From Jiella pelagia (GTDB lineage Bacteria; Pseudomonadota; Alphaproteobacteria; Rhizobiales; Rhizobiaceae), in assembly GCF_026898155.1 (NCBI RefSeq), contig NZ_CP114029.1, positions 317,501 to 381,500 of the forward strand: DNA of 64,000 nucleotides, read 5' to 3'. The notes beneath the pieces are model-generated. The model worked only from the letters and a program-made list of their open reading frames with translations, was not told where the DNA came from and made no database searches. Below are positions 1 to 64,000 of the stretch, piece after piece. The position numbers and the translations under genes were made by a program. Numbering within the stretch: position 1 is the stretch's first letter; each line of letters begins with the position of its first letter.

Positions 1-406
1 CCATCAGGAAGCCGAAGGCATGGATCGGATAGGTCGGGTTCGGGCAAAGGACGACGTCGCCAGGCGCGGTGATCGCCTGGGCCATGTTGGCGAAGCCCTC
101 TTTCGAGCCGAGCGTTGCCACTACCTCTGTCGCCGGATCGAGGGTCACGCCGAAGCGACGCTTGTAATAGCCCGCCTGGGCGCGTCTCAGCCCGGCGATC
201 CCCTTGGAAGCCGAATAGCGGTGGGTGCGCTGGTCCTGGATGACCTCGCAGAGCTTGTCGACGACGAATTGCGGCGTCGGCAGGTCGGGATTGCCCATGC
301 CGAGATCGATGATGTCGGCGCCGCGCGCCCGGGCCGTCGCCTTCAGCCGATTGACTTCTTCGAAGACGTAAGGCGGCAGACGCCGGACTTTGTGAAATTC
401 TTCCAT
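1..406 (-). CDS. Class I/II aminotransferase (AlaC/AatB-like), 3' part outside window
   Basis: This is the N-terminal 135 residues of a fold-type I PLP aminotransferase; the rest lies before base 1. The protein starts MEEFHKVRRLPPYVF and contains LGMGNPDLPTP and YSASKGI, which are typical of the LL-diaminopimelate/alanine aminotransferase branch. A GGAGGA ribosome binding site precedes the ATG at 406. It is followed upstream by a lipoprotein gene on the same strand and by phaC in divergent orientation, an arrangement I recall from Sinorhizobium (aatB next to phbC). The family transfers amino groups between amino acids and 2-oxoacids in the cytoplasm. The exact substrate cannot be read from this part. 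Confidence 0.85.
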   Translation of the reverse strand, partial: MEEFHKVRRLPPYVFEEVNRLKATARARGADIIDLGMGNPDLPTPQFVVDKLCEVIQDQRTHRYSASKGIAGLRRAQAGYYKRRFGVTLDPATEVVATLGSKEGFANMAQAITAPGDVVLCPNPTYPIHAFGFLM

Positions 407-481
407 TTTTCTCGTCCTCCGGCACCATGCCGGCCAATGATATTACGAATGAAACAATGCGCGGGCCTATGCGGCCTGGGA

Positions 482-937
482 CTACTGGCCCGCCTGAATC
501 TCACGAAGAACGTCTTCCGGCGTCCGGCTCGGCGTCGCCCCGGTGCCGACGCTGACGGAGGCCTGCTCCGGCTTTCGTGCAAGGGCGGCCTCGACATCCT
601 CGGCCTGCTGGCGCTTCAGGCGGTTCATCCGGGCGATCGCGGCTTCGTAGCTGCGGTTCGAAACGCCGCCCCGTCGCCGGTTCGCGAGAGCTGCCGCCCG
701 CTGCTCCTGGGCCGCGACCGCGGCATCGTCGACCTGCGGCGCCGCGACGTTGGGATAGGCTCCGAGCAGCGGATAACCGTCCGGCCCGAGCCGCTGGCCG
801 GAGCGGCCATCCGGCGCAACGGGCTGATAGGCGACGTTCTGGACCGACATCGGCGCATCATAGGCGGATTGGCAGCCGGAAACAAAGGCAGCCATTGCGG
901 CTGCCGCCACCGCTCGAATCGCGATCCGTCCGATCAT
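482..937 (-). CDS. Small lipoprotein of unknown function
   Basis: This 151-residue protein has a short basic N-terminus, an alanine-rich hydrophobic stretch and a lipobox ending in Cys22 (VSGC), so it is predicted to be exported and lipid-anchored. The mature part is Pro/Ala/Gln-rich, with a charged, probably helical segment at about residues 75-125 (many Arg, Glu, Gln). No enzyme motif is visible. It lies 75 bases upstream of the aminotransferase on the same strand and is divergent from phaC, separated by 213 bases that must hold both promoters. Function is unknown. Confidence 0.75.
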   Translation of the reverse strand: MIGRIAIRAVAAAAMAAFVSGCQSAYDAPMSVQNVAYQPVAPDGRSGQRLGPDGYPLLGAYPNVAAPQVDDAAVAAQEQRAAALANRRRGGVSNRSYEAAIARMNRLKRQQAEDVEAALARKPEQASVSVGTGATPSRTPEDVLREIQAGQ

Positions 938-1150
938 CCCGTTATGCCCTCTTCACGAAGCGGCCATCCGCACAATCCGCTTCTCATCCGCGACGTCTGT
1001 GTCATATCCCACAGGTAAGGCGATTACAAAGAACACCACGCCGCTTTAATGTCGCCGTTGCAAGAAAAGCGCGTGAAGCCGATGCCACCGGTCAGCAGGA
1101 GCTGCGCGCAGAACGCCGCCTCGCTGCCCGAAGCCCAGGGAGGACTGACC

Positions 1151-3012
1151 ATGGCCACCAAGACGCCGAATCCGGAAGCCGAAAAGTCGACCAAGACGGC
1201 GAGCGGCCCGTTCGACGCGCGCGCCGAGGAGTTCGTCGTCAAGGATCCCGAAGCTTTCGGGCTCAACATGGCGCGCATGCTGGAACAGATCGGCAAGGCC
1301 GCCGCCGCCTGGGTGGCGCCCCGTGAGAAGGGCGACTTCGTCGATGGCGGGCCCGTCCAGATTTCCGAGGTCGTCCAGACGCTGTCGCGCGTTTCGGAAT
1401 ATTGGATGACCGATCCGGCCCGGGCAATGGAGGCCCAGACCAACCTCTTCGCCAGCTACATGGGCATCTGGAACAACTCGATCCGCAGGATGGCGGGCGA
1501 GATGCCGGAGAGCCCGGTGGATGCGCCAAAGGGGGACAAGCGCTTCGCGGCCGCCGACTGGAACGAGAACCTTTTCTTCGACTTCGTCAAGCAGACCTAT
1601 CTGCTGACCACCCGCTGGGCCGACGACCTCGTCGAACGCGCCGACGGGCTCGATCCGCATACGCGGCAGAAGGCGGCCTTCTACGTCCGGCAGATCTCCA
1701 ACGCGCTGGCTCCCTCGAACTTCGTCATGACCAACCCCGAGGCTCTACCGGGAGACCGTCGCTTCGAATGGCGAGAACCTCGTCAAGGGCATGAAGATGT
1801 TCGCCGAGGACATGGCAGCGGGCCATGGCAATCTGAAGCTGCGCCAGGCCGACTACACGAAATACCAGGTCGGCCGCGACATGGCGGTGACGCCGGGCAA
1901 GGTCGTCGCGGAGAACGAGGCTCTGCCAGATCATCCAGTATGCGCCGAAGACCGAAACGGTGTTCAAGCGCCCGCTGATGATCGTGCCGCCCTGGATCAA
2001 CAAGTTCTACATTCTCGACCTCAACCCGGAAAAGTCGCTGATCGGCTGGCTGGTCCAGCAGGGCGTGACGGTCTTTGTCGTCTCCTGGGTCAATCCGGAC
2101 GAGCGCCACGCGGAAAAGGACTGGCAGGCTTACATCGAGGAGGGCATCCGCTTCGGCCTCGACACGGTGGAAAAGGCGACCGGCGAAAAGGAAGTCAACG
2201 CCGTCGGTTATTGCGTCGGCGGCACGCTGCTCGGCGCCTCGCTGGCCTATCTGCAGGCGAAAGGCGACGAACGCATCAAGTCGACCACGTTCCTCACCAC
2301 CCAGATCGACTTCACCCATGCCGGTGACCTCAAGGTCTTCGTCGACGAGACGCAGCTGAAGACGCTCGAAAAGGCGATGGACCAGAAGGGATATCTGGAG
2401 GGCTCGCAGATGGCGACGGCCTTCAACCTTCTTCGGTCGGGGGATCTGATCTGGCCGTATTTCGTCAACAACTACCTGCGCGGCAAGGAGCCCCTGCCCT
2501 TCGACCTTCTCTACTGGAACGCCGATTCGACCCGCATGCCGAAGGCCAACCACCTGTTCTATCTGCGCAACTGCTATCACGAGAATCGGCTGTCGCGGGG
2601 CCGCATGGAGATCGGCGGGGTGAAACTCGACCTTACCAAGGTGACGATGCCGATCTACAACCTCGCCACCAAGGAAGACCACATCGCCCCGGCCCGCTCG
2701 GTCTTCACCGGCTGCTCGGCCTTCGGCTCGAAGGTCGACTTCGTCCTCACCGGCTCGGGCCACATCGCCGGCGTCGTCAACCCGCCCGCCAAGTACAAGT
2801 ATCAGTACTGGACCGGCCCGGCGCCAAAGGACGTCGGCTCCTACGAGGACTGGCTGCTCGCCGCCAGCCAGACGCCCGGCTCCTGGTGGGGTCACTGGCT
2901 CGAATGGCTGACGCCGCATCTGGGCGAAAGGGTCGAGCCGCGCACCCCGGGGAGCAAGAAGCTGAAGGCCATCGAGGATGCGCCGGGACGGTATGTGAGG
3001 GTGAAGTCGTGA
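1151..3012 (+). CDS. phaC: Class I poly(3-hydroxyalkanoate) synthase, two single-base frameshifts as given
   Basis: PhaC polymerises (R)-3-hydroxyacyl-CoA into storage polyester at the granule surface. The start at 1151 follows a GGAGGACTGACC ribosome binding site. The N-terminal PhaC domain is read from 1151 to about 1741, then the frame changes twice, at GAGGCTC 1739-1745 and GAGGCTC 1917-1923. Removing one G at each site restores a continuous product of about 619 residues, the normal length for class I. The lipase-like box GYCVGG, with catalytic Cys near residue 354, and the downstream TKEDHIAPA (Asp) and GSGHIAG (His) segments are all present, so the gene is otherwise intact. I infer that the shifts are consensus errors rather than mutations, because both fall on the hexamer that is hit elsewhere in this window. 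Confidence 0.93.
1739..1745. other. Probable +1 error at a GAGCTC site (phaC, first)
   Basis: The sequence reads GAGGCTC. Removing one G gives GAGCTC and restores the PhaC frame through an Asn-Pro-Glu-Leu-Tyr segment of the family. It is one of five insertions at this hexamer in the window. Confidence 0.85.
1917..1923. other. Probable +1 error at a GAGCTC site (phaC, second)
   Basis: The sequence reads GAGGCTC inside a Glu-Asn-Glu-Leu-Cys-Gln segment of PhaC. Removing one G joins the middle part of the protein to the catalytic domain. Confidence 0.85.
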
Positions 3013-3494
3013 ACCCGTTTCGCAATATCCAGACGAGCGCACGTCGATGGCGGGCAGCCGTCCCCGTCGCCATCGTGGCCACAGTGATTGCCACCGCGGC
3101 ACCGGCGCTCGCCGCCGGGCCTCAAGGAATCGCCATCGCCGAAGCGCCGGAAGCAGGCTCGGGCGTCTGCCATGCGAGCAGCCCCGACAGCGGCTTTGCC
3201 TGTGCTCGGGAGAAGTGCGTCGCCGAATCCGGCCTGGAGCCGAGCGATTGTCTGCGGGTTCTCTGGTGCTATCCTGCGGGCTGGACGGCCGACCTATTCC
3301 TGCAGAATGCGGACGGATTCCACTTCCACCGCTATCTGTGCGGCGCGGACACGCGTGCTGAGATGGTCTCGCAGGCGAAAGCCGTGTGCACCGCCCCCGG
3401 AAAGTCCGACTATCTCGAATGCTCGTTCGCCCGAGCGTGGGATGCAGACGGGAACGAGGTCGAAATCAGCGACGAGCTGCGTCCGGCCCGGTGA
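3009..3494 (+). CDS. Secreted cysteine-containing protein of unknown function
   Basis: A GTG start overlaps the phaC stop (GTGA), so translation is probably coupled to phaC. The 161-residue product has a basic N-terminus, a hydrophobic core and an Ala-rich cleavage region ending PALAAGP, a clear Sec signal peptide. The mature part has about eight cysteines, suggesting disulfides in the periplasm, and a tryptophan- and aromatic-rich centre (VLWCYPAGW). It resembles short DUF4189-like periplasmic proteins in general look, but I cannot name the family. A role in polyester metabolism is not supported by anything but position. Confidence 0.65.
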
Positions 3495-3721
3495 GAACCA
3501 GGACTGTCGGAGCATTCCGCACAGACAGATTCTGGATTGCCGCGAGGATCTGGACGCGGTAGAGGACTGCGTGGGTTCGGGGCACCCGCCGTCCGCAGGC
3601 CGCTGGCCATGGTGAAGCTCCTGGAACGACACGGTCGAACGCTCGAAACGGGCATCGCTGGCCGGTGGTAATGCGGACGCCGCCCTTTGGCCGTCATGCG
3701 ATGCCGGAAAGAGCTTCCGCC

Positions 3722-4168
3722 ATGACGACGTCCTATACCCCTCTACCCTCTCTCCCCGTCCTGAAGGATCAGGCCCGGCGCCTGCGTGCCTCATTGGACG
3801 CGACCGGCCAGCCGATCTCCCATTGCCGGGCGCTGGAACTCGTCGCCCATCAGCACGGCTTCCGCGACTGGAATACGCTGCATGCCCGGCTCGGCAACAG
3901 GCCGCGGCTCTCGCCCTACACGATCGGTGCCAGGGTCGCGGGCTCCTATCTCGGCCAGCGCTTTTCCGGCGAGGTGATCTCGGCGGGCGTCTTCGAGAGC
4001 GATCCGACCCGCATCCGGCTGACGCTCAAATTCGACGAGCCAGTGGACGTCGTCACCTTCGACAGCTTCTCCTCGTTTCGGCACCGGGTGAACTGCGTCG
4101 TCGACGACACCGGACGCAGCCGCGAAAGGACATCAAACGGGCGGCCGCATGTGGAACTCGCCTGGTAG
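3722..4168 (+). CDS. Glyoxalase-superfamily-related small protein
   Basis: This 148-residue protein has an N-terminal segment with the pattern LKDQARRLRASLDATG, then ISHCRALELVAHQHGFRDW. That pattern marks the glyoxalase-related domain often annotated as glyoxalase superfamily protein in alphaproteobacteria. The second half is beta-rich. I chose the ATG at 3722 because it immediately precedes this domain; an earlier in-frame ATG at 3665 would add residues with no family character. It stands alone between the secreted protein and sfsA. Enzymatic activity is not demonstrated by any metal-binding motif I can see. Confidence 0.7.
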   Translation: MTTSYTPLPSLPVLKDQARRLRASLDATGQPISHCRALELVAHQHGFRDWNTLHARLGNRPRLSPYTIGARVAGSYLGQRFSGEVISAGVFESDPTRIRLTLKFDEPVDVVTFDSFSSFRHRVNCVVDDTGRSRERTSNGRPHVELAW

Positions 4169-4224
4169 CCGTCCGGCCGCGACATTGACCCGGCGGGGGC
4201 GAGCCGCTACCCGCCGGGTCCATC

Positions 4225-4938
4225 ATGGTCCCATTCCCCTCGCCTCTCATCCCCGGCCGCCTGATTCAGCGCTACAAGCGTTTCCTCGCCGACGTGACGA
4301 TCGACGGCGAGGACGAGCCCGTCACCGTCCACTGCCCCAATCCCGGTGCGATGATGGGACTGAAGGCACCGGGCTCGCGCGTCTGGCTGTCCCGCTCGAC
4401 CAACGCCAAGCGGAAGCTGCCGCTGACGCTGGAGATCGTCGAGGCGGACGACACGCTGGTCGGCATCAATACCGGCCTGCCCAACCGGCTGGCCGAAGAG
4501 GCGGTCGCGGCAGGGCTCGTCCCTGCCCTCGCCGGCCTCGGACCGGCACGGCGCGAGGTGCGCTATCAGGCAAACTCGCGGGTGGATCTTCTCTATGAGG
4601 ATGCGGACAGGCGCCCGGTCTATGTCGAGGTGAAGAACGTCCATTTGATGCGGCAGCCTGGCCTCGCCGAATTTCCCGACTGTGTGACGACACGCGGCGC
4701 GAAACATCTGTCAGATCTCGCCGCCGAAGTCCGGGCCGGCGCCCGCGCGATCATGCTCTACGTCGTGCAGAGGGCCGACTGCGACCGCGTCGCCTTTGCC
4801 GCCGATCTCGACCCCGCTTATGCAGCCGGCTTCGTCGAAGCACGGCGCCATGGGGTTGAAGCCTACGCCGTTCGGTGCGACATCACGCTGATGGGGATAA
4901 CCCCCACACGCACCATTCCGATCGTCGAGCGACCATGA
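4225..4938 (+). CDS. sfsA: DNA/RNA nuclease SfsA family protein
   Basis: The 237-residue product matches the full length of SfsA. Recognisable segments are an N-terminal OB-like part (RLIQRYKRFLADV), the HCPNPGAMMG loop, NTGLPNRLAEEA, and a C-terminal part resembling a PD-(D/E)XK nuclease fold with RVDLLYE, YVEVKNVHL and FPDCVTTRGAKHL. SfsA was first named for stimulation of sugar fermentation and binds DNA; its cellular role is not settled. Its stop codon overlaps the start of map (ATGA), so the two are co-translated. The sfsA-map-radC order is common in Rhizobiales. Confidence 0.93.
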   Translation: MVPFPSPLIPGRLIQRYKRFLADVTIDGEDEPVTVHCPNPGAMMGLKAPGSRVWLSRSTNAKRKLPLTLEIVEADDTLVGINTGLPNRLAEEAVAAGLVPALAGLGPARREVRYQANSRVDLLYEDADRRPVYVEVKNVHLMRQPGLAEFPDCVTTRGAKHLSDLAAEVRAGARAIMLYVVQRADCDRVAFAADLDPAYAAGFVEARRHGVEAYAVRCDITLMGITPTRTIPIVERP

Positions 4939-5786
4939 CAACCTATCTCGAGGCAGAGGCGAACCCGATCCGCAACACCGGGGCCATCCGGCTCTATGGG
5001 CCCGAAGCCTTCGAGGGCATGCGCCGCGCCTGTCAGCTTACGGCCCGCTGCCTCGACGGCCTCGCCGAAATCGTCGTTCCCGGCGTAACGACCCAGGCGA
5101 TCGACGAATTCGTCTATGATTTTGCGCTGGCCAACGACGCCGTACCTGCCACGATGAATTATCGCGGCTATACCAAGAGCGTCTGCACCTCGATCAACCA
5201 CGTCGTCTGCCACGGCATCCCGAACGACAAACCCCTCAAAGAGGGCGACATCGTCAATATCGACGTGACGCTGGTCATCGACGGCTGGCACGGTGATTCC
5301 TCGCGCATGTATCCGGTCGGCAAGCTGAAGCGCGCCGCCGAGCGGCTCTGCGAGGTCACCTACCGCGCGCTGCTTCTCGGCATCGAGGCGGTCAGGCCGG
5401 GCGGCCATATCGGCGACATCGGCGAGGCCATCCAGTCCTATGCCGAGAGCGAGCGCTGCTCGGTGGTGCGCGACTTCTGCGGCCACGGCGTCGGCAAGCT
5501 GTTTCACGATGCGCCGAACATCCTGCATTACGGCCGTCGCGGCGAAGGCGCCGAGATGAAGCCCGGCATGATCTTCACCATCGAGCCGATGATCAATCTC
5601 GGTCGACCGCATGTGAAGATCCTCAATGACGGCTGGACGGCGGTGACCCGCGACCGGACGCTCTCGGCCCAGTACGAACACACGCTCGGCGTCACTGAGG
5701 ACGGCTGCGAGGTGTTCACCCATTCCCCCGGCGGTCTTGATACGCCGGGCATCGCCTTCGAGCGCGAACCCGCCTCGGCCGAATAG
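4935..5786 (+). CDS. map: Type I methionine aminopeptidase
   Basis: Map removes the initiator methionine from nascent proteins in the cytoplasm. The ATG at 4935 overlaps the sfsA stop in an ATGA. The 283-residue protein shows the pita-bread peptidase motifs in order: [10 protein letters not shown] with the substrate-binding His, [17 protein letters not shown] with two metal-binding Asp, [10 protein letters not shown] with a metal His, and MIFTIEPMI with a metal Glu, followed by [12 protein letters not shown] with the last Glu region. Length is normal for the bacterial form without an N-terminal zinc finger. radC follows after seven bases. Confidence 0.96.
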
Positions 5787-5793
5787 GCCGGCC

Positions 5794-6594
5794 ATGGCAC
5801 CGGCGGGCGAGCGAAGCGACGACGACGAGCCCGGCGGTTCCGGCCAGGGCGGCTTGCCCGGCCTCGAGGAGCGTCCGGGCAACTCGCCGCGAATGGCACC
5901 CACCAGCGTTCCGGCAAAGACCTCATCCCACCATGACGGCCACCGCGACAGGCTGCGCGAGCGCTTTTCGACCGCCGGCGAAGACGCACTCGCCGACTAC
6001 GAGCTGCTCGAACTCATCCTCTTCCGGACGATCCCGCGCAGGGATGTCAAGCCGATCGCCAAGGCGCTGATCGCCCGCTTCGGCTCGCTCGCCGAGGTGC
6101 TCGGCGCCCCTCAGAAACGCCTGACCGAAATCCCGGGCGTCAAGGACGCCGTCGCACTCGATCTCAAGGTCGTCGCGGCCGTCAACCGGCGGGCGATGCG
6201 CTCGGCCGTGCGCCAGCGCGAGGTGCTCTCCTCCTGGACGGCGGTTCTCGACTACTGCACCGCGGCGATGGCCCACGAGGCCCGCGAACAGTTCCGCATC
6301 CTGTTTCTCGACAAGAAGAACGCCCTCATCGCCGACGAGGTGCAGGGCACCGGCACGGTCGACCACACGCCGGTCTATCCGCGCGAGGTCGTCCGCCGAG
6401 GCCTGGAGCTGAACGCCACGGCGATCATCCTCGTCCACAACCACCCGTCCGGCGATCCAACGCCGTCGCGCGCCGACATCGAGATGACCAAGACGATCAT
6501 CGACACGGCAAAGCCACTCGGCATCGCGGTCCACGATCACATCATCATCGGCAAGAACGGCCATGCCAGCCTCAAGGGGCTGCGGCTGATCTAG
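5794..6594 (+). CDS. radC: RadC/JAMM domain DNA repair-associated protein
   Basis: The 266-residue product carries a helix-hairpin-helix-like N-terminal half and a C-terminal JAB1/MPN/Mov34 metalloprotease-type domain with the signature [14 protein letters not shown] (His-X-His, Ser, Asp). The first roughly 45 residues are Gly/Ser/Pro-rich and weakly conserved, so the true start could be one of several in-frame ATGs; 5794 is the first after the map stop. The biochemical role of RadC is unresolved despite its repair name. It ends the sfsA-map-radC run and converges on the aspartate aminotransferase gene. Confidence 0.9.
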
Positions 6595-6684
6595 CTTGCG
6601 CACGACGTGCAGGACCGGGCCAACCGCCGCGTCGGCGACCACGGTCAGTCACTCGTTTTCCGGCCGTCGGTCCGCGGCCAAGCC

Positions 6685-6718
6685 GATCTGAAGTTCCTCG
6701 CGGGCGGAACTTCAGATC
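6685..6718. terminator. Perfect 13-bp inverted repeat between convergent genes
   Basis: GATCTGAAGTTCC at 6685-6697 pairs exactly with GGAACTTCAGATC at 6706-6718 around an 8-base loop. It sits in the 185-base gap between radC (+) and the aminotransferase (-), where a bidirectional transcription stop is expected. No T-run follows on either side, so it could also be an RNA-stabilising hairpin. Confidence 0.5.
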
Positions 6719-6779
6719 TCAGACCGCGCCGCCTCGAAGACCCACCATGTCGCGGAAGGGCTTAACGCTGGCGGAACGC

Positions 6780-7985
<1,206 letters not shown>

Positions 7986-8261
7986 TCAGATCTCCGATGA
8001 TAAGCAGATGAGAACGCGGCGCCGGACTCGTTCCGGGCGCCTTGACAAACGGCGCGAAACTAGTCCCGGCCGGCCGAAGGCGCAAGCTGGAATGATGGCC
8101 GACAAGCGTCGACCTGCCCCGGCCTCCCAAGGCGTGGAAACACCAAAGACCGAACACCGGAAAGCGGGACGACAAGCCGATCCGGATGGCATATTCCGCC
8201 TGAGGGAAGACGCCACTCTCTGTCTGAACGGCGTTGGACGCGGAACCGAACGAGGCAAGCG

Positions 8262-9338
<1,077 letters not shown>

Positions 9339-9412
9339 CGTCTCCGCGCCGGTCCGTCCGGGCTTGGGGGGAGAGCCGAGGCGGACCGGCGCATGAAGAT
9401 CGCGGCTATCGT

Positions 9413-9763
9413 TCAGCGGTAGGCGATGACGGGGCAGCCGCGGACGCGGGCGAAACGCACCAGCGCGTGGCTGCGGTGCTTGCGGCCTGCAACCGTGATG
9501 GAGTGACGGTTGACGCTGCGGATGTGCGCGCGGTGGATGCCGAAATGCCGGGCCTTGCGCAGTGCTTTGCCGGGCGTGCAGGTCGCGCGGCGGATATGCC
9601 GGCCGTGGGCGCGATGACCGCGATGGCCGACGAGTTCGACGCCGCCGCTGCCGATCGAGATCGTGGCGCGAAAGTCGCCGGCGGATGCGGCTGTGGGTGC
9701 GGCGACGCCGGCGGCACCGAGGGCGGCGACGACGCAGAGGGTCTTTGCAAGATTCTTGAACAT
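9413..9763 (-). CDS. Secreted basic His/Arg-rich protein, unknown function
   Basis: The ATG at 9763 follows AAGGAGAAACCGG, a strong ribosome binding site; a longer frame to 9859 lacks one. The 116-residue product has a Sec signal peptide ending near AASAGD. The mature domain is strongly basic, with histidine- and arginine-rich stretches (GHRGHRAHGRHIRRA) and two cysteines. No known family is recognised. Binding of nucleic acid, metal or polyanions would fit the composition but is inference. Confidence 0.65.
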   Translation of the reverse strand: MFKNLAKTLCVVAALGAAGVAAPTAASAGDFRATISIGSGGVELVGHRGHRAHGRHIRRATCTPGKALRKARHFGIHRAHIRSVNRHSITVAGRKHRSHALVRFARVRGCPVIAYR

Positions 9764-9948
9764 TCCGGTTTCTCCTTGGGCTTCGCTCTCTCGGCGCTTT
9801 TCCTTCGCCGATGGTTCGAAGATGACAGGAGGCCGCTGAACGATGCCGGAAGGCGACATTCATGTCGCATTCACACTATGACGTAGGGGAAGATTCCGGG
9901 CTGCTGACCGCCTCGACCGGCACGAACAGGAAAGCGCTTGCCGGTCGA

Positions 9949-10557
9949 TCAGCCGAGCCGGCGCATCCAGAACTGCATCGGCTTGTCGGTCTCGCCCCGT
10001 TCGCCGATATCGCGCCAGCGCATGTGCGAGACGAGGCCATCGATCCGCTCGTAGCCACGCTTTTTCCAGAAGCCGTCGAGCGGCACGTAGCCTTGCGGCC
10101 GGGCGGGATGGTCATCCGGCCTGACGACGCCGCAAAAGGCCGCGATCCTATAGCCGCCGGCGCGCGCTGCCTGTTCCCGCGCATCGAAGAAGCGATGGCC
10201 GGCGCCCTGGCCGCGATAGTCCGCCAGGAGCACCGACTCGCCGAGATAGAACACTTCGGCCGGATCGATGCCCTTTTCGCGGAAGGCTTCGGAGAGCTGC
10301 GGCTGGTGGTCGCCGAGCGGCGCTGCGGTCGCCGCGCCGACGATTTCGCCCGCGCCGGTCCGCGCGATCACCGCCATCGCGCCGGGCGATTTCGCGTATG
10401 AGGCGAGATAGGCCCGCTCGTAGTCCGCATCGCCGTCATAGAGATATGGATAGGCCCGGAAGACGGTGATGCGCAGCCGAGCGAGATCGTCGAGGATTGG
10501 CCCGATCGCTTCGCCCGAGAGGACTTCGAAGGAGAGATCGCCTTTCGCTCCGGCCAT
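9949..10557 (-). CDS. GNAT family N-acetyltransferase
   Basis: The 202-residue protein has the GNAT core: beta-strand VIARTGAGEIVGAATAAPL, then YLGESVLLADYRGQGAGHRFFDARE with the acetyl-CoA-binding R-G-Q-G-A-G-H loop, and a C-terminal FWKKRGYERIDG segment. The acceptor substrate is not predictable. It starts 14 bases after the stop of the SnoaL-like gene on the same strand, so the two are probably one transcript. Confidence 0.83.
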   Translation of the reverse strand: MAGAKGDLSFEVLSGEAIGPILDDLARLRITVFRAYPYLYDGDADYERAYLASYAKSPGAMAVIARTGAGEIVGAATAAPLGDHQPQLSEAFREKGIDPAEVFYLGESVLLADYRGQGAGHRFFDAREQAARAGGYRIAAFCGVVRPDDHPARPQGYVPLDGFWKKRGYERIDGLVSHMRWRDIGERGETDKPMQFWMRRLG

Positions 10558-10571
10558 GCCGCCCTCGCCGC

Positions 10572-10985
10572 TCAGGCCTTCGAGACCGCCGCAATCCAGG
10601 CGGCGAGGTTATAGTAGGTGGTGACGCGGGTGATCCTGCCGTCCTCCAGCGAGAAGAACTGGCCGGCCGGGATCGAATAGGCCTGGTTCGACGCTTCCGG
10701 CAGACGGGCTGCCGTCTCCCGGTAGCGCCCCCGCACGGTGAACTCGGCCGCCGCCCGCATGCCGTCCTCGGAGGCGAAGACGACGATGTCGGCGAGCGTC
10801 TCGTCATAGTGGCGGTGCATCGTCGCCATGAAGACGCGAAAACCCTCGCGGCCGATCTCGCGGCCGCCTTCGTTGACGTCGTGGGCAACGTCCTCGTCGA
10901 GCAGCGCCAGCATCGTGTCGACGTCGCCGGCGTTGAAGGCTTCGAGGTAACGGTGGATCAGGGCTTCGGTGTCGGCTCGGGTCAT
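10572..10985 (-). CDS. SnoaL-like / NTF2-like ketosteroid isomerase family protein
   Basis: The start at 10985 follows GAAGGATGCCCG. The 137-residue protein has the cone-shaped NTF2-like pattern: an N-terminal helix (TEALIHRYLEAFNAGDV), DTMLALLDEDVAHDVNEGG, EGFRVFMATMHRHYDETLAD, and beta strands ending FFSLEDGRITRVTTYYNLAAW. The fold hosts diverse isomerases, dehydratases and binding proteins, so no reaction is assigned. It is probably the first gene of a two-gene unit with the downstream acetyltransferase. Confidence 0.8.
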   Translation of the reverse strand: MTRADTEALIHRYLEAFNAGDVDTMLALLDEDVAHDVNEGGREIGREGFRVFMATMHRHYDETLADIVVFASEDGMRAAAEFTVRGRYRETAARLPEASNQAYSIPAGQFFSLEDGRITRVTTYYNLAAWIAAVSKA

Positions 10986-11064
10986 CGGGCATCCTTCGGG
11001 TGAGGCGGACAATCTGTTTCGCTCCGCCCTACCCGTCAACCGCCCGAAATGCCAGCCTTGCCGT

Positions 11065-11168
11065 TAGAGCGGCATGAGGTGAGCTTCGCTCACCCTTCCG
11101 CTCAATCTTCTTGTTGGAGCATGATCTTTCCCGAAAACCGGTTCCCACTTTTCGGGATCATGCTCTAG
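11065..11168. repeat. Rhizobiales palindromic intergenic repeat, copy 1
   Basis: The core is a nested inverted repeat: GAGCATGATC at 11117-11126 pairs with GATCATGCTC at 11156-11165, with CCGAAAA and TTTTCGG arms inside around an ACCGGTTCCCA centre. Upstream is a second small hairpin, GGTGAGC 11078-11084 with GCTCACC 11088-11094. The whole unit from TAGAGCGG to the final CTAG is matched by 56661-56765. This core is the widespread rhizobial mosaic repeat (RIME-like). Its right end contains the stop codon of the lipoprotein at 11165-11653. Confidence 0.85.
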
Positions 11169-11653
11169 CTGGTGACGCCGAAGACTTCGGCGCAGCGCGA
11201 GAAGCTGAAGCCTTCGCCATCGGTGTCGCGGCTGGTGCGGATATTGGTGATGATCCCACCGGAATTGGTCGAGATCTGCGCCTCGCAGCCGAGCCGTTCG
11301 GTCCGAGACGGAGAGAGCAGCACCTTGCCCGGCGGCGTCGCGTCCATCGCCATGTTGCCGCCGATGTTGATGATCGTCGAACCGCGCCGCTTTTCCTCGA
11401 ACTCGCGCTCCTGCTTGGTCATGTCCCGGTACTGCGCCGACACGGTCCGCTCGGTTTCGCCGCCCTGCCAGGTGTAGACGGTGCCGCCGTTGTTCAGATC
11501 GAAGGCGCTGACCGGCGGGCCGTATTGAGCGAAAAAGGCGTCGCTCGACTGGCCGATCCAGCGTCCCTGGATCGCCTGGTTGGCTTCCTCCGTTGTCGTG
11601 CAACCGGCCAGAAGGCCGAGGGCGACCATCCCCATCACCATGCTTTTCTTCAT
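11165..11653 (-). CDS. Lipoprotein of unknown function
   Basis: The 162-residue product starts MKKSMVMGM and has a lipobox ending at Cys18 (LLAGC), so it is a predicted lipoprotein. The mature part begins with a segment reminiscent of small outer-membrane-assembly-like lipoproteins (IQGRWIGQSSDAFFAQYGPP, then TVYTWQGG), followed by a charged stretch with EREFEEKRRG and a beta-rich C-terminus. The TAG stop lies inside the flanking palindromic repeat, so its last codon or two may come from repeat insertion. An earlier in-frame start at 11683 would bury the signal peptide and was not used. Confidence 0.75.
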   Translation of the reverse strand: MKKSMVMGMVALGLLAGCTTTEEANQAIQGRWIGQSSDAFFAQYGPPVSAFDLNNGGTVYTWQGGETERTVSAQYRDMTKQEREFEEKRRGSTIINIGGNMAMDATPPGKVLLSPSRTERLGCEAQISTNSGGIITNIRTSRDTDGEGFSFSRCAEVFGVTS

Positions 11654-11844
11654 CGATCGACGTCCCGTCTTCGCAGACCTCACCCAGCGCGAGGTCGACC
11701 GGAATGGTCGATGCGGGCAGCAGGGATGAAAAGTCCATGACCCAGCGTCTCACGTTGCATCGTCCCCAGAGATTTTTCTCGCTGACCCGGGATGCGTCAG
11801 ACCGAGGTGGCTGCGCCGACCGTCTCTCCTTTCGGACGACAGCT

Positions 11845-13392
11845 TCAAGCGGCGGTCTCGTCGTCCGTCTTCTCCAGCTTCGACAGGACACGATCCCGCA
11901 CCGAGGCTGTCGAGCCTTCCCCGTCGACAGACGACCAGCCGATCGTGCCGGTGGCCCTCGCGAGCTGGCGGCGGACGACGTCCGGCGTCGCGTCGGACGG
12001 ATCGCCAGACCGCGCGCCGACGCGGCGGACCAGCTTCTCGGCCGGCACGTCGAGCCAGATGCCGCGGAACGGGACTCCTGCCTCATTCGCCGCCGTCTCG
12101 ATCGCCGAGCGCTCTTCGGGGGTCGAAAACGTCGCGTCGGCAACGACCGCATGCCCCAGGCCGACGATCGCCACAGCCCGTTCGGAGAGGTCGCGATAGA
12201 CGTCCGCCGTCACCTCCGGCGCATAGGCCTCCGCACCCAGCCGCGTCTGCGGCGAAACCCCGTAGCGCGCCTTGCGCAGCCGGTCGCTCGACAGCGTCCG
12301 GGCGCCCGGCGCCGGGCCGATCTCGGGCGCGATCATGCGTGCGACGGTGGACTTGCCCGAGCCGGAGAGCCCGCCGACGGCGACGAGGCGTGGCGCCTTT
12401 TCGTCCAGAAGCGTCAGAGCAAGATCGAAGTAGCTTTTCGCCTCTTCCCGCTTTTCCTCGGCGCCCTCCTCCATGTCCTCGGAAGCCGTCGCCGCCACAT
12501 GGGCCCGCACCGCCGCGCGGACCGCCATGAAGTATGGCACGAGCGGCAGGCCGCCTTCGTCACCGGTAAGATCGAGATAGCGGTTGAGGACGAGATTGGC
12601 CTCTGCCTTCAGGTCCCGGTGCCAGAGGTCCATCAGGAGAAAGGCGAGATCGTAGAGGAGATCGGTGGTGCCGAGATCCTCGTCGAATTCCAGGCAGTCG
12701 AAGATCGTCGTCTCGCCGTCGACCAAGCAGATGTTCTTGAGGTGGAGATCGCCATGGCAGCGGCGGATCATCCCCACGCGTCCACGCCGGTCGAGGAGAT
12801 CGGCCAGCGCGGCATGCGTCTCGCGGAAGCGGGCATTGAAACCCTCGACCGCCTCCTTCGCAAAGACCTCGCCGCCGGCGAGCGCCGCCTCGTTGACGTC
12901 GAGGACGCCGGCCATGTGCGCCGCGCCGTCGTCTCGCGGCGTTGCCTCGATGCCCTGGTGGAACTCGGCGATCTGCCGCGCCAAGTTCTCAAGCAGTTCG
13001 TTCGTCAGTTTTCCGGCGACGGCCATGCGGTCGAACAGCGTGTCCTCGTCGAAGCGGACCATCTCGACGACCACGTCGACGAGATCGCCCTCGCCGTCCA
13101 GCGCCAGATCGCCGGAGGCCTCGCGGGTGATGCGCCTGATGCCGCGATAGAGCTGCGGTGCGGTGCGGCGGTTGAGTTCGACCTCTCGTTCGGCTGCCGC
13201 TAGCCGGAGTTCGGGGGTCGAGAAATCGACATAGGGAAGCTTCAGCGCCCGCTTCAGCTTCAAAGCGGTCTCGCGCCCGAGGAGGAGATGGGAAATGTGG
13301 GTCGTGACCTCCTCGATCCTCTCCGGATCGTCGCCGAGAAGTTCGCTCGCCTTCAGGAAGGCGATCACCTTCGCCTGGTTCTCATCCATCAT
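11845..13392 (-). CDS. Bifunctional phosphotransferase-like / P-loop kinase fusion protein
   Basis: The 515-residue protein has two parts. Residues 1 to about 330 resemble an aminoglycoside phosphotransferase-type kinase with the catalytic RCHGDLHLKNICL and the metal-binding IFDCLEFDEDLG. From about 335 there is a P-loop kinase with Walker A GGLSGSGKSTVA, an SSDRLRKARYG lid region and ADATFSTPEERSAIE. This architecture is a known conserved fusion (COG2187 plus COG0645), but its substrate is unknown. It is a single gene; the gap of 191 bases to the lipoprotein holds no other reading frame I support. Confidence 0.83.
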   Translation of the reverse strand: MMDENQAKVIAFLKASELLGDDPERIEEVTTHISHLLLGRETALKLKRALKLPYVDFSTPELRLAAAEREVELNRRTAPQLYRGIRRITREASGDLALDGEGDLVDVVVEMVRFDEDTLFDRMAVAGKLTNELLENLARQIAEFHQGIEATPRDDGAAHMAGVLDVNEAALAGGEVFAKEAVEGFNARFRETHAALADLLDRRGRVGMIRRCHGDLHLKNICLVDGETTIFDCLEFDEDLGTTDLLYDLAFLLMDLWHRDLKAEANLVLNRYLDLTGDEGGLPLVPYFMAVRAAVRAHVAATASEDMEEGAEEKREEAKSYFDLALTLLDEKAPRLVAVGGLSGSGKSTVARMIAPEIGPAPGARTLSSDRLRKARYGVSPQTRLGAEAYAPEVTADVYRDLSERAVAIVGLGHAVVADATFSTPEERSAIETAANEAGVPFRGIWLDVPAEKLVRRVGARSGDPSDATPDVVRRQLARATGTIGWSSVDGEGSTASVRDRVLSKLEKTDDETAA

Positions 13393-13528
13393 CGCCCATA
13401 TCCCCGCATGTCGGTGGCCGCGCCGTATGCCCTTGCCGACGTGTCCACGCCTTCACCTTGACCGGGATCAAGTCGGCGGCGGCAAGGCCGTGCTACTTCG
13501 TTCCCTCGACATAGGAGGAGGTCGCAGG

Positions 13529-13882
13529 ATGACAGCGCAGCTTTTGAAATTCGGACCGGCGTCGGGACTGTTGGCAGGCTGTGCGCTCCTTTTCGGCAGC
13601 GCGCTGACGGCAACGGCCGAGGACCTGTCGCAGTTGGCGGTCGGCCAGCGGCTTCTCGAAGAGAACTGTGCCCGCTGCCACGCCGTCACGCGGATCGGAG
13701 ACAGCCCGCACCCGCAGGCACCCCCCTTCCGCACGCTGTCGGAGCGCTATCCCGTCGGCCAGATCGAGGAAGCCCTGGTGGAAGGCCTGTCGACGGGCCA
13801 TCCCGACATGCCGGAGTTCATCTTCACGCCGGCCAAGGCCGCGGCGATCATCGCCTATATGACAAGCATCCAGGCCAAGTGA
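13529..13882 (+). CDS. Periplasmic class I c-type cytochrome
   Basis: GGAGGAGGTCGCAGG precedes the ATG at 13529. The 117-residue protein has an N-terminal signal peptide (cleavage near TATAED), one haem-attachment site CARCH and a downstream Met ligand in GHPDMPEF. It is a small monohaem electron carrier. The partner is unknown; it converges on the ABC exporter genes and has no oxidase or dehydrogenase beside it. Confidence 0.87.
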   Translation: MTAQLLKFGPASGLLAGCALLFGSALTATAEDLSQLAVGQRLLEENCARCHAVTRIGDSPHPQAPPFRTLSERYPVGQIEEALVEGLSTGHPDMPEFIFTPAKAAAIIAYMTSIQAK

Positions 13883-13943
13883 GTTCGACGCGCGCGGGCG
13901 CCGACGGTTCCTCGACCTGGCGAGCGTTGTCGCCAGCGGGCGT

Positions 13944-15850
13944 TCACTCCGCCGCCGCGCTCTCGTCCTCCTGCCTCTCACCGCCGAACAGAAAGCCGCC
14001 CGACTGGCGCCGCCACAGACTGGCATAGAGGCCGTTCTTAGCCAGCAGCGTCTCGTGGTTGCCCTCTTCGACGATCGCGCCCTTGTCGAGGACGATCAGC
14101 CGGTCCATCGCCGCGATGGTCGACAGGCGGTGGGCGATGGCGATCACCGTCTTGCCGGCCATCATCCGGGTGAGGTTCTCCTGGATCGCCGCCTCGACCT
14201 CGGAATCGAGCGCCGAGGTCGCTTCGTCGAGAACCAGGATCGGCGCGTCCTTCAGGAGCACCCGGGCGATGGCGATGCGCTGGCGCTGGCCACCGGAGAG
14301 CTTGATGCCGCGCTCGCCGACATGGGCGTCGTAGCCGGTGCGACCCTTCGGATCGCGAAGGCTAGGGATGAAGTCTTCCGCATTCGCCCGCTCGGCCGCC
14401 AGAAGCACCTCGTCGTCCTCGGCGTCGGGCTTGCCGAAGGCGATGTTGTCGCGGATCGAGCGGTGGAGCAGCGAGGTGTCCTGGGTGACCACGCCGATCG
14501 CCGCCCGCAGCGAATCCTGCGTGACCGTCGCGATGTCCTGCCCGTCGATCAGGATGCGGCCGCCCTCGAGGTCGTAGAGCCGCAGCAGGAGGTTGACGAG
14601 GGTGGTCTTGCCGGCGCCGGAGCGGCCGACGAGCCCGACCTTTTCGCCCGCCCGAATGTCGAGCGAGAGCTTCGAGATGACGCCCTCGCCCTTGCCATAA
14701 TGGAAGGTCACGTCGTCGTAGCGGATGCCGCCCTGCTGCGCCCGAAGCGGCTGGGCGTTCGGCGCGTCGACGAGGGTCGGCAGCCGGGTGATCGTCGCCA
14801 CGGCGTCCTGGATGGTGCCGTAGTTGCGCACGAGGCCGTTGATGTTGAACATCATCCAGCCGGACATCTGGTTGAGCCGCAGCACCAGCCCGAGCGCCGT
14901 CGCGACGCCGCCGACCGACACCGAGCCGGCCTGCCAGCCGAGAACGGCGATGATGCCGACGCCGGTCATCATGAAGCCGTTGAGGACGGCGACGACGGTC
15001 CTGACCTCAGTGATCGCCCGGGTCGAGCGCCGGGTCATGTCGACGAGATGGACGAAGCCGTTCTTGACGAATTCGTCCTCCTTGCGGGACGAATCGAACA
15101 GCTTGACCGACAGGATGTTGGTGAAGCTGTCCACCACCCGGCCCGAGACGATCGAGCGGGCGTCGGCCGAGGCACGCCCATATTTGCGGATCTTCGGCAG
15201 AAGGTTGCGGACGATCCAGACATAGCCCGCCGCCCACAGGACAAGGACGACGGCCATGCGCCAGTCGATGGCGCCGAGGATCGTCACGGTCAGGAAGATG
15301 AAGGTGACGAAGGACCAGAAGGTCTGGAGGATCGTGGTGATGAAGTCGCCCGTCGCCGCGCCCACCTGCTGGACCTTCTGGGCGAGCCGTCCGCCGAAGT
15401 CGTTCTGGAAGAAGGTGTAGGCCTGCTCCATCAGCCGGCGGTAGCTCTGCCAGCGGATGCGATTGTAGAAGCTCGGGCTGATCACCTGTTCTTCGAGCAC
15501 GGAGGAGACGAAGAGCAGCGCCGCGCGGCCGATCAGCGTGACGAAGAGCAGCCCGGCGATCAGCCAGAAATGCTCCGCCAGGAGCGTTTCCGGCGTCGAG
15601 CGGCCGAGCGCGTCGACCAGCCAGCCGACGCCGGTGAACAAGAGCGCCTCGACGCCGCCGGTCAGGCCCCCGACGATCAGGAGGCCGACCAGCGGCCCCT
15701 TCGCCTGCTTGGCGAAGTGCCAGATGAAGGCGTTGGTGTCGGCGGGAAGCGGCTTCAGGTGACCGGTGCGGTAGACACCGTCCGGATCGGGACCGGTATC
15801 GTCCTCGAACGGATCGAGGACGTTCTCGAAGCGCTGGAGCAGGCGGTCCA

Positions 15851-15854
<4 letters not shown>
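13944..15854 (-). CDS. ABC exporter half-transporter (permease fused to ATPase), second of pair
   Basis: The 636-residue protein has a type-1 exporter membrane domain (about residues 45-350, several hydrophobic segments) followed by a nucleotide-binding domain with Walker A GLVGRSGAGKTTL, signature LSGGQRQRIAIA and Walker B ILVLDEATSALD. The start ATG overlaps the stop of the upstream homologue, so the two are co-translated and probably form a heterodimer exporting lipid, drug or peptide. The cargo cannot be read from sequence. Confidence 0.9.
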
Positions 15855-17728
<1,874 letters not shown>

Positions 17729-18191
17729 TCGTATTTCCTGACATTTCTGGACGGCCGCCGCCCGGCGCAGATCGTGGCGCAGGGGCAGCTCGCAGGGGTC
17801 CTTCGCCGCGCGTGCATAAAGGGCCGATCTCGTTGGCAGATATAAGACGCCCGACAAGAAAGTTCAGGCCCCGGAACGCCAGCGGCGATCCGTCCCGCGT
17901 GCCCGCTCCCGGTGTTCCCCACAGATCGCCCGGGTCGTGCGGGTACATCTGGACGCGGGACGTTGCGATCAACTGAAGTTGTCCACAGACCGGGTGCACG
18001 CGCGCTTTGGCCGCCGGCACCGGCTGAATTCCTCGGATGCGCTCGATTTCCCTGTCGCGGCAGGGATTTGCCTTCCGTTTGGGCAAGTTCGCGATCTGTG
18101 CAGCCCCTCTGGACTTGTCGCCAAAAAATAGAGCAGTTTGAAGTCCAGCGCGCACGAGCGGGTGCGCCATCCACCCTTCTGCGAGGCGAAT
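17729..18191. promoter_or_regulatory. 463-base divergent intergenic region
   Basis: No coding frame with codon character is seen. It must carry the promoters of the exporter pair (-) and of oppA (+). Two weak DnaA-box-like words, TTGTCCACA at 17979 and TTCCCCACA near 17914, are present but isolated. I see no operator I can name. Confidence 0.4.
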
Positions 18192-19781
18192 ATGACTTTC
18201 TCCTTCAAGACCTTCACCGGGGCGCTGGCGCTCTCCACCCTGCTGGCCTTGGGCTCCGCCCACGCCAAGGAACTCGTCATGTACAATGGCGGAGACGTGA
18301 CCTCGCTCGACCCGCACAAGCTGTCGGGCGACTGGGAGGACCGGGTCGAGGGCGACATCTTCGAGGGCCTGTTCACCGAGGACGCAACGGCCAAGCCGAT
18401 TCCCGGCGTCGCGGAAAGCCACGAGACCTCCGAGGACGGACTGACCTGGACCTTCAAGCTGCGCGACGATGCCAAGTGGTCCGACGGCGAGCCGGTGACG
18501 GCGGAGGATTTCGTCTTCGCCTTCAAGCGGCTGATGGACCCGAAGACGGCGGCGCAATACGCCTATCTGCAATATCCGATCAAGAACGCCGAGGCGATCA
18601 ACACCGGCAAGATCGACGACCTCGAGCAGCTCGGCGTCAAGGCCGTCGACGACAAGACGCTGGAGATCACCCTCGAGCAACCGGTGCCCTATTATCCGAG
18701 CCTTTTGACCCACTACACCGCCTATCCCGTGCCGAAGCACCTGATCGACAAGGTCGGCGACGAGTGGGTGCAGATCGCCAACATCGTCACCGACGGGCCC
18801 TACAAGCCGGTCGAGTGGGTGCCGGGCAGCCATGTCCTCACCGCCAAGAACGAGCACTGGCATGGCGGCCCCGACACGCTCGACATCGACGGCGTCCGCT
18901 TCCTGTCGATGGAGGACGTCTCGGCCGGTTTCCGCCGCTACCAGGCCGGCGAGATCGACCTGATGACCGACTATCCCAAGGACCAGTTCAAGTTCATCCA
19001 GGAGAACATGCCGGGCCAGGGCCATTTCGCCCCCTTCGCCGGCCTCTATTACTACGTCTTCAATACCGCCAAGCCGCCCTTCGACGACGAGAAGGTGCGC
19101 GAGGCCCTGTCTCTGGCGGTCTATCGCGAGGTCATCGGGGCAAAGGTGCTCGGCTCGGGCGAGCCGCCGGCCTTCGGCTGGGTGCCGCCGGGCATGAACA
19201 ACTATCCCGAGGAAGGCGCCCGCTTCGACTGGGCGAACGAGGCCTATCCCGCGCGCCTCGAAAAGGCCAAGGCGCTTCTTGAGGAAGCCGGCTACGGCCC
19301 GGACAAGCCGCTGAACGTCACGCTCAGCTACAACACCAACGACAATCACAAACGTGTCGCCGTCGCCATCGCCGCGATGTGGAAGCCGCTCGGCGTCAAT
19401 GTCAGCCTCGAAAACACCGAGGTGAAGGTGCACTACGCCAATCTGCGCCAGGGCGCCTTTGAGGTCGCGAGAGCCGGCTGGCTCGCCGACTTCAACGATC
19501 CGGTCAACTTCCTCGACCTTCTGAAGTCCGGCATCGAGATGAATTATGGCCAGTGGTCGAACCCCGACTACAACCAGCTGCTCGACGAGGCCGCCAAGAC
19601 CCAGGATCTCGATCAGCGCGCCGGCATGCTGGAAAAGGCGGAAAAGATCGCGCTCGACCAGGACGCGGCACTGCCGATCTACTTCTACCTTTCGGAGAAC
19701 ATCGTCTCGCCGAAGATCGAGGGCTTCGTCGACAACGTCTTCGACAAGCACCGCACCCGCTGGCTGTCGATGACCGAGTAG
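18192..19781 (+). CDS. oppA: Oligopeptide ABC transporter substrate-binding protein
   Basis: The 529-residue protein has a Sec signal peptide (cleavage near GSAHAKE) and the family 5 solute-binding domain: GGDVTSLDPHKLSG, IFEGLFTEDA, DGLTWTFKLRDDAKWSDGEPVTAEDF and LYYYVFNTAKPPFDDEKVREALS. It binds oligopeptides in the periplasm and delivers them to OppBC. It is the first gene of a five-gene operon. The 116-base gap to oppB holds G/C-rich inverted sequence that may damp downstream expression. Confidence 0.94.
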   Translation: MTFSFKTFTGALALSTLLALGSAHAKELVMYNGGDVTSLDPHKLSGDWEDRVEGDIFEGLFTEDATAKPIPGVAESHETSEDGLTWTFKLRDDAKWSDGEPVTAEDFVFAFKRLMDPKTAAQYAYLQYPIKNAEAINTGKIDDLEQLGVKAVDDKTLEITLEQPVPYYPSLLTHYTAYPVPKHLIDKVGDEWVQIANIVTDGPYKPVEWVPGSHVLTAKNEHWHGGPDTLDIDGVRFLSMEDVSAGFRRYQAGEIDLMTDYPKDQFKFIQENMPGQGHFAPFAGLYYYVFNTAKPPFDDEKVREALSLAVYREVIGAKVLGSGEPPAFGWVPPGMNNYPEEGARFDWANEAYPARLEKAKALLEEAGYGPDKPLNVTLSYNTNDNHKRVAVAIAAMWKPLGVNVSLENTEVKVHYANLRQGAFEVARAGWLADFNDPVNFLDLLKSGIEMNYGQWSNPDYNQLLDEAAKTQDLDQRAGMLEKAEKIALDQDAALPIYFYLSENIVSPKIEGFVDNVFDKHRTRWLSMTE

Positions 19782-19897
19782 GGCCGGAGGCGCGAGGCCG
19801 CCCTCGACCCGTCTGCCGTTTCATGTGGTGACGGACACGCCGTTTCGCACCGGGGCCGATCAACGAGCCCCGGGCCTCTCACGGAATAGATCCTGAC

Positions 19898-20821
19898 ATG
19901 CTGATCTTCGTCCTGAAGCGGCTGGCCTCGACGATCCCGGTCGTTCTGATCGCGATCACCGCCTGCTTCTTCATCCTGCGGCTCGCCCCCGGCGGGCCGT
20001 TCGACCAGGAGCGCGCGCTTCCACCGGAAGTTCTGGCCAATCTGCGCGCCTACTACCATCTCGACGACAGCCTGATCGTCCAGTACTTCCGCTATCTCGG
20101 CCGCCTCGCCGTGCTCGACCTCGGGCCGTCCTTCGTCACCAAGGACTTCACCGTCGCGCGGCAGATCGCCATCGGCCTGCCCTATACGCTGATCCTCGGC
20201 GGCTCGGCCTTTCTCCTCGCCATCGTCGGCGGCATCGTCGCCGGCATCTACGGCGCGCTCTATCACAACCGCTCGGCCGATTGGCTGATCGGCGCCGTCG
20301 CGATGACCGGCCTCGTCGTGCCGAACTTCCTCGTCGCGCCGATCCTGCAGCTGGTCTTCGGCGTCCGGCTCGGCTGGCTGCCGGTCGGCGGCTGGGGCGA
20401 CGGCGGCCCGCGCTTCCTGCTCCTGCCGGTGATCGTCCTCGCTCTGCCGCACATCGCCCGCATCTCGCGGCTGATGCGCGGCTCGTTGATCGAGACGATG
20501 AACTCCAACTTCATCAAGACGGCGACGGCCAAGGGGATCGGGCGCCGGCGCGTCGTCCTGAGACACGCTCTCCGCCCGGCGTTGACCCCCGTCGTGTCCT
20601 ATCTCGGCCCGGCGGCTGGCTATCTCCTCACCGGCTCGATCGTCGTCGAACAGATCTTCGGCATTCCCGGCATCGGCCGCTATTTCATCAATGCCGCGCT
20701 CAACCGCGACTACGGCATGGTTCTCGGCACGGTGATCTTCTACATGGCGCTGATCGTCGTCCTGAACCTCCTCGTCGATCTCGCCTATGCCTGGCTCGAT
20801 CCGAAGGTGCGCCAGCGATGA
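19898..20821 (+). CDS. oppB: Oligopeptide ABC transporter permease OppB
   Basis: The 307-residue inner-membrane protein begins with a membrane segment and the family landmark RLAPGGPFDQER, and has about six hydrophobic segments plus the EAA coupling loop TATAKGIGRRRVVLRHALRP. It forms the translocation pore with OppC. Its TGA overlaps the ATG of oppC (ATGA). Confidence 0.94.
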   Translation: MLIFVLKRLASTIPVVLIAITACFFILRLAPGGPFDQERALPPEVLANLRAYYHLDDSLIVQYFRYLGRLAVLDLGPSFVTKDFTVARQIAIGLPYTLILGGSAFLLAIVGGIVAGIYGALYHNRSADWLIGAVAMTGLVVPNFLVAPILQLVFGVRLGWLPVGGWGDGGPRFLLLPVIVLALPHIARISRLMRGSLIETMNSNFIKTATAKGIGRRRVVLRHALRPALTPVVSYLGPAAGYLLTGSIVVEQIFGIPGIGRYFINAALNRDYGMVLGTVIFYMALIVVLNLLVDLAYAWLDPKVRQR

Positions 20822-21741
20822 CCCTTTACGTCGGCAAGCGCGAGGCGCTGGAAGACGCCTTCATCGGCCGCGACGACGAGATGCCGCGCGGCAAGCCCCG
20901 CTCGGTGACCCGCGACGCCATGCGGCGGCTGCGCGCCAACAAGGCGGCGATGACGGCGCTGTTCGTCTTTTCGTTCATCGTTCTGGCGGCGATCTTCGGC
21001 CCCTATCTTATCCCCTACGACTACGAGACGCCGGACTGGAACGCCTTCACCGCGCCGCCCTCCATCGAGAGTGGCCACTATTTCGGCACCGACCAGAACG
21101 GCCGCGACCTCCTCGCCCGCACCCTCTACGGCACCCGCATCTCGCTGCTCGTCGCGCTCATCGCCACCACCGTCTCCGTCTTCGTCGGCGTCCTCTATGG
21201 CGCGGTGTCGGGCTTTGCCGGGGGACGGATCGACAGCGCCATGATGCGCTTCGTCGACGTCATGTACGCACTTCCCTACATCCTCTTCGTCATTCTCCTC
21301 ATGGTGATGTTCGGGCGAAACGTCTTCCTCTTGTTCGCCGCGATCGGCCTCTTGGAATGGCTGACCATGGCGCGCATCGTCCGCGGCCAGACCCTGTCCC
21401 TGAAGGAGAAGGAGTTCGTCGAGGCGGCGCGGGCGGCGGGAGCGTCGAGCTTCACCATCATCCTGCGCCACATCGTGCCGAACCTCGTCGGCCCGGTGGT
21501 CATCTACGCCTCGCTGACCATCCCGGAGATCGTCATCACCGAGAGCTTCCTGTCCTATCTCGGCTTCGGCGTGCAGGAGCCGCTGACCTCCCTCGGCACG
21601 CTGATCTCCGAAGGCACCGACGCCATCGGCGCCGCCGACTGGCTGCTGTTCTTCCCCGGCGGCGTGCTGGTGACGATGCTCCTCGCCCTCGCCTTCATCG
21701 GCGACGGCCTGCGCGACGCCTTCGACCCGAAGGACCGGTGA
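20818..21741 (+). CDS. oppC: Oligopeptide ABC transporter permease OppC
   Basis: The 307-residue permease has the OppC N-terminal domain (RLRANKAAMTALFVF), the conserved HYFGTDQNGRDLLARTLYG and the EAA loop EAARAAGASSFTIILRHIVP. It pairs with OppB. The start overlaps oppB by four bases and the stop overlaps oppD by one base (TGATG). Confidence 0.94.
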   Translation: MTLYVGKREALEDAFIGRDDEMPRGKPRSVTRDAMRRLRANKAAMTALFVFSFIVLAAIFGPYLIPYDYETPDWNAFTAPPSIESGHYFGTDQNGRDLLARTLYGTRISLLVALIATTVSVFVGVLYGAVSGFAGGRIDSAMMRFVDVMYALPYILFVILLMVMFGRNVFLLFAAIGLLEWLTMARIVRGQTLSLKEKEFVEAARAAGASSFTIILRHIVPNLVGPVVIYASLTIPEIVITESFLSYLGFGVQEPLTSLGTLISEGTDAIGAADWLLFFPGGVLVTMLLALAFIGDGLRDAFDPKDR

Positions 21742-22784
21742 TGGCCATGGCGAAAAGCACGGACACAAACCAGCCCCTCCTCGCCCTCTCCGACTACACC
21801 ATCCGCTTCGCCACCCCCGACGGCACGGTGAAGGCGGTGAACGGCCTCGACCTGTCCGTCGGACGCGGCGAAACGGTCGCCGTCGTCGGCGAATCCGGGT
21901 CGGGCAAGAGCCAGACCTTCAACGGCGTGTTCGGCCTTCTGGCCGGCAACGCCCTGACCGCCGGCCAAGCGACATTCGAGGGCCGCGATCTCCTGAAACT
22001 GTCGCCGCGCGAGCTAGACACCGTGCGCGGCGCCGACATGGCGATGGTCTTCCAGGACCCGATGACGGCCCTCAACCCGGCGATGAAGATCAAGCACCAG
22101 CTGTCGGAGACGCTGAAGGTCCACAAGGGGCTGAAGCGCCGCGCGGCAGAGGCGCAGGCGCTGGCGATGCTGAAGACCGTCGGCATCCCCGAGGCCGAGC
22201 GGCGCATCGAGCAGTATCCGCACGAGCTTTCGGGTGGCATGCGCCAGCGCGTCGTCATCGCCATGGCGCTTCTGTGCCGGCCGAAGCTGATCGTCGCCGA
22301 CGAACCGACGACGGCCCTCGACGTGACCATCCAGGCGCAGATCCTCGATCTCTTCCGCGACCTGACCACCGACGCCGGCACCGCGCTCGTCCTCATCACC
22401 CACGATCTCGGCGTCGTCGCGGGCATCGCCGACAAGGTGGTGGTCATGTATGCCGGCCGGATCGTCGAGGAGGCCGGCGTCGACGCGCTCTTCGCGCGCC
22501 CGGCCATGCCCTATACCGCCGCCCTCATCCGCTCGATCCCGCGGGTCGACCGGGACGTCGAGGCGGTCGAGCCGATCGGCGGGCGGCCGCCGGATCTCAT
22601 TCATCCGCCGACCGGCTGCCCCTTCCATCCGCGCTGCCGCTTTGCCGAGGACAAGTGCCGCAGCGAGCGCCCGCCGCTGGCCGAGATCGAGCCCGGCCGC
22701 CGCGCCGCCTGCTGGTTCCCCTTCATCGACGAGACCTCCGCGACCGGAGACACCGTAAGATCCCCGGAGACGCTCGATGGCTGA
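21741..22784 (+). CDS. oppD: Oligopeptide ABC transporter ATPase OppD
   Basis: The 347-residue ATPase has Walker A GESGSGKS, Q-loop MVFQDPMTALNP, signature ELSGGMRQRVVIA, Walker B LIVADEPTTALD and the His switch LITHDLG, followed by the oligopeptide-transporter C-terminal domain with a four-cysteine iron-sulfur-like cluster region (CPFHPRCRFAEDKC and a later Cys). It energises import together with OppF. The start shares one base with the oppC stop. Confidence 0.94.
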   Translation: MAMAKSTDTNQPLLALSDYTIRFATPDGTVKAVNGLDLSVGRGETVAVVGESGSGKSQTFNGVFGLLAGNALTAGQATFEGRDLLKLSPRELDTVRGADMAMVFQDPMTALNPAMKIKHQLSETLKVHKGLKRRAAEAQALAMLKTVGIPEAERRIEQYPHELSGGMRQRVVIAMALLCRPKLIVADEPTTALDVTIQAQILDLFRDLTTDAGTALVLITHDLGVVAGIADKVVVMYAGRIVEEAGVDALFARPAMPYTAALIRSIPRVDRDVEAVEPIGGRPPDLIHPPTGCPFHPRCRFAEDKCRSERPPLAEIEPGRRAACWFPFIDETSATGDTVRSPETLDG

Positions 22785-23784
22785 GACATTGCTTTCGGTG
22801 GAGCATCTCTCCACCGTCTTCTCGCTGCGCGGCCGCTCGCTCTTTGCGCCGAATGTCGACCTCAAGGCGGTCAGCGACGTCTCGTTCAGCCTCGAAAAGG
22901 GCGAGACCCTTGGCATCGTCGGGGAATCCGGCTGCGGCAAGTCGACCCTCGGCCGCTCGATCCTCAGGCTGATCGAGCCGACCGCGGGGCGCGTCGTCTG
23001 GCAGGGGCGCAGCCTCACCGACCTTTCGGACGGCGAGATGCGCAAGGCCAGGCGGGACCTCTCGATCATCTTTCAGGATCCGGTCGCCTCCCTCGACCCA
23101 AGAATGAATGTCGGCCAGATCATCGCCGAACCCCTGAAGGTCGCCGAGCCCTCGCTGTCGCGCAAGGAACGACGCCAGCGGGTGGAAAAGGTGATGGAGG
23201 AAGTCGGCCTCGCGCCGGAGATGATCAACCGCTATCCGCACGAGTTCTCGGGCGGCCAAGCCCAGCGCATCGGCATCGCCCGGGCGATCGTCACCGAGCC
23301 CAAGCTGATCGTCTGCGACGAGCCGGTCTCGGCCCTCGACGTCTCGATCCAGGCGCAGATCGTCAATCTCCTGAAGGCGCTGAAGCAGCGCATGGGGCTG
23401 ACGCTGATCTTCATCAGCCACGACCTGTCCGTCGTCCGCCTCGTCTCGGACCGGATCCTCGTCCTCTATCTCGGCCGGGTCGTCGAGATCGGACCGCGCC
23501 GCGAGGTGTTTGCCAATCCCGGCCACCCCTACACCAAGGCGCTGCTCTCTGCCGCTCCCATCCCCGATCCCGCCATCGCCAGGGCGCGCGGGCGCACGGT
23601 GCTGAAGGGCGACCCGCCCTCGCCGATCAACCCGCCGTCGGGCTGCGCTTTTCGCACGCGCTGCCCAATCGCTCGGGACGTTTGTGCCGAGGTGCCGCCG
23701 TCCTTGGCCGAGGTCGGCGCGGAACACCGCGCGGCGTGTCTGTTCTGGGAAGAGGTGCGGGGAGATCCGGCGGTCACGGTTTGA
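22777..23784 (+). CDS. oppF: Oligopeptide ABC transporter ATPase OppF
   Basis: The 335-residue ATPase starts eight bases inside oppD. It carries Walker A GESGCGKST, signature EFSGGQAQRIGIA, Walker B LIVCDEPVSALD and the His switch ISHDLS, then the C-terminal domain with GCAFRTRCPIARDVC. OppD and OppF form the ATPase heterodimer. It closes the operon; tRNA-Gly on the other strand follows. Confidence 0.94.
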   Translation: MAETLLSVEHLSTVFSLRGRSLFAPNVDLKAVSDVSFSLEKGETLGIVGESGCGKSTLGRSILRLIEPTAGRVVWQGRSLTDLSDGEMRKARRDLSIIFQDPVASLDPRMNVGQIIAEPLKVAEPSLSRKERRQRVEKVMEEVGLAPEMINRYPHEFSGGQAQRIGIARAIVTEPKLIVCDEPVSALDVSIQAQIVNLLKALKQRMGLTLIFISHDLSVVRLVSDRILVLYLGRVVEIGPRREVFANPGHPYTKALLSAAPIPDPAIARARGRTVLKGDPPSPINPPSGCAFRTRCPIARDVCAEVPPSLAEVGAEHRAACLFWEEVRGDPAVTV

Positions 23785-23889
23785 CCGTCGCGACCGCCGG
23801 ATCAGGCGGCGGGTCATAGAATGCGGCGCGCTATCGCAGCGTAATCAACTGGACCGAGCCGGCGTGTCGACTAAACGAAGCAAAAAAGC

Positions 23890-23964
23890 TGGAGCGGGCG
23901 ATGGGGATTGAACCCACGACATCAAGCTTGGGAAGCTTGCGTTCTACCACTGAACTACACCCGC
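23890..23964 (-). tRNA. tRNA-Gly (anticodon CCC), CCA encoded
   Basis: On the minus strand the acceptor arm GCGGGTG pairs with CGCCCGC (one T-G pair). The D arm is GTTC...GAAC, the anticodon stem CAAGC/GCTTG encloses the loop TTCCCAA, and the T arm is GTGGG TTCAATC CCCAT. Loop positions 34-36 are CCC. The gene-encoded CCA follows discriminator T at the 3' end. Confidence 0.93.
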
Positions 23965-24046
23965 AGCGTCTTTGACATTGCCGCCGCGCCGCTGCGCCGT
24001 CAAGCAAAATCCGCGGCGGCTTCCGGCTTCGCCGTCCAGCCGACCG

Positions 24047-24691
24047 TCAGGCCTGCGGCTTCAGCGCCGCCGCCTCGCGGGCCAGCGCCTCGATGCCGGC
24101 CCAGTCGCCCGCCGCGACCTTGTCCTTCGGCGCCAGCCATGAGCCGCCGACACAGAGGACGTTCGGCAGGCTGAGGTAATCGTTGACGTTCTTCATCGAG
24201 ACGCCGCCGGTCGGGCAGAATTTCAGCTGCGGGATGACCGGGGCGAGCGACTTCAGAAGGGCGGCGCCGCCGATCTGCTCGGCCGGGAAGAATTTCAGGA
24301 TCTCGTAGCCTTCCTGCAGCATCGCCATCATCTCGCTCGGCGTCGCCGAACCCGGCAGCAGCGGCACGTCGCTGTCGCGCGCCGCATCGAGGATCTCCAC
24401 GGTCGCGCCCGGTGAGACAATGAACTCGGCCCCGGCCCTCTCGGCATCGGCGAACTGCCTGGGCGTCAGGATCGTGCCGGCACCGCAGACCATTTCCGGC
24501 ACCTCGGCCTTGATCGCCCTGATAGCCTCGATCGCCGCAGGTGTTCGCAGCGTCACCTCGATCGAGCCGATGCCCCCGGCGACCAGCGCCCGCGCGAGCG
24601 AGACACCCTCCGCGGCACTGCCGACCGCGACCACGGGCACCACCGGCTGGGCCGTCAAGATGGCAAGTAGACGTTTCGTATCCTGGCTCAT
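24047..24691 (-). CDS. eda: 2-dehydro-3-deoxy-phosphogluconate (KDPG) aldolase
   Basis: The 214-residue TIM-barrel aldolase cleaves KDPG to pyruvate and glyceraldehyde 3-phosphate, the last step of the Entner-Doudoroff pathway. Landmarks are VPVVAVG, SIEVTLRTPAAIEAI with the catalytic Glu, CGAGTILTPRQFADA, FIVSPG, and LKFFPAEQIGG with the Schiff-base Lys, then FCPTGGVS and GGSWLAP. The start MSQDTKRLL at 24691 matches the usual length; a longer frame to 24772 does not add family sequence. No edd gene is adjacent, so it could also serve other 2-keto-3-deoxy sugar acids. Confidence 0.93.
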   Translation of the reverse strand: MSQDTKRLLAILTAQPVVPVVAVGSAAEGVSLARALVAGGIGSIEVTLRTPAAIEAIRAIKAEVPEMVCGAGTILTPRQFADAERAGAEFIVSPGATVEILDAARDSDVPLLPGSATPSEMMAMLQEGYEILKFFPAEQIGGAALLKSLAPVIPQLKFCPTGGVSMKNVNDYLSLPNVLCVGGSWLAPKDKVAAGDWAGIEALAREAAALKPQA

Positions 24692-24778
24692 GGCACTGAC
24701 GCGCTCCAAACATCGGCAATCGCGCGAAGGATTAGACCATCGCGTGTCATGGTGGGAAGCGGGACGGTGCAAAAAAGC

Positions 24779-24806
24779 AAAAAGGGCGCTGCGTGGCGCC
24801 CTTTTT
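24779..24806 (-). terminator. Rho-independent terminator of the cell wall hydrolase gene
   Basis: GGGCGC 24784-24789 pairs with GCGCCC 24796-24801, extended by A5/T5 arms. On the minus strand the stem is followed by a T-rich tail (TTTTTGCTTTTTT). It lies 22 bases downstream of the hydrolase stop. Confidence 0.85.
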
Positions 24807-24828
24807 CAAGCCGTTGAGGCGTGGCCGC

Positions 24829-26028
24829 TCAGAGGCCGCCGTTATAGGTGCGGTAGAAGATGTGGGTGCCGATCTTGTCGACCTTCTCCATCGCCCGCGC
24901 CCAGCGCGGCCGCACGTAATTGGCGTGGTAGTGGGTCGCCGAGCCGACCTCGGAGATCCAGATCTCGCCGCCGGTCACCTTCTTGGCGATCGCCTCGGCC
25001 CTGGTGAAGGCGCCGGCGTCGCGGATGCGGTCCTTTTGGCCGTCGCAGGCGAAGGAGAACTGGCAGCGATTGCGCCAGTTCTTGTTCTGGTAGACGACGC
25101 CGCAGATGGAGTTCGGATAGGCCGGATTGCGCACCCGGTTGAGGATCACCTGTGCAACGGCCGCCTGACCTTCGGAGGATTCGCCGCGGGCCTCGAAATA
25201 GATGCCGTTGGCAAGGCAGGTCTGCTCGGACTCGCTATAGGCTTCCTTCGGTAGCGGCTTTGCGGCCCAGGCATGATCGTCCTCGCCGATAGGCGGAACG
25301 AAGGCTTCCGGCTGGTCCTTCAGGACGCGCTCGAACATCGACGAGGCTCGGCCGCCAACACCGCCGTCGGTGGGCGCGTAGCCAAGGGCGCCGGTGTCGT
25401 CGGATGGCTTCAGCGAGGCGAGCATGACCTTGTCTTCCGCGGCCTGCCCGCTCTCCTTGCGCTTGTCGAACTTCGGCGGCCCCTTCAGCTGGAAGCTCGC
25501 GGCGATGGCGACGGAATCACGGGTCGACGCGGAGAGCTTGGCGAAGGCGGTGCGGATGCGGGCTTCTCCGCCGGCGATCCGCGGGCCGACGATGCCCTTG
25601 CCATCGAACACCGAGCCTGCAGCGAGCCTGAACCGGGACATCTCGTTCGCGGCGCTGCGAACCACCACGCGGCCGGCCTTGCCGCCACGCTGGATGCGCG
25701 GCTCGTCGCCCTCGGCGACCAGCGCCATGCGCTGGGCCATCGCTTCGGCCGCCTGACGCTCCGCGGTGACGCGGGCGCCTTCCTCGGTCGAATAGGCAAG
25801 ATCGACAGCCGACATCTGGCCGAGGCTGTTCGGCACGAGAAAGGCATGCGCCCGCCCCGCGACGTCCGGCCCGTCAACGAGACGGGTGATGTCCTGGTGA
25901 TCGATCCGGGTGAAGCTCGCCCCCGCGAGCATCGTTCCCACCATTGCGATCGTGATCGCCCGTCCGGCCATTCGATTGCCGCGACGTTGCCAGCGGCTCT
26001 TTGCCGCCTGCCCCTCAGCCCCCATCAA
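24829..26028 (-). CDS. Cell wall hydrolase, SleB domain, membrane-anchored
   Basis: The 399-residue protein has an N-terminal hydrophobic anchor (about residues 20-40), a long Ala/Arg-rich linker and a C-terminal SleB/lytic-transglycosylase-like domain starting at TCLANGIYFEARGESSEGQA, with the catalytic-type Glu, then NRVRNPAYPNSICGVVYQN, CQFSFACDG and TGGEIWISEVGSATHYHA. Such enzymes cut peptidoglycan. Homologues occur widely in rhizobia as non-sporulation hydrolases. A terminator follows the gene. The GAGGCTC at 25343 is in frame here and not an error. Confidence 0.88.
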   Translation of the reverse strand: MMGAEGQAAKSRWQRRGNRMAGRAITIAMVGTMLAGASFTRIDHQDITRLVDGPDVAGRAHAFLVPNSLGQMSAVDLAYSTEEGARVTAERQAAEAMAQRMALVAEGDEPRIQRGGKAGRVVVRSAANEMSRFRLAAGSVFDGKGIVGPRIAGGEARIRTAFAKLSASTRDSVAIAASFQLKGPPKFDKRKESGQAAEDKVMLASLKPSDDTGALGYAPTDGGVGGRASSMFERVLKDQPEAFVPPIGEDDHAWAAKPLPKEAYSESEQTCLANGIYFEARGESSEGQAAVAQVILNRVRNPAYPNSICGVVYQNKNWRNRCQFSFACDGQKDRIRDAGAFTRAEAIAKKVTGGEIWISEVGSATHYHANYVRPRWARAMEKVDKIGTHIFYRTYNGGL

Positions 26029-26117
26029 GCCCCCGCTTGTATGTTACAGATTTCCCACAGATGCTGCTAAAACATCCCCCATTAACCTTGTCCAATAGTT
26101 AACAGATTTTGGTCATT

Positions 26118-27581
26118 TCAAGACGAACGCCGCTTTTTCCCGGCATAGGGGTTGGCGGCCTTGCGAAGCGCCAGCCTGATCGGCACGCCGGGGAAGCCGA
26201 AATTCTCCCGTAACCCATTGACGAGATAGCGTGTATAGGACGCGCCAAGCGCCTCCGGCCGGGCCGTCGACAGGATGAAGCTCGGTGGCCGCGACTTCAC
26301 TTGCGTTATATACTTGACGTTAACGCGTCGTCCAGCCACCGCCGGTGGCGGATGTTTCGCCACGGCCCGCTCAAGCCATTGATTGAGCTTGGCCGTACTG
26401 ATTCGGCGATTCCAGATCTCGTGGGTCTCGGCGACCGCCCGCATCAGCCGGTCGATCCCCTCCCCCGTTTCGCCCGAAACCGGCACGGCCTTGATGCCGC
26501 GCACCTGCGGCAGCAGGCGCTGGGTCTTTTCGTGCAGATCCTTGAGAAGCGCCTGGCGGTCTTCGATCAGATCCCATTTGTTGAAGGCGATCACCGGCGC
26601 CCGGCCCTCGCGCACGATCAGGTCGACGATCGACAAATCCTGCCGCTCGAAGGGGATCGTCACGTCGAAGACGATGATCACCACCTCGGCGAAGCGGATC
26701 GCCCGGAGGCCGTCGGCGACGGAGAGCTTCTCCAGCTTTTCCTGGATGCGCGCCTTGCGGCGCATGCCGGCGGTATCGAAGACCTTGATCCTGCGTCCCC
26801 GCCACTCCCATTCGACCGAGATCGAATCTCGCGTGATGCCCGCCTCCGGGCCGGTCAGGAGCCGATCCTCGCCGAGGAAGCGGTTGATCAGCGTCGACTT
26901 GCCGGCATTTGGTCGGCCGACGATCGCAAGCAGCATCGGCTTGGTTTCGTCATAGGCCTCGATGGCTTCGTCTTCGATGTCGAGATCGCCGGCTTCCGCC
27001 GCATCGATCGCGGCCTGGGTCAGCTCGCCCTCCGGCTGGTCGCCATCGCCGCGGGCCTTGCGCGCCGCGCTCTGCGGGCGGAAGGCGCCGCGGCCGAGCG
27101 CCTCGATCATCGCGTCGCGCAGCTCGGCCATGCCCTCGCCGTGCTCGGCGGAAATCGCCACCGGCTCGCCGAGGCCGACGGCATAGGCATCGAGCAGGCC
27201 AGCCTGCGAGCCTCGCGCCTCCGCCTTGTTGGCGACGAGGACGACCTTCTTCGCGGAGCGACGCAGGAGTTCGGCGAAATCCTGGTCCTGCGGCGTCAGC
27301 CCGGTCTTCACGTCGATCAGGAAGAGGCAGAGATCGGCCGCCTTGATCGCCTCTTCCGTCTGGGCCCGCATGCGGCCTTGGAGCGTATCTGCGCCGGCCT
27401 CTTCGAGACCTGCCGTGTCGACGATCTCGAAGACGAGATCCATCAGCCGCGCCTCGCCGAGGCGCCGGTCCCGGGTGACGCCCGGCTGGTCGTCGACGAG
27501 CGCAAGGCGCCGGCCGACGAGGCGGTTGAACAACGTCGATTTTCCGACATTCGGTCGGCCGATGATGGCGATGGTGACCAT
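26118..27581 (-). CDS. der: Ribosome-assembly GTPase Der (EngA)
   Basis: Der has two tandem GTPase domains and acts in 50S subunit maturation. Both G1 loops are visible, GRPNVGKST near residue 8 and GRPNAGKST near residue 225, with G3 DTAGLEE and DTAGMRR, and G4 NKAE and NKWD. The C-terminal KH-like domain includes [14 protein letters not shown]. The 487-residue length is normal. It is followed upstream by the TPR protein gene 44 bases away on the same strand, a common rhizobial order. Confidence 0.96.
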
Positions 27582-27625
27582 GTCGGTTGTCGCTCCTACG
27601 TGGATGGAGACCGGCGGCCTCCAGC

Positions 27626-28837
27626 TCAGTTGCTGTTGGTATCGGCCGGCGACGCCGGCTGGACGGCGGTGCCGCTGGCAGCATCCGCCGGGGCTTCCGG
27701 CGAGGTGCCTGCCTCTGGCGACGCCTCATCACTGGGAACGGACGATCCCCCGCCGGCTCCGGCTTCGGGCGGATCGGCAGCGGACGGCGCAGGGCTGATC
27801 GTCCCGGCCGGAAGCGATTGGTCTTCGGCATCCGGCTCGGCCGGCGCCGTCCCGGTCTGGCTCGCCGCTCCATCGGCAGGAGCCGCGCCCGAAGCACCGG
27901 CACCTGGGGCAGCGGGAGCTGACGCATCGCCAGCCTGCGGCACGTCTCCAGCCTGTGGCCCGGCTGGCGCCGCTTCGTCAGCCCGAGGCTCGGCTGGCGC
28001 CTCGGGGCCGCCCGACTGGCCAAGATCGGTCGTCGGCATCACGGCACCACCGGCCCCCGCCTCGCCCGTCGCTGCCCCGCCATCGAGGAGCCCCGGCAGA
28101 TCGACGGCACCGAGCCCATTATCGGCGCTGGCCGGAGACTGGGTCTCCGCACCCTCCGCCGGCGTCAGGGCATTGGGGCCGGTCGCGCCGGCATTGATCA
28201 GATCGAGCAGGATCCGGGCCCGGCCGGAAATGTCCGAAGGCGTGCCGGAATCGTCGACAAGCCCCTGGAAGAAGGGCTTGGCCGTCTCGGCGTCGCCGGC
28301 CTTCCAGGCTGCGAGGGCGATCGCCTCGCGCGCCGGAAAGCGCAGCGGGTCGCTGTCGCCCGAAAGCCGTTCGACCCTCTGGCGCACGTCGTCGAGGCTG
28401 CCGCTGTCGACCAGTACGTAGGCGGCGCGGATCGCCGCCATGTCGCGCAGGCCGCCCGGCGCGTCAGCGTCGTTCGAGACGGCATCATAGGCCGCCACCG
28501 CCTGCTCCGGCCGGCCGGCCTTCGCCTCGAGGCCGCCGATGGAAAGCCTCGCCAGCGCCGGATAGGCACCGACGCCGTTGCCGGCGATTTCCTGCAACGC
28601 CTGGATCGCAGCGTCAGCATTGCCCTCGTCGGCCAGCCGCATGGCGGCGGCATAGCGATCGCCGGCGGCATTGGCCTGGTTCGTCTCATAGTGCTCATAA
28701 GCGACGACACCGACCGTGATGGCGATGACGGCGATCGCGCCGCCGAGCAGCCAGGCGCCGAATCGCGTCCACACCGCCTTGACCTTGTCCTGGCGAAGCT
28801 CTTCGTCGACTTCCCTGAAAAAACTGTCGTCGCTCAT
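27626..28837 (-). CDS. Membrane-anchored TPR protein (YfgM-like) with long low-complexity tail
   Basis: Residues 1-50 include a cytoplasmic part and one transmembrane helix ([19 protein letters not shown]), followed by TPR-like repeats to about residue 220 ([18 protein letters not shown] and similar). This matches the family of tetratricopeptide ancillary SecYEG proteins linked to BamB/Der loci. The remaining roughly 180 residues are Ala/Pro/Gly/Glu-rich with no fold. Rhizobial homologues I recall are much shorter, so the tail appears to be an expansion. It is likely periplasmic and intrinsically disordered. Confidence 0.8.
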
Positions 28838-28953
28838 CCGCTCGCTTTCCTCCTTTTCCGCCGCCGCCGCTTGCGAAGGGCCAGAGCGAGGGAAATCTGA
28901 GCGTCTTCTAACGATTTTTCACGGCGACGAAAGAGCGGGGAGCGTTCGAGCCC

Positions 28954-29526
28954 TCAAACGAGCGGCGAAACGCCGACGAGCCAGCGATGCAGACCGGCGA
29001 CGAATGCCGCCGAGACCGCAATGCCGGCGACCACCGCCAGGACGTCGCCCTTGGCCCGCGGCCGCTCCGCCAGAACCGGAATATGGCGCCCGAGCGAGTT
29101 AAGATAGTCGACGACCGCCCAGACGAAGAAGGACCCGAACAGGACGACGTCGGCCGTTCCGCCATTGGCGAGGAGATGGGCGAACGCCCAGACGGCGACG
29201 CCGAGCACCATCGGATGGCGGACGAATTTCTTGATATGCCCCGCCGGAACATAGGCCGCGGCAACGAGGATGAAGGAGATCGGCACGAGGACGAGCGCCA
29301 GATGCCCGGCGCCGGCGAAGGGATCGTATAGCACGCCCTGCCCGGCCCGCGCCCAGCCGTATCCGTAGACGACGAGGACGAGGCCGATCAGCGAGAGGAG
29401 CGAATAGGCGCCCTTAAAGCGCCCCTCGCCAAGCCGCTGCACCATCGTCCTGTAGCCGCTCTCGGAGACGATACGGATGGAATGGATGCCGAGGAAGATG
29501 AAAAGTCCGATGATGAGAATGGTCAT
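28954..29526 (-). CDS. NnrU family membrane protein
   Basis: The 190-residue protein has five or six hydrophobic segments and the family landmarks GIHSIRIVSE and FVRHPMVLGVAVWAFAHLLANG, as in NnrU, a membrane protein linked in other organisms to nitrite and nitric oxide reduction and distantly related to isoprenylcysteine methyltransferase-like proteins. No denitrification gene is nearby. It is divergent from the MAPEG gene across 155 bases. Confidence 0.87.
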   Translation of the reverse strand: MTILIIGLFIFLGIHSIRIVSESGYRTMVQRLGEGRFKGAYSLLSLIGLVLVVYGYGWARAGQGVLYDPFAGAGHLALVLVPISFILVAAAYVPAGHIKKFVRHPMVLGVAVWAFAHLLANGGTADVVLFGSFFVWAVVDYLNSLGRHIPVLAERPRAKGDVLAVVAGIAVSAAFVAGLHRWLVGVSPLV

Positions 29527-29681
29527 TCTGCCCTCGCCCCGCCCGGCGTCACGACGCGCCGGACAACAGCCGCCTGAACCGTTGCAAGCTCGCCGCGACC
29601 TTTGCCTCGCAACGTTACACGGATAATACGTTTGCGGCGCCCGGAACGACGCGATACCGCGAAACTAAGGATGAAATAATC

Positions 29682-30092
29682 ATGAACGCCGCAGGAATTG
29701 CCGCCGTCGCGATCTATGCCGGGCTGAACAGCGCGGTGTTGATCTGGCTCGCCGTCCAGACCGGCCGGATCCGCCAGCGCGAAAAGGTCTTCATGGGCGA
29801 CGGCGGCAACCCCCGCATGATCCGCGCCATGCGCGGCCACGCCAACGCCATCGAATTCATCCCCATCACGCTGATCTGCCTGGCACTCGCCGCCCTTCTC
29901 GGCACCTCGGCGCCGATCATCCACGTCCTCGGCATCATGCTCACCGTCGGCCGGATCCTCCACGCCCTCCACTTCACCGCCGCCGACGCGCCGGGCTGGC
30001 AGCGCTTCGGCGGCACCGGGCTGTCATTCCTTGCAATGGGCGGCGCGGCGGTCGCGGCGGTGGTCTCGGGGGTGATGGTTATGGCGGGGTGA
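29682..30092 (+). CDS. MAPEG family membrane protein
   Basis: The 136-residue protein has four hydrophobic segments and the MAPEG signature region RAMRGHANAIEFIPITLICLALAA, including the conserved Arg/His/Asn/Glu. Eukaryotic MAPEG proteins act in eicosanoid and glutathione metabolism; bacterial ones are mostly uncharacterised. AAGGATGAAATAATC precedes the start. Confidence 0.87.
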   Translation: MNAAGIAAVAIYAGLNSAVLIWLAVQTGRIRQREKVFMGDGGNPRMIRAMRGHANAIEFIPITLICLALAALLGTSAPIIHVLGIMLTVGRILHALHFTAADAPGWQRFGGTGLSFLAMGGAAVAAVVSGVMVMAG

Positions 30093-30202
30093 GATGCCCC
30101 AAAGAGCTGCGAGCAGCGTCACCGGCGACTTCCTGTGATCGTTAAAACACAAAGATCGCCGTCAGCGACGAATGCCTCAATCGGACCGGCATTGTTTCGC
30201 AG

Positions 30203-30461
30203 CTAGGCTTCGACGGGTTTGGCGGGAAAATTCCCAATTTTCAGCCAAATGACGTTGGGTGGCGGCCCATGATGCGCGGCGAGTTCCGCGAAATCGGTGT
30301 CCTGTGTCACAGGGACGAAGTCGTTATCGCGGGCAAATTTCCAAATCTCCTCATCGGAAACGAGATCAAGACCTTCAAGGCGGGCTCGCGTCGAATTGGG
30401 AAAGAGATCATCCACTCGTTCGCAGAGTCTAAAGCTGAGGTTCTGATCGAAAGAGTTTCAT
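30203..30461 (-). pseudogene. DUF5615 (PIN-like) toxin gene, frame broken after codon 4
   Basis: The ATG at 30461 overlaps the stop of the DUF433 gene. After ATG AAA CTC TTT the frame closes at a TAG, but a change of one base (one extra T at 30450-30452, or a two-base loss) gives a continuous protein with the family pattern: Asp-Gln-Asn-Leu-Ser near the start, DDLFPNSTRAR, EEIWKFARDNDFVPVTQDTDF and PPNVIWLKIGN. The consensus begins MKLLFDENLS, so a two-base deletion fits slightly better than an insertion. The toxin is probably inactive unless this is a sequencing error; the site is not GAGCTC. Confidence 0.75.
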
Positions 30462-30682
30462 TCCGCGGCAATGAGCGAATGACGTTCGCGGTCCGCCGCA
30501 TAGGCCAACGCCGCCCGGATGTCCGTCTCCCGCAGTTCCGGGAAGTCGGAGATGATCTCCTCGTGGGACATACCCGCGGCAAGCCAACCGAGAATGTCGA
30601 CCACCGCAATGCGCGTCCCGCGAATGGTGGGACGCCCGCCGCGTTTGTTGCGGTCGAGAGTGATGAACGTCTCAGTGCCCAT
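30458..30682 (-). CDS. DUF433 antitoxin-type protein
   Basis: CCGGAGGAAGCAT precedes the ATG at 30682. The 74-residue protein has the DUF433 pattern RPTIRGTRIAVVDILGWLAAGMSHEEIISDFPEL, a helix-turn-helix-like domain found as the first gene of pairs with DUF5615 PIN-like proteins. It overlaps the following toxin gene by four bases (ATGA). A second pair of the same type is at 62314-62879. Confidence 0.88.
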   Translation of the reverse strand: MGTETFITLDRNKRGGRPTIRGTRIAVVDILGWLAAGMSHEEIISDFPELRETDIRAALAYAADRERHSLIAAE

Positions 30683-30773
30683 ATGCTTCCTCCGGGAGGC
30701 ATTGCGGACGCCATGATAGCCGATCGATTGGACTTCCAATCGGCGATCAGTTTCAAGAGCTGAGAGCGCGCTC

Positions 30774-32882
30774 CTACCCCCGCACCCACACCCGGTTGTC
30801 GTGAAACGCCGCCCCGCCGAACGGCGCGACCGGGTCGGCGCCTGTCAGGACGTTGATCCCTTCACCGTCGAGGAAGTCACCGTTCGCCCACAGACCTTCA
30901 TGGACGAGGACGCCGGGCTTCACCGTCTCGGTCACCTTCAGGGCAAGCCGCACCTCACCGCGCCCGTTGCCGACGGTCACGATGGCGCCCTCCGCCAACC
31001 CCTCGCGGGCGGCATCCTCCGGGTGGATCATCAGCACCGGCCCGCCTTCCCGCTGCCGCGAGCCGCCGGTTTCGGCGAAGGTGGAGTTGAGGAACTGGCG
31101 GGCCGGCGAGGTCGCGAGGCGGTAGGGATGCGCCGCGTCGGCCGTCTCGATCAGGTCGACATGATCGGGAAATTTCGGGATGTCCTGATGGGGTCCCTGG
31201 AGCCCAAGGCTTTCGGGCGGGCGGTTCGGCGCCATCGCCCGGGCCCAATCCGGGGTGAAGCGGAACTTGCCGTCCGGCCAGGCGAAGCCGCCGAGGAAAT
31301 GCGCCGTTTCGAAATCCGGCTGCTTGTCGATCCAGCGGCCGGCCTTCAGCGCCTCGTAGCCGCCCGGCTGGCCGCTCGCCTTCAGCATGTTGTCGATCAG
31401 CTGGCGCTCGGTGAGGCCGAAGCCCGCATGGCCCGAGACGCCGAGGCGTTTTGCCAGTTCCTCCACGACGAAGTGGTTGCTGCGCACCGTCGTCGGCGGG
31501 TCGACGAGCTTCGGGCCGAGCACGATATGGTTCTGGCCGCCGCCCCGATAGATGTCGTCATGTTCGAGGAACATCGTCGCCGGGATGACGAGATCGGCGA
31601 GCTTCGCCGTGTCGGTCATGAACTGCTCGTGCACCGCGACGAAGAGGTCGTCGCGCATCAGGCCACGCTTCACCAGCCGCTGTTCCGGACAGACATTGGC
31701 CGGATTGGTGTTCTGGATCAGCATCGCCGTGACCGGCGGGCCATCCGACAAGGCTTCGCGATCACCCGTCAGGACGGCGCCGATGCGCGACTGGTCGAGA
31801 TGACGCACGGACGGGTCACGATACGAAGCGCCCATGATCTCGGACTTGTCGAGGCCGAAGATGTCGGAGTTCGAATGGAAGGCCCCGCCGCCCTCGTGCC
31901 GCCAGTTGCCGTAGACCGCCGGGACGGACATGGCCGCATGCATGGCGATGGCGCCGTTGCGCTGCCGGGTGAAACCGTAGCCGAGGCGGAAGAACGTCTT
32001 CGGCGTCCGCCCGATCAGCGCGGCAAAGGCCTCGATCTCCTCGACCGAAAGCCCGGTGATCGCCGCCGCCCATTCCGGCGTGCGGGACGTCAGATGCGCC
32101 TCGAGCCCTGCCGGATCATCGGTGTAGCGGGCGAGATAATCGCGGTCCGCCGTGCCGTCCCGAAACGCCACGTGCATCAGCGCGCAGGCGAGCGCGGCGT
32201 CGGTGCCGGGGCGAAGCTTCAAAGCGAGATCGGCCTGCTTCATCGTCGCGTTGTCGTAGATGTCGATGACGACGATCTTCGCCCCGCGCTCCTTCCGGGC
32301 CTTCGCCGCATGGGTCATGACGTTGACCTGGGTGGCCACCGCATTGGTGCCCCAGATCACCACGCAGTCGGACTTGCCGATCTCGCGCGGATCGCTGCCA
32401 CGCATCGCACCCGCGCCGGCGAACCAGCCGCCCCACGCCATGTTGGTGCAGATCGTGTCGAACTGGTTGGAATAGCGCTTGGCGTGGCAGAGACGGTTGA
32501 TGCCGTCGCGCTGCACGAGGCCCATGGTGCCGGCATAGCGATAGGGCCAGACGGCTTCGGGCCCATCGGCGACCTCGGCGGCGAGGAACTTCTCGGCAAT
32601 GAGGTCCAGCGCGTCGTCCCAGCCGATCTCCCGCCATCCGCCGCCGCCCTTTTCCCCGACCCGCTGAAGAGGCTTCAAAAGCCGGTCGGCGTGGTGGATG
32701 CGCTCGGCATAGCGCGCCACCTTGGCGCAGATGACGCCGGCGGTATAGTCGTTGTCAGCCGCTCCGCGCAGGCGGCCGATCTGGCCGTTGTCGAGGATCT
32801 CGACGTCGAGCGCGCAGGTCGACGGGCAGTCGTGGGGACAGGCGCTGTGGCCGGTGGCGATGGGAAGCGGCTTGTTCATCAC
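30774..32882 (-). CDS. Molybdopterin-dependent oxidoreductase (Mo-bisMGD, Fe4S4)
   Basis: The 702-residue protein has an N-terminal cluster motif CPHDCPSTCALDV with a later Cys (GVICAKVARY), the molybdopterin oxidoreductase domain (CTNMAWGGWFAGAGAMRGSD, CVVIWGTNAVATQ, LGYGFTRQRNG) and the C-terminal dinucleotide-binding domain (ATSPARQFLNSTFAETG). It belongs to the DMSO reductase superfamily. No signal sequence (no twin-arginine) is seen, so it is probably cytoplasmic. Formate dehydrogenase-like and nitrate reductase-like subfamilies are possible; the electron partner is not encoded nearby. Confidence 0.88.
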   Translation of the reverse strand: MMNKPLPIATGHSACPHDCPSTCALDVEILDNGQIGRLRGAADNDYTAGVICAKVARYAERIHHADRLLKPLQRVGEKGGGGWREIGWDDALDLIAEKFLAAEVADGPEAVWPYRYAGTMGLVQRDGINRLCHAKRYSNQFDTICTNMAWGGWFAGAGAMRGSDPREIGKSDCVVIWGTNAVATQVNVMTHAAKARKERGAKIVVIDIYDNATMKQADLALKLRPGTDAALACALMHVAFRDGTADRDYLARYTDDPAGLEAHLTSRTPEWAAAITGLSVEEIEAFAALIGRTPKTFFRLGYGFTRQRNGAIAMHAAMSVPAVYGNWRHEGGGAFHSNSDIFGLDKSEIMGASYRDPSVRHLDQSRIGAVLTGDREALSDGPPVTAMLIQNTNPANVCPEQRLVKRGLMRDDLFVAVHEQFMTDTAKLADLVIPATMFLEHDDIYRGGGQNHIVLGPKLVDPPTTVRSNHFVVEELAKRLGVSGHAGFGLTERQLIDNMLKASGQPGGYEALKAGRWIDKQPDFETAHFLGGFAWPDGKFRFTPDWARAMAPNRPPESLGLQGPHQDIPKFPDHVDLIETADAAHPYRLATSPARQFLNSTFAETGGSRQREGGPVLMIHPEDAAREGLAEGAIVTVGNGRGEVRLALKVTETVKPGVLVHEGLWANGDFLDGEGINVLTGADPVAPFGGAAFHDNRVWVRG

Positions 32883-32991
32883 GCCAGTCTAGCCCGAGTC
32901 ATTGCAGTGCGACAGAACCAGATTTGTGTCCCAGACAACTGCCCGTGTTCCGGTGGCAACCCACGTGGAAGTGATCGCACCCGGCATCGCC

Positions 32992-34863
32992 TCACTGCCA
33001 CAGGCCGACATTCATCGCCTCCGCCCGGCCCCGGATTGACACGACTTCCCACCGGTCCGGCGGCTGCACGCCTTCCGTCTCCGCCGCCTCCCAGAGCGCG
33101 GCGGAGATCACGATGTCGGCGCGACGGGCCTTTCCGACCTCCATCAGCCGGCTGGCGACATTGACGCTGTCGCCGGTCGCGGTGATGTGCTGGGCGTCGT
33201 CGTGGCCGAGCCGGGAGAGGACGACAGGGCCGTAATGGGCGCCGAGCCGCACGCCCTGCAGCGCAGTATCGGCGGGGCTTTCGGCGATCCACCGGCGCAC
33301 CGCCGCGATCGTGCCGAGGCTGGCGCCGACCGCATTGGTGGCATCCTCCGGGCCCGCCTCCGGCAGGCCGAAGACCACCATGGCGCCGTCCCCCATGAAG
33401 CTGAGCACCACGCCGCCGCGCGGCATGAACTCCTCGACGACGAGGCTGTGGAACTCCTTCAGGACGTCGCGCGTGCGCGTCGCGCCGAGCCGCTCGCTCA
33501 TGCCGGTGAAGCCGGCGAGATCGATGAAGAGAACCGCGACGTCCCGCTCCTCCGGAACGCTCAGGAAGGCCGGATTGCGGGCGATGTGATCGGCCAGAGC
33601 CTGCGGCTGAAACCGCCGCAGCGCCGCCTCGGCCGCCGCGAGGCCGCGGGAAATCCGCCGGTCCCGGTTCAGCCGAACGAAGGCGGCGAGCGCGGCCGGC
33701 GGCACGACGGCGGCGACCGGCAGGGTCGCGGCCAGCCAATAGCCGTTGGCGACGCCGAAAAAGGTCGCGCCGAGCCACGCGAGAAGCGCGGCAAGCGAGA
33801 CCGAGACTGCGATCGGCAACGGCAACAGCGCGATGGCGGCCACCGCCAGAAGCGTCAGCAGGACGGCGGCGACTGCATCGATCCGGCGAACGGCGCCGTC
33901 GCGGATGAGCTGCGTCCCGTCGATCAGATTGGCGCCTGCCGTCGCCAGGACCTCGACGCCCGGCATCTGCGGATCGAAGGGCGTGGTGAAGTTGTCGCCG
34001 ATCGCCGTCGCCGTAACGCCGAGAAAGACCAGTCGCCCGGCAAGCCGCTCGTCCGGCAACCCTGCGAGAAGCCCGGCGGCGCTGACCGTCGTGATCGTCT
34101 GCGACGGTCCATAGAAGCGCAACGGCAGATGCCAGCCGATATCAAGCTGTCTCGACGCCCCGCCGATGCGAACCGCCTCGGCGGACAAGGAAGGCGCCGT
34201 TTCCTCGCCGAGCCCCGCCGCGGCAAGGACGATCGAGGGCGCCGGCCCCTTCGGCGTCACGATCAGGAGCGGCATCTCGCGCGGCGTACCGCCGGCATCC
34301 GTGGCGACGTTGACGAGGCCGACTTTCGCGGCACCGGCAAACACCGCAGCCGGAGCCAGAACGTCCTTGGCCGGCGGGACAAGCGAGGCGAGGCTCTTGT
34401 CGAAACTCGCCGCAGCGGCGATCACCGACGGCAGGCGCGAAAGCGCCTTCGCAAGCGCCGCATCGTCGGGATCCGCGGCCTCACCCTCGGCGAACAGGAT
34501 GTCGATGGCGATGGCCTTCGCCCCGCTCTTGGCGATGGCATCGACGATGCGCGCCACCCGGCCTCGCGCCAGCGGGTAGCCGCCTTCCGCAGCGACCGTC
34601 TGGTCGTCGATCGCGACGACGGCGACGCTCTCCGGCGGCGCCAGCGGCCCGGCGGCGATCATCCGCCAGTCGAGCGCCGCCGGCTCGATCCGGTCGATCA
34701 CGCTGCCGGCACCGGCAAGGTGCATCTGCGCCAAGAATCCGCTCCAGGACAAGGCGACGATCAACAGAACTGCCGTCAGAAGCCAGGGCAGCCGGTAGGT
34801 CCATCGACTTGGCCGCCGCGGCGTGGGGCGAGGCTGTCGCAGCGCGCTCAAGCCCGTCCCCAC
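32992..34863 (-). CDS. CHASE2-domain adenylate/guanylate cyclase
   Basis: The 623-residue protein has an N-terminal membrane segment, a periplasmic CHASE2 sensor (to about residue 320, including VAVVAIDDQTVAAEGGYPLAR and DILFAEGEA), three transmembrane helices near 330-400 and a class III cyclase domain with FIDLAGFTGMSERLG and SFMGDGAMVVFG, which supply the two metal-binding Asp. It makes cAMP (or cGMP) in response to an unknown periplasmic signal. The start is a GTG without a strong ribosome site. It follows the FecR-domain gene by 61 bases on the same strand. Confidence 0.9.
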   Translation of the reverse strand: MGTGLSALRQPRPTPRRPSRWTYRLPWLLTAVLLIVALSWSGFLAQMHLAGAGSVIDRIEPAALDWRMIAAGPLAPPESVAVVAIDDQTVAAEGGYPLARGRVARIVDAIAKSGAKAIAIDILFAEGEAADPDDAALAKALSRLPSVIAAAASFDKSLASLVPPAKDVLAPAAVFAGAAKVGLVNVATDAGGTPREMPLLIVTPKGPAPSIVLAAAGLGEETAPSLSAEAVRIGGASRQLDIGWHLPLRFYGPSQTITTVSAAGLLAGLPDERLAGRLVFLGVTATAIGDNFTTPFDPQMPGVEVLATAGANLIDGTQLIRDGAVRRIDAVAAVLLTLLAVAAIALLPLPIAVSVSLAALLAWLGATFFGVANGYWLAATLPVAAVVPPAALAAFVRLNRDRRISRGLAAAEAALRRFQPQALADHIARNPAFLSVPEERDVAVLFIDLAGFTGMSERLGATRTRDVLKEFHSLVVEEFMPRGGVVLSFMGDGAMVVFGLPEAGPEDATNAVGASLGTIAAVRRWIAESPADTALQGVRLGAHYGPVVLSRLGHDDAQHITATGDSVNVASRLMEVGKARRADIVISAALWEAAETEGVQPPDRWEVVSIRGRAEAMNVGLWQ

Positions 34864-34924
34864 GCGAATGCCGCAATGGCCTGGAGACGGAGGGCAAGTG
34901 TCCGTACCTTCACCATGCTGCGCG

Positions 34925-35494
34925 CTACCGGCCGAAGCGTGCCAAGAGGGCGTTGACCCGCGGCTGCGGCCACTCGCGGACGACGAGCGGCTCGCCGGGC
35001 CTGACGTCGACGCCCTCGCCCGGCCCGAGCAGTACCGTGGCGGGTTCGTCGCGGCGGCTTACCTCGACGCTGCCCTCGACGACGAAGACGGAGGTCACGC
35101 CCGCATCGACGTCGACGGCAAACTGTGTCCCCCGCACCGTCGCGATGGCGTGCGGGGTCAGCACCTGGAAGGATTCGCGCGGCGATACCTCGATGAGAAT
35201 CGCCCGCCCCTCCAGATCGAGCCCGCTTTGCGGCGTCTGGGCGGTCAGCGCCGCGGCCGCTTCGCTCTCGATGAGGAGCCCGTTGCCGCAGTCGAGCACC
35301 TGGCGAGGCGGATCGGTCACGCGCGTCGCCGTGCAGCCCGGCAGCACCTGTGCCTGCGCCTCTGCCTGGAAGAGCGAAACCATGAGCGGCACGGCCAAGG
35401 CCGTGACGAGGACCATCGCCATGGCCCAGTACCGGCCGACGGCCGGCGCCGCGCGTTTCCGGCTGCGGTGATGCCTTGCGGCAATCTCGTCCAT
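34925..35494 (-). CDS. FecR domain-containing periplasmic protein
   Basis: GGGAGACAAAGG precedes the ATG at 35494. The 189-residue protein has a membrane-spanning or signal segment at about residues 25-45 (MAMVLVTALAVPLMVSLFQ) and a FecR fold with the typical TPHAIATVRGTQFAVDVDAGVTSVFVVEGSVEVS. Free-standing FecR-domain proteins of this size commonly lie upstream of CHASE2 cyclases, as here, and probably modulate the sensor. It is not next to an ECF sigma gene, so iron uptake regulation is unlikely. Confidence 0.85.
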   Translation of the reverse strand: MDEIAARHHRSRKRAAPAVGRYWAMAMVLVTALAVPLMVSLFQAEAQAQVLPGCTATRVTDPPRQVLDCGNGLLIESEAAAALTAQTPQSGLDLEGRAILIEVSPRESFQVLTPHAIATVRGTQFAVDVDAGVTSVFVVEGSVEVSRRDEPATVLLGPGEGVDVRPGEPLVVREWPQPRVNALLARFGR

Positions 35495-35830
35495 TCCTTT
35501 GTCTCCCTTGTTTGCGGAGGCTGACATCGATGACGAGCGTCGCATGTCGACCTGCCGCCCTTGCTGCGCCTCGATCGCATCGTTTGGCAGGTTGCGCTGT
35601 GACCGACGACACCCTGGCAGGACGTCGCCCTGGCAGGTTGTCGGGTCTTGATCGAAGCGGCCACGCCCAGGAGAATTCCGCTCGTTGACTTACAGTGCAA
35701 CGTTTTCTTAGCGGCTGAAAGACATGATCGCCTGGCGGCGGCCGAATGCCTTTCGGCGGCGGCCGAAGGAGAGCGTTCGCGTGGTCTTCGGTCTTCCGGC
35801 CGGCGCGGCGCCGAAGCCGGCGCGGGTAAG
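35495..35830. promoter_or_regulatory. 336-base divergent region, fecR / glycosylphosphotransferase
   Basis: No supported gene. The two divergent genes must be driven from here. There are direct repeats of CCTGGCAGGACG/CCCTGGCAGGTTG type near 35609-35640 but no operator family I can name. Confidence 0.35.
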
Positions 35831-37366
35831 ATGAACGAGCAAATCCCCAACAGGTTCTTTTCGTCCCACGCAACGAGCGGCGCTGGCGGCGCCGGCTCGA
35901 CTGCGCCGGGTCCTGTGGAACTCAATCCCCAGGCTCTCCAGGCTCTCGCCCATCTTCGCAACGACTTCATCAGCCCGCGCATGCTGTGCGGCGTGTGGCG
36001 GCTCGGCGAGGCGGCGCTGATCTTCGTCGTGGGCGCCCTGATCTGGGCTGCCAAGGACGCCGCACCCGAAGGCGACATGGTGTGGCTGGCTGCGACACTG
36101 GCAGGCTCGCTCGCCGCCAGCGCAATCCTCGCTTCGGCCCATGCCTATGAACTGGCGTTCCTGCGCCGCGGCGGGTTGCGGCTCTGGCGCGTCGCCGCCG
36201 GCCTCGCGCTTGCAATCGCTTTCGTCGCGGCGGGCCTTGGGTTTCTCAGGCCGACTGGGGGCGAGGGCTTTCCGATCCTCGGCTGGTATCTCTGCAGTCT
36301 GACGCTGATCATCCCTGCCCGGCTGGTGCTGGCGCTGAATCTTCGCCGCTGGGCTCGCAACGGCCGAATGGAGCGCCGGGCGCTGATCGTCGGCGGTGGC
36401 AAGAATGCCGAGACGCTGATCCGCGGCCTCGAGATGCAGCCCGGCAACGATATCCGCATCTGCGGCATCTTCGACGACCGCGGCGACCGCCGCTCGCCGC
36501 CCCTCGTCGCCGGCTACCCGAAGCTCGGCACCATTGCCGAGCTGGTCGAGTTCGCCCGGCGCACCCGGATCGACATGCTGATCGTCACCCTGCCGCTATC
36601 GGCAGAGGAGCGGCTGCTCGTCCTGATGAAACAGCTCTGGGTGCTGCCGCTCGACATTCGCCTCGCCGCCCATGCGGGCGAACTGAAATTCCGCCCGCGC
36701 ACCTATTCCTATGTCGGCACCGTTCCGCTGATCGACCTTGCCGACCGCCCCCTCGCCGACTGGGACGGCATCGCCAAGCGCTGTCTCGACATCGTCGCCG
36801 CATCGGTGGCGATCGTGCTTCTGTCACCTGTGATCATAGCCGCGGCACTTGCGGTGAAACTCGATTCGCCGGGACCGGTGATCTTCCGGCAGAAGCGCCA
36901 TGGCTTCAACAACCAGGCGGTCGAGATTTTCAAGTTCCGCTCGCTCTATCACGCGATGAGCGATCCCGAAGCCAGGCAGATCGTGACGAAGAACGACAAG
37001 CGCGTGACGCGAGTCGGCGCCTTCATCCGCAAGAGTTCGATCGACGAACTGCCGCAGCTCTTCAACGTGCTGCGCGGCGATCTCTCCCTGGTCGGCCCGC
37101 GGCCCCACGCAATCCACGCCATATCGAGCCGCAACGAGACCTTCACGGAGATCGTCGACGGCTATTTCGGCCGGCACAAGGTCAAGCCCGGCATCACCGG
37201 CTGGGCCCAGATCCACGGCTGGCGCGGCGAGATCGACGAGCCGGAAAAACTGGTCAAGCGGTTCGAATACGACCTCTACTACATCGAGAACTGGTCGCTG
37301 CTGCTCGATCTCTACATCCTCGCCATGACGCCGATCAGCCTCGTCAGGACGAAGGCGGCCTACTGA
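35831..37366 (+). CDS. Undecaprenyl-phosphate hexose-1-phosphate transferase (WcaJ/PssY-type)
   Basis: The 511-residue protein starts the lipid-linked repeat unit of an exopolysaccharide. It has four N-terminal membrane segments (about residues 50-165), a Rossmann-like CoA-binding-type domain ([18 protein letters not shown]), a fifth membrane segment ([19 protein letters not shown]) and the bacterial sugar transferase domain with [51 protein letters not shown] and [16 protein letters not shown]. It stands alone; no glycosyltransferase cluster follows. An alternative upstream start at 35648 adds non-conserved sequence. Confidence 0.92.
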
Positions 37367-37525
37367 ACGACCGCGCCGGTTCTTCTCCCGTTTCCGCCGG
37401 CGCCTCGGCGCGGCGAGTGCGCTGCGTCACAGCCCCTCCTGCCCGTCTCGTGCTTCCACTTCTCCCGCAGTCTTCGATGAACACGGCAGCCATCCGGCTC
37501 CCGGCGAAGACCGGGAGGAGAAAAG

Positions 37526-37726
37526 ATGGACCGCCGCCGCACCCAGACCCACCGAATCTTCCTGGCGGTCTTTCTCATCGTCCAGGCGACCGGCTTCAAC
37601 GGCGAAGGGGCGAGCGGCACACGCCGGACGGTCGAGATCCTTGCCGGGCAGAAGTCGGACACGCTGATCCCGCCGCGCGAGGCCGTGGTTTCGGCACTCG
37701 GCGACAGCCTCTCGGAACTCGATTGA
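37526..37726 (+). CDS. Small protein of unknown function with one hydrophobic segment
   Basis: A strong GGGAGGAGAAAAG ribosome site precedes the ATG. The 66-residue product begins MDRRRTQTHR, followed by a hydrophobic stretch (IFLAVFLIVQATGF) and a polar tail, as in a short exported or membrane-anchored peptide. The 504 bases between the glycosylphosphotransferase and dusA hold nothing else I support. It could be real or chance; codon use does not decide. Confidence 0.4.
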   Translation: MDRRRTQTHRIFLAVFLIVQATGFNGEGASGTRRTVEILAGQKSDTLIPPREAVVSALGDSLSELD

Positions 37727-37870
37727 TGCTTCGCAGCGGGCGGATGCCTCGTCGCCCCTGCCCGTCGACGACGCTCGCACGACCATGATCCTGCAGATCC
37801 GACCGACCGACCGGTGAGGCGAGCCGCCCGCGCAGGCCGAGCTTCCGGGCCGGGCGCGAGTTTCAGGATG

Positions 37871-38902
37871 TCAGGCGGCCTCGCTCGCCGCCTCCAGTCG
37901 CACATGGCGGAAGGCTTCGCGGATGAGATCCGGCGAGGCGCCGGGGCGGCTCGCCCCCTCGGACAGGATCTGCCGCCAGCGCCTCGCCCCCGGCCGGCCG
38001 GAGAACAGCCCCGTCATGTGCCGGGTGACGTGTCCGAGCTTTCCTCCCGCGGCGACGTGCCGGGCGGCATAGTCGACCATCGTCTCGATCAGCGCGTCAT
38101 AATCGAATTCGGCCTGCGCCTCGCCGTAGAAGCCCGCATCGACGCCGATGAGAACGTCCGGCGTCTGATAGGCCGCGCGGCCGAACATGGCGCCATCAAG
38201 GCCCGCCGCCTCCTCGCGCGCCTGTTCGAGCGTCTTAAGCCCGCCATTGAGGCCAACGAACATCGACCCGAGCCGCACCTTGAGGCGGCGTACACGGCCA
38301 TGGTCGAGCGGCGGGATCTCGCGGTTTTCCTTCGGGCTGAGGCCGTCGAGCCAGGCTTTGCGCGCATGCACCCAGATGCCGGCAACGCCCGCCGAAACCG
38401 CCGCGTCGGCAAGCGCGTCGAGCGCCGCCTCGATGTCCTGCTCGTCGACGCCGAGCCGGCACTTCACCGTGACCGGGGTTTCGCCCGCCGCCGCGACCAT
38501 CGCCGCGAGGCATTCACCGACCAGCGCCGGCTCGCGCATCAGGCAGGCGCCGAAGGTGCCGGACTGCACCCGGTCCGACGGGCAGCCGACATTGAGGTTG
38601 ATCTCGTCATAGCCGAAACCGCGGGAGATCTCGGTGGCGCGGTGGAGCTTGTCGGGGTTCGATCCGCCAAGCTGCAGCGCCACCGGATGTTCGGCGGCAT
38701 CGTAACCGAGCAGCCGCTCGACGTCGCCGTGGAGCACCGCCTCGTCGACGATCATCTCGGTGAACAGCCTCGCCCGGCGACTGAGCTGGCGATGAAAGAA
38801 CCGGCAATGGCGGTCGGTCCAGTCGATCATCGGCGCCACGGCGAAGACGGGCACCTCGAAATTCACGGGCCCGTTTTCTTTCTTTTCAGGGTCTTGCACC
38901 AT
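37871..38902 (-). CDS. dusA: tRNA-dihydrouridine(20/20a) synthase
   Basis: The 343-residue flavoenzyme reduces uridine to dihydrouridine in the tRNA D-loop. It shows VAPMIDWTDRHCRFFHRQLS, the catalytic Cys motif NLNVGCPSDRVQ, VTVKCRLGVD, WVHARKAWLDGLSPKENR and MFGRAAYQTP. The WTDRHCR N-terminus marks the DusA branch. AGGAGGGTGTC precedes the ATG at 38902. The frame stays open upstream to 39340 but that part has no conserved character and was excluded. Confidence 0.94.
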   Translation of the reverse strand: MVQDPEKKENGPVNFEVPVFAVAPMIDWTDRHCRFFHRQLSRRARLFTEMIVDEAVLHGDVERLLGYDAAEHPVALQLGGSNPDKLHRATEISRGFGYDEINLNVGCPSDRVQSGTFGACLMREPALVGECLAAMVAAAGETPVTVKCRLGVDEQDIEAALDALADAAVSAGVAGIWVHARKAWLDGLSPKENREIPPLDHGRVRRLKVRLGSMFVGLNGGLKTLEQAREEAAGLDGAMFGRAAYQTPDVLIGVDAGFYGEAQAEFDYDALIETMVDYAARHVAAGGKLGHVTRHMTGLFSGRPGARRWRQILSEGASRPGASPDLIREAFRHVRLEAASEAA

Positions 38903-39380
38903 GACACCCTCCTGGAAGTTCCGCCTCGGCCAAAGCTCTTTGCGCGCCCGATCCGCTGAATCGGCGAACTCCATTTCGTCGGTGAGATTCGGCGATGTCG
39001 ACATTGTAGACTGCCTGGCCCACCATCCGGGCAAAGGCCAACGAAAGTTGTCAAGCCGACTTCGGGAACCCGTCGAGCCGCAATTCAACACCAGGCGGAA
39101 GTCGAAAACCCGCAGGCAGATCGTACCCTTGGAGAGCGCCGGGAAACCCGGTTTCGCAGCGACTTCCCCACCACCCGGAATTTCTGTTCTCCGTCCGGCA
39201 CTTCGCCCGAAGTGGACCACCCGGGTATACCCGTCAAGGCCATGCAGCTCGCTCCTGTGCGCGTCGACGCTTGAGCAAGGTGAAACAAGACCTGCAGGCC
39301 CCGAACGAACGCGACATAGCGCGTTTATTCCAACGGGCATGCCATCCGAAGACGCTAGCCCCGCGGACCGGCGCCGACCG
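38903..39380. other. 478-base intergenic region, no gene supported
   Basis: Both strands were read. The open frame that extends dusA upstream lacks a ribosome site and typical composition. A TTGACA hexamer occurs on the minus strand near 39050, but no matching -10 was found. Confidence 0.3.
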
Positions 39381-40109
39381 TCAGACGGCGGTGAACCCGC
39401 CGTCGATCGGCAGCGTGACGCCGGAGATCATCGAGGCGGCGTCGGACAGCAGGAAGACGATCGGCGCGGCGATCTCGTCCTCGCTCGCCCAGCGGCCGAG
39501 CGGCATGGTCTCGAGGAACGGCTTCTCGATCTCCGGCTTGCCCCAGTACCAGGCCGACATCGGCGTCATCACCACGGTCGGGTTCACGCTGTTGACCCGG
39601 ATGCCATATTGCCCGAGCTCCAGCGCCGAGACGCGGGTGATGTTGTCGAGGGCGGCCTTGGAGGAGCCGTAGGAGATGTGGCCCTTCAGGCCGACCAGCG
39701 ACGCCTGGCTCGAGACGTTGACGATGGCGCCGCCGCGCCCCGCCGCGATCATCGCTCGACTGGCATATTTCGTCACCAGCAGCGCGCCGCGGGCGTTGAT
39801 CGACATGACCTTGTCGAAGACGTCGATGTCGGTGTCCATGGGCGTTGCGATCTCGCCACCCCAGCCGCCGCAATTGACGACGCCATAGACGTCGAGACCC
39901 TCCAGCGCGCCGCGGATCTCGTCCTCGGACTGGAGATCGAAGGGCAACGTGCGGCAGCCCGTCGCCTCTGCGAGGCCGGCCAAGGCCTCCTCGTTGCGGC
40001 CGTTGGCGATGACCTCGGCGCCGGCTTCCGTCAGCTGGCGAACGGTGGCGCCGCCGATGCCGCCGCTGGCGCCGGTGACGAGGATCGGGCCCTTGTCGAA
40101 CTTGTACAT
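39381..40109 (-). CDS. SDR family sugar/polyol dehydrogenase
   Basis: The 242-residue classical short-chain dehydrogenase has the cofactor motif TGASGGIGG, the NCGG element, catalytic Ser in NVSSQASL and YGSSK (Tyr-X3-Lys), ending with the usual GVTLPIDGGF. It resembles the L-xylulose reductase/arabinitol dehydrogenase branch by overall length and the N-terminal GPILVTGASGGIGGATV, but substrate is unproven. It is the last gene of the ABC transporter transcript, 51 bases after the second permease, so it probably oxidises or reduces the imported sugar or an intermediate. It contains the only intact GAGCTC I found, at 39615. Confidence 0.85.
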   Translation of the reverse strand: MYKFDKGPILVTGASGGIGGATVRQLTEAGAEVIANGRNEEALAGLAEATGCRTLPFDLQSEDEIRGALEGLDVYGVVNCGGWGGEIATPMDTDIDVFDKVMSINARGALLVTKYASRAMIAAGRGGAIVNVSSQASLVGLKGHISYGSSKAALDNITRVSALELGQYGIRVNSVNPTVVMTPMSAWYWGKPEIEKPFLETMPLGRWASEDEIAAPIVFLLSDAASMISGVTLPIDGGFTAV

Positions 40110-40160
40110 CGTGGGTTCCTTCGTGGATTCTGTGGAGGCGTCAGCGATCGCCCGGGGCGG

Positions 40161-41003
40161 TCACTTCACCGACCCGGCGGCCATACCGGCAAGGAAATAA
40201 CGTTGAGCGATCAGATAGATGACCAGCAACGGCAGGGAGCCGAGCACGCTCATCGCCATCATCTGGTTCCACTCGAAGGCGTGCTGGCCCATCAAAAGCT
40301 GGATGCCGATCGGCACGGTGCGCATATCGGTCGACTTGGTCAGCGTCAGCGCGAAGAGGAACTCGTTCCAGCAGAGCAGGAACGTATAGACCGAGGTGGC
40401 GACGATCCCCGGCACGGAGATCGGCACGATCACCCGCCAGAGCGCCGTCCAGCTGGAGCCGCCATCGACAGCGACGGCCTCGTCGAGATCGCGCGGCAGC
40501 GTGTTGAGATAGCCGGTCAGAAGCAGGATCGCATAAGGCAGGGTGAAGACCAGATAGGTCAGCACAAGGGCCGCATAGGTGTCGAACAGCCCGTAGGAAA
40601 CGACCAGTCCGAAGAACGGGATCAGAAGCGTGATCGGCGGCAGGGTCTGGGTGCTGATGATCAGCGTGCTCAGCGCCGCCTTGCCGCGGAAGTTGAAGCG
40701 GCTGAAGCCGTAGGCGGCCAGAAGCGCGATGACGACCGTCAGGATCGTCACGACCGCGGCGACGAGATAGCTGTTGAAGAAGAAGCGCAGCTTCACCGGA
40801 TCGGTCAGGATCGCAGCGTAGGCTTCGAGGGTGAAGACGCGCGGCAGGATGGTCGGCGGCAGGGCGAAGATCTCGCCATTGGTTTTGAACGAGCTTGCCA
40901 GCATCCAGTAGATCGGGAACGCGGCGAAGAACAGGCCGGCAGCAAGCCCGAGGTGAAGCGCCAGCGTGATCAGCTTTTCGCGTCTGGTGTTGCGTCTCGC
41001 CAT
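40161..41003 (-). CDS. CUT1 sugar ABC transporter permease (MalG-like)
   Basis: The 280-residue membrane protein has about six hydrophobic segments and the EAA coupling loop LPRDLDEAVAVDGGSSWTAL. It ends with the MalG-type LVIYLIAQRYFLAGMAAGSVK. It starts four bases after the other permease gene and with it forms the pore. Confidence 0.92.
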   Translation of the reverse strand: MARRNTRREKLITLALHLGLAAGLFFAAFPIYWMLASSFKTNGEIFALPPTILPRVFTLEAYAAILTDPVKLRFFFNSYLVAAVVTILTVVIALLAAYGFSRFNFRGKAALSTLIISTQTLPPITLLIPFFGLVVSYGLFDTYAALVLTYLVFTLPYAILLLTGYLNTLPRDLDEAVAVDGGSSWTALWRVIVPISVPGIVATSVYTFLLCWNEFLFALTLTKSTDMRTVPIGIQLLMGQHAFEWNQMMAMSVLGSLPLLVIYLIAQRYFLAGMAAGSVK

Positions 41004-41007
41004 GGGT

Positions 41008-41919
41008 CTACCGGGCCTTCTGGTGACGGATGTAGAAGAGGGTGAGACCGACCGAGATGAGCAGGATCGTCACCGCGCTGGCCGAGGCCTGCGCTAGGTT
41101 GTACTGGGAGAAGGCCAGCTTGTAGGTGTAGGTGCTGAGCACTTCGGTCGCGTAGATCGGCCCGCCGCCGGTGGTCAGCCAGATCAGCGGAAACACCTGC
41201 ATCGTCCAGATGAAGTCGAGCAGCGAGATGCTGACGATGATCGGCATGAGTTGCGGGATGGTGATGAAGAACAGCTTCTGCGGGCCGGTCGCGCCGTCGA
41301 TGTCGGCGGCCTCGTAGAGATCCTTCGGGATGCCCTGAAGACCGGCCAGAAGGCTGACCATGAACAGCGGGTAACCCGCCCAGATGTTGGCGAAGGTGAC
41401 GGCGTGAAGGGCCGTCTCGACCGACGAGAACCACTCGACCTTCGATCCGATGATGCCGAGATCGATCAGGATGCTGTTCACCACCCCGTTCGGGTCGAGC
41501 AGCAGCCGCCAGATCACCGCGATGATCACCTGGGTGAACAGCCAGGGCAGGATGTAGAGCACCCGCAGGACGCTGCGCAGCATCGGACTGATGCGGTTGC
41601 TGTTCAGCATCAGGGCGAAGGCCAGTCCGATCGTCATATGCGCGACGACGCTGGCGATGGTGAAATACAGCGTGTGCCAGAGTGAGGCCCAGAAGACCTC
41701 GTCGCCGAAGACCGCCGCGTAGTGCTTGAAGCCCGCGAAGCTCGTGTCCGGCCTGAGCACGGCGCTTTCCTGGAAGGAATAGGTGATGACCATGCCCATG
41801 GGCAGAAGCATCAGCAATCCGACGACGAGAAGCGACGGCGACAAGTAGAGATAGGGGGCGACCGTCCGGCCGAGCTTGTAGTTCGCCTTCGGGCCCCGCG
41901 CGGTCATTGAGGTGCTCAT
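41008..41919 (-). CDS. CUT1 sugar ABC transporter permease (MalF-like)
   Basis: The 303-residue protein has six membrane segments starting with PYLYLSPSLLVVGLLML and the EAA loop IPKDLYEAADIDGATGPQKL. It lies between the binding-protein gene (89 bases upstream) and the second permease (four bases downstream). Confidence 0.92.
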   Translation of the reverse strand: MSTSMTARGPKANYKLGRTVAPYLYLSPSLLVVGLLMLLPMGMVITYSFQESAVLRPDTSFAGFKHYAAVFGDEVFWASLWHTLYFTIASVVAHMTIGLAFALMLNSNRISPMLRSVLRVLYILPWLFTQVIIAVIWRLLLDPNGVVNSILIDLGIIGSKVEWFSSVETALHAVTFANIWAGYPLFMVSLLAGLQGIPKDLYEAADIDGATGPQKLFFITIPQLMPIIVSISLLDFIWTMQVFPLIWLTTGGGPIYATEVLSTYTYKLAFSQYNLAQASASAVTILLISVGLTLFYIRHQKAR

Positions 41920-42008
41920 CGGTCAAGTGGCCTGAAAGAACGCTTCGGAACGGGTGGGGGCGCAAGCGAACTCGCGCCCCCGTTGAGGTCTCGTCTCGGG
42001 TCGAGGCC

Positions 42009-43257
42009 TCAGAACTTCTCCATCCACTTCGCCTGTGCGGCAGCGGCGGTTTCTTCCGGCGTCTGCTGGCCTTCCAGCATCTTCTGGGTCTCGACGTCGA
42101 ACTGGCGCATGAGGTCGACGGCTTCCGGCAGGCCGGTGAACTCGTTGGCGAGGTAGCCCGCCTGGAAGATCTCGAAGGCCTTGGCGAAGACCGGGTCGGA
42201 GGTCACGAAGTCCGGCTTGGCGTTGACGTTGCCGGGAAAGGCGTTGGCGAGCGACACCAGACGCGCATTGACGTCTTCGCGCATCATGTACTGCACCAGC
42301 TTCCAGGCCTCCTCCTTGTGCTCGGTGGATTCGGCGATGCCGATGCCCCAGGAGGCATAGGCCAGCCCGCGTTTGCCCTCATAGCCCTCGGTCACGGGCA
42401 TCGGCACGACGTCGAAGTTGAGGTCGGGATTGCGCTCGCGGATGAGGTTCACGTGGGCGAGCGTGTCGACCATCATGCCGATGCGCCCGTTGACGAATTC
42501 CTCGACCTTCTCCTGCTCGGTCTTCGAGGCGATGCCGGGCGAGATGACGCCGGCGTCGTTGAGGCTCTTTGATGAAGGTCAGCATGTCGACCACCGGGGC
42601 GCCCTCAAGGGCGGGCTTGCCGTCGGCCATCATGCTCTCGCCGGACGCCCAGACCCAGGACATCATGTCGTTCAGGACGCTCGACGGCGACTGCAGCGAC
42701 AGGGGCAGCGCCCAGCCATACTTGTTCTCGTCGGGCTTGGTCATCTTCTTCGCCGCTTCGAGGAACTCGGCACGGGTCGAGGGCAGCTCGTCGACGCCGG
42801 CTTCCTTGGCAAAGTCGAGATTGACGAAGAGCGGATAGACGAAGGAGGCGACGGGAAACATCACCGCCTTGTCGTCGATCTTGATGATGTCGGCGACCTG
42901 GCTCTTGTCGAAGTCGGTCGCGTCCATCAGCGGGTTCATGTCGGCGATCGCATCCTGCGCCGACAGGCTGTTGACCCACGCGCCGTCGAGACCGACGACG
43001 TCGCTCATCGTGCCGCTGGCCGCGCCGATGGCGATCTGGTCACGCGTCGTGGCATAGGGGCCGCTGATCAGCGTCACGGTGATGTCGGGATTTTCCTTCT
43101 CGAAATCGTCCATGATGGCGCGCAGCGAGCCCTTCGGCAGCTCCGGCTCCCACCATTGCGAGAATTCGAGCGTGGTCTGCGCCAGCGCGCCTGTGGCGCT
43201 CAGCAGCCAGATGGCGGTAGCCCCTTTCAAAAGGGTCATGGCCTTGTTGGTCTTCAT
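42009..43257 (-). CDS. CUT1 sugar ABC substrate-binding protein, one +1 frameshift as given
   Basis: The restored product is about 415 residues, normal for a family 1 extracellular binding protein. It has a Sec signal peptide (LLSATGALAQTT), then LEFSQWWEPELPKGSLRAIM and VVGLDGAWVNSL, and in the second half RIGMMVDTLAHVNL, YASWGIGIAEST and AFPGNVNAKPDF. The frame breaks at GAGGCTC 42561-42567 (minus strand GAGCCTC) between TFIKE and LNDAGVISPG; removing one base rejoins them. The break is judged a consensus error. It lies 207 bases after the ATPase gene, an unusually large gap that may carry an mRNA-stabilising hairpin. Confidence 0.9.
42561..42567. other. Probable +1 error at a GAGCTC site (sugar-binding protein)
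   Basis: Plus strand GAGGCTC. One base less gives GAGCTC and a continuous binding protein. Confidence 0.85.
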
Positions 43258-43464
43258 GGTCTTTCCTCCCTTGCTGTTTGCGGCATTGCGGCCGCTTGGT
43301 GATCTCGAAGCGTTCGGGCCTCGTCCTTTCGGCTCTTCCCGGCCTTTGGTCCTGCCCTTGCCGCTTGCCTCCGGTCTCCCGAGGCAAGCCAGCCATTTCG
43401 GTATCCTCGTGGCCCTACCCCCAGGGGCTGCCCCCGTGGTCCGCCCTGCCCTCCTCCCGGCAGG

Positions 43465-44613
43465 TCAGCGAATGGCCAGATGCGTTTCCGGATCGAAGAA
43501 GTGCAGCTTCGAGCAGTCCACCGCCAGGTCGATCCGGCTCCTGGCGTGGACGGCGCTCGCGGGCTCGAACCTTGCGACGGCATTCGACAGGCCGCCCAGC
43601 TCCTCGACGGCGTCGGGATCGCCGGAATCGACCGGCACCGCGTCGAGCCGCAGATGCACCACGTGTTCCGAACCGAGTTCCTCGACCGTGACGACGTCTG
43701 CCGGAATGGCCTGATGGTCGCGGCCCGACGCCAGCGTGCTGTCGTAGAGGTCTTCCGGCCGGGCGCCGAAGACGATCTTGCGGCCGTCGTATCGGCGCAG
43801 CTCCGGCCGTGCCGAAAGAACCGTATCGGGCAGCTGCAACGCAAAGCCCGGTGTCTGCAGCGTCCCCTGGCTCAACTCGGCTTCGAAGAGGTTCATCGAC
43901 GGCGACCCGATGAAGCCGGCGACGAAGGCGTTGACGGGCGCATCATACAGGCGCTTGGGCGTATCAACCTGCTGCAGCACGCCGCCCTTCATGACGGCGA
44001 CGCGGTCGCCCATCGTCATGGCTTCGGTCTGGTCATGGGTGACGTAGATGGTCGTGACGCCGAGTTGGCGCTGCAGGCTGGCGATCTCGGCGCGCATCTG
44101 CACCCTGAGCTTGGCGTCGAGGTTCGACAGCGGCTCGTCCATCAGGAAGGCCGCCGGCTCGCGCACCATGGCGCGCCCCATGGCGACGCGCTGGCGCTGC
44201 CCGCCGGAAAGGTTGGCAGGCTTGCTGTCGAGAAGTTCGGTCAGCTGGAGCGTCTTGGCGATCTCGTCGACGCGCTTCCTGCGCTCGGCCTTCTTCTTGC
44301 CGGCGAGCCGCATCGAGAAGCCGATGTTCTCGAACACGGTCATATGCGGATAGAGCGCGTAGGACTGGAAGACCATCGCGATGTCACGGTCCTTGGGGGG
44401 CATGTCCACCACGTCCCGGCCGCCGATGTACAAATGGCCGCTGGTGATATCCTCCAGCCCGGCGATCATGCGCAGCGCGGTGGACTTCCCGCAGCCCGAC
44501 GGACCCACCAGGATCAGGAACTCGCCGTGCGCAATCTCCAGATTGAGGTTCTGGATCGCCTGGAAGCTGTTTCCATACGTCTTGCAGATGTTCTCAAGAA
44601 CAACCTCGGCCAT
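43465..44613 (-). CDS. CUT1 sugar ABC transporter ATPase (UgpC/MalK family)
   Basis: The 382-residue ATPase has Walker A GPSGCGKST, Q-loop MVFQSYALYPHM, signature NLSGGQRQRVAMG, Walker B AAFLMDEPLSNLD and His switch YVTHDQTEAM, then the C-terminal TOBE/OB regulatory domain (FGARPEDL). CGGGAGGACACGG precedes the start. It is the first gene of the transport transcript, with an AT-rich 155-base region upstream that holds the candidate operator at 44726-44740. Confidence 0.93.
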   Translation of the reverse strand: MAEVVLENICKTYGNSFQAIQNLNLEIAHGEFLILVGPSGCGKSTALRMIAGLEDITSGHLYIGGRDVVDMPPKDRDIAMVFQSYALYPHMTVFENIGFSMRLAGKKKAERRKRVDEIAKTLQLTELLDSKPANLSGGQRQRVAMGRAMVREPAAFLMDEPLSNLDAKLRVQMRAEIASLQRQLGVTTIYVTHDQTEAMTMGDRVAVMKGGVLQQVDTPKRLYDAPVNAFVAGFIGSPSMNLFEAELSQGTLQTPGFALQLPDTVLSARPELRRYDGRKIVFGARPEDLYDSTLASGRDHQAIPADVVTVEELGSEHVVHLRLDAVPVDSGDPDAVEELGGLSNAVARFEPASAVHARSRIDLAVDCSKLHFFDPETHLAIR

Positions 44614-44725
44614 CCGTGTCCTCCCGTCGACGCCAGCCTCTGCGGGATGTGCGCCACATGTTCGCGTTACCGGCCTCGTCCGCCGGACCGCTCGTCATTT
44701 CCTTGCCTCGACAATACGGCAAACG

Positions 44726-44740
44726 TTACAATCTGCAAAT
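44726..44740. promoter_or_regulatory. Candidate LacI-family operator upstream of the ABC ATPase gene
   Basis: TTACAATCTGCAAAT followed by an A-rich run and TTACGA. Similar words occur at 47498 and 52938. It lies about 113 bases before the ATPase start. A nearby partial palindrome, TTACGACTTGTAA at 44748-44760, may belong to it. Confidence 0.5.
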
Positions 44741-44768
44741 AAAAAAATTACGACTTGTAAAAAACCCG

Positions 44769-45707
44769 TCACGGCGCGCCGACCTCCAGATCGCGGAAGT
44801 CCGGCGCATCGGCGTTTTGGAGCAGTTCCTCCACCTCCCCGGCCGCGGGAAGTGCTTCCCGCCCGCCGCGCCCTGCGACCGAAAGCGCCGCCGCTGCCGC
44901 CGCGAAACGGACGCAGTCGCGGATGCTGCGGTTCTGAACGAGCGCATGGGCATAGGCGCCGTGAAAACAGTCTCCCGCTCCTGTCGTATCAACGACAGTG
45001 ACGCGATGCGCCGGCAGGTGCTGCGGGCGGCCGCCCACCTCCATAAGATAGGCGCCTTCGGCGCCATCGGTCAGCACCACCGACGAGCGCGTGTCGGACC
45101 ATAAGGCCGAAAGGACGTCCCCGGGCGCCTCGCGCCCCGTATGGCGCCGGGCAAAGCCGATCGGCAGCACCAGGTGGTCGGAGATCTCCAGCAAGTGGTC
45201 CGTGGCCTCTCCGGCCGTCCATTCGATATCCGCGACGACCGGCACGCCGAGGTCGCGCGCCCTTCGCACGACACCGGACGAGCGGATGGCATAACCGTCG
45301 ATCAGCAATGCCCCGGCTGCCCGCAAAACCGCATCGGGAAGATCCAGCGCCGTGCCGAGCCGCACGTCGTCGTCATAGGCGATGAACCTGTCGCCGTCAG
45401 AGCCCACCGTTATGGTCGCTCGGATCGGCTGGCAGTCGGCCGCACGGGGCGCATCGTCGATGCGCACCCCGCTGGCCTGAAGTTCCTGAACCACCTCGTC
45501 GTCGGCCACCTCGCTCAGCCAGCCGACGAAGCTCGCAGCCCCACCCAGCCGGGCGACGGCGACCAGCGCCGTCGCGACGTTGCCGCCGAAGGAGCGGGTG
45601 CGGCGAAGCACCCGGCCCTTGCCGGCCTGAAGAGGTGCGTCGACATAGTAGATGTCGTCGACCGAGAGCGCGCCGAAGCCGATGACCGGGCGCGCCGGCC
45701 CCTCCAT
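44769..45707 (-). CDS. PfkB family carbohydrate kinase
   Basis: The 312-residue kinase has the N-terminal substrate motif GFGALSVDDIYYVDAP, the FGGNVATALVAVARLGG ring-binding segment and the C-terminal signature DTTGAGDCFHGAYAHAL with the catalytic Asp. It phosphorylates a sugar or ketose with ATP. Its ATG shares one base with the aldolase stop (TGATG), so kinase and aldolase are translated together, suggesting the kinase product is the aldolase substrate. Confidence 0.92.
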   Translation of the reverse strand: MEGPARPVIGFGALSVDDIYYVDAPLQAGKGRVLRRTRSFGGNVATALVAVARLGGAASFVGWLSEVADDEVVQELQASGVRIDDAPRAADCQPIRATITVGSDGDRFIAYDDDVRLGTALDLPDAVLRAAGALLIDGYAIRSSGVVRRARDLGVPVVADIEWTAGEATDHLLEISDHLVLPIGFARRHTGREAPGDVLSALWSDTRSSVVLTDGAEGAYLMEVGGRPQHLPAHRVTVVDTTGAGDCFHGAYAHALVQNRSIRDCVRFAAAAAALSVAGRGGREALPAAGEVEELLQNADAPDFRDLEVGAP

Positions 45708-46507
45708 CAGTCCTTGGCCCGCTTCAGCGCGTCTTCCGCGGCGAGGCCGTCATGGATGACACCGCGGAACGCGCGGGCCGACATGGTCGGATCGCCATGG
45801 CCCCAGAGATTGCGCCCGACGACGGCGCCGCGGGCGCCGGCCTGGATCGCCTCGGCGGTCTGCTCCAAAGCGCCGAGAAGCGTTTCGGTCTTCGGTCCGC
45901 CGGCGATCACCACCGGAACCGGGCTGGTGCGCACCGTTTCCTTGTAGCTCTCGAAGTCGCCGGTATAGCCGATCTTGATCACGTCGACGCCGGTCTCGAT
46001 GCCGATCCGCGCGGCATAGGCGATCTCTTCCGGGGTGAAGACGATCTTGCAACCGTCGGAATAGTCGCGTGGATAGATATGCGCGACGACGGGCATGCCG
46101 AAGCGCGCGGCGGCATTGACCGAGTCGGTGAGCCAGCGAATGTAGCGACCCTCGGTGGCGCCGCGCACCGGGATGGCGACGGCCAGCGCGTCGGCGCCCA
46201 TCCGCACCGCATCCTCCGGCGTCGCGATCAGCTCGCTGATCCGATCGTCGGGCGTGAAGCAGCCGGCCTGGATCACCAGCGAGGCCTTGCCGGCATAGCG
46301 CGGCCAGAGCGTGCGCGCCGCGCCCGGCTGGATGCTGACATAGTCAGGCTTGCCCTGCATGACGCGCTCCAGCGCGCCCGGCAGATCGGCAAGGCCGCCG
46401 TAGCGCACGTCGCCATAGCCGACGAAGTGGTCGACAGCGCCGCCGAACAGGTTTCCGGAAGGGTGGGAAAACAGGCGCGCAAGACGCACCGCCGTACCGA
46501 GAGTCAT
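45707..46507 (-). CDS. DhnA-type class I aldolase (DeoC/LsrF/archaeal FBA-like)
   Basis: The 266-residue TIM-barrel protein belongs to the DhnA group: an N-terminal AVDHFVGYG, YVSIQPGAARTLWPRYAG, PVVAHIYPRDYSD, ARIGIETGVDVIKIGYTGDFESYKE with the putative Schiff-base Lys in DVIKIGYTG, and VPVVIAGGPKTETLLGAL. It should cleave a phosphorylated sugar to DHAP or glyceraldehyde phosphate plus an aldehyde; LsrF, in contrast, is a thiolase, so chemistry is not fixed. It is between the isomerase (73 bases upstream) and the kinase (overlapping). Confidence 0.88.
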   Translation of the reverse strand: MTLGTAVRLARLFSHPSGNLFGGAVDHFVGYGDVRYGGLADLPGALERVMQGKPDYVSIQPGAARTLWPRYAGKASLVIQAGCFTPDDRISELIATPEDAVRMGADALAVAIPVRGATEGRYIRWLTDSVNAAARFGMPVVAHIYPRDYSDGCKIVFTPEEIAYAARIGIETGVDVIKIGYTGDFESYKETVRTSPVPVVIAGGPKTETLLGALEQTAEAIQAGARGAVVGRNLWGHGDPTMSARAFRGVIHDGLAAEDALKRAKD

Positions 46508-46580
46508 CTCAAGTCTCCAAGGCTTTCAATTGTTGGATCGGGGCTTCGAACGATGGACCGGCCCCGCCGGGCCTCATGCC

Positions 46581-47390
46581 TTACGTCAGGGCGCGCATGG
46601 TCTCGAAGTTGCGGCGGACCGCATCGGCGGGGTCCCTGCCCGCCTCGTCGGATTCTTCCTCGACGACGATCCAGCCGTTGAAGCGCGGCGCCTGGCTGGC
46701 GGCGGCAAGCACGGCGGGAACGTCGCAGACGCCTGCGCCGAGCATCGCCCAGGTGCCGTCCACCGTGACGTCCTTCAGGTGGACGTAGCGGATGCGCTGG
46801 TCGAAATCGCCGAGGGTTCCGAGGAGATCCTGGCCGCCCCGCAGGATGTGTCCGGTGTCGGGCACCCAGCCGACGGCGTCGTCGAGAAGGGCGAAGATCC
46901 GGTCGTAGTCGGCCTTGTCGAACAGCAGCGTGTTTTCGTGCGACGAGGGATGCAATGCGAGGTCGACACCGGCCGCGCGCGCAATCTTGGCCGAACGATT
47001 GTAGATGTCGGCGGCGATGGAGATCTTGTCGGGACGCGCACCCTCGCTCATGGCCGTCGCCGAGCCCATCGACAGGACGGCGCCCGGAAAGCGCGATGCG
47101 AAGTCTGCCCACTTGCGGCAGGCCTCATAGTCGGCCTCGGCCTGATCGGGTTCGCTGAACCCGCCGTCCGAGCCGTAGGCGAAGGCGGCGAGCCTCAGCC
47201 CAGCCGTGTCGAGGCGCTTTGCGAAGGCGTCCGGCCGGTCGGAGTAGTGGCCGATCATCGTGTCAGTGATCTCGATGCCTTCGTAGCCGGCCGCCGCGAT
47301 GGCGTCGACGAGGTCGTCGGGCCCGCCGGTCCAGCTGTCGCCGAGCATTTCCCAGGTGAATGTCTGGCACGCAAGGCGTTGTGCCGCCAT
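46581..47390 (-). CDS. Sugar phosphate isomerase/epimerase (TIM-barrel, AP-endonuclease 2 fold)
   Basis: The 269-residue protein has the xylose isomerase-like pattern: CQTFTWEMLG, GYEGIEITDTMIGHYSD, LALHPSSHENTLL with metal His/Glu, GWVPDTGHILRGGQD with the metal Asp and His, RYVHLKDV, and a C-terminal WIVVEEESDE. GGGAGGAAAAC precedes the start. It opens the catabolic transcript and is divergent from the Gfo/Idh gene. Likely an aldose-ketose isomerase or epimerase; substrate unknown. Confidence 0.9.
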   Translation of the reverse strand: MAAQRLACQTFTWEMLGDSWTGGPDDLVDAIAAAGYEGIEITDTMIGHYSDRPDAFAKRLDTAGLRLAAFAYGSDGGFSEPDQAEADYEACRKWADFASRFPGAVLSMGSATAMSEGARPDKISIAADIYNRSAKIARAAGVDLALHPSSHENTLLFDKADYDRIFALLDDAVGWVPDTGHILRGGQDLLGTLGDFDQRIRYVHLKDVTVDGTWAMLGAGVCDVPAVLAAASQAPRFNGWIVVEEESDEAGRDPADAVRRNFETMRALT

Positions 47391-47555
47391 GTTTTCCTCC
47401 CTCTCCCGGCGCTCCCTCCAATGCGGAGAGCGCTCCCCGCACGCCGCTTCCGGGCGCTTCGAGCCGATAACTTGATGGCCCGAGCTAACTTGTTTTTTTA
47501 CAGATCGTCAAATAAAAATATACGAAATCAAAAAATTTGAATTGGAGGACAAGCC
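47391..47555. promoter_or_regulatory. Divergent promoter region of the sugar locus with candidate operator
   Basis: The region between the isomerase (-) and Gfo/Idh gene (+) is strongly AT-rich at 47490-47545 compared with its surroundings. TTACAGATCGTCAAAT lies at 47498-47513, 108 bases from the isomerase start and 43 from the other start. Its geometry to the isomerase matches that of the site at 44726 to the ATPase gene. Confidence 0.55.
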
Positions 47556-48705
47556 ATGTCGAAGGCCGCCAGCGATCAACTCAGGATCGGCGTCGTGGGC
47601 TGCGGGAACATCTCCCATGCCTATCTGCACAACGCGGCAATGTTCGGGGATGTCAGGCCCGTCGCCTGCGCCGATCTCAATCCGGAGACCGCAAGGGCCC
47701 GGGCCGAGACCTTTGGCATCGAGGCGATGAGCCCGGACGAGCTGATCGCCTCGCCGGAGGTCGACCTCGTCCTCAACCTCACCATCCCTGCCGCGCATTT
47801 CGCCATCTCGATGCAGGCGCTCGAGGCGGGCAAGCACGTCTTCACCGAAAAGCCGCTCGGCACCACCGTCCGGGAGGGGCGCAAGCTCGTCGAGACGGCC
47901 AGGGCGCGTGGCCTTCTGATCGGCTCGGCGCCGGACACCTTCCTCGGCGCGGCCGGGCGCCATGCCCGCCGGATGATCGAAAGCGGCGCCATCGGCCGCC
48001 CGGTCACCGGCACCGCCTTCATGATGGGCCGCGGCATGGAGCACTGGCACCCGGACCCGGCGTTCTATTACCAGCCCGGGGGCGGGCCGGTCCTCGACAT
48101 GGGGCCGTATTACCTCAGCATGCTGGTCAATCTGCTCGGGCCCGTCCACCGGGTGCAGGCGCTCTCGACCAGCGCGCACCAGGAGCGGCACCTGACGGCC
48201 GAAGGCCCGCTCAAGGGCAGCCGCATCCCCGTCGGCACGCCGACCAGCGTCTCCTCCCTCCTCGAATTTGCCAGCGGCACGCAGATCACCTTCGTCGCCT
48301 CCTGGGACGTCTATCGCCATAGCAACCGCCAGATCGAACTGCACGGCACCGAAGGCTCGCTCGGCCTGCCGGACCCCGACAACTTCTCCGGCGTCGTCAG
48401 CCTGTCCGATCACGGCGCGCCCTGGCAGGACCTCGACACGGCGTCCCTGCCCTTCGGCGCGCTGAATTGGCCGCTGGAAGCCCCCGATCGCGGCAACTAC
48501 CGGATGCTCGGCCTCGCCGATCTGGCGCGATCGCTGATCGAGGGCCGCGCGCCGCGCGCCTCGGGCGACCTGGCGCTGCACGTCCTGGAAGTGATGGAAG
48601 CGATCCTGACCGCCGGCGAGACGGGCGAGACCGTCATGATCGAGCCGGTCGACTGCCAGCCACGCGCCCTCGGCGAGACCGAGGCAGAGGAGCCTCTTGA
48701 AATGA
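47556..48705 (+). CDS. Gfo/Idh/MocA family oxidoreductase, last codons affected by a +1 error
   Basis: GGAGGACAAGCC precedes the ATG. The product has the Rossmann motif VGCGNISHAYLHNA, the EKPLGTTV family signature (EKP, catalytic Lys region) and a C-terminal sheet domain with YYQPGGGPVLDMGPYYL and ELHGTEGSLGLPDPDNF. As given the frame runs on into the next gene, producing an apparent 695-residue fusion. Removing one base from GAGCCTC at 48690-48696 ends the protein with Leu-Leu-Lys and a TGA at 48703, giving about 382 residues, a normal length. The family oxidises sugars, glycosides or inositols with NAD(P). Confidence 0.9.
48690..48696. other. Probable +1 error at a GAGCTC site (false gene fusion)
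   Basis: GAGCCTC here, with the extra base on the C. Restoring GAGCTC separates the two genes through an ATGA overlap at 48702-48705. Confidence 0.8.
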
Positions 48706-49643
48706 CCGATCTCGACGCATCCGCCGCCGCCGCCATCCGTGCCATGTCGGAGGCCGGCGCTCCGTCGCTGGCCGATCTGACGCCGGAAGCCGCGCGCATT
48801 CAGTACGATCAGGGATATGCCGGCCTGCAGCTTCCCCATGAGGATGTCGAGGAAGCGACCGTCGGAACCTGGGAGGGCCTGCGCGTCAAGATCTGGCGCG
48901 GCCATGGCGCCCCGCGCTCGGGCGGGCGGGCCTTGCTCTACCTCCACGGCGGCGGCTGGGTCATCGGCGCGATCGAATCGCACGAGCAGATCTGCCGGCG
49001 CATCGCCAACCGGACACGCTCCGTCGTCGTCGCGCCAGACTACCGGCTGGCGCCGGAAACGCACTTCCCGGGCGGGATCGAGGACTGCGTGAAAGCGCTC
49101 AGCCATCTGCATGAGCGAGCGGGCGCCCTCGGCATCGACCCGACCCGGATCGCGGTCGGCGGCGACAGCGCCGGCGGCAATCTCGCCGCCGTCCTTGCCC
49201 TCCTGGCGAGAGACGGCGCCGCCCCGCCCGTCGCGGCACAGCTTTTGATCTACCCGAACACCGACCAGGCCCAGGACGGCGAGAGTTTTCGCCAGTTCGG
49301 CGAGGGTCACGGCCTGACGACGCGGGAGATGGCCTGGTTCCGCCAGCACTACCTGCCGACGCAGGAAGCCCGGCAGGACTGGCGCGCCGCCCCGCTCCTC
49401 GCCCCGTCTCTTGCCGGCCTCGCCCCGGCCGCCGTCGTCCTGGCCGGCCACGACGTGCTCTACTCGGAAGGCGCGGCCTATGCCGCCCGGCTGGAGGCCG
49501 AGAGCCGAGCCACGGTGCGCTGCTGGCCAGGCCAGATCCACGGTTTCGTCTCGATGTCGGCGCTCATCCCGGAGGCGACCGAGGCGCTCGACTGGATTTG
49601 CGAGCGGTGGGGGAGTTCGTCGACTGATCTATCGCCGAACTGA
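48702..49643 (+). CDS. Alpha/beta hydrolase of the hormone-sensitive lipase family
   Basis: The 313-residue protein has the oxyanion loop HGGGWVIG, nucleophile elbow GDSAGGNLAA, acid PAAVVLAGHDVL and catalytic His HGFVS. Start ATG at 48702 forms an ATGA overlap with the corrected end of the Gfo/Idh gene. It should hydrolyse a small ester or lactone; in this operon a sugar lactone or acylated sugar is a plausible substrate, which is inference. IS110-family DNA follows its stop. Confidence 0.88.
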   Translation: MTDLDASAAAAIRAMSEAGAPSLADLTPEAARIQYDQGYAGLQLPHEDVEEATVGTWEGLRVKIWRGHGAPRSGGRALLYLHGGGWVIGAIESHEQICRRIANRTRSVVVAPDYRLAPETHFPGGIEDCVKALSHLHERAGALGIDPTRIAVGGDSAGGNLAAVLALLARDGAAPPVAAQLLIYPNTDQAQDGESFRQFGEGHGLTTREMAWFRQHYLPTQEARQDWRAAPLLAPSLAGLAPAAVVLAGHDVLYSEGAAYAARLEAESRATVRCWPGQIHGFVSMSALIPEATEALDWICERWGSSSTDLSPN

Positions 49644-49712
49644 GACTTCAAGCCCCGAGCCGCTCAGGAAGTTTGCGGGAATGTGACACCTGCTGTTTGA
49701 AACAGATGGGGT

Positions 49713-49722
49713 GATTGGGGTC
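49713..49722. repeat. Left subterminal inverted repeat of the IS
   Basis: GATTGGGGTC, exact reverse complement of 51111-51120. Confidence 0.6.
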
Positions 49723-49805
49723 TCGGCCGCAGCGGCGGCTGCTCCCTTCAAGATGGTAAAACGTGGTCCGTGTTGATCGGCCACAAGCATCGAGAGGAAG
49801 CAGCC

Positions 49806-50852
49806 ATGAGATACTATGCCGGACTGGACGTCTCGCTGGAAGAGACGTCGATCTGCATCGTCGACGAGAATGGCGAGATCGTCAAAGAACTGCGATCGGC
49901 GAGCGAGCCCGAAGCCCTGGTCATTTCGTTGCGAACTGTCGACCGCCGCCTTGAACGGATCGGCCTCGAAGCATGCCCGCTCTCGGCCTGGCTCCATGAT
50001 GGGCTGCGCGATGCCGGGTGGCCGGCGATCTGCATCGAAACGCGCAAGGCCAATGCGGCGATGAAGACGATGCCCAATAAGACCGATCGCAATGACGCCC
50101 GCGCTCTGGCTCAGATCATGCGCACGGGTTGGTTTCGCGAGGTTCACGTCAAATCGCGGCAATCCCGTCTTTGGCGCTCGCTTCTCGTGGCCCGCCGCAC
50201 GATCCTGAGCGAGATGGGTTCGATCGAGAATGTCGTGCGCGCGATCCTGCGCGAAGCCGGCATCAAACTCGGCAAGCCCAGTCGCACTGCATTCGACCAA
50301 CGAGTTCGCGAGATGGCGGCGAGCGATCCCGATGTCATGGACTTGATCAGACCGCTTCTCGCCGTCCTTAAGACGATGATGGAGCAGCTCGCCACGCTGA
50401 CGAAGCAGGTTCTCGACATCGTCAAAAGTGAGGAGACGTGCCGACGGCTGATGAGCGTTCCAGGCGTCGGCCCGATCACGGCGCTCGCCTTCCGCGCCAC
50501 CATCGATCGACCGGAGCGTTTCCGTCATTCCAGAGATGTCGGCGTCCACCTCGGACTGACCCCGTCACGCTATCAATCGGGCGAAACCGACATCCAGGGC
50601 CGGATCAGCCGATGCGGCGACGAACTGACTCGCTCCGTTCTTTACGAAGCAGCAAACTCGCTGCTCGTGCGCTCGAAGAAATGGTCGAGCCTGAAAGCTT
50701 GGGGCATGCAGATCGCCCGGCGCCGCGGCATGGCGCGGGCGCGTGTTGCAGTGGCCAGAAAGCTCGCTGTCATCCTGCACCGGATGTGGAGCGAGGGCGA
50801 AGACTTTCGCTTTGGAAAAGAGCCGAGCGCCAGCGTCGCTGTCGCCTCATAA
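49806..50852 (+). CDS. IS110 family transposase (DEDD recombinase)
   Basis: The 348-residue enzyme has the N-terminal RuvC-like DEDD domain (YYAGLDVSLEET, the Glu in CIETRKANAAM and the Asp pair in NKTDRNDARAL) and the C-terminal Transposase_20 domain with MSVPGVGPITALAF and DVGVHLGLTPSRYQSGE. Length and all acidic positions look intact, so it may be active. The ATG at 49806 is chosen because it starts the conserved RYYAGLDVS; an in-frame start at 49770 adds twelve residues. Confidence 0.92.
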   Translation: MRYYAGLDVSLEETSICIVDENGEIVKELRSASEPEALVISLRTVDRRLERIGLEACPLSAWLHDGLRDAGWPAICIETRKANAAMKTMPNKTDRNDARALAQIMRTGWFREVHVKSRQSRLWRSLLVARRTILSEMGSIENVVRAILREAGIKLGKPSRTAFDQRVREMAASDPDVMDLIRPLLAVLKTMMEQLATLTKQVLDIVKSEETCRRLMSVPGVGPITALAFRATIDRPERFRHSRDVGVHLGLTPSRYQSGETDIQGRISRCGDELTRSVLYEAANSLLVRSKKWSSLKAWGMQIARRRGMARARVAVARKLAVILHRMWSEGEDFRFGKEPSASVAVAS

Positions 50853-51120
50853 GGAGCCCACGAAAGGGAAAGGCACACTGACACACCCGCAAGGGTAACC
50901 CGGATCGTTCCCGTGGGGACGAGAGGTTGGGTGATCTCGCTTCGATTCTGGACCCATCGGCAAAGGCCGATCAGGTCGTGAAACAGATTGAGACACCAAG
51001 CCTTCTGGACCCCATCATGCGGCGGCTCGGACGCCGACCGCGAAGAGAAGCATGCGGCCCACGGGGCGACATGATCCGGCCGCGAACAAAACAGGGAGCT
51101 TGACCTCAACGACCCCAATC
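50853..51120 (+). ncRNA. Candidate bridge RNA region in the IS right end
   Basis: This 268-base non-coding stretch runs from the transposase stop to the right inverted repeat. IS110-family elements encode a structured bridge RNA with target- and donor-binding loops; in the IS1111 subgroup it is downstream of the transposase. Several short inverted segments are visible but I cannot assign its loops without folding. The call rests on family knowledge and position. Confidence 0.4.
51111..51120. repeat. Right subterminal inverted repeat of the IS
   Basis: GACCCCAATC, reverse complement of 49713-49722. Confidence 0.6.
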
Positions 51121-51203
51121 AGAGAAGAATACAATGAAAGTGTTTCAAGTCCGAGCAGAAACCGATCTCGCTGCGTCGGCCGCGACCTGCTACTCAAAGA
51201 GCT

Positions 51204-51791
51204 ATGAGGACAGGAACGATACCCTTCAAATTTGATGTCTCCAGCCTGATTAAGCAGGCGCGAAGGGTCGGCAGTCGCGTTGGCAACGTGACGATCAAGC
51301 TGCCTTTCGTGGATATCGACGTAGACCCTCAGGACAAAGAACGGCGGATTGCGCGTGAAGTGGTCATTCGCCTTCGCGATCGGCGGGTCCTTTCGGCTTG
51401 GGAATGCTGCGACAACTGCATCGACAGCGCGTTAGCCTCTCTCCAAGAAATCCGGCAAACCCTAGTGGACAAGCAGGTTGAGCTATCCGACTTGCAGGAC
51501 GGCCCGCTGTATCTGCTACTTGACGCGATGGCTCTCGGCATCAGGCAATTCAGGACTTTCGAAGAGCTTTTGAGGAGGGACGAAAACGCTCCTCCTCATC
51601 CGCGCTTTGGCGACTTTCATCGCCCGATGGATACGCGCCAAGCCTATTTTGACGGCCTTGAAGTGCTGAGGGGCCACCTCAGCAGATGTCTTGGGCAGAT
51701 CGCAAAAATCGCCGATATGCCAGTGCCTGATGAGGGAATTATCGCCAACTACCAAGGTGGCTGGCAGCTCGAAGCATACGAAGAAATCTGA
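51204..51791 (+). CDS. Orphan protein of unknown function in lower-GC DNA
   Basis: The 195-residue product has no recognised family. Beta-rich N-terminal sequence (NVTIKLPFVDIDVDP) is followed by helical segments with CCDNCIDSALASLQEI and a C-terminal part ending ANYQGGWQLEAYEEI. Base composition and codon choice (more A/T-ending codons) differ from all neighbours, which points to recent acquisition together with, or near, the adjacent IS. It has no partner gene. An upstream 33-codon frame starting at 51134 ends within its first codons and may be a leader. Confidence 0.6.
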   Translation: MRTGTIPFKFDVSSLIKQARRVGSRVGNVTIKLPFVDIDVDPQDKERRIAREVVIRLRDRRVLSAWECCDNCIDSALASLQEIRQTLVDKQVELSDLQDGPLYLLLDAMALGIRQFRTFEELLRRDENAPPHPRFGDFHRPMDTRQAYFDGLEVLRGHLSRCLGQIAKIADMPVPDEGIIANYQGGWQLEAYEEI

Positions 51792-51838
51792 AACAGAATT
51801 AGCATGTTTCAGATAGCACAACCGCTCATCGCCTCCCC

Positions 51839-52870
51839 TCACGCCGACCGCCGCATCATCAGCGTCGAGCGGATCCGCTTCTGCCGCGGCACAAGCGTTT
51901 CGCCGCGCTGCTCCGCGCCGAGGACGTCGACGAGAAGCTGCACGGTCTCGAAGGCGATCGCCTCCGTGTCCTGGGCCGTGGTCGTCAGCGGCGGCCAGAT
52001 ATATTCGCTGAGGGGATGGTCGTCGTGGCCGGCGACGCGGATGTCGTCTCCCGGCTCGCGGCCGATCTTCAGCCCGGCCTCGCAGGCGGCGGAGATCACG
52101 CCGAAGGCGATGCGGTCGTTCGAGCAGAGCAGCGTCTTGCCCGGCAGGCCGTCTTTTAGCAGGCGCCGCATCTGGGCGCGGCCGAGGCGCTCCATGTCCC
52201 AGGAGGCCTCCGAGTCGAAATCCACGACGACCGGCGCATGCCCTTCCGCCTGCATGGCTTCCCGGTAGGCCGCCTGGCGGATCAGGACGTTGTCGGTGAG
52301 ATGCGGCCCCTCGATCAGCACCGGCGGCTCGCCGGAGCGGCACAGATACTGCACCATCGCCCTCATGCCGAAGCGGTGGTCGTTGCTGACGAAGGGAACG
52401 TCGTCGCCGAGCGGCACGTCGAAGCTGACGGTCGGGATCTCGCGCTTCAGACGGTCGAAGACGCCCGGCAGCGACAAGTTGCCGAGCGGCGCGACGATGA
52501 TGCCGGCGACCTTGAAGTCGAGCATCCGCTCGGCCGCCTCCGCCTCGACATCCGGCGCGGTCTGCGACGAAATCAGGATCGGGCGGAAATCGTAGTCGCG
52601 CAGGGCCGTCTCGATGTGCGAGACGAACTTGGCGAAGAACGGATCGTAGATCGTCGGCACGATGATGCCGACATTGACCGCCACCTTGCTGCTGAGATGC
52701 CGCACGAAGGAACTCGGCTCGAAGTCGGACTGCCGCAGCACCGTCTCGATTCGCCGCCGGGTCACCGGCTTCACGTCCTGCGGGTTGTTGAAGTATTTCG
52801 CCAGTGTCGGGCGCGAAACGCCGCAGGCCTTGGCGAAATCTTCCATGGACTTGTAGGCTTTGCGTGCCAT
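51839..52870 (-). CDS. LacI family transcriptional regulator
   Basis: The 343-residue protein has an N-terminal LacI helix-turn-helix (DFAKACGVSRPTLAKYFN, then RRRIETVL) and a periplasmic-binding-protein-like effector domain (NVGIIVPTIYDPFFAKF, GIIVAPLG, TLLCSNDRIAFGVISA, RVAGHDDHPLSEYIWPPLTT). It probably represses the sugar locus from 39.4 to 49.6 kb, from which it is separated only by the IS and the orphan gene. A motif like those before the catabolic genes lies 68 bases upstream of its own start. GGGGGAAGCG precedes the ATG. Confidence 0.9.
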   Translation of the reverse strand: MARKAYKSMEDFAKACGVSRPTLAKYFNNPQDVKPVTRRRIETVLRQSDFEPSSFVRHLSSKVAVNVGIIVPTIYDPFFAKFVSHIETALRDYDFRPILISSQTAPDVEAEAAERMLDFKVAGIIVAPLGNLSLPGVFDRLKREIPTVSFDVPLGDDVPFVSNDHRFGMRAMVQYLCRSGEPPVLIEGPHLTDNVLIRQAAYREAMQAEGHAPVVVDFDSEASWDMERLGRAQMRRLLKDGLPGKTLLCSNDRIAFGVISAACEAGLKIGREPGDDIRVAGHDDHPLSEYIWPPLTTTAQDTEAIAFETVQLLVDVLGAEQRGETLVPRQKRIRSTLMMRRSA

Positions 52871-53172
52871 CGCTTCCCCCTGCGGACCCAGCGGGTCGAG
52901 GCCTTTGTCGCGCGCTTCTACACGCAGAGGAAAAAGTTTACAAACTTCACAATTTGCCAAGAAAAGATGCCGCGATCCAAACCGATCGCGGCGGCGCAGC
53001 GGGCTCGGCGGCCCACCCACCTGTGAAAGCGCGGAGCCCGATTTCCCGTCCCGGCGGTGTCGAGAGCAGCCGGCGCCCGAGCGTAGGCCCCTCGGCCACC
53101 GCATCGGTCCCGATCCTGCCAGGTCCATGCCATGGCCCCGACCGTTCTCTTCCGGGTCAAGGCGTCAGAAGA
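52871..53172. promoter_or_regulatory. lacI upstream region with candidate operator at 52938-52953
   Basis: TTACAAACTTCACAAT at 52938-52953 resembles the sites at 44726 and 47498. It overlaps a 6-base inverted repeat AAGTTT/AAACTT (52934-52947). The A/T-rich patch stands out in otherwise GC-rich sequence. Autoregulation is inferred. Confidence 0.45.
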
Positions 53173-56100
53173 TCACCCCTGCACGTCACCCGCCAGCAGG
53201 CTCGCATTGCCGCCGGCCGCGGTGGTGTCGACGCAAAGATGCCGTTCGAACATGACGTGGCCAAGATCTGGCGTTCCCGTCACGAGCGGAACGATGGGTC
53301 CCTCCCTTTCCGCCAGGGCAAGCGCATAATCGCGGGCCAGGCTCTCCCCGCCCCACCAGATCACCGCGCCGAAAGACGGCAGCGTCACGAGAGCCTTCGG
53401 CGCAAGTCTGTCTTCGACGGAAACGGCCCGCCCGCCCAGGGAGTCGACCGCGGCGACCTGACCGCGAAGCGCCGCCTCACCGGGCCCGAGGCACAGGATC
53501 GGTGGGCGCTGATGGGTGAAGAGCCGGTTGAGTTCGCCGGTGGGACCCGGCATCAGGCGCGACGGTCCTTCCCGGCTGCCGCCCGCATCGCTCAAGGCGG
53601 TCGCGACGCGCTTTGGATCAGCCGCCTTCCCGACCTCCTGATCTTCGAGAGGCGAGGAGCGCCTGGTAAAGCGGGGAAGATAGTTCGGCCCCCCGGCCTT
53701 CGGGCCAGTGCCGGAAAGTCCTTCCCCGCCGAAGGGCTGGCTGCCGACGATCGCGCCGATCTGGTTGCGGTTGGCGTAGATATTGCCGGCCTGGACGGCG
53801 TCGGCGATCATCTGCACCCGGTCGTCGATGCGCGTGTGGAGGCCGAAGGTCAGCCCGTAGCCGGTCGCGTTGATCGCCTCGACCACCTGGTTGATCTCCC
53901 GCGCCTTGAAGGTCGCCAGATGCAGGATCGGGCCGAAGACCTCGCGTTCAAGATCCGCAATGCCCTTCACCCGGATCAGGGCTGGCGCGACGAAGCTGCC
54001 GGTCTGTGGACGTTTGAGGCGGTGCAGCAGGCGCCCCTGATCGGCGGCGTCGTCGACATAGGCGGCAATCTCCGCCCGCGCCGCTTCGGTGATGACGGGC
54101 CCGACATCGGTCTCGATCTCCCACGGATCGCCGAGGCGCAGTTGGTCCATCGCCCCGGTCAGCATCTCGCTGAAGGCTTTGACGATGTCCTCCTGAACGT
54201 AGAGGCAGCGCAGCGCCGAGCAACGCTGACCGGCCGACTGGAAGGCGGACGCCACGATGTCGCGCACGGCCTGTTCCGGCAGCGCAGTCGAATCGACGAT
54301 CATCGCGTTGAGGCCGCCGGTCTCGGCGATCAGCGGCGTGCCGGGTTCGAGATGCTCCGCCATCGAGCGCTGGATCGACCGCGCCGTCTTCGTGGATCCG
54401 GTGAAGGCGACACCCTTGATCCGGGCATCGGAGGTCAATGCGGCACCCACCACCGCGCCGTCGCCCGGCAGAAGCTGGAGCGCCGAGCGCGGCACCCCCG
54501 CCTCGTGCAGCCGCTTCACGCCGAAAGCCGCAATGGCCGGCGTCGTCTCAGCAGGCTTCGCCAAGACACCGTTTCCGGTCGCCAGCGCGGCCGCGATCTG
54601 GCCAGTGAAGATCGCGAGCGGGAAGTTCCACGGGCTGATGCAGGCAAATAGGCCCCGCGCCGGCTCTGATAGTTCCGTGGCCTCCACCGCGTAGTAACGC
54701 AGGAAATCCACCGCCTCGCGCAGTTCCGCAACGGCGTCCGGCAGCGTCTTGCCGGCTTCTGTCGCCAGCAGCGCGAAGAGTTCTGCAAAGTCGCGCTCGT
54801 AGAGTTCTGAGGCACGGCGCAGAACGGCGGCGCGCTCGGCCACCGGCGCCTCCCAGGGCCTGGCGGCGGCAAGCGCGCTTTCGACATCGGCTTGGCTCGC
54901 CGTGACGACCTCGCCGATCACCTCCCCCGTCGCCGGATTGTGTTCGACGATCACGTCCCCGCCGCAGACGTCGCCCCCCAGGATTGGCTCGACGCGCCAT
55001 TTCTCCGGACGTGTCCGCGCCGTTCCGATCGCCTCCAGCTCGGCGGCGTCGTGGATGTCGAAGCCCTTTGAATTGCGGCGATCCGGTTCAAAGAGGGACA
55101 GACCGGGCGTCACCACCGGTTCGTGCCGAGAGTGGCCGCTGTCGATGGCCTCGAACGGGCAGGCGGCGACCGTATGCGCCGGCACGGCCCGATCGACGAT
55201 CCGATTGACGAAGGAGGAGTTGGCGCCGTTTTCCAGAAGCCGGCGAACCAGATAGGCGAGGAGATCACGATGCGCCCCGACCGGCGCATAGATGCGGCAA
55301 CGCGTGCCCTCGTCTGCGCGGACGATCTCGTGCAACGCCTCGCCCATGCCGTGGAGGCGCTGGAACTCGAACTCCGATTGGTCGCGCCCCTTGGCCATGT
55401 GCAGGATGGCGGCGACGGTATGGGCGTTGTGAGTCGCAAATTGCGGATAGATCCGATCGGTCATCGAGAGCAGCTTGCGGGCGTTGGCGAGGAAGCTGAC
55501 GTCGGTCGCCGCCTTGCGGGTGAAGACCGGGAAGTCCGGAAGGCCCTCCACCTGCGCATGCTTGATCTCCGTGTCCCAGTAGGCGCCCTTGACGAGGCGC
55601 ACCATGATCCGTCGATCGAAGCGCTCGGCCATCTCGTAGAGGCCGTCGATGACTTCCGGCGCCCGGCGACCATAAGCCTGGACCACCACGCCGAACCCGT
55701 GCCAGCCGTGAAGTTCGGGATCGGACAGGACCGCCTCGATGACCTTGAGGGACAGGCCCAGCCGATCCGCCTCCTCGGCATCGACGTTGAGGCCCATGCG
55801 TGCCTTTGCCGCCTGGCGCGCCAGGTCACGGACGACGGGAACGAGTTCGGCCATGACCCGGTCGGTCTTCGCCACCTCGTAGCGCGGATGAAGTGCGGAG
55901 AATTTCACCGAGATACCGGGGTTGGTCGCGATGTCGCCGGAGGTGCAGGCCGCGCCGATGGCGGCGATCGCATCCGCATAGGCCTTGGTGTAGCGCTGGG
56001 CGTCCTTGGCGGTCATCGCTGCTTCGCCGAGCATGTCGTAGGAATAGGTGTAGCCTTGATCCTCCTTCGCCTTCGCCCGGGCCATCGCCGCGCCGATATC

Positions 56101-56614
56101 CTGGCCGAGCACGAACTGGCGCCCCATCTCGCGCATGGCCCGGCCGACGGCGGTGCGGATCACCGGCTCGCCGAAGCGGCGGACCATGCCACGCAGCGTG
56201 CCGGCAACGCCCGGCCGCTCGATATCGAGCACCTTGCCGGTCAGGAGCAGCCCCCATGTGGAGGCGTTGACGAGTGGCGAAGAGGAGTGGCCGATATGCC
56301 GGCTCCAGTCGGAGGCGGCGATCTTGTCCTCGATCAGTGCATCGATGGTTTCGGCGTCCGGCACGCGCAGCGAGCGCCTCGGCAAGACACATGAGCGCCA
56401 CGCCCTCATCGGTGGACAGCCCGTATTCGGCCAGGAACACGTCCATCATGCCCGGCCGCGCCCGCGCCCGGATCTGCTCGACGAGACGCGCGGCGCGATC
56501 GACGATCTTCGTCCGCGCAGCGGCGTCGAGATCGGCCGTTCGGATCAAGGCATCCAGCGCGGTAGCCTCGTCACGCCGCTTGGCGACGTCCCAGCGTGGA
56601 TCGAGATCGATCAT
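53173..56614 (-). CDS. putA: Bifunctional proline dehydrogenase / P5C dehydrogenase, frame broken near 56372
   Basis: PutA oxidises proline to glutamate using FAD and NAD. Restored length is about 1146 residues, with no N-terminal ribbon-helix-helix domain, so it is not a self-regulator. The first about 75 residues are read from 56614 (ending MMDVFLAEYGLSTDEG, VALMCLAEAL); the rest is in another frame beginning LRVPDAETIDALIEDKIA. Proline dehydrogenase landmarks are RIMVRLVKGAYWDTEIKHAQ and EFQRLHGMGEALHE; the aldehyde dehydrogenase domain has CISPWNFPLAIFTGQ, AETGGLNAMI and SAGQRCSALRCLYV with the catalytic Cys. One extra base at 56365-56376 explains the break; this site is not GAGCTC. Confidence 0.9.
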
Positions 56615-56660
56615 GCAGCTACTCCCGTTTTGATCCTGTCCATGGCGATCAGGTCAGAGG

Positions 56661-56765
56661 CTAGAGCGGATGAGATCGGATCTTGATCGGCATCCCGCTC
56701 CATCACCTTGTTGCCGCATAACCTTTTCCGAGAACCGGTTCCCGTTTTTCGGGATCATGCGCTAG
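56661..56765. repeat. Rhizobiales palindromic intergenic repeat, copy 2
   Basis: Matches 11065-11168 from TAGAGCGG to the final GCTAG, including the core ACCGGTTCCC flanked by CCGAGA and TTTTCGGGATCATG arms. It lies between putA and the next region. Confidence 0.8.
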
Positions 56766-56793
56766 TTGTCCCATAGCCAAGGGGCCATGTGCG

Positions 56794-57362
56794 GTGATTG
56801 TGAGGCCGGCAGTCCCCGGGCGCAATCATCGTGCGAACCCAGGCTCCAGCTTTCGAACGATTCAAGAGGAACCATCGTCCAAATTGCCGGGCGGCCGGAT
56901 TTACACTTCGTTACTGCCGAGCGGGTTCCGGCGCGGCCGACGTGCCGATCTGCCCGCCGGTCGGAACGTCTCGCTCGTGGAGCGTTACATCGACGGGCAC
57001 GAGATCGCTCCAGGACTGCTGCAGGGGCTGCGGCTCGACATCCGTGACGGCGTCCCTTCCTTCCGTGTCATTGCAACCTGCGAGGAGGAGGCCGACATCG
57101 CGATTGAGGTGACCGTCGGGGCGGTGCGCAGGCTCAACGAGTTGGCTCACCAAAGATCCTGCGCATGCCGACGCCGAGCAGGCCTACGCCGTCCGAGGGG
57201 AACTGCAACTCCACGGAGATCCGGGACTACTGGGTCCTTGGTTCGCATCGTCCACGACGAGATCGTGGCGCGGACGGGTCGGTGAAGATCAACGGCTTGA
57301 CGATCAGGGGCCTGACGCCCCTGCCGGCTTCCAGCCAACCGCGCCGATCATCGCAGGATCCG
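56794..57362 (+). other. Possible degenerate or frameshifted hypothetical gene
   Basis: A frame starting with GTG at 56794 reads well in the middle (GGRIYTSLLPSGF, VSLVERYIDGHEIAPGLLQG, FRVIATCEEEADIAIEVTVG). After AVRRLNEL at about 57143 the composition becomes Arg-rich, and the other frame continues with TKDPAHADAEQAYAVRGEL to a stop at 57361. A one-base change within GAGTTGGCTC at 57139-57148 would join them into a product of about 190 residues. I do not recognise the family; it may also be non-coding. Confidence 0.3.
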
Positions 57363-57382
57363 TTTGAGCAGATCGGCTTTCG

Positions 57383-58768
57383 TCAGCCGATCAGCGACGC
57401 TCCGATGCTGCCGGCGGCGCACAAGGCTAGCGTCGGCAAGATGCCGAGCCGCAGGAGAAAGATCGCCGCCATCGCCGTCAGGAACAAGACGAGCGCCAGC
57501 GCATCCAGGCTGGAGACCACCGGCACGTCGAGCGACAGCCCGTACCCCGCGACCTCCCTCACCTCGGCGAAGAGAACATGCAGGGCAAACCAGACGGCGA
57601 GGTTGAGGATGACCCCGACGACCGCTGCTGTGATCGCCGACAGCGCCGCCGAGAGCGCGCGGTTGCCGCGCAGGCTCTCGATGAAGGGGGCACCGGCGAA
57701 GATCCAGAGGAAGCATGGCGCGAACGTTACCCAGGTGGTCAGGCACGCCCCGAGCACGCCGGCAAGGAACGGATTGAGCGAACCGGCCTCGCGGAAGGCC
57801 GCCAGATAGCCGACGAACTGAGTCACCATGATCAGCGGGCCCGGGGTCGTCTCGGCAAGGCCGAGGCCATCCAGCATCTCGCCCGGCTGCATCCAGCCAT
57901 AGGTGCCGACGGCCTCCTGCGCCACATAGGCGAGGACGGCATAGGCACCGCCGAAGGTCACCACGGCCATCTTGGAAAAGAACACGGCAATCTGCGAATA
58001 GACGTCGTCGGGGCCGAAGGCGAACAGCAGCGCCGCCACTGGCAGCAGCCAGACGACGAGGCAGACGAACGCAGTCAGGAAGGCCGAGCGGGCCGAAGGC
58101 TGCGCCACGCGCGACAGGCTTCGGTCGGCGCCGCCATGCTCCCCCTGCCCTGCCGTGTTGGTCCTTCCCGCGCCGGCAAATGCCGGATGCCCCATTCGCC
58201 CGCCGGCGAAGCCGAGGAGGCCGGCTGCCAGGACGATCAGCGGAAACGGCGCGCCGAAGAGAAAGATCGCGACGAAGGCCGCCGCGGCGATGGCGACCAT
58301 CCAGCCGTTCTTCAGCGCCCGCTTGCCGATGCGGATAACCGCCTCGATGACGATGGCCAGTACCGCCGCCTTCAGCCCCAGAAACAGCGAGCTGACGAGG
58401 CCGACATCGCCATAGGCGGCGTAGACGACGCTGAGGGCCATCATCGCCAGGAAGCCCGGCAGCACGAAGAGCAGCCCGGCGACGAGCCCGCCGGCAATGC
58501 GATGGAGCAGCCAGCCGCAATAGGTCGCGAGTTGCTGGGCCTCCGGGCCCGGCAGAAGCATGCAGAAATTCAAGGCGTGGAGAAACCGGTCCTCGCTGAT
58601 CCAGCGCTTTTCCTCGACCAGAATGCGATGCATCACCGCGATCTGGCCGGCCGGGCCGCCGAAGGAAAGGCAGGCGATGCGCGCGAAGGCCCAGCTGGCG
58701 TCGGCAAAGGACACGGCGGGAATAGCGGAGGGGATGGACACCGTCTCTGGCAGGTGACGCTGCATCAA
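57383..58768 (-). CDS. chrA: Chromate transporter ChrA
   Basis: The 461-residue membrane protein has the two-domain CHR layout: each half has about five or six hydrophobic segments and its own conserved motif, FGGPAGQIAVMHR with PGPEAQQLATYCG in the first, and FGGAYAVLAYVAQE with TTPGPLIMVTQFVGYLAAFR in the second. It exports chromate by proton exchange. A linker of charged and Gly-rich sequence at about residues 195-225 separates the halves. The start overlaps the stop of a small upstream frame by one base. Confidence 0.93.
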   Translation of the reverse strand: MMQRHLPETVSIPSAIPAVSFADASWAFARIACLSFGGPAGQIAVMHRILVEEKRWISEDRFLHALNFCMLLPGPEAQQLATYCGWLLHRIAGGLVAGLLFVLPGFLAMMALSVVYAAYGDVGLVSSLFLGLKAAVLAIVIEAVIRIGKRALKNGWMVAIAAAAFVAIFLFGAPFPLIVLAAGLLGFAGGRMGHPAFAGAGRTNTAGQGEHGGADRSLSRVAQPSARSAFLTAFVCLVVWLLPVAALLFAFGPDDVYSQIAVFFSKMAVVTFGGAYAVLAYVAQEAVGTYGWMQPGEMLDGLGLAETTPGPLIMVTQFVGYLAAFREAGSLNPFLAGVLGACLTTWVTFAPCFLWIFAGAPFIESLRGNRALSAALSAITAAVVGVILNLAVWFALHVLFAEVREVAGYGLSLDVPVVSSLDALALVLFLTAMAAIFLLRLGILPTLALCAAGSIGASLIG

Positions 58769-58896
58769 CGGCCGCCGAAGGCGGCGTTGCGTAAGTATCC
58801 ACGCGCCAATTCGTTCTTCGCCAAGGCGCTGCCCATCGATTTCATGTTCGTCATCTCTTCGATCCGGCGAAGCGGCATCGCGTGGTTCTGGGCCAT
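58765..58896 (-). CDS. Small upstream frame coupled to chrA
   Basis: The ATG at 58896 follows CGGGAGCGCCGACGA and encodes 43 residues with several Met and Lys/Arg, ending NAAFGGR. Its TGA shares bases with the chrA start (TGATG), so reading it could couple chrA translation. Whether the peptide is functional is unknown. Confidence 0.4.
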   Translation of the reverse strand: MAQNHAMPLRRIEEMTNMKSMGSALAKNELARGYLRNAAFGGR

Positions 58897-59052
58897 TCGT
58901 CGGCGCTCCCGAAGGAGTGTTCTCGCTGAGCGACCTTCATGTGGCAAAGGAGCCAGCCGTCCGTGTCAGCCGTGTGACGGAGCGTACAACCTCAGGCAAT
59001 TCCGCGCGATCAGGCTTCATCGATGCCGCCCGCTCGTCTATCACCGGCACCC

Positions 59053-59499
59053 ATGACGAGCGAGTTCCTTGCCGCCGCGGCGGTCTTCTGGTCGGCGTTC
59101 CTCGCCGCCACGCTGTTACCCGGCGCATCGGAGGTCGTGCTCGTCGCGAGCCTCCTCGACGCCGCCGCCGACCCCTGGCTGCTGATCGGCCTCGCGACCG
59201 TCGGCAATACGCTCGGCTCGTTCGTCAACTGGCTGCTCGGCCGCTTTCTCATCGGCTTTGCCGACCGGCGCTGGTTCCCCGTCTCGCGCAGCCAGATCGA
59301 CCGGTTCGAGGCCTTCTTCAAGCGCTACGGCGTCTGGACGCTGCTCTTGGCCTGGGCGCCGATCGGTGGCGATGCCTTGACGGTCATCGCCGGCACGGCC
59401 CGCGTCAACGCCGTGACCTTTCTCGTCCTCGTCGGAGTCGGCAAGCTCGCCCGCTATCTCGTCGTTGCCGCGGGCGTCTTGAGCTGGCCGTGGGTCTGA
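59053..59499 (+). CDS. YqaA/DedA-like (VTT domain) membrane protein
   Basis: The 148-residue protein has four hydrophobic segments and the family pattern FLAATLLPGASEVVLVASL, ATVGNTLGSFVNWLLGRF and a central FEAFFKRYGVWTLLLAWAPIGGDALTVIAGTARV. YqaA proteins belong to the VTT group with DedA, some of which act in lipid scrambling or membrane homeostasis. It is a single gene. Confidence 0.86.
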   Translation: MTSEFLAAAAVFWSAFLAATLLPGASEVVLVASLLDAAADPWLLIGLATVGNTLGSFVNWLLGRFLIGFADRRWFPVSRSQIDRFEAFFKRYGVWTLLLAWAPIGGDALTVIAGTARVNAVTFLVLVGVGKLARYLVVAAGVLSWPWV

Positions 59500-59550
59500 T
59501 CTTCCGGCCGCACTTGGCCGGCCACCGAGCCGATGCACACCGATGCTCGA

Positions 59551-59769
59551 TCAATCGGCCTTCTTCAGCTCGGATTCCGACTTCAGCACCTCGCTGCCGT
59601 CTTCCTGCTCGATGAGATAGGCGGGATTGTCGTCGCTGGCGTTGCGGGTGATCTCGCTCCCCTTGATGCTGCGCGTCACCCGTTCCTCGAAATGCTCCTT
59701 GATCTTCCCGGTGCCTTCGCCGTTGCCCCAGGACCAGGCGACATGCTGACCCTTGCCGAACTTTGCCAT
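59551..59769 (-). CDS. DUF2945 (hypervirulence-associated TUDOR-like) small protein
   Basis: The 72-residue protein has the DUF2945 pattern KGQHVAWSWGNGEGTGKI, the IKGSEITRNASDDNPAYLI segment and VLKSESEL. It is a small beta-barrel cytoplasmic protein of unknown function. It is next to topoisomerase IB, separated by 181 bases, with divergent transcription. Confidence 0.88.
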   Translation of the reverse strand: MAKFGKGQHVAWSWGNGEGTGKIKEHFEERVTRSIKGSEITRNASDDNPAYLIEQEDGSEVLKSESELKKAD

Positions 59770-59950
59770 AGCCGTCGAACTCCATTCCTTCGCATGCAGC
59801 CGAAGAACCGGGGCCCGGCCGGCCGGTTCCCTGACAAGTGTTTGATGCGAACAGGCGAAAGCGTCGCAGGCCGCGGCCGGAACGCCGGCGCCAGAGGCAA
59901 CGTTAGGATGTCTCGATCAAACGCACCGAAAGGCCGACACGAAGACGCCG

Positions 59951-60979
59951 ATGCACTACGAACTTGCCATCCTTGCCGAGCGCTACGGGCTCGAAATGGT
60001 CGACCCTCAGAGCTTCGAGATCGAACGCCGCAAGTCCGGCCGCGGCTTCAAGCTCTGTCTCGCCAACGGCGAGACGGTTCGCGAGAAGCAGCTGAAGCAG
60101 CGCGTCAAGGCACTGGCCATCCCGCCGGCCTGGACGCAAGTGAAGATCTGCGTTTTCGAGAACGGCCATATCCAGGCGATCGGCCGCGACGAGAAGGGCC
60201 GGCTGCAATATCGCTATCACGATTCCTGGGTAAACGTGCGCAACGCGGTGAAGACCGAGCGTCTCCTGCGTTTCGGCAGGTCACTGCCACGGCTGCGCGG
60301 CCAGATCGAAAGCGACCTTCGCCGCCGCAAGGCCGACCGGCGGATGACCGCGGCCGTCGCGACGCGGTTGGTCGATGTCGCCGCCATGCGCCCCGGCCAT
60401 GAGAAATATGCCGCCGACGGCGGTCGCGGCGTCGCCTCGCTCAGGCGGCAGAATCTCCGGATCGTCGACAATGTGGCGGTGCTGAAATTCGTCGGCAAGT
60501 CGAACAAGGAGCATCGGATCGAGATCGCCGAACGGCCGCTGGTCGCGTCCCTGAAGAAGATGCGCCAGGGCCGTGGCCAGCGGCTGTTCCGCTTTCCCGG
60601 CAAGACCAAGAAGCAGCGGGAGCTGACCGCCAACGGTCTCAACGACTATCTCGCGGAGGCCTCCGGCGCGCACATTTCCGCCAAGGATTTTCGCACGTTT
60701 CACGGCTCGGCCGAGGCGCTTCGCTTCCTGATCGAGGAAGCCGCAGACGCCGATACGCCGAACAAGAAGAAGCGCGCCGTCGCCGCAGCCATGCGCTCGG
60801 TCGCGGCACGGCTGAGGAATACTCCCGCCGTCGCCCGCTCCTCCTACGTCCATCCGGCGATCGTCGAGGCCTATGAGGCGGGGGCCCTGCACGCTGACCT
60901 CCTACATGGTCGCAAGCGCGAACGGCTGACCGCCCCCGAGACCGGGCTGATGCGGTTTCTCGAACAGGCGGCGCACTGA
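59951..60979 (+). CDS. DNA topoisomerase IB (poxvirus-type)
   Basis: The 342-residue enzyme relaxes supercoils by a 3'-phosphotyrosyl intermediate. The N-terminal domain includes IPPAWTQVKICVFENGHIQAIGRDEKGRLQYRYH. The catalytic domain has MRPGHEKYAADGGRGVASLR (first Arg), the beta-hairpin FVGKSNKEHRIEI with Lys, KDFRTFHGSAEA (second Arg and His) and SSYVHPAIV with the nucleophilic Tyr. The pair R-P-G-H-E replaces the more usual R-I-G-N-E. It converges on glcF with 18 bases between stops. Confidence 0.9.
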   Translation: MHYELAILAERYGLEMVDPQSFEIERRKSGRGFKLCLANGETVREKQLKQRVKALAIPPAWTQVKICVFENGHIQAIGRDEKGRLQYRYHDSWVNVRNAVKTERLLRFGRSLPRLRGQIESDLRRRKADRRMTAAVATRLVDVAAMRPGHEKYAADGGRGVASLRRQNLRIVDNVAVLKFVGKSNKEHRIEIAERPLVASLKKMRQGRGQRLFRFPGKTKKQRELTANGLNDYLAEASGAHISAKDFRTFHGSAEALRFLIEEAADADTPNKKKRAVAAAMRSVAARLRNTPAVARSSYVHPAIVEAYEAGALHADLLHGRKRERLTAPETGLMRFLEQAAH

Positions 60980-60997
60980 CCAGCGCCACCCGCCGCC

Positions 60998-62300
60998 TTA
61001 CCCCAACGCGGCCGGCTTCTCGCCCCCGAAGGCCCAGTCGAGCAGTTCCACCGTATGGACGATGGGCACGCTCGTGCCGCTGCCGATCTGGGTCATGCAG
61101 CCGATATTGCCGGTGGCGATCACCTGCGGGGCGACGCTCTCGATGTTCTTCACCTTGCGCTGCTTCAGCTGGTCGGCGATCTCCGGCTGGAGGATGTTGT
61201 AGGTACCCGCCGAGCCGCAGCACAGATGCCCCTCCGGCACGTCCCGAACGGCGAAGCCCGCCTTCGCCAGCAGCGCCTTCGGCTGGCGGATGACCCTCTG
61301 GCCGTGCTGCATCGAGCAGGCGGAATGGTAGGCGACGACGAGCGGCTCGAGGCCCCGCGGCGCGGGCAGCTCGTGGTCGCTCAGGAACTCGGTCACGTCC
61401 TTTGCCAGCGCCGAGACCTTGGCGGCCTTCTCCGCATAGGCCGGATCGAGCCGCAGCATATGATGATAGTCCTTGATCGTCGTGCCGCAGCCCGACGCCG
61501 TGATGACGATGGCGTCGAGCCCGCCGCGCTCGATCTCGCGCATCCAGACATCGACGTTGCGGCGGGCGAAGTCGAGCGCCGGCTCTTCCTGGCCCATGTG
61601 GTGGACGAGCGCGCCGCAGCAGCCCTCGCCCTCCGGCACCACCACCTCGACGCCGAGCCGCGTCAGGAGCCGCACAGTCGCCTCGTTGATCTTCGGATCG
61701 AGCACCGACTGGGCGCAGCCCCTGAGCAGCGCGACGCGCTTGACGCGGGCGCCCTCGGCCTTGCGCACGCCCGGCTCGTTGACCGCCGACTTTTTCGGCA
61801 GCGACAGGGGCGCCAGCTTCAGCATGGCGGCGAGCGGCTTCAGCGGCTTGACCGCATCGAACAGTCCGGCGAACGGCCGGCCGAGTCGCGCCAGCGTCAG
61901 GCTCGCCCGGAACCGCGCCGGATAGGGCAGCGTCATCGCCAGGATCGTGCGGATCATCCGGTCGGCGAAAGGCCGCTTGTAGGTCCGCTCGATATGCGCC
62001 CGGGCGTGGTCGACCAGATGCATGTAGTTGACGTCCGCCGGGCAGGTGGTGATGCAGGCAAGGCAGGACAGGCAGCGATCGATATGGGTCACGACCTTGT
62101 CGTCCGCCGGCCGGTCGTTCTCCAGCATCTCCTTGATCAAGTAGATGCGCCCGCGCGGTGAATCGAGGCTCGTTGCCGAGGGTGACATAGGTCGGACAGG
62201 TCGCCGTGCAGAAGCCGCAATGCACGCATTTGCGGATGATCTGCTCGGAATGCGCGACGTCGGGCTGCTGCAGCTGATCGGCGGTGAAGGCGGTTTGCAT
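60998..62300 (-). CDS. glcF: Glycolate oxidase iron-sulfur subunit, one +1 frameshift as given
   Basis: GlcF carries electrons from GlcD/GlcE in glycolate oxidation. Restored length is about 433 residues. The first ferredoxin motif CVHCGFCTATCPTYV is read from 62300; the frame breaks at GAGGCTC 62165-62171 (minus strand GAGCCTC), after TYVTLGNE, and continues with LDSPRGRIYLIKEMLEND. The second motif is CLSCLACITTCP. The C-terminal half has the paired CCG domains (EGCCGALVHHMGQ, CCGSAGTYN). It is the last gene in view of the glc operon, separated from glcE by a toxin-antitoxin pair. Confidence 0.92.
62165..62171. other. Probable +1 error at a GAGCTC site (glcF)
   Basis: Plus strand GAGGCTC. 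One base less gives GAGCTC and a continuous GlcF across a conserved Asn-Glu-Leu-Asp segment. Confidence 0.85.
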
Positions 62301-62313
62301 CGGTCAGTGTCTT

Positions 62314-62667
62314 TTATGGAGCGAGGACGTCGAATTGGCCGGTTTGATTCAACAGAACAACATGACCCGGCGCAGCGGATTTTATGGCTTGCGATATCTG
62401 CTCGGAGATCGGCAACAACCTGGCCAGTCGCTGATCGGGCAGCACGACGAGGGCGAATGGCCGTGTTCCGATCGTGTGCTGAAACCGCATGTTCCGGTCA
62501 CAGGTGATCAAGACCGAGATACTCTCCGCCTCCAGACGACCCAGCAGATCGCCGTTCCTCAAGCCTTTCCATTCATTCGGAAACGGCGCGACGATACAGC
62601 CGAATGTGGCCAGCGCAGCGATAAGGTCACGAGGCACCGGCTCATCGAGAATGGCATGTGGGCTCAA
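62314..62667 (-). CDS. DUF5615-like PIN-fold toxin
   Basis: The 117-residue product has the PIN-like pattern: ILDEPVPRDLIAAL with an acidic residue at the start, LLGRLEAESISVLITCDRNM with Asp, and TRPFALVVLPDQR. A TTG start overlaps the DUF433 stop (TTGA). Such proteins are putative RNases neutralised by the cognate DUF433 partner. It lies between glcE and glcF. Confidence 0.75.
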   Translation of the reverse strand: MSPHAILDEPVPRDLIAALATFGCIVAPFPNEWKGLRNGDLLGRLEAESISVLITCDRNMRFQHTIGTRPFALVVLPDQRLARLLPISEQISQAIKSAAPGHVVLLNQTGQFDVLAP

Positions 62668-62879
62668 GCGACCAATCGCTCGAGGTCCTCGCTCGCCGCG
62701 AGAAGTGCCCCCTCGACCTGCTCGCGAGTGACAGTCGGAAAGTTGTCCAGGAACTCCGCCAGCGACATGCCCGAGGCGAGATTCCCGAACAGAGCCTCCA
62801 CCGGCACTCGCGTGCCTTTGAACACGAGTGCCCCCGACATGATGTCGGGATCGCGTGCCATGATCTCGTTCACGTCCAT
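62664..62879 (-). CDS. DUF433 antitoxin-type protein
   Basis: The 71-residue protein has the DUF433 pattern SGALVFKGTRVPVEALFGNLASGMSLAEFLDNFPTV. It begins 24 bases after the glcE stop and overlaps the toxin start by four bases. The pair is intact, unlike the first one at 30203-30682. Confidence 0.85.
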   Translation of the reverse strand: MDVNEIMARDPDIMSGALVFKGTRVPVEALFGNLASGMSLAEFLDNFPTVTREQVEGALLAASEDLERLVA

Positions 62880-62903
62880 GACCGAACCCTCTTTGCTGGC
62901 ACT

Positions 62904-64000
62904 CTACCCCATCTTCCCCGGGTTGAGCACGCCCTTCGGATCGAACTGCTCCTTCAGCCGGCGGGACAGCCCGGCCAGCGGCCCCGGCTGCGGCTCGAAC
63001 ACCGCCGTTGCCGCCCGCAGGCTATCCGGCGCCCGCACCAGCGTCGCATGGCCGCCGCCGAAGCGGCGGAGCGTCCCGCGAACCAGATCGGCTTCGGGCT
63101 CGCCGCCTTCCATCTTCAGCCAGACGAGGCCGCCCTGCCAGTCGTAGAAGGCGTCGATCGCCGCCTGCATCCGGAGGCTCATGACGATCTCGTGCGCCCG
63201 CGTCGGGGTGACCGACAGGCGCCAGACCGGCTTCTGCGTCCCGTCGACGAAGGGGCGGACGTCCCGGACGTCCCGCCACAGCCGCCGCGAAGCTTCAACA
63301 TCCAGCCGCTCCAGCCGGCCCACCTTCTCCAGCGCTTGGCCGAGATGGGCTGCCCGCGCCTCCACCGAGGGGCCGAAGCCATCGATGCGGATCGCCGTCG
63401 CGGCATCGTTGCCGAGCGTTCCGTCGACGACACGCGCGGCGACATACATTGGCAGATGCGCCGCGCCGGAAACCTCCGCCGACGAGCCCATCGATGCCGC
63501 CATGGCGCCGGCCGCCTCTGCGTCGGAGAGGCCGCGCAGCACCAGCGTCGTCTCGGTCTGAGACTTTGGCAGGACCTTGATCGTGATCTCGCTCATCACC
63601 GCCAGGGTGCCGTATGAGCCGGTGAGGCCCTTGGAGAGGTCGTAGCCGGTGACGTTCTTGACCACCCTGCCGCCGGACTTGAAGATCTCGGCCCGCCCGG
63701 AGACGGCCCTCACGCCGAGGATATGGTCGCGGGCGGCGCCCTGCTTCAGACGCCGCGGGCCGGAGAGGTTGCAGGCGACGACGCCGCCGAGCGTGCCGAG
63801 GCCAGCCTCGAGCCCATGCAGCGGGCCAAAATCCATCGGCTCGAATTCCAGCCGCTGTCCATGCGCGTCGACCAGCGCCTCGATCTCGGCGATCGGCGTG
63901 CCGGCCCGGGCGGATAGCACCAGTTCTTCCGGCTCGTAGAGCGTGACGCCGGTCATCTTGGCGAGCGACAGGGTGCGCGCTGCCTGCACCGGCCTGCCAA
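62904..64000 (-). CDS. glcE: Glycolate oxidase FAD-binding subunit, 5' end outside window
   Basis: The frame is open to the end of the window, so the N-terminus lies beyond base 64000. Visible are the FAD-binding PCMH part (LSARAGTPIAEIEALV, FGPLHGLEAGLGTLGGVVACNLSGPRR, ILGVRAVSGRAEIFKSGGRVVKNVTGYDLSKGLTGSYGTLA) and the C-terminal cap ending LKEQFDPKGVLNPGKM. With GlcD and GlcF it oxidises glycolate to glyoxylate at the membrane. Confidence 0.93.
   Translation of the reverse strand, partial: GRPVQAARTLSLAKMTGVTLYEPEELVLSARAGTPIAEIEALVDAHGQRLEFEPMDFGPLHGLEAGLGTLGGVVACNLSGPRRLKQGAARDHILGVRAVSGRAEIFKSGGRVVKNVTGYDLSKGLTGSYGTLAVMSEITIKVLPKSQTETTLVLRGLSDAEAAGAMAASMGSSAEVSGAAHLPMYVAARVVDGTLGNDAATAIRIDGFGPSVEARAAHLGQALEKVGRLERLDVEASRRLWRDVRDVRPFVDGTQKPVWRLSVTPTRAHEIVMSLRMQAAIDAFYDWQGGLVWLKMEGGEPEADLVRGTLRRFGGGHATLVRAPDSLRAATAVFEPQPGPLAGLSRRLKEQFDPKGVLNPGKMG

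What the first reader, a model, noticed from the sequence alone, without database searches (positions are those of the whole stretch)
49690..51125. IS1111-like element with 10-base inverted repeats and a candidate bridge RNA
The transposase is a full-length IS110-family DEDD enzyme. GATTGGGGTC/GACCCCAATC bracket it, and the 268-base right end is free of genes, matching the placement of bridge RNAs in IS1111 elements. The IS separates the sugar operon from its likely regulator.
Basis: partly seen in the sequence, partly recalled or inferred. Interest (0 to 1): 0.5.

Follow-up and report, generated by a model that had tools for sequence, protein, structure and literature searches.

The report
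RNA-guided jumping gene invading gene cassettes
This is a bacterial jumping gene that appears to carry its own guide RNA; the guide matches short palindromic sites that bound small swappable gene cassettes, and those cassettes look like a gene-exchange system for which I found no description.

Summary
The element is real: a 1,422-bp IS1111-family IS (49706-51127). Six of seven complete copies in its genome, this one included, are identical. Its 3' non-coding end has a covarying bridge/seekRNA fold across 24 sequences (48 pairs, 12 with double changes, 0 of 500 shuffles as good). The two target guides track each element's own flanks (n=20, p 5e-5 and 3e-4).

The surprise is the target. Seven of eight insertions lie in palindromes built of TGAAACAGAAT-type arms: LP (11-6-11) or RP (11-5-11). 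In the genus (Jiella relatives) 26 of 33 stretches fetched for an LP also have an RP 0.3-3 kb away, and in 29 of 29 pairs the LP points at the RP. Different genes lie between. One orthologous locus has a lone site in one genome and LP-cargo-RP in others. On four plasmid-like contigs the LP abuts a ~190-aa tyrosine recombinase gene; homologues on Rhodobacterales and Desulfosarcina plasmids show an RP-LP-ATG layout with partly different arms.

So: a new member of a known IS family that parasitises an apparently undescribed cassette system. Cassette mobility is strongly supported by comparison; the enzyme and the exchange mechanism are inferred.

The parts
49706..51127 (+). IS1111-family insertion sequence, 1,422 bp (AG core counted at the right)
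   Evidence: six of seven complete copies in the genome identical over this span
49713..49722 (+). left subterminal inverted repeat GATTGGGGTC
51111..51120 (+). right subterminal inverted repeat GACCCCAATC
49806..50852 (+). transposase, 348 aa, DEDD, with the GL-P----SG motif (GLTPSRYQSG)
   Evidence: motif description
50883..51081 (+). structured part of the bridge/seekRNA
   Evidence: covarying fold in 24 sequences
50940..50949 (+). right target guide CTTCGATTCT, antisense to AG-AAT(CGAAG)
50978..50986 (+). left target guide GTGAAACAG, same sense as TGAAAC-AG
51009..51016 (+). right donor guide ACCCCATC, antisense to the IS left end GATGGGGT
   Evidence: by sequence
51044..51050 (+). left donor guide AGAGAAG, same sense as the IS right end AGAGA-AG
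   Evidence: by sequence
49698..49705 (+). outer-arm part TGAAACAG of the interrupted LP site
51128..51147 (+). remainder of the interrupted LP site, AATACAATGAAAGTGTTTCA
51204..51791 (+). cassette gene, 195 aa, no Pfam, NCBIfam or PADLOC family
51789..51811 (+). RP site TGAAACAGAATTAGCATGTTTCA, 4 bases shorter than the usual 27

Best explanation
The feature is a recently amplified IS1111-family insertion sequence whose transposase is guided by a bridge/seekRNA encoded downstream of its gene. A target loop pairs with TGAAAC-AG (left) and AG-AAT (right); a donor loop pairs with the IS ends AGAGA-AG and AG-ATGGGGT. Exchange at the AG core inserts the element without target duplication. The target is an arm of a palindromic site, LP (11-6-11) or RP (11-5-11); such sites bound small gene cassettes scattered over chromosomes and plasmids of this genus. 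The most likely owner of the sites is a short (~190-200 aa) plasmid-borne tyrosine recombinase whose gene starts at the LP. Cargo between LP and RP is then exchanged by LPxLP and RPxRP recombination (natural cassette exchange), while the different spacers (6 and 5 bp) would block self-excision. By splitting an arm the IS should lock its cassette in place. Shown by comparison: IS ends, conserved fold, guide-target match, site specificity, paired oriented sites, occupied and empty loci, cargo turnover. Inferred: RNA expression, core chemistry, recombinase identity, exchange pathway, locking.
For: IS family. Fold. Guides covary with flanks: right 7.8 of 10 own against 5.84 other (p 5e-5, the floor of 20,000 permutations), left 6.6 of 9 against 5.76 (p 3e-4), n=20. 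A second IS1111 type (50% aa identity) sits in an LP of G007 and its downstream region holds GAAACAG and ATTCT segments. Target: 7 of 8 insertions: six with both arms, and L007 with the left arm only, whose left flank matches a locus with an intact LP in G006. Paired sites: 26 of 33, orientation 29 of 29; no site in a 468-kb reversed control. Locus H1: lone site in G005; LP-cargo-RP between the same flanks in G003 and G008, and in G002 with the IS in the RP. Same locus, different cargo: G000, G009, G004; G000 and G008. Same cargo, different loci: G000 and G006, 91.6% over 1,101 bp. Recombinase: LP one base before its ATG on four plasmid-like contigs; RP(5)-LP(6)-ATG layout in the Desulfosarcina and most Rhodobacterales plasmids looked at.
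Against: No transcript or activity data. The left-target match is weak in 7 of 20 elements (5 or less of 9). For the window copy the right guide matches only AGAAT contiguously. Terminal extensions (7 and 7, or 9 and 5) differ from the published 7 and 3. No close homologue of the ~190-aa recombinase was found in 7 of 10 genus genomes, although all 10 carry LP or RP sites. Five Acetobacteraceae homologues have no such palindrome at the start codon, nor do the two more distant homologues from other genomes whose start could be read (L203, L207; four others, L204-L206 and L208, could not be read). Loci without any recognised site exist: the L140 slot in G005, G003 and G008, H1 in G001 and G009, the window locus in G012, G020 and G006, so the sites may arrive with the cassette.
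Confidence: 0.82

Rival explanations
1. The palindromes are ordinary dispersed repeats (REP-like) or operator sites. The IS targets them as other IS110/IS1111 elements target REPs, and the genes between them are incidental.
For: Such elements are known to target REP sequences (PMC11187229 passages). In the plasmid-like contigs the LP overlaps the region just before a recombinase start codon, where an operator would also lie.
Against: LP and RP occur as oriented pairs (29 of 29) with complete, diverse cargo between them. Content between the sites changes at the same locus and recurs at another locus with homology ending at the sites.
Confidence: 0.08
2. They are Xer/dif-type modules: host XerCD recombines the sites, as for pdif modules of Acinetobacter.
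For: 28-bp 11-6-11 sites, and arrays in which two opposed LPs share one RP (L173, L186, L194, L197), resemble dif modules.
Against: Two site classes with spacers 6 and 5 rather than one. Arms do not look like dif arms (recalled consensus). The window genome keeps no LP at up to 3 mismatches, so the site is not its chromosomal dif. The sites sit beside a dedicated recombinase whose homologues carry equivalents with partly different arms. A canonical dif core was not found at up to 2 mismatches, so host dif arms could not be compared.
Confidence: 0.12
3. Each LP-cargo-RP unit is a transposon-like element with palindromic ends (for example a passenger of a Y1/IS200-type enzyme), and cargo turnover at one locus is homologous recombination or repeated insertion.
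For: Orthologous loci without any recognised site exist, so the outer arms may travel with the unit.
Against: No target duplication or conserved outer end was seen by eye at the junctions printed. At the L141/L192 locus the RP outer arm is identical and the LP outer arm differs by one base, while inner arms and cargo differ. A lone site remains at H1 in G005. The BLAST listed no match between the interiors of different cassettes of one locus.
Confidence: 0.15
4. The IS is a plain IS110-type element and the 3' end has no functional RNA.
For: Rfam finds nothing; the single-sequence fold is only z -1.88.
Against: Covariation against shuffles and slides, guides tracking targets, and agreement in layout with experimentally shown seekRNAs (PMC11187229).
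Confidence: 0.03

Closest known systems
IS1111 elements that target attC sites of integron cassettes (ISKpn4, ISPst6, ISPa25; PMC11187229: abstract, sections 6, 9, 13 and found passages seen)
   Same: IS1111 with downstream seekRNA; guide order top-strand complement first; insertion into a foldable recombination site of a gene-cassette system; diverged transposases (46% there, 50% here) found at one kind of site.
   Different: The target here is an LP/RP palindrome with TGAAACAGAAT arms; terminal extensions differ from 7/3; the relatives found are mainly alphaproteobacterial.
IS621 / IS110 bridge RNA systems (PMC11208160: passages seen)
   Same: Two-loop RNA with left and right target and donor guides, each including a core dinucleotide.
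   Different: The RNA is 3' of the gene; right guide precedes left guide (IS1111 order); the core is AG here, CT in IS621.
dif modules of Acinetobacter plasmids, and ISAjo2/IS1202 elements that target pdif (PMC10132070: abstract and outline seen; other dif-module papers only as search listing)
   Same: Small gene modules bounded by 11-6-11 sites, with an IS group specialised for those sites.
   Different: Two site classes (spacers 6 and 5) paired in one orientation; a dedicated short recombinase beside the site on plasmids; this IS is RNA-guided, whereas ISAjo2 is a DDE element with 5-bp duplications.
Integrons (general knowledge, recalled)
   Same: Tyrosine recombinase gene with an adjacent site; small cassettes of very diverse function.
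   Different: Recombinase of ~190-200 aa far below the integron-integrase cut-off (37.6 against 265 bits); symmetrical palindromes at both ends of each cassette; one or two cassettes per locus in what was seen.

Membership tests
IS1111 group of the IS110 family | DEDD transposase of 330-350 aa with PF01548 and PF02371 | tested here: met
   348 aa, both domains, NF033542 above cut-off; size range from PMC11187229 section 6
IS1111 group of the IS110 family | GL-P----S(T)G motif in the C-terminal domain | tested here: met
   GLTPSRYQSG in the protein printed; motif
IS1111 group of the IS110 family | subterminal inverted repeats, usually 11-13 bp | tested here: met
   11 bp perfect; subterminal by copy comparison
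IS1111 group of the IS110 family | longer non-coding region downstream of tnp | tested here: met
   275 nt from the stop codon to the right end, with a conserved fold
IS1111 group of the IS110 family | guide order: top-strand complement 5' of bottom-strand match | tested here: met
   RTG 50940-50949 precedes LTG 50978-50986; order
IS1111 group of the IS110 family | site-specific insertion without target duplication | tested here: met
   7 of 8 insertions in LP/RP-type sites; joined flanks give the uninterrupted site
IS1111 group of the IS110 family | terminal extensions of 7 bp left (occasionally 6) and 3 bp right | tested here: not met
   7 left and 7 right, or 9 and 5, depending on where the AG is counted, fixed by uninterrupted sites. 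The source says end positions in this family often needed correction; I treat this as a variant within the group, not as exclusion
IS1111 group of the IS110 family | RNA co-purifies with transposase; circular intermediate | not testable with these tools
   needs experiment
dif modules (XerCD) | 28-bp sites with XerC and XerD arms acted on by host XerCD | tested here: inconclusive
   11-6-11 form met by LP only, RP has spacer 5; no host dif found to compare; arm comparison rests on recall
Integron | integron integrase (IntI) beside attI | tested here: not met
   the recombinase beside LP scores 37.6 bits against the TIGR02249 cut-off of 265
Integron | attC structure (R and L boxes, extrahelical bases) | not tested
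   not modelled; LP and RP are near-perfect palindromes

The most novel reading that the evidence does not exclude
An undescribed gene-capture system: a ~190-200-aa plasmid-borne tyrosine recombinase works on two heterotypic palindromes (spacers 6 and 5) and performs natural recombinase-mediated cassette exchange, so that cargo between LP and RP is swapped but cannot excise itself. Cassettes carry Shedu defence, sensor kinases, c-di-GMP enzymes, transporters and metabolic enzymes and are spread over chromosomes and plasmids. Two RNA-guided IS1111 lineages have guides that parasitise its sites.
Probability: 0.5. Interest if true: 0.87.

Novelty: new variant of a known kind. Interest (0 to 1): 0.72.

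Why it matters
RNA-guided IS110/IS1111 recombinases are of wide interest as programmable DNA-insertion tools. Here is a natural set of relatives whose guides visibly re-target (TGAAACAG-AAT, TTCAACAG-CCTGCTA, ACAG-GACTCT) on one conserved scaffold, and one version has specialised on recombination sites. More important, the guide led to the sites of what appears to be an undescribed gene-cassette exchange system with diverse cargo, including anti-phage defence. If the recombinase works on LP and RP as inferred, it is a natural counterpart of laboratory cassette exchange and a route of gene flow that a search for integrons would be expected to miss.

Tried and rejected
Rfam search of the right end: nothing. 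Single-sequence folding: weak (z -1.88), replaced by the 24-sequence alignment. Target as a LacI operator: dropped once the same site was found with a partner across the genus. Target as the chromosomal dif: rejected because the window genome has no LP at up to 3 mismatches; a canonical dif core was also not found. The ~190-aa recombinase as a mere neighbour: made less likely by the homologues with the same layout, not excluded. Viral contigs: no exact LP. Plasmid nucleotide search: only five weak Klebsiella hits, each under an annotated hypothetical protein, not followed. PADLOC on 10 cargo proteins: two with hits, Shedu SduA and the candidate PDC-S31. The 195-aa window cargo: no plasmid homologue at E 0.001. 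Nine literature searches (open-licence PMC only) listed nothing that describes these sites; the papers listed were not all opened, and subscription journals are not in the library. Structure prediction and fold searches were not used.

Rows dropped before counts; 25 elements were listed; the five further copies of the window's own IS (L002-L006) were left out of the permutation, leaving 20. Before that, the script found no right end for L007, L031, L033, L041 and L051; L018 and L022 (truncated flanks) and L029, L032 and L035 (left end mislocated by the script) were not used. The 33 stretches come from 39 matches in G001-G009 and G035: four weak 3-mismatch matches (one each in G005, G007, G008, G035) were not fetched, and two stretches hold two matches each. 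In one search eight further genomes outside the genus had 1-2 matches at 2-3 mismatches (G014, G015, G030, G039, G042, G043, G044, G057), not followed; the backwards control pattern matched in two genomes (G022, G039). An earlier count gave 27 of 33; the recount gives 26 of 33 and supersedes it.

Full report
THE ELEMENT. The window lies in G000 (C1:317501-381500). One same-genus genome, G002, looks like Jiella avicenniae: the contigs of L015 (named) and L095 (G002) both have 198,100 bases. The ORF at 49806-50852 encodes a 348-aa IS110-family DEDD enzyme with both Pfam domains and an above-threshold NCBIfam match. The genome holds seven complete copies and one copy split by another insertion. 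Six of the seven, this one included, are identical over 1,422 bp; the seventh is 97.6% identical; the J. avicenniae copy is 98.2% identical. This fixes the ends at 49706-51127. The 11-bp inverted repeats are subterminal. A 2-bp AG is shared by the target and both junctions and is the likely core.

THE RNA. Rfam is silent, so I aligned the 3' region of the window element with 23 relatives from named genomes. The consensus fold has an outer stem, a stem with an internal loop and apical helix, and a second hairpin with a large loop. With the structure named, 97.1% of 1,146 cells are paired, 12 of 48 pairs show changes on both sides, and 0 of 500 shuffles reach any of the five measures; sliding the partners by 1-3 columns drops pairing to 37-47%. 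Caveat: the structure was derived from the same alignment and the sequences are related.

THE GUIDES. CTTCGATTCT (50940-50949), in the first loop, is antisense to AG-AATCGAAG, and GTGAAACAG (50978-50986) is the left target in sense. In the second loop ACCCCATC (51009-51016) is antisense to the IS left end and AGAGAAG (51044-51050) is the right end in sense. Top-strand complement first is the IS1111 order (PMC11187229 passages). Over 20 elements the best match of each element's own right flank to its guide window is 7.8 of 10, against 5.84 for other elements' flanks (permutation p 5e-5, the floor of 20,000 permutations); for the left flank 6.6 of 9 against 5.76 (p 3e-4). Five Mesorhizobium elements with TTCAACAG at the left flank carry TTCAACAG in the left guide and TAGCAGG in the right guide. 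Against this: the left match is 5 or less in 7 of 20, and the elements fall into a few related groups, so the p-values overstate independence. The insertion L006 lacks the left target but has a 9-nt right-guide match.

THE TARGET. Flanks of the copies join to palindromes such as TGAAACAGAAT-CACTGT-ATTCTGTTTCA. Seven of eight insertions fit: six with both arms, and L007 with the left arm only, whose left flank matches a G006 locus that has an intact LP. With up to 3 mismatches the LP occurs 1-9 times in each of the nine other genomes of the genus examined, and not at all in the window's own genome; of 51 genomes outside the genus nine had matches, of which one (G035) is a clear LP. In 397 genomes drawn from the order (two of them, G000 and G007, from this genus) only G007 and G143 match at up to 2 mismatches.

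PAIRED SITES. I fetched 33 stretches chosen for the LP. Twenty-six also have a 27-bp RP (spacer 5), 286-3,007 bp away start to start, and in 29 of 29 LP-RP pairs the asymmetric LP spacer (ACAATG-like) points at the RP. A reversed control gave no site in 468 kb. Of the seven stretches without an RP at that threshold, L170 has the IS where the RP should be, L183 and L189 have degenerate RPs, and L178, L179, L181 and L199 show none; L178, L179 and L181 lie within about 5 kb of a contig end. Some arrays are LP-RP-LP sharing one RP (L173, L186, L194, L197). Five of the stretches (L170, L176, L187, L189, L199) are one orthologous locus, H1, so the 33 are not independent.

CARGO. In the 31 intervals examined GC is 0.40-0.63, lower than the flanks in 26 of 31. 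The genes include ferritin-like pairs, GNAT, a histidine kinase with a response regulator, Shedu SduA, a short-chain dehydrogenase, Crp-type regulators, a PALP enzyme, DHDPS with LysE, YHYH with PEBP, GGDEF-EAL, MFS, Sel1 and a 2'-5' RNA ligase, and many small proteins without a family. The window cassette is the 195-aa ORF 51204-51791, whose stop codon overlaps the RP; its interior has GC 0.557 against 0.67-0.68 beside it.

OCCUPIED AND EMPTY LOCI. The left gene of H1 is found in all 10 genus genomes. G005 has a lone 28-bp site. G003 and G008 have LP-cargo-RP between the same flanks (gaps 1,147 and 630 bp), and G002 the same with the IS in the RP (1,956 bp). G000 keeps a recognisable RP but no LP. 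G004 and G007 have the LP, with the right flank not found in the stretch read. G006 has a degenerate LP. G001 and G009 show no site in what was read. A second slot (L140) holds different cargo in G000, G009 and G004 (217-, 159- and 246-aa ORFs), another IS1111 type in an LP in G007, a degenerate LP in G006, other sequence without a recognised site in G003 and G008, and a 49-bp gap without a site in G005. At a third slot G000 and G008 share both flanks, the RP outer arm is identical and the LP outer arm differs by one base, while inner arms and cargo differ; G006 carries the G000 cargo at another locus (91.6% over 1,101 bp), with homology ending at LP and RP. Because site-free loci exist, it is not settled whether outer arms are always chromosomal.

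A RECOMBINASE. On four small contigs (L168, L193, L195, L196; plasmid-like by their ParA-, relaxase- and coupling-protein-like ORFs, judged by eye) the LP ends one base before the ATG of a ~190-aa PF00589 recombinase, and the interval to the RP is 332, 258, 2,410 and 1,515 bp. tblastn finds 40 plasmids with relatives at E 1e-20; I looked at 14 of the 40. All eight Rhodobacterales records have an RP-type palindrome (spacer 5) ending about 85 bp before the ATG, and seven of eight a recognisable spacer-6 palindrome at the ATG, with arms such as TTAACACTAT and TTAACAGTAT (the arm strings came from these plasmids, so this scan is partly circular). The Desulfosarcina plasmid has both, with arms TTACCCAGAAT, which share CAGAAT with the Jiella arms. 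The five Acetobacteraceae records have neither at that place. In a count free of arm strings, 6 of 15 genes have a spacer-5/6 palindrome within 45 nt before the ATG against 11 of 600 shuffled windows. Two more distant homologues from other genomes (L203, L207) do not show it. The recombinase passes no NCBIfam cut-off. Among the genus genomes only G002, G005 and (50% identity) G004 have a close relative, so in the other seven the cassettes may be residents without their enzyme, or another recombinase acts.

A SECOND IS. In G007 an IS1111 element with different inverted repeats and a transposase 50% identical sits in an LP; its downstream region holds GAAACAG and ATTCT segments in the same order.

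CONTEXT IN THE WINDOW. In G012 and G020 the stretches matching the left-hand oxidoreductase/esterase gene and the LacI-type gene lie about 200 bp apart. Here cassette plus IS lie between convergent 3' ends, so a regulatory disconnection is not evident.

VERDICT. The IS and its bridge RNA are a well-supported new member of a known family with an unusual target. The target system is the part worth following: strongly supported as mobile cassettes by comparison, with enzyme and mechanism inferred. Nine searches of open-licence PMC listed nothing that describes it.

Noticed in passing
window 47556-49643: A 695-aa ORF joins a Gfo/Idh/MocA oxidoreductase to an HSL-type alpha/beta hydrolase; matching DNA exists in G006, G002, G012 and G020.
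   Followed up: partly
L140:7724-9140 (G000:C1): A 423-aa transposase ORF of Mutator/IS256 look (named from recall, not searched) has split an RP; the IS1111 element sits in the other arm of the same RP.
   Followed up: partly
L137 (G000:C1:2226455-2231720): One IS1111 copy is itself split by a ~1.4-kb insertion, and the cassette there has both LP and RP occupied by IS1111 copies.
   Followed up: no
L180:8051-9427 (G006:C19): A cassette carries a Shedu (SduA) anti-phage gene (PADLOC 2.6e-86).
   Followed up: partly
L172:6006-8029 (G009:C23): A cassette carries a DUF2971 protein matching the candidate defence family PDC-S31, and a GNAT gene.
   Followed up: no
L325, L327-L333 (Rhodobacterales plasmids): The short recombinase has a spacer-5 palindrome ending about 85 bp before its ATG and in 7 of 8 a spacer-6 one at the ATG, with only about 60 bp between: possibly the empty form of the cassette platform, or a resolution site.
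   Followed up: partly
L284:1501-2456 (G143:C13): One LP with a possible degenerate RP in a genome of a different family of the order.
   Followed up: no
Klebsiella plasmid records, hits H1-H5: 33-nt LP-like stretches (85-88% identity) under annotated hypothetical proteins; may be chance.
   Followed up: no
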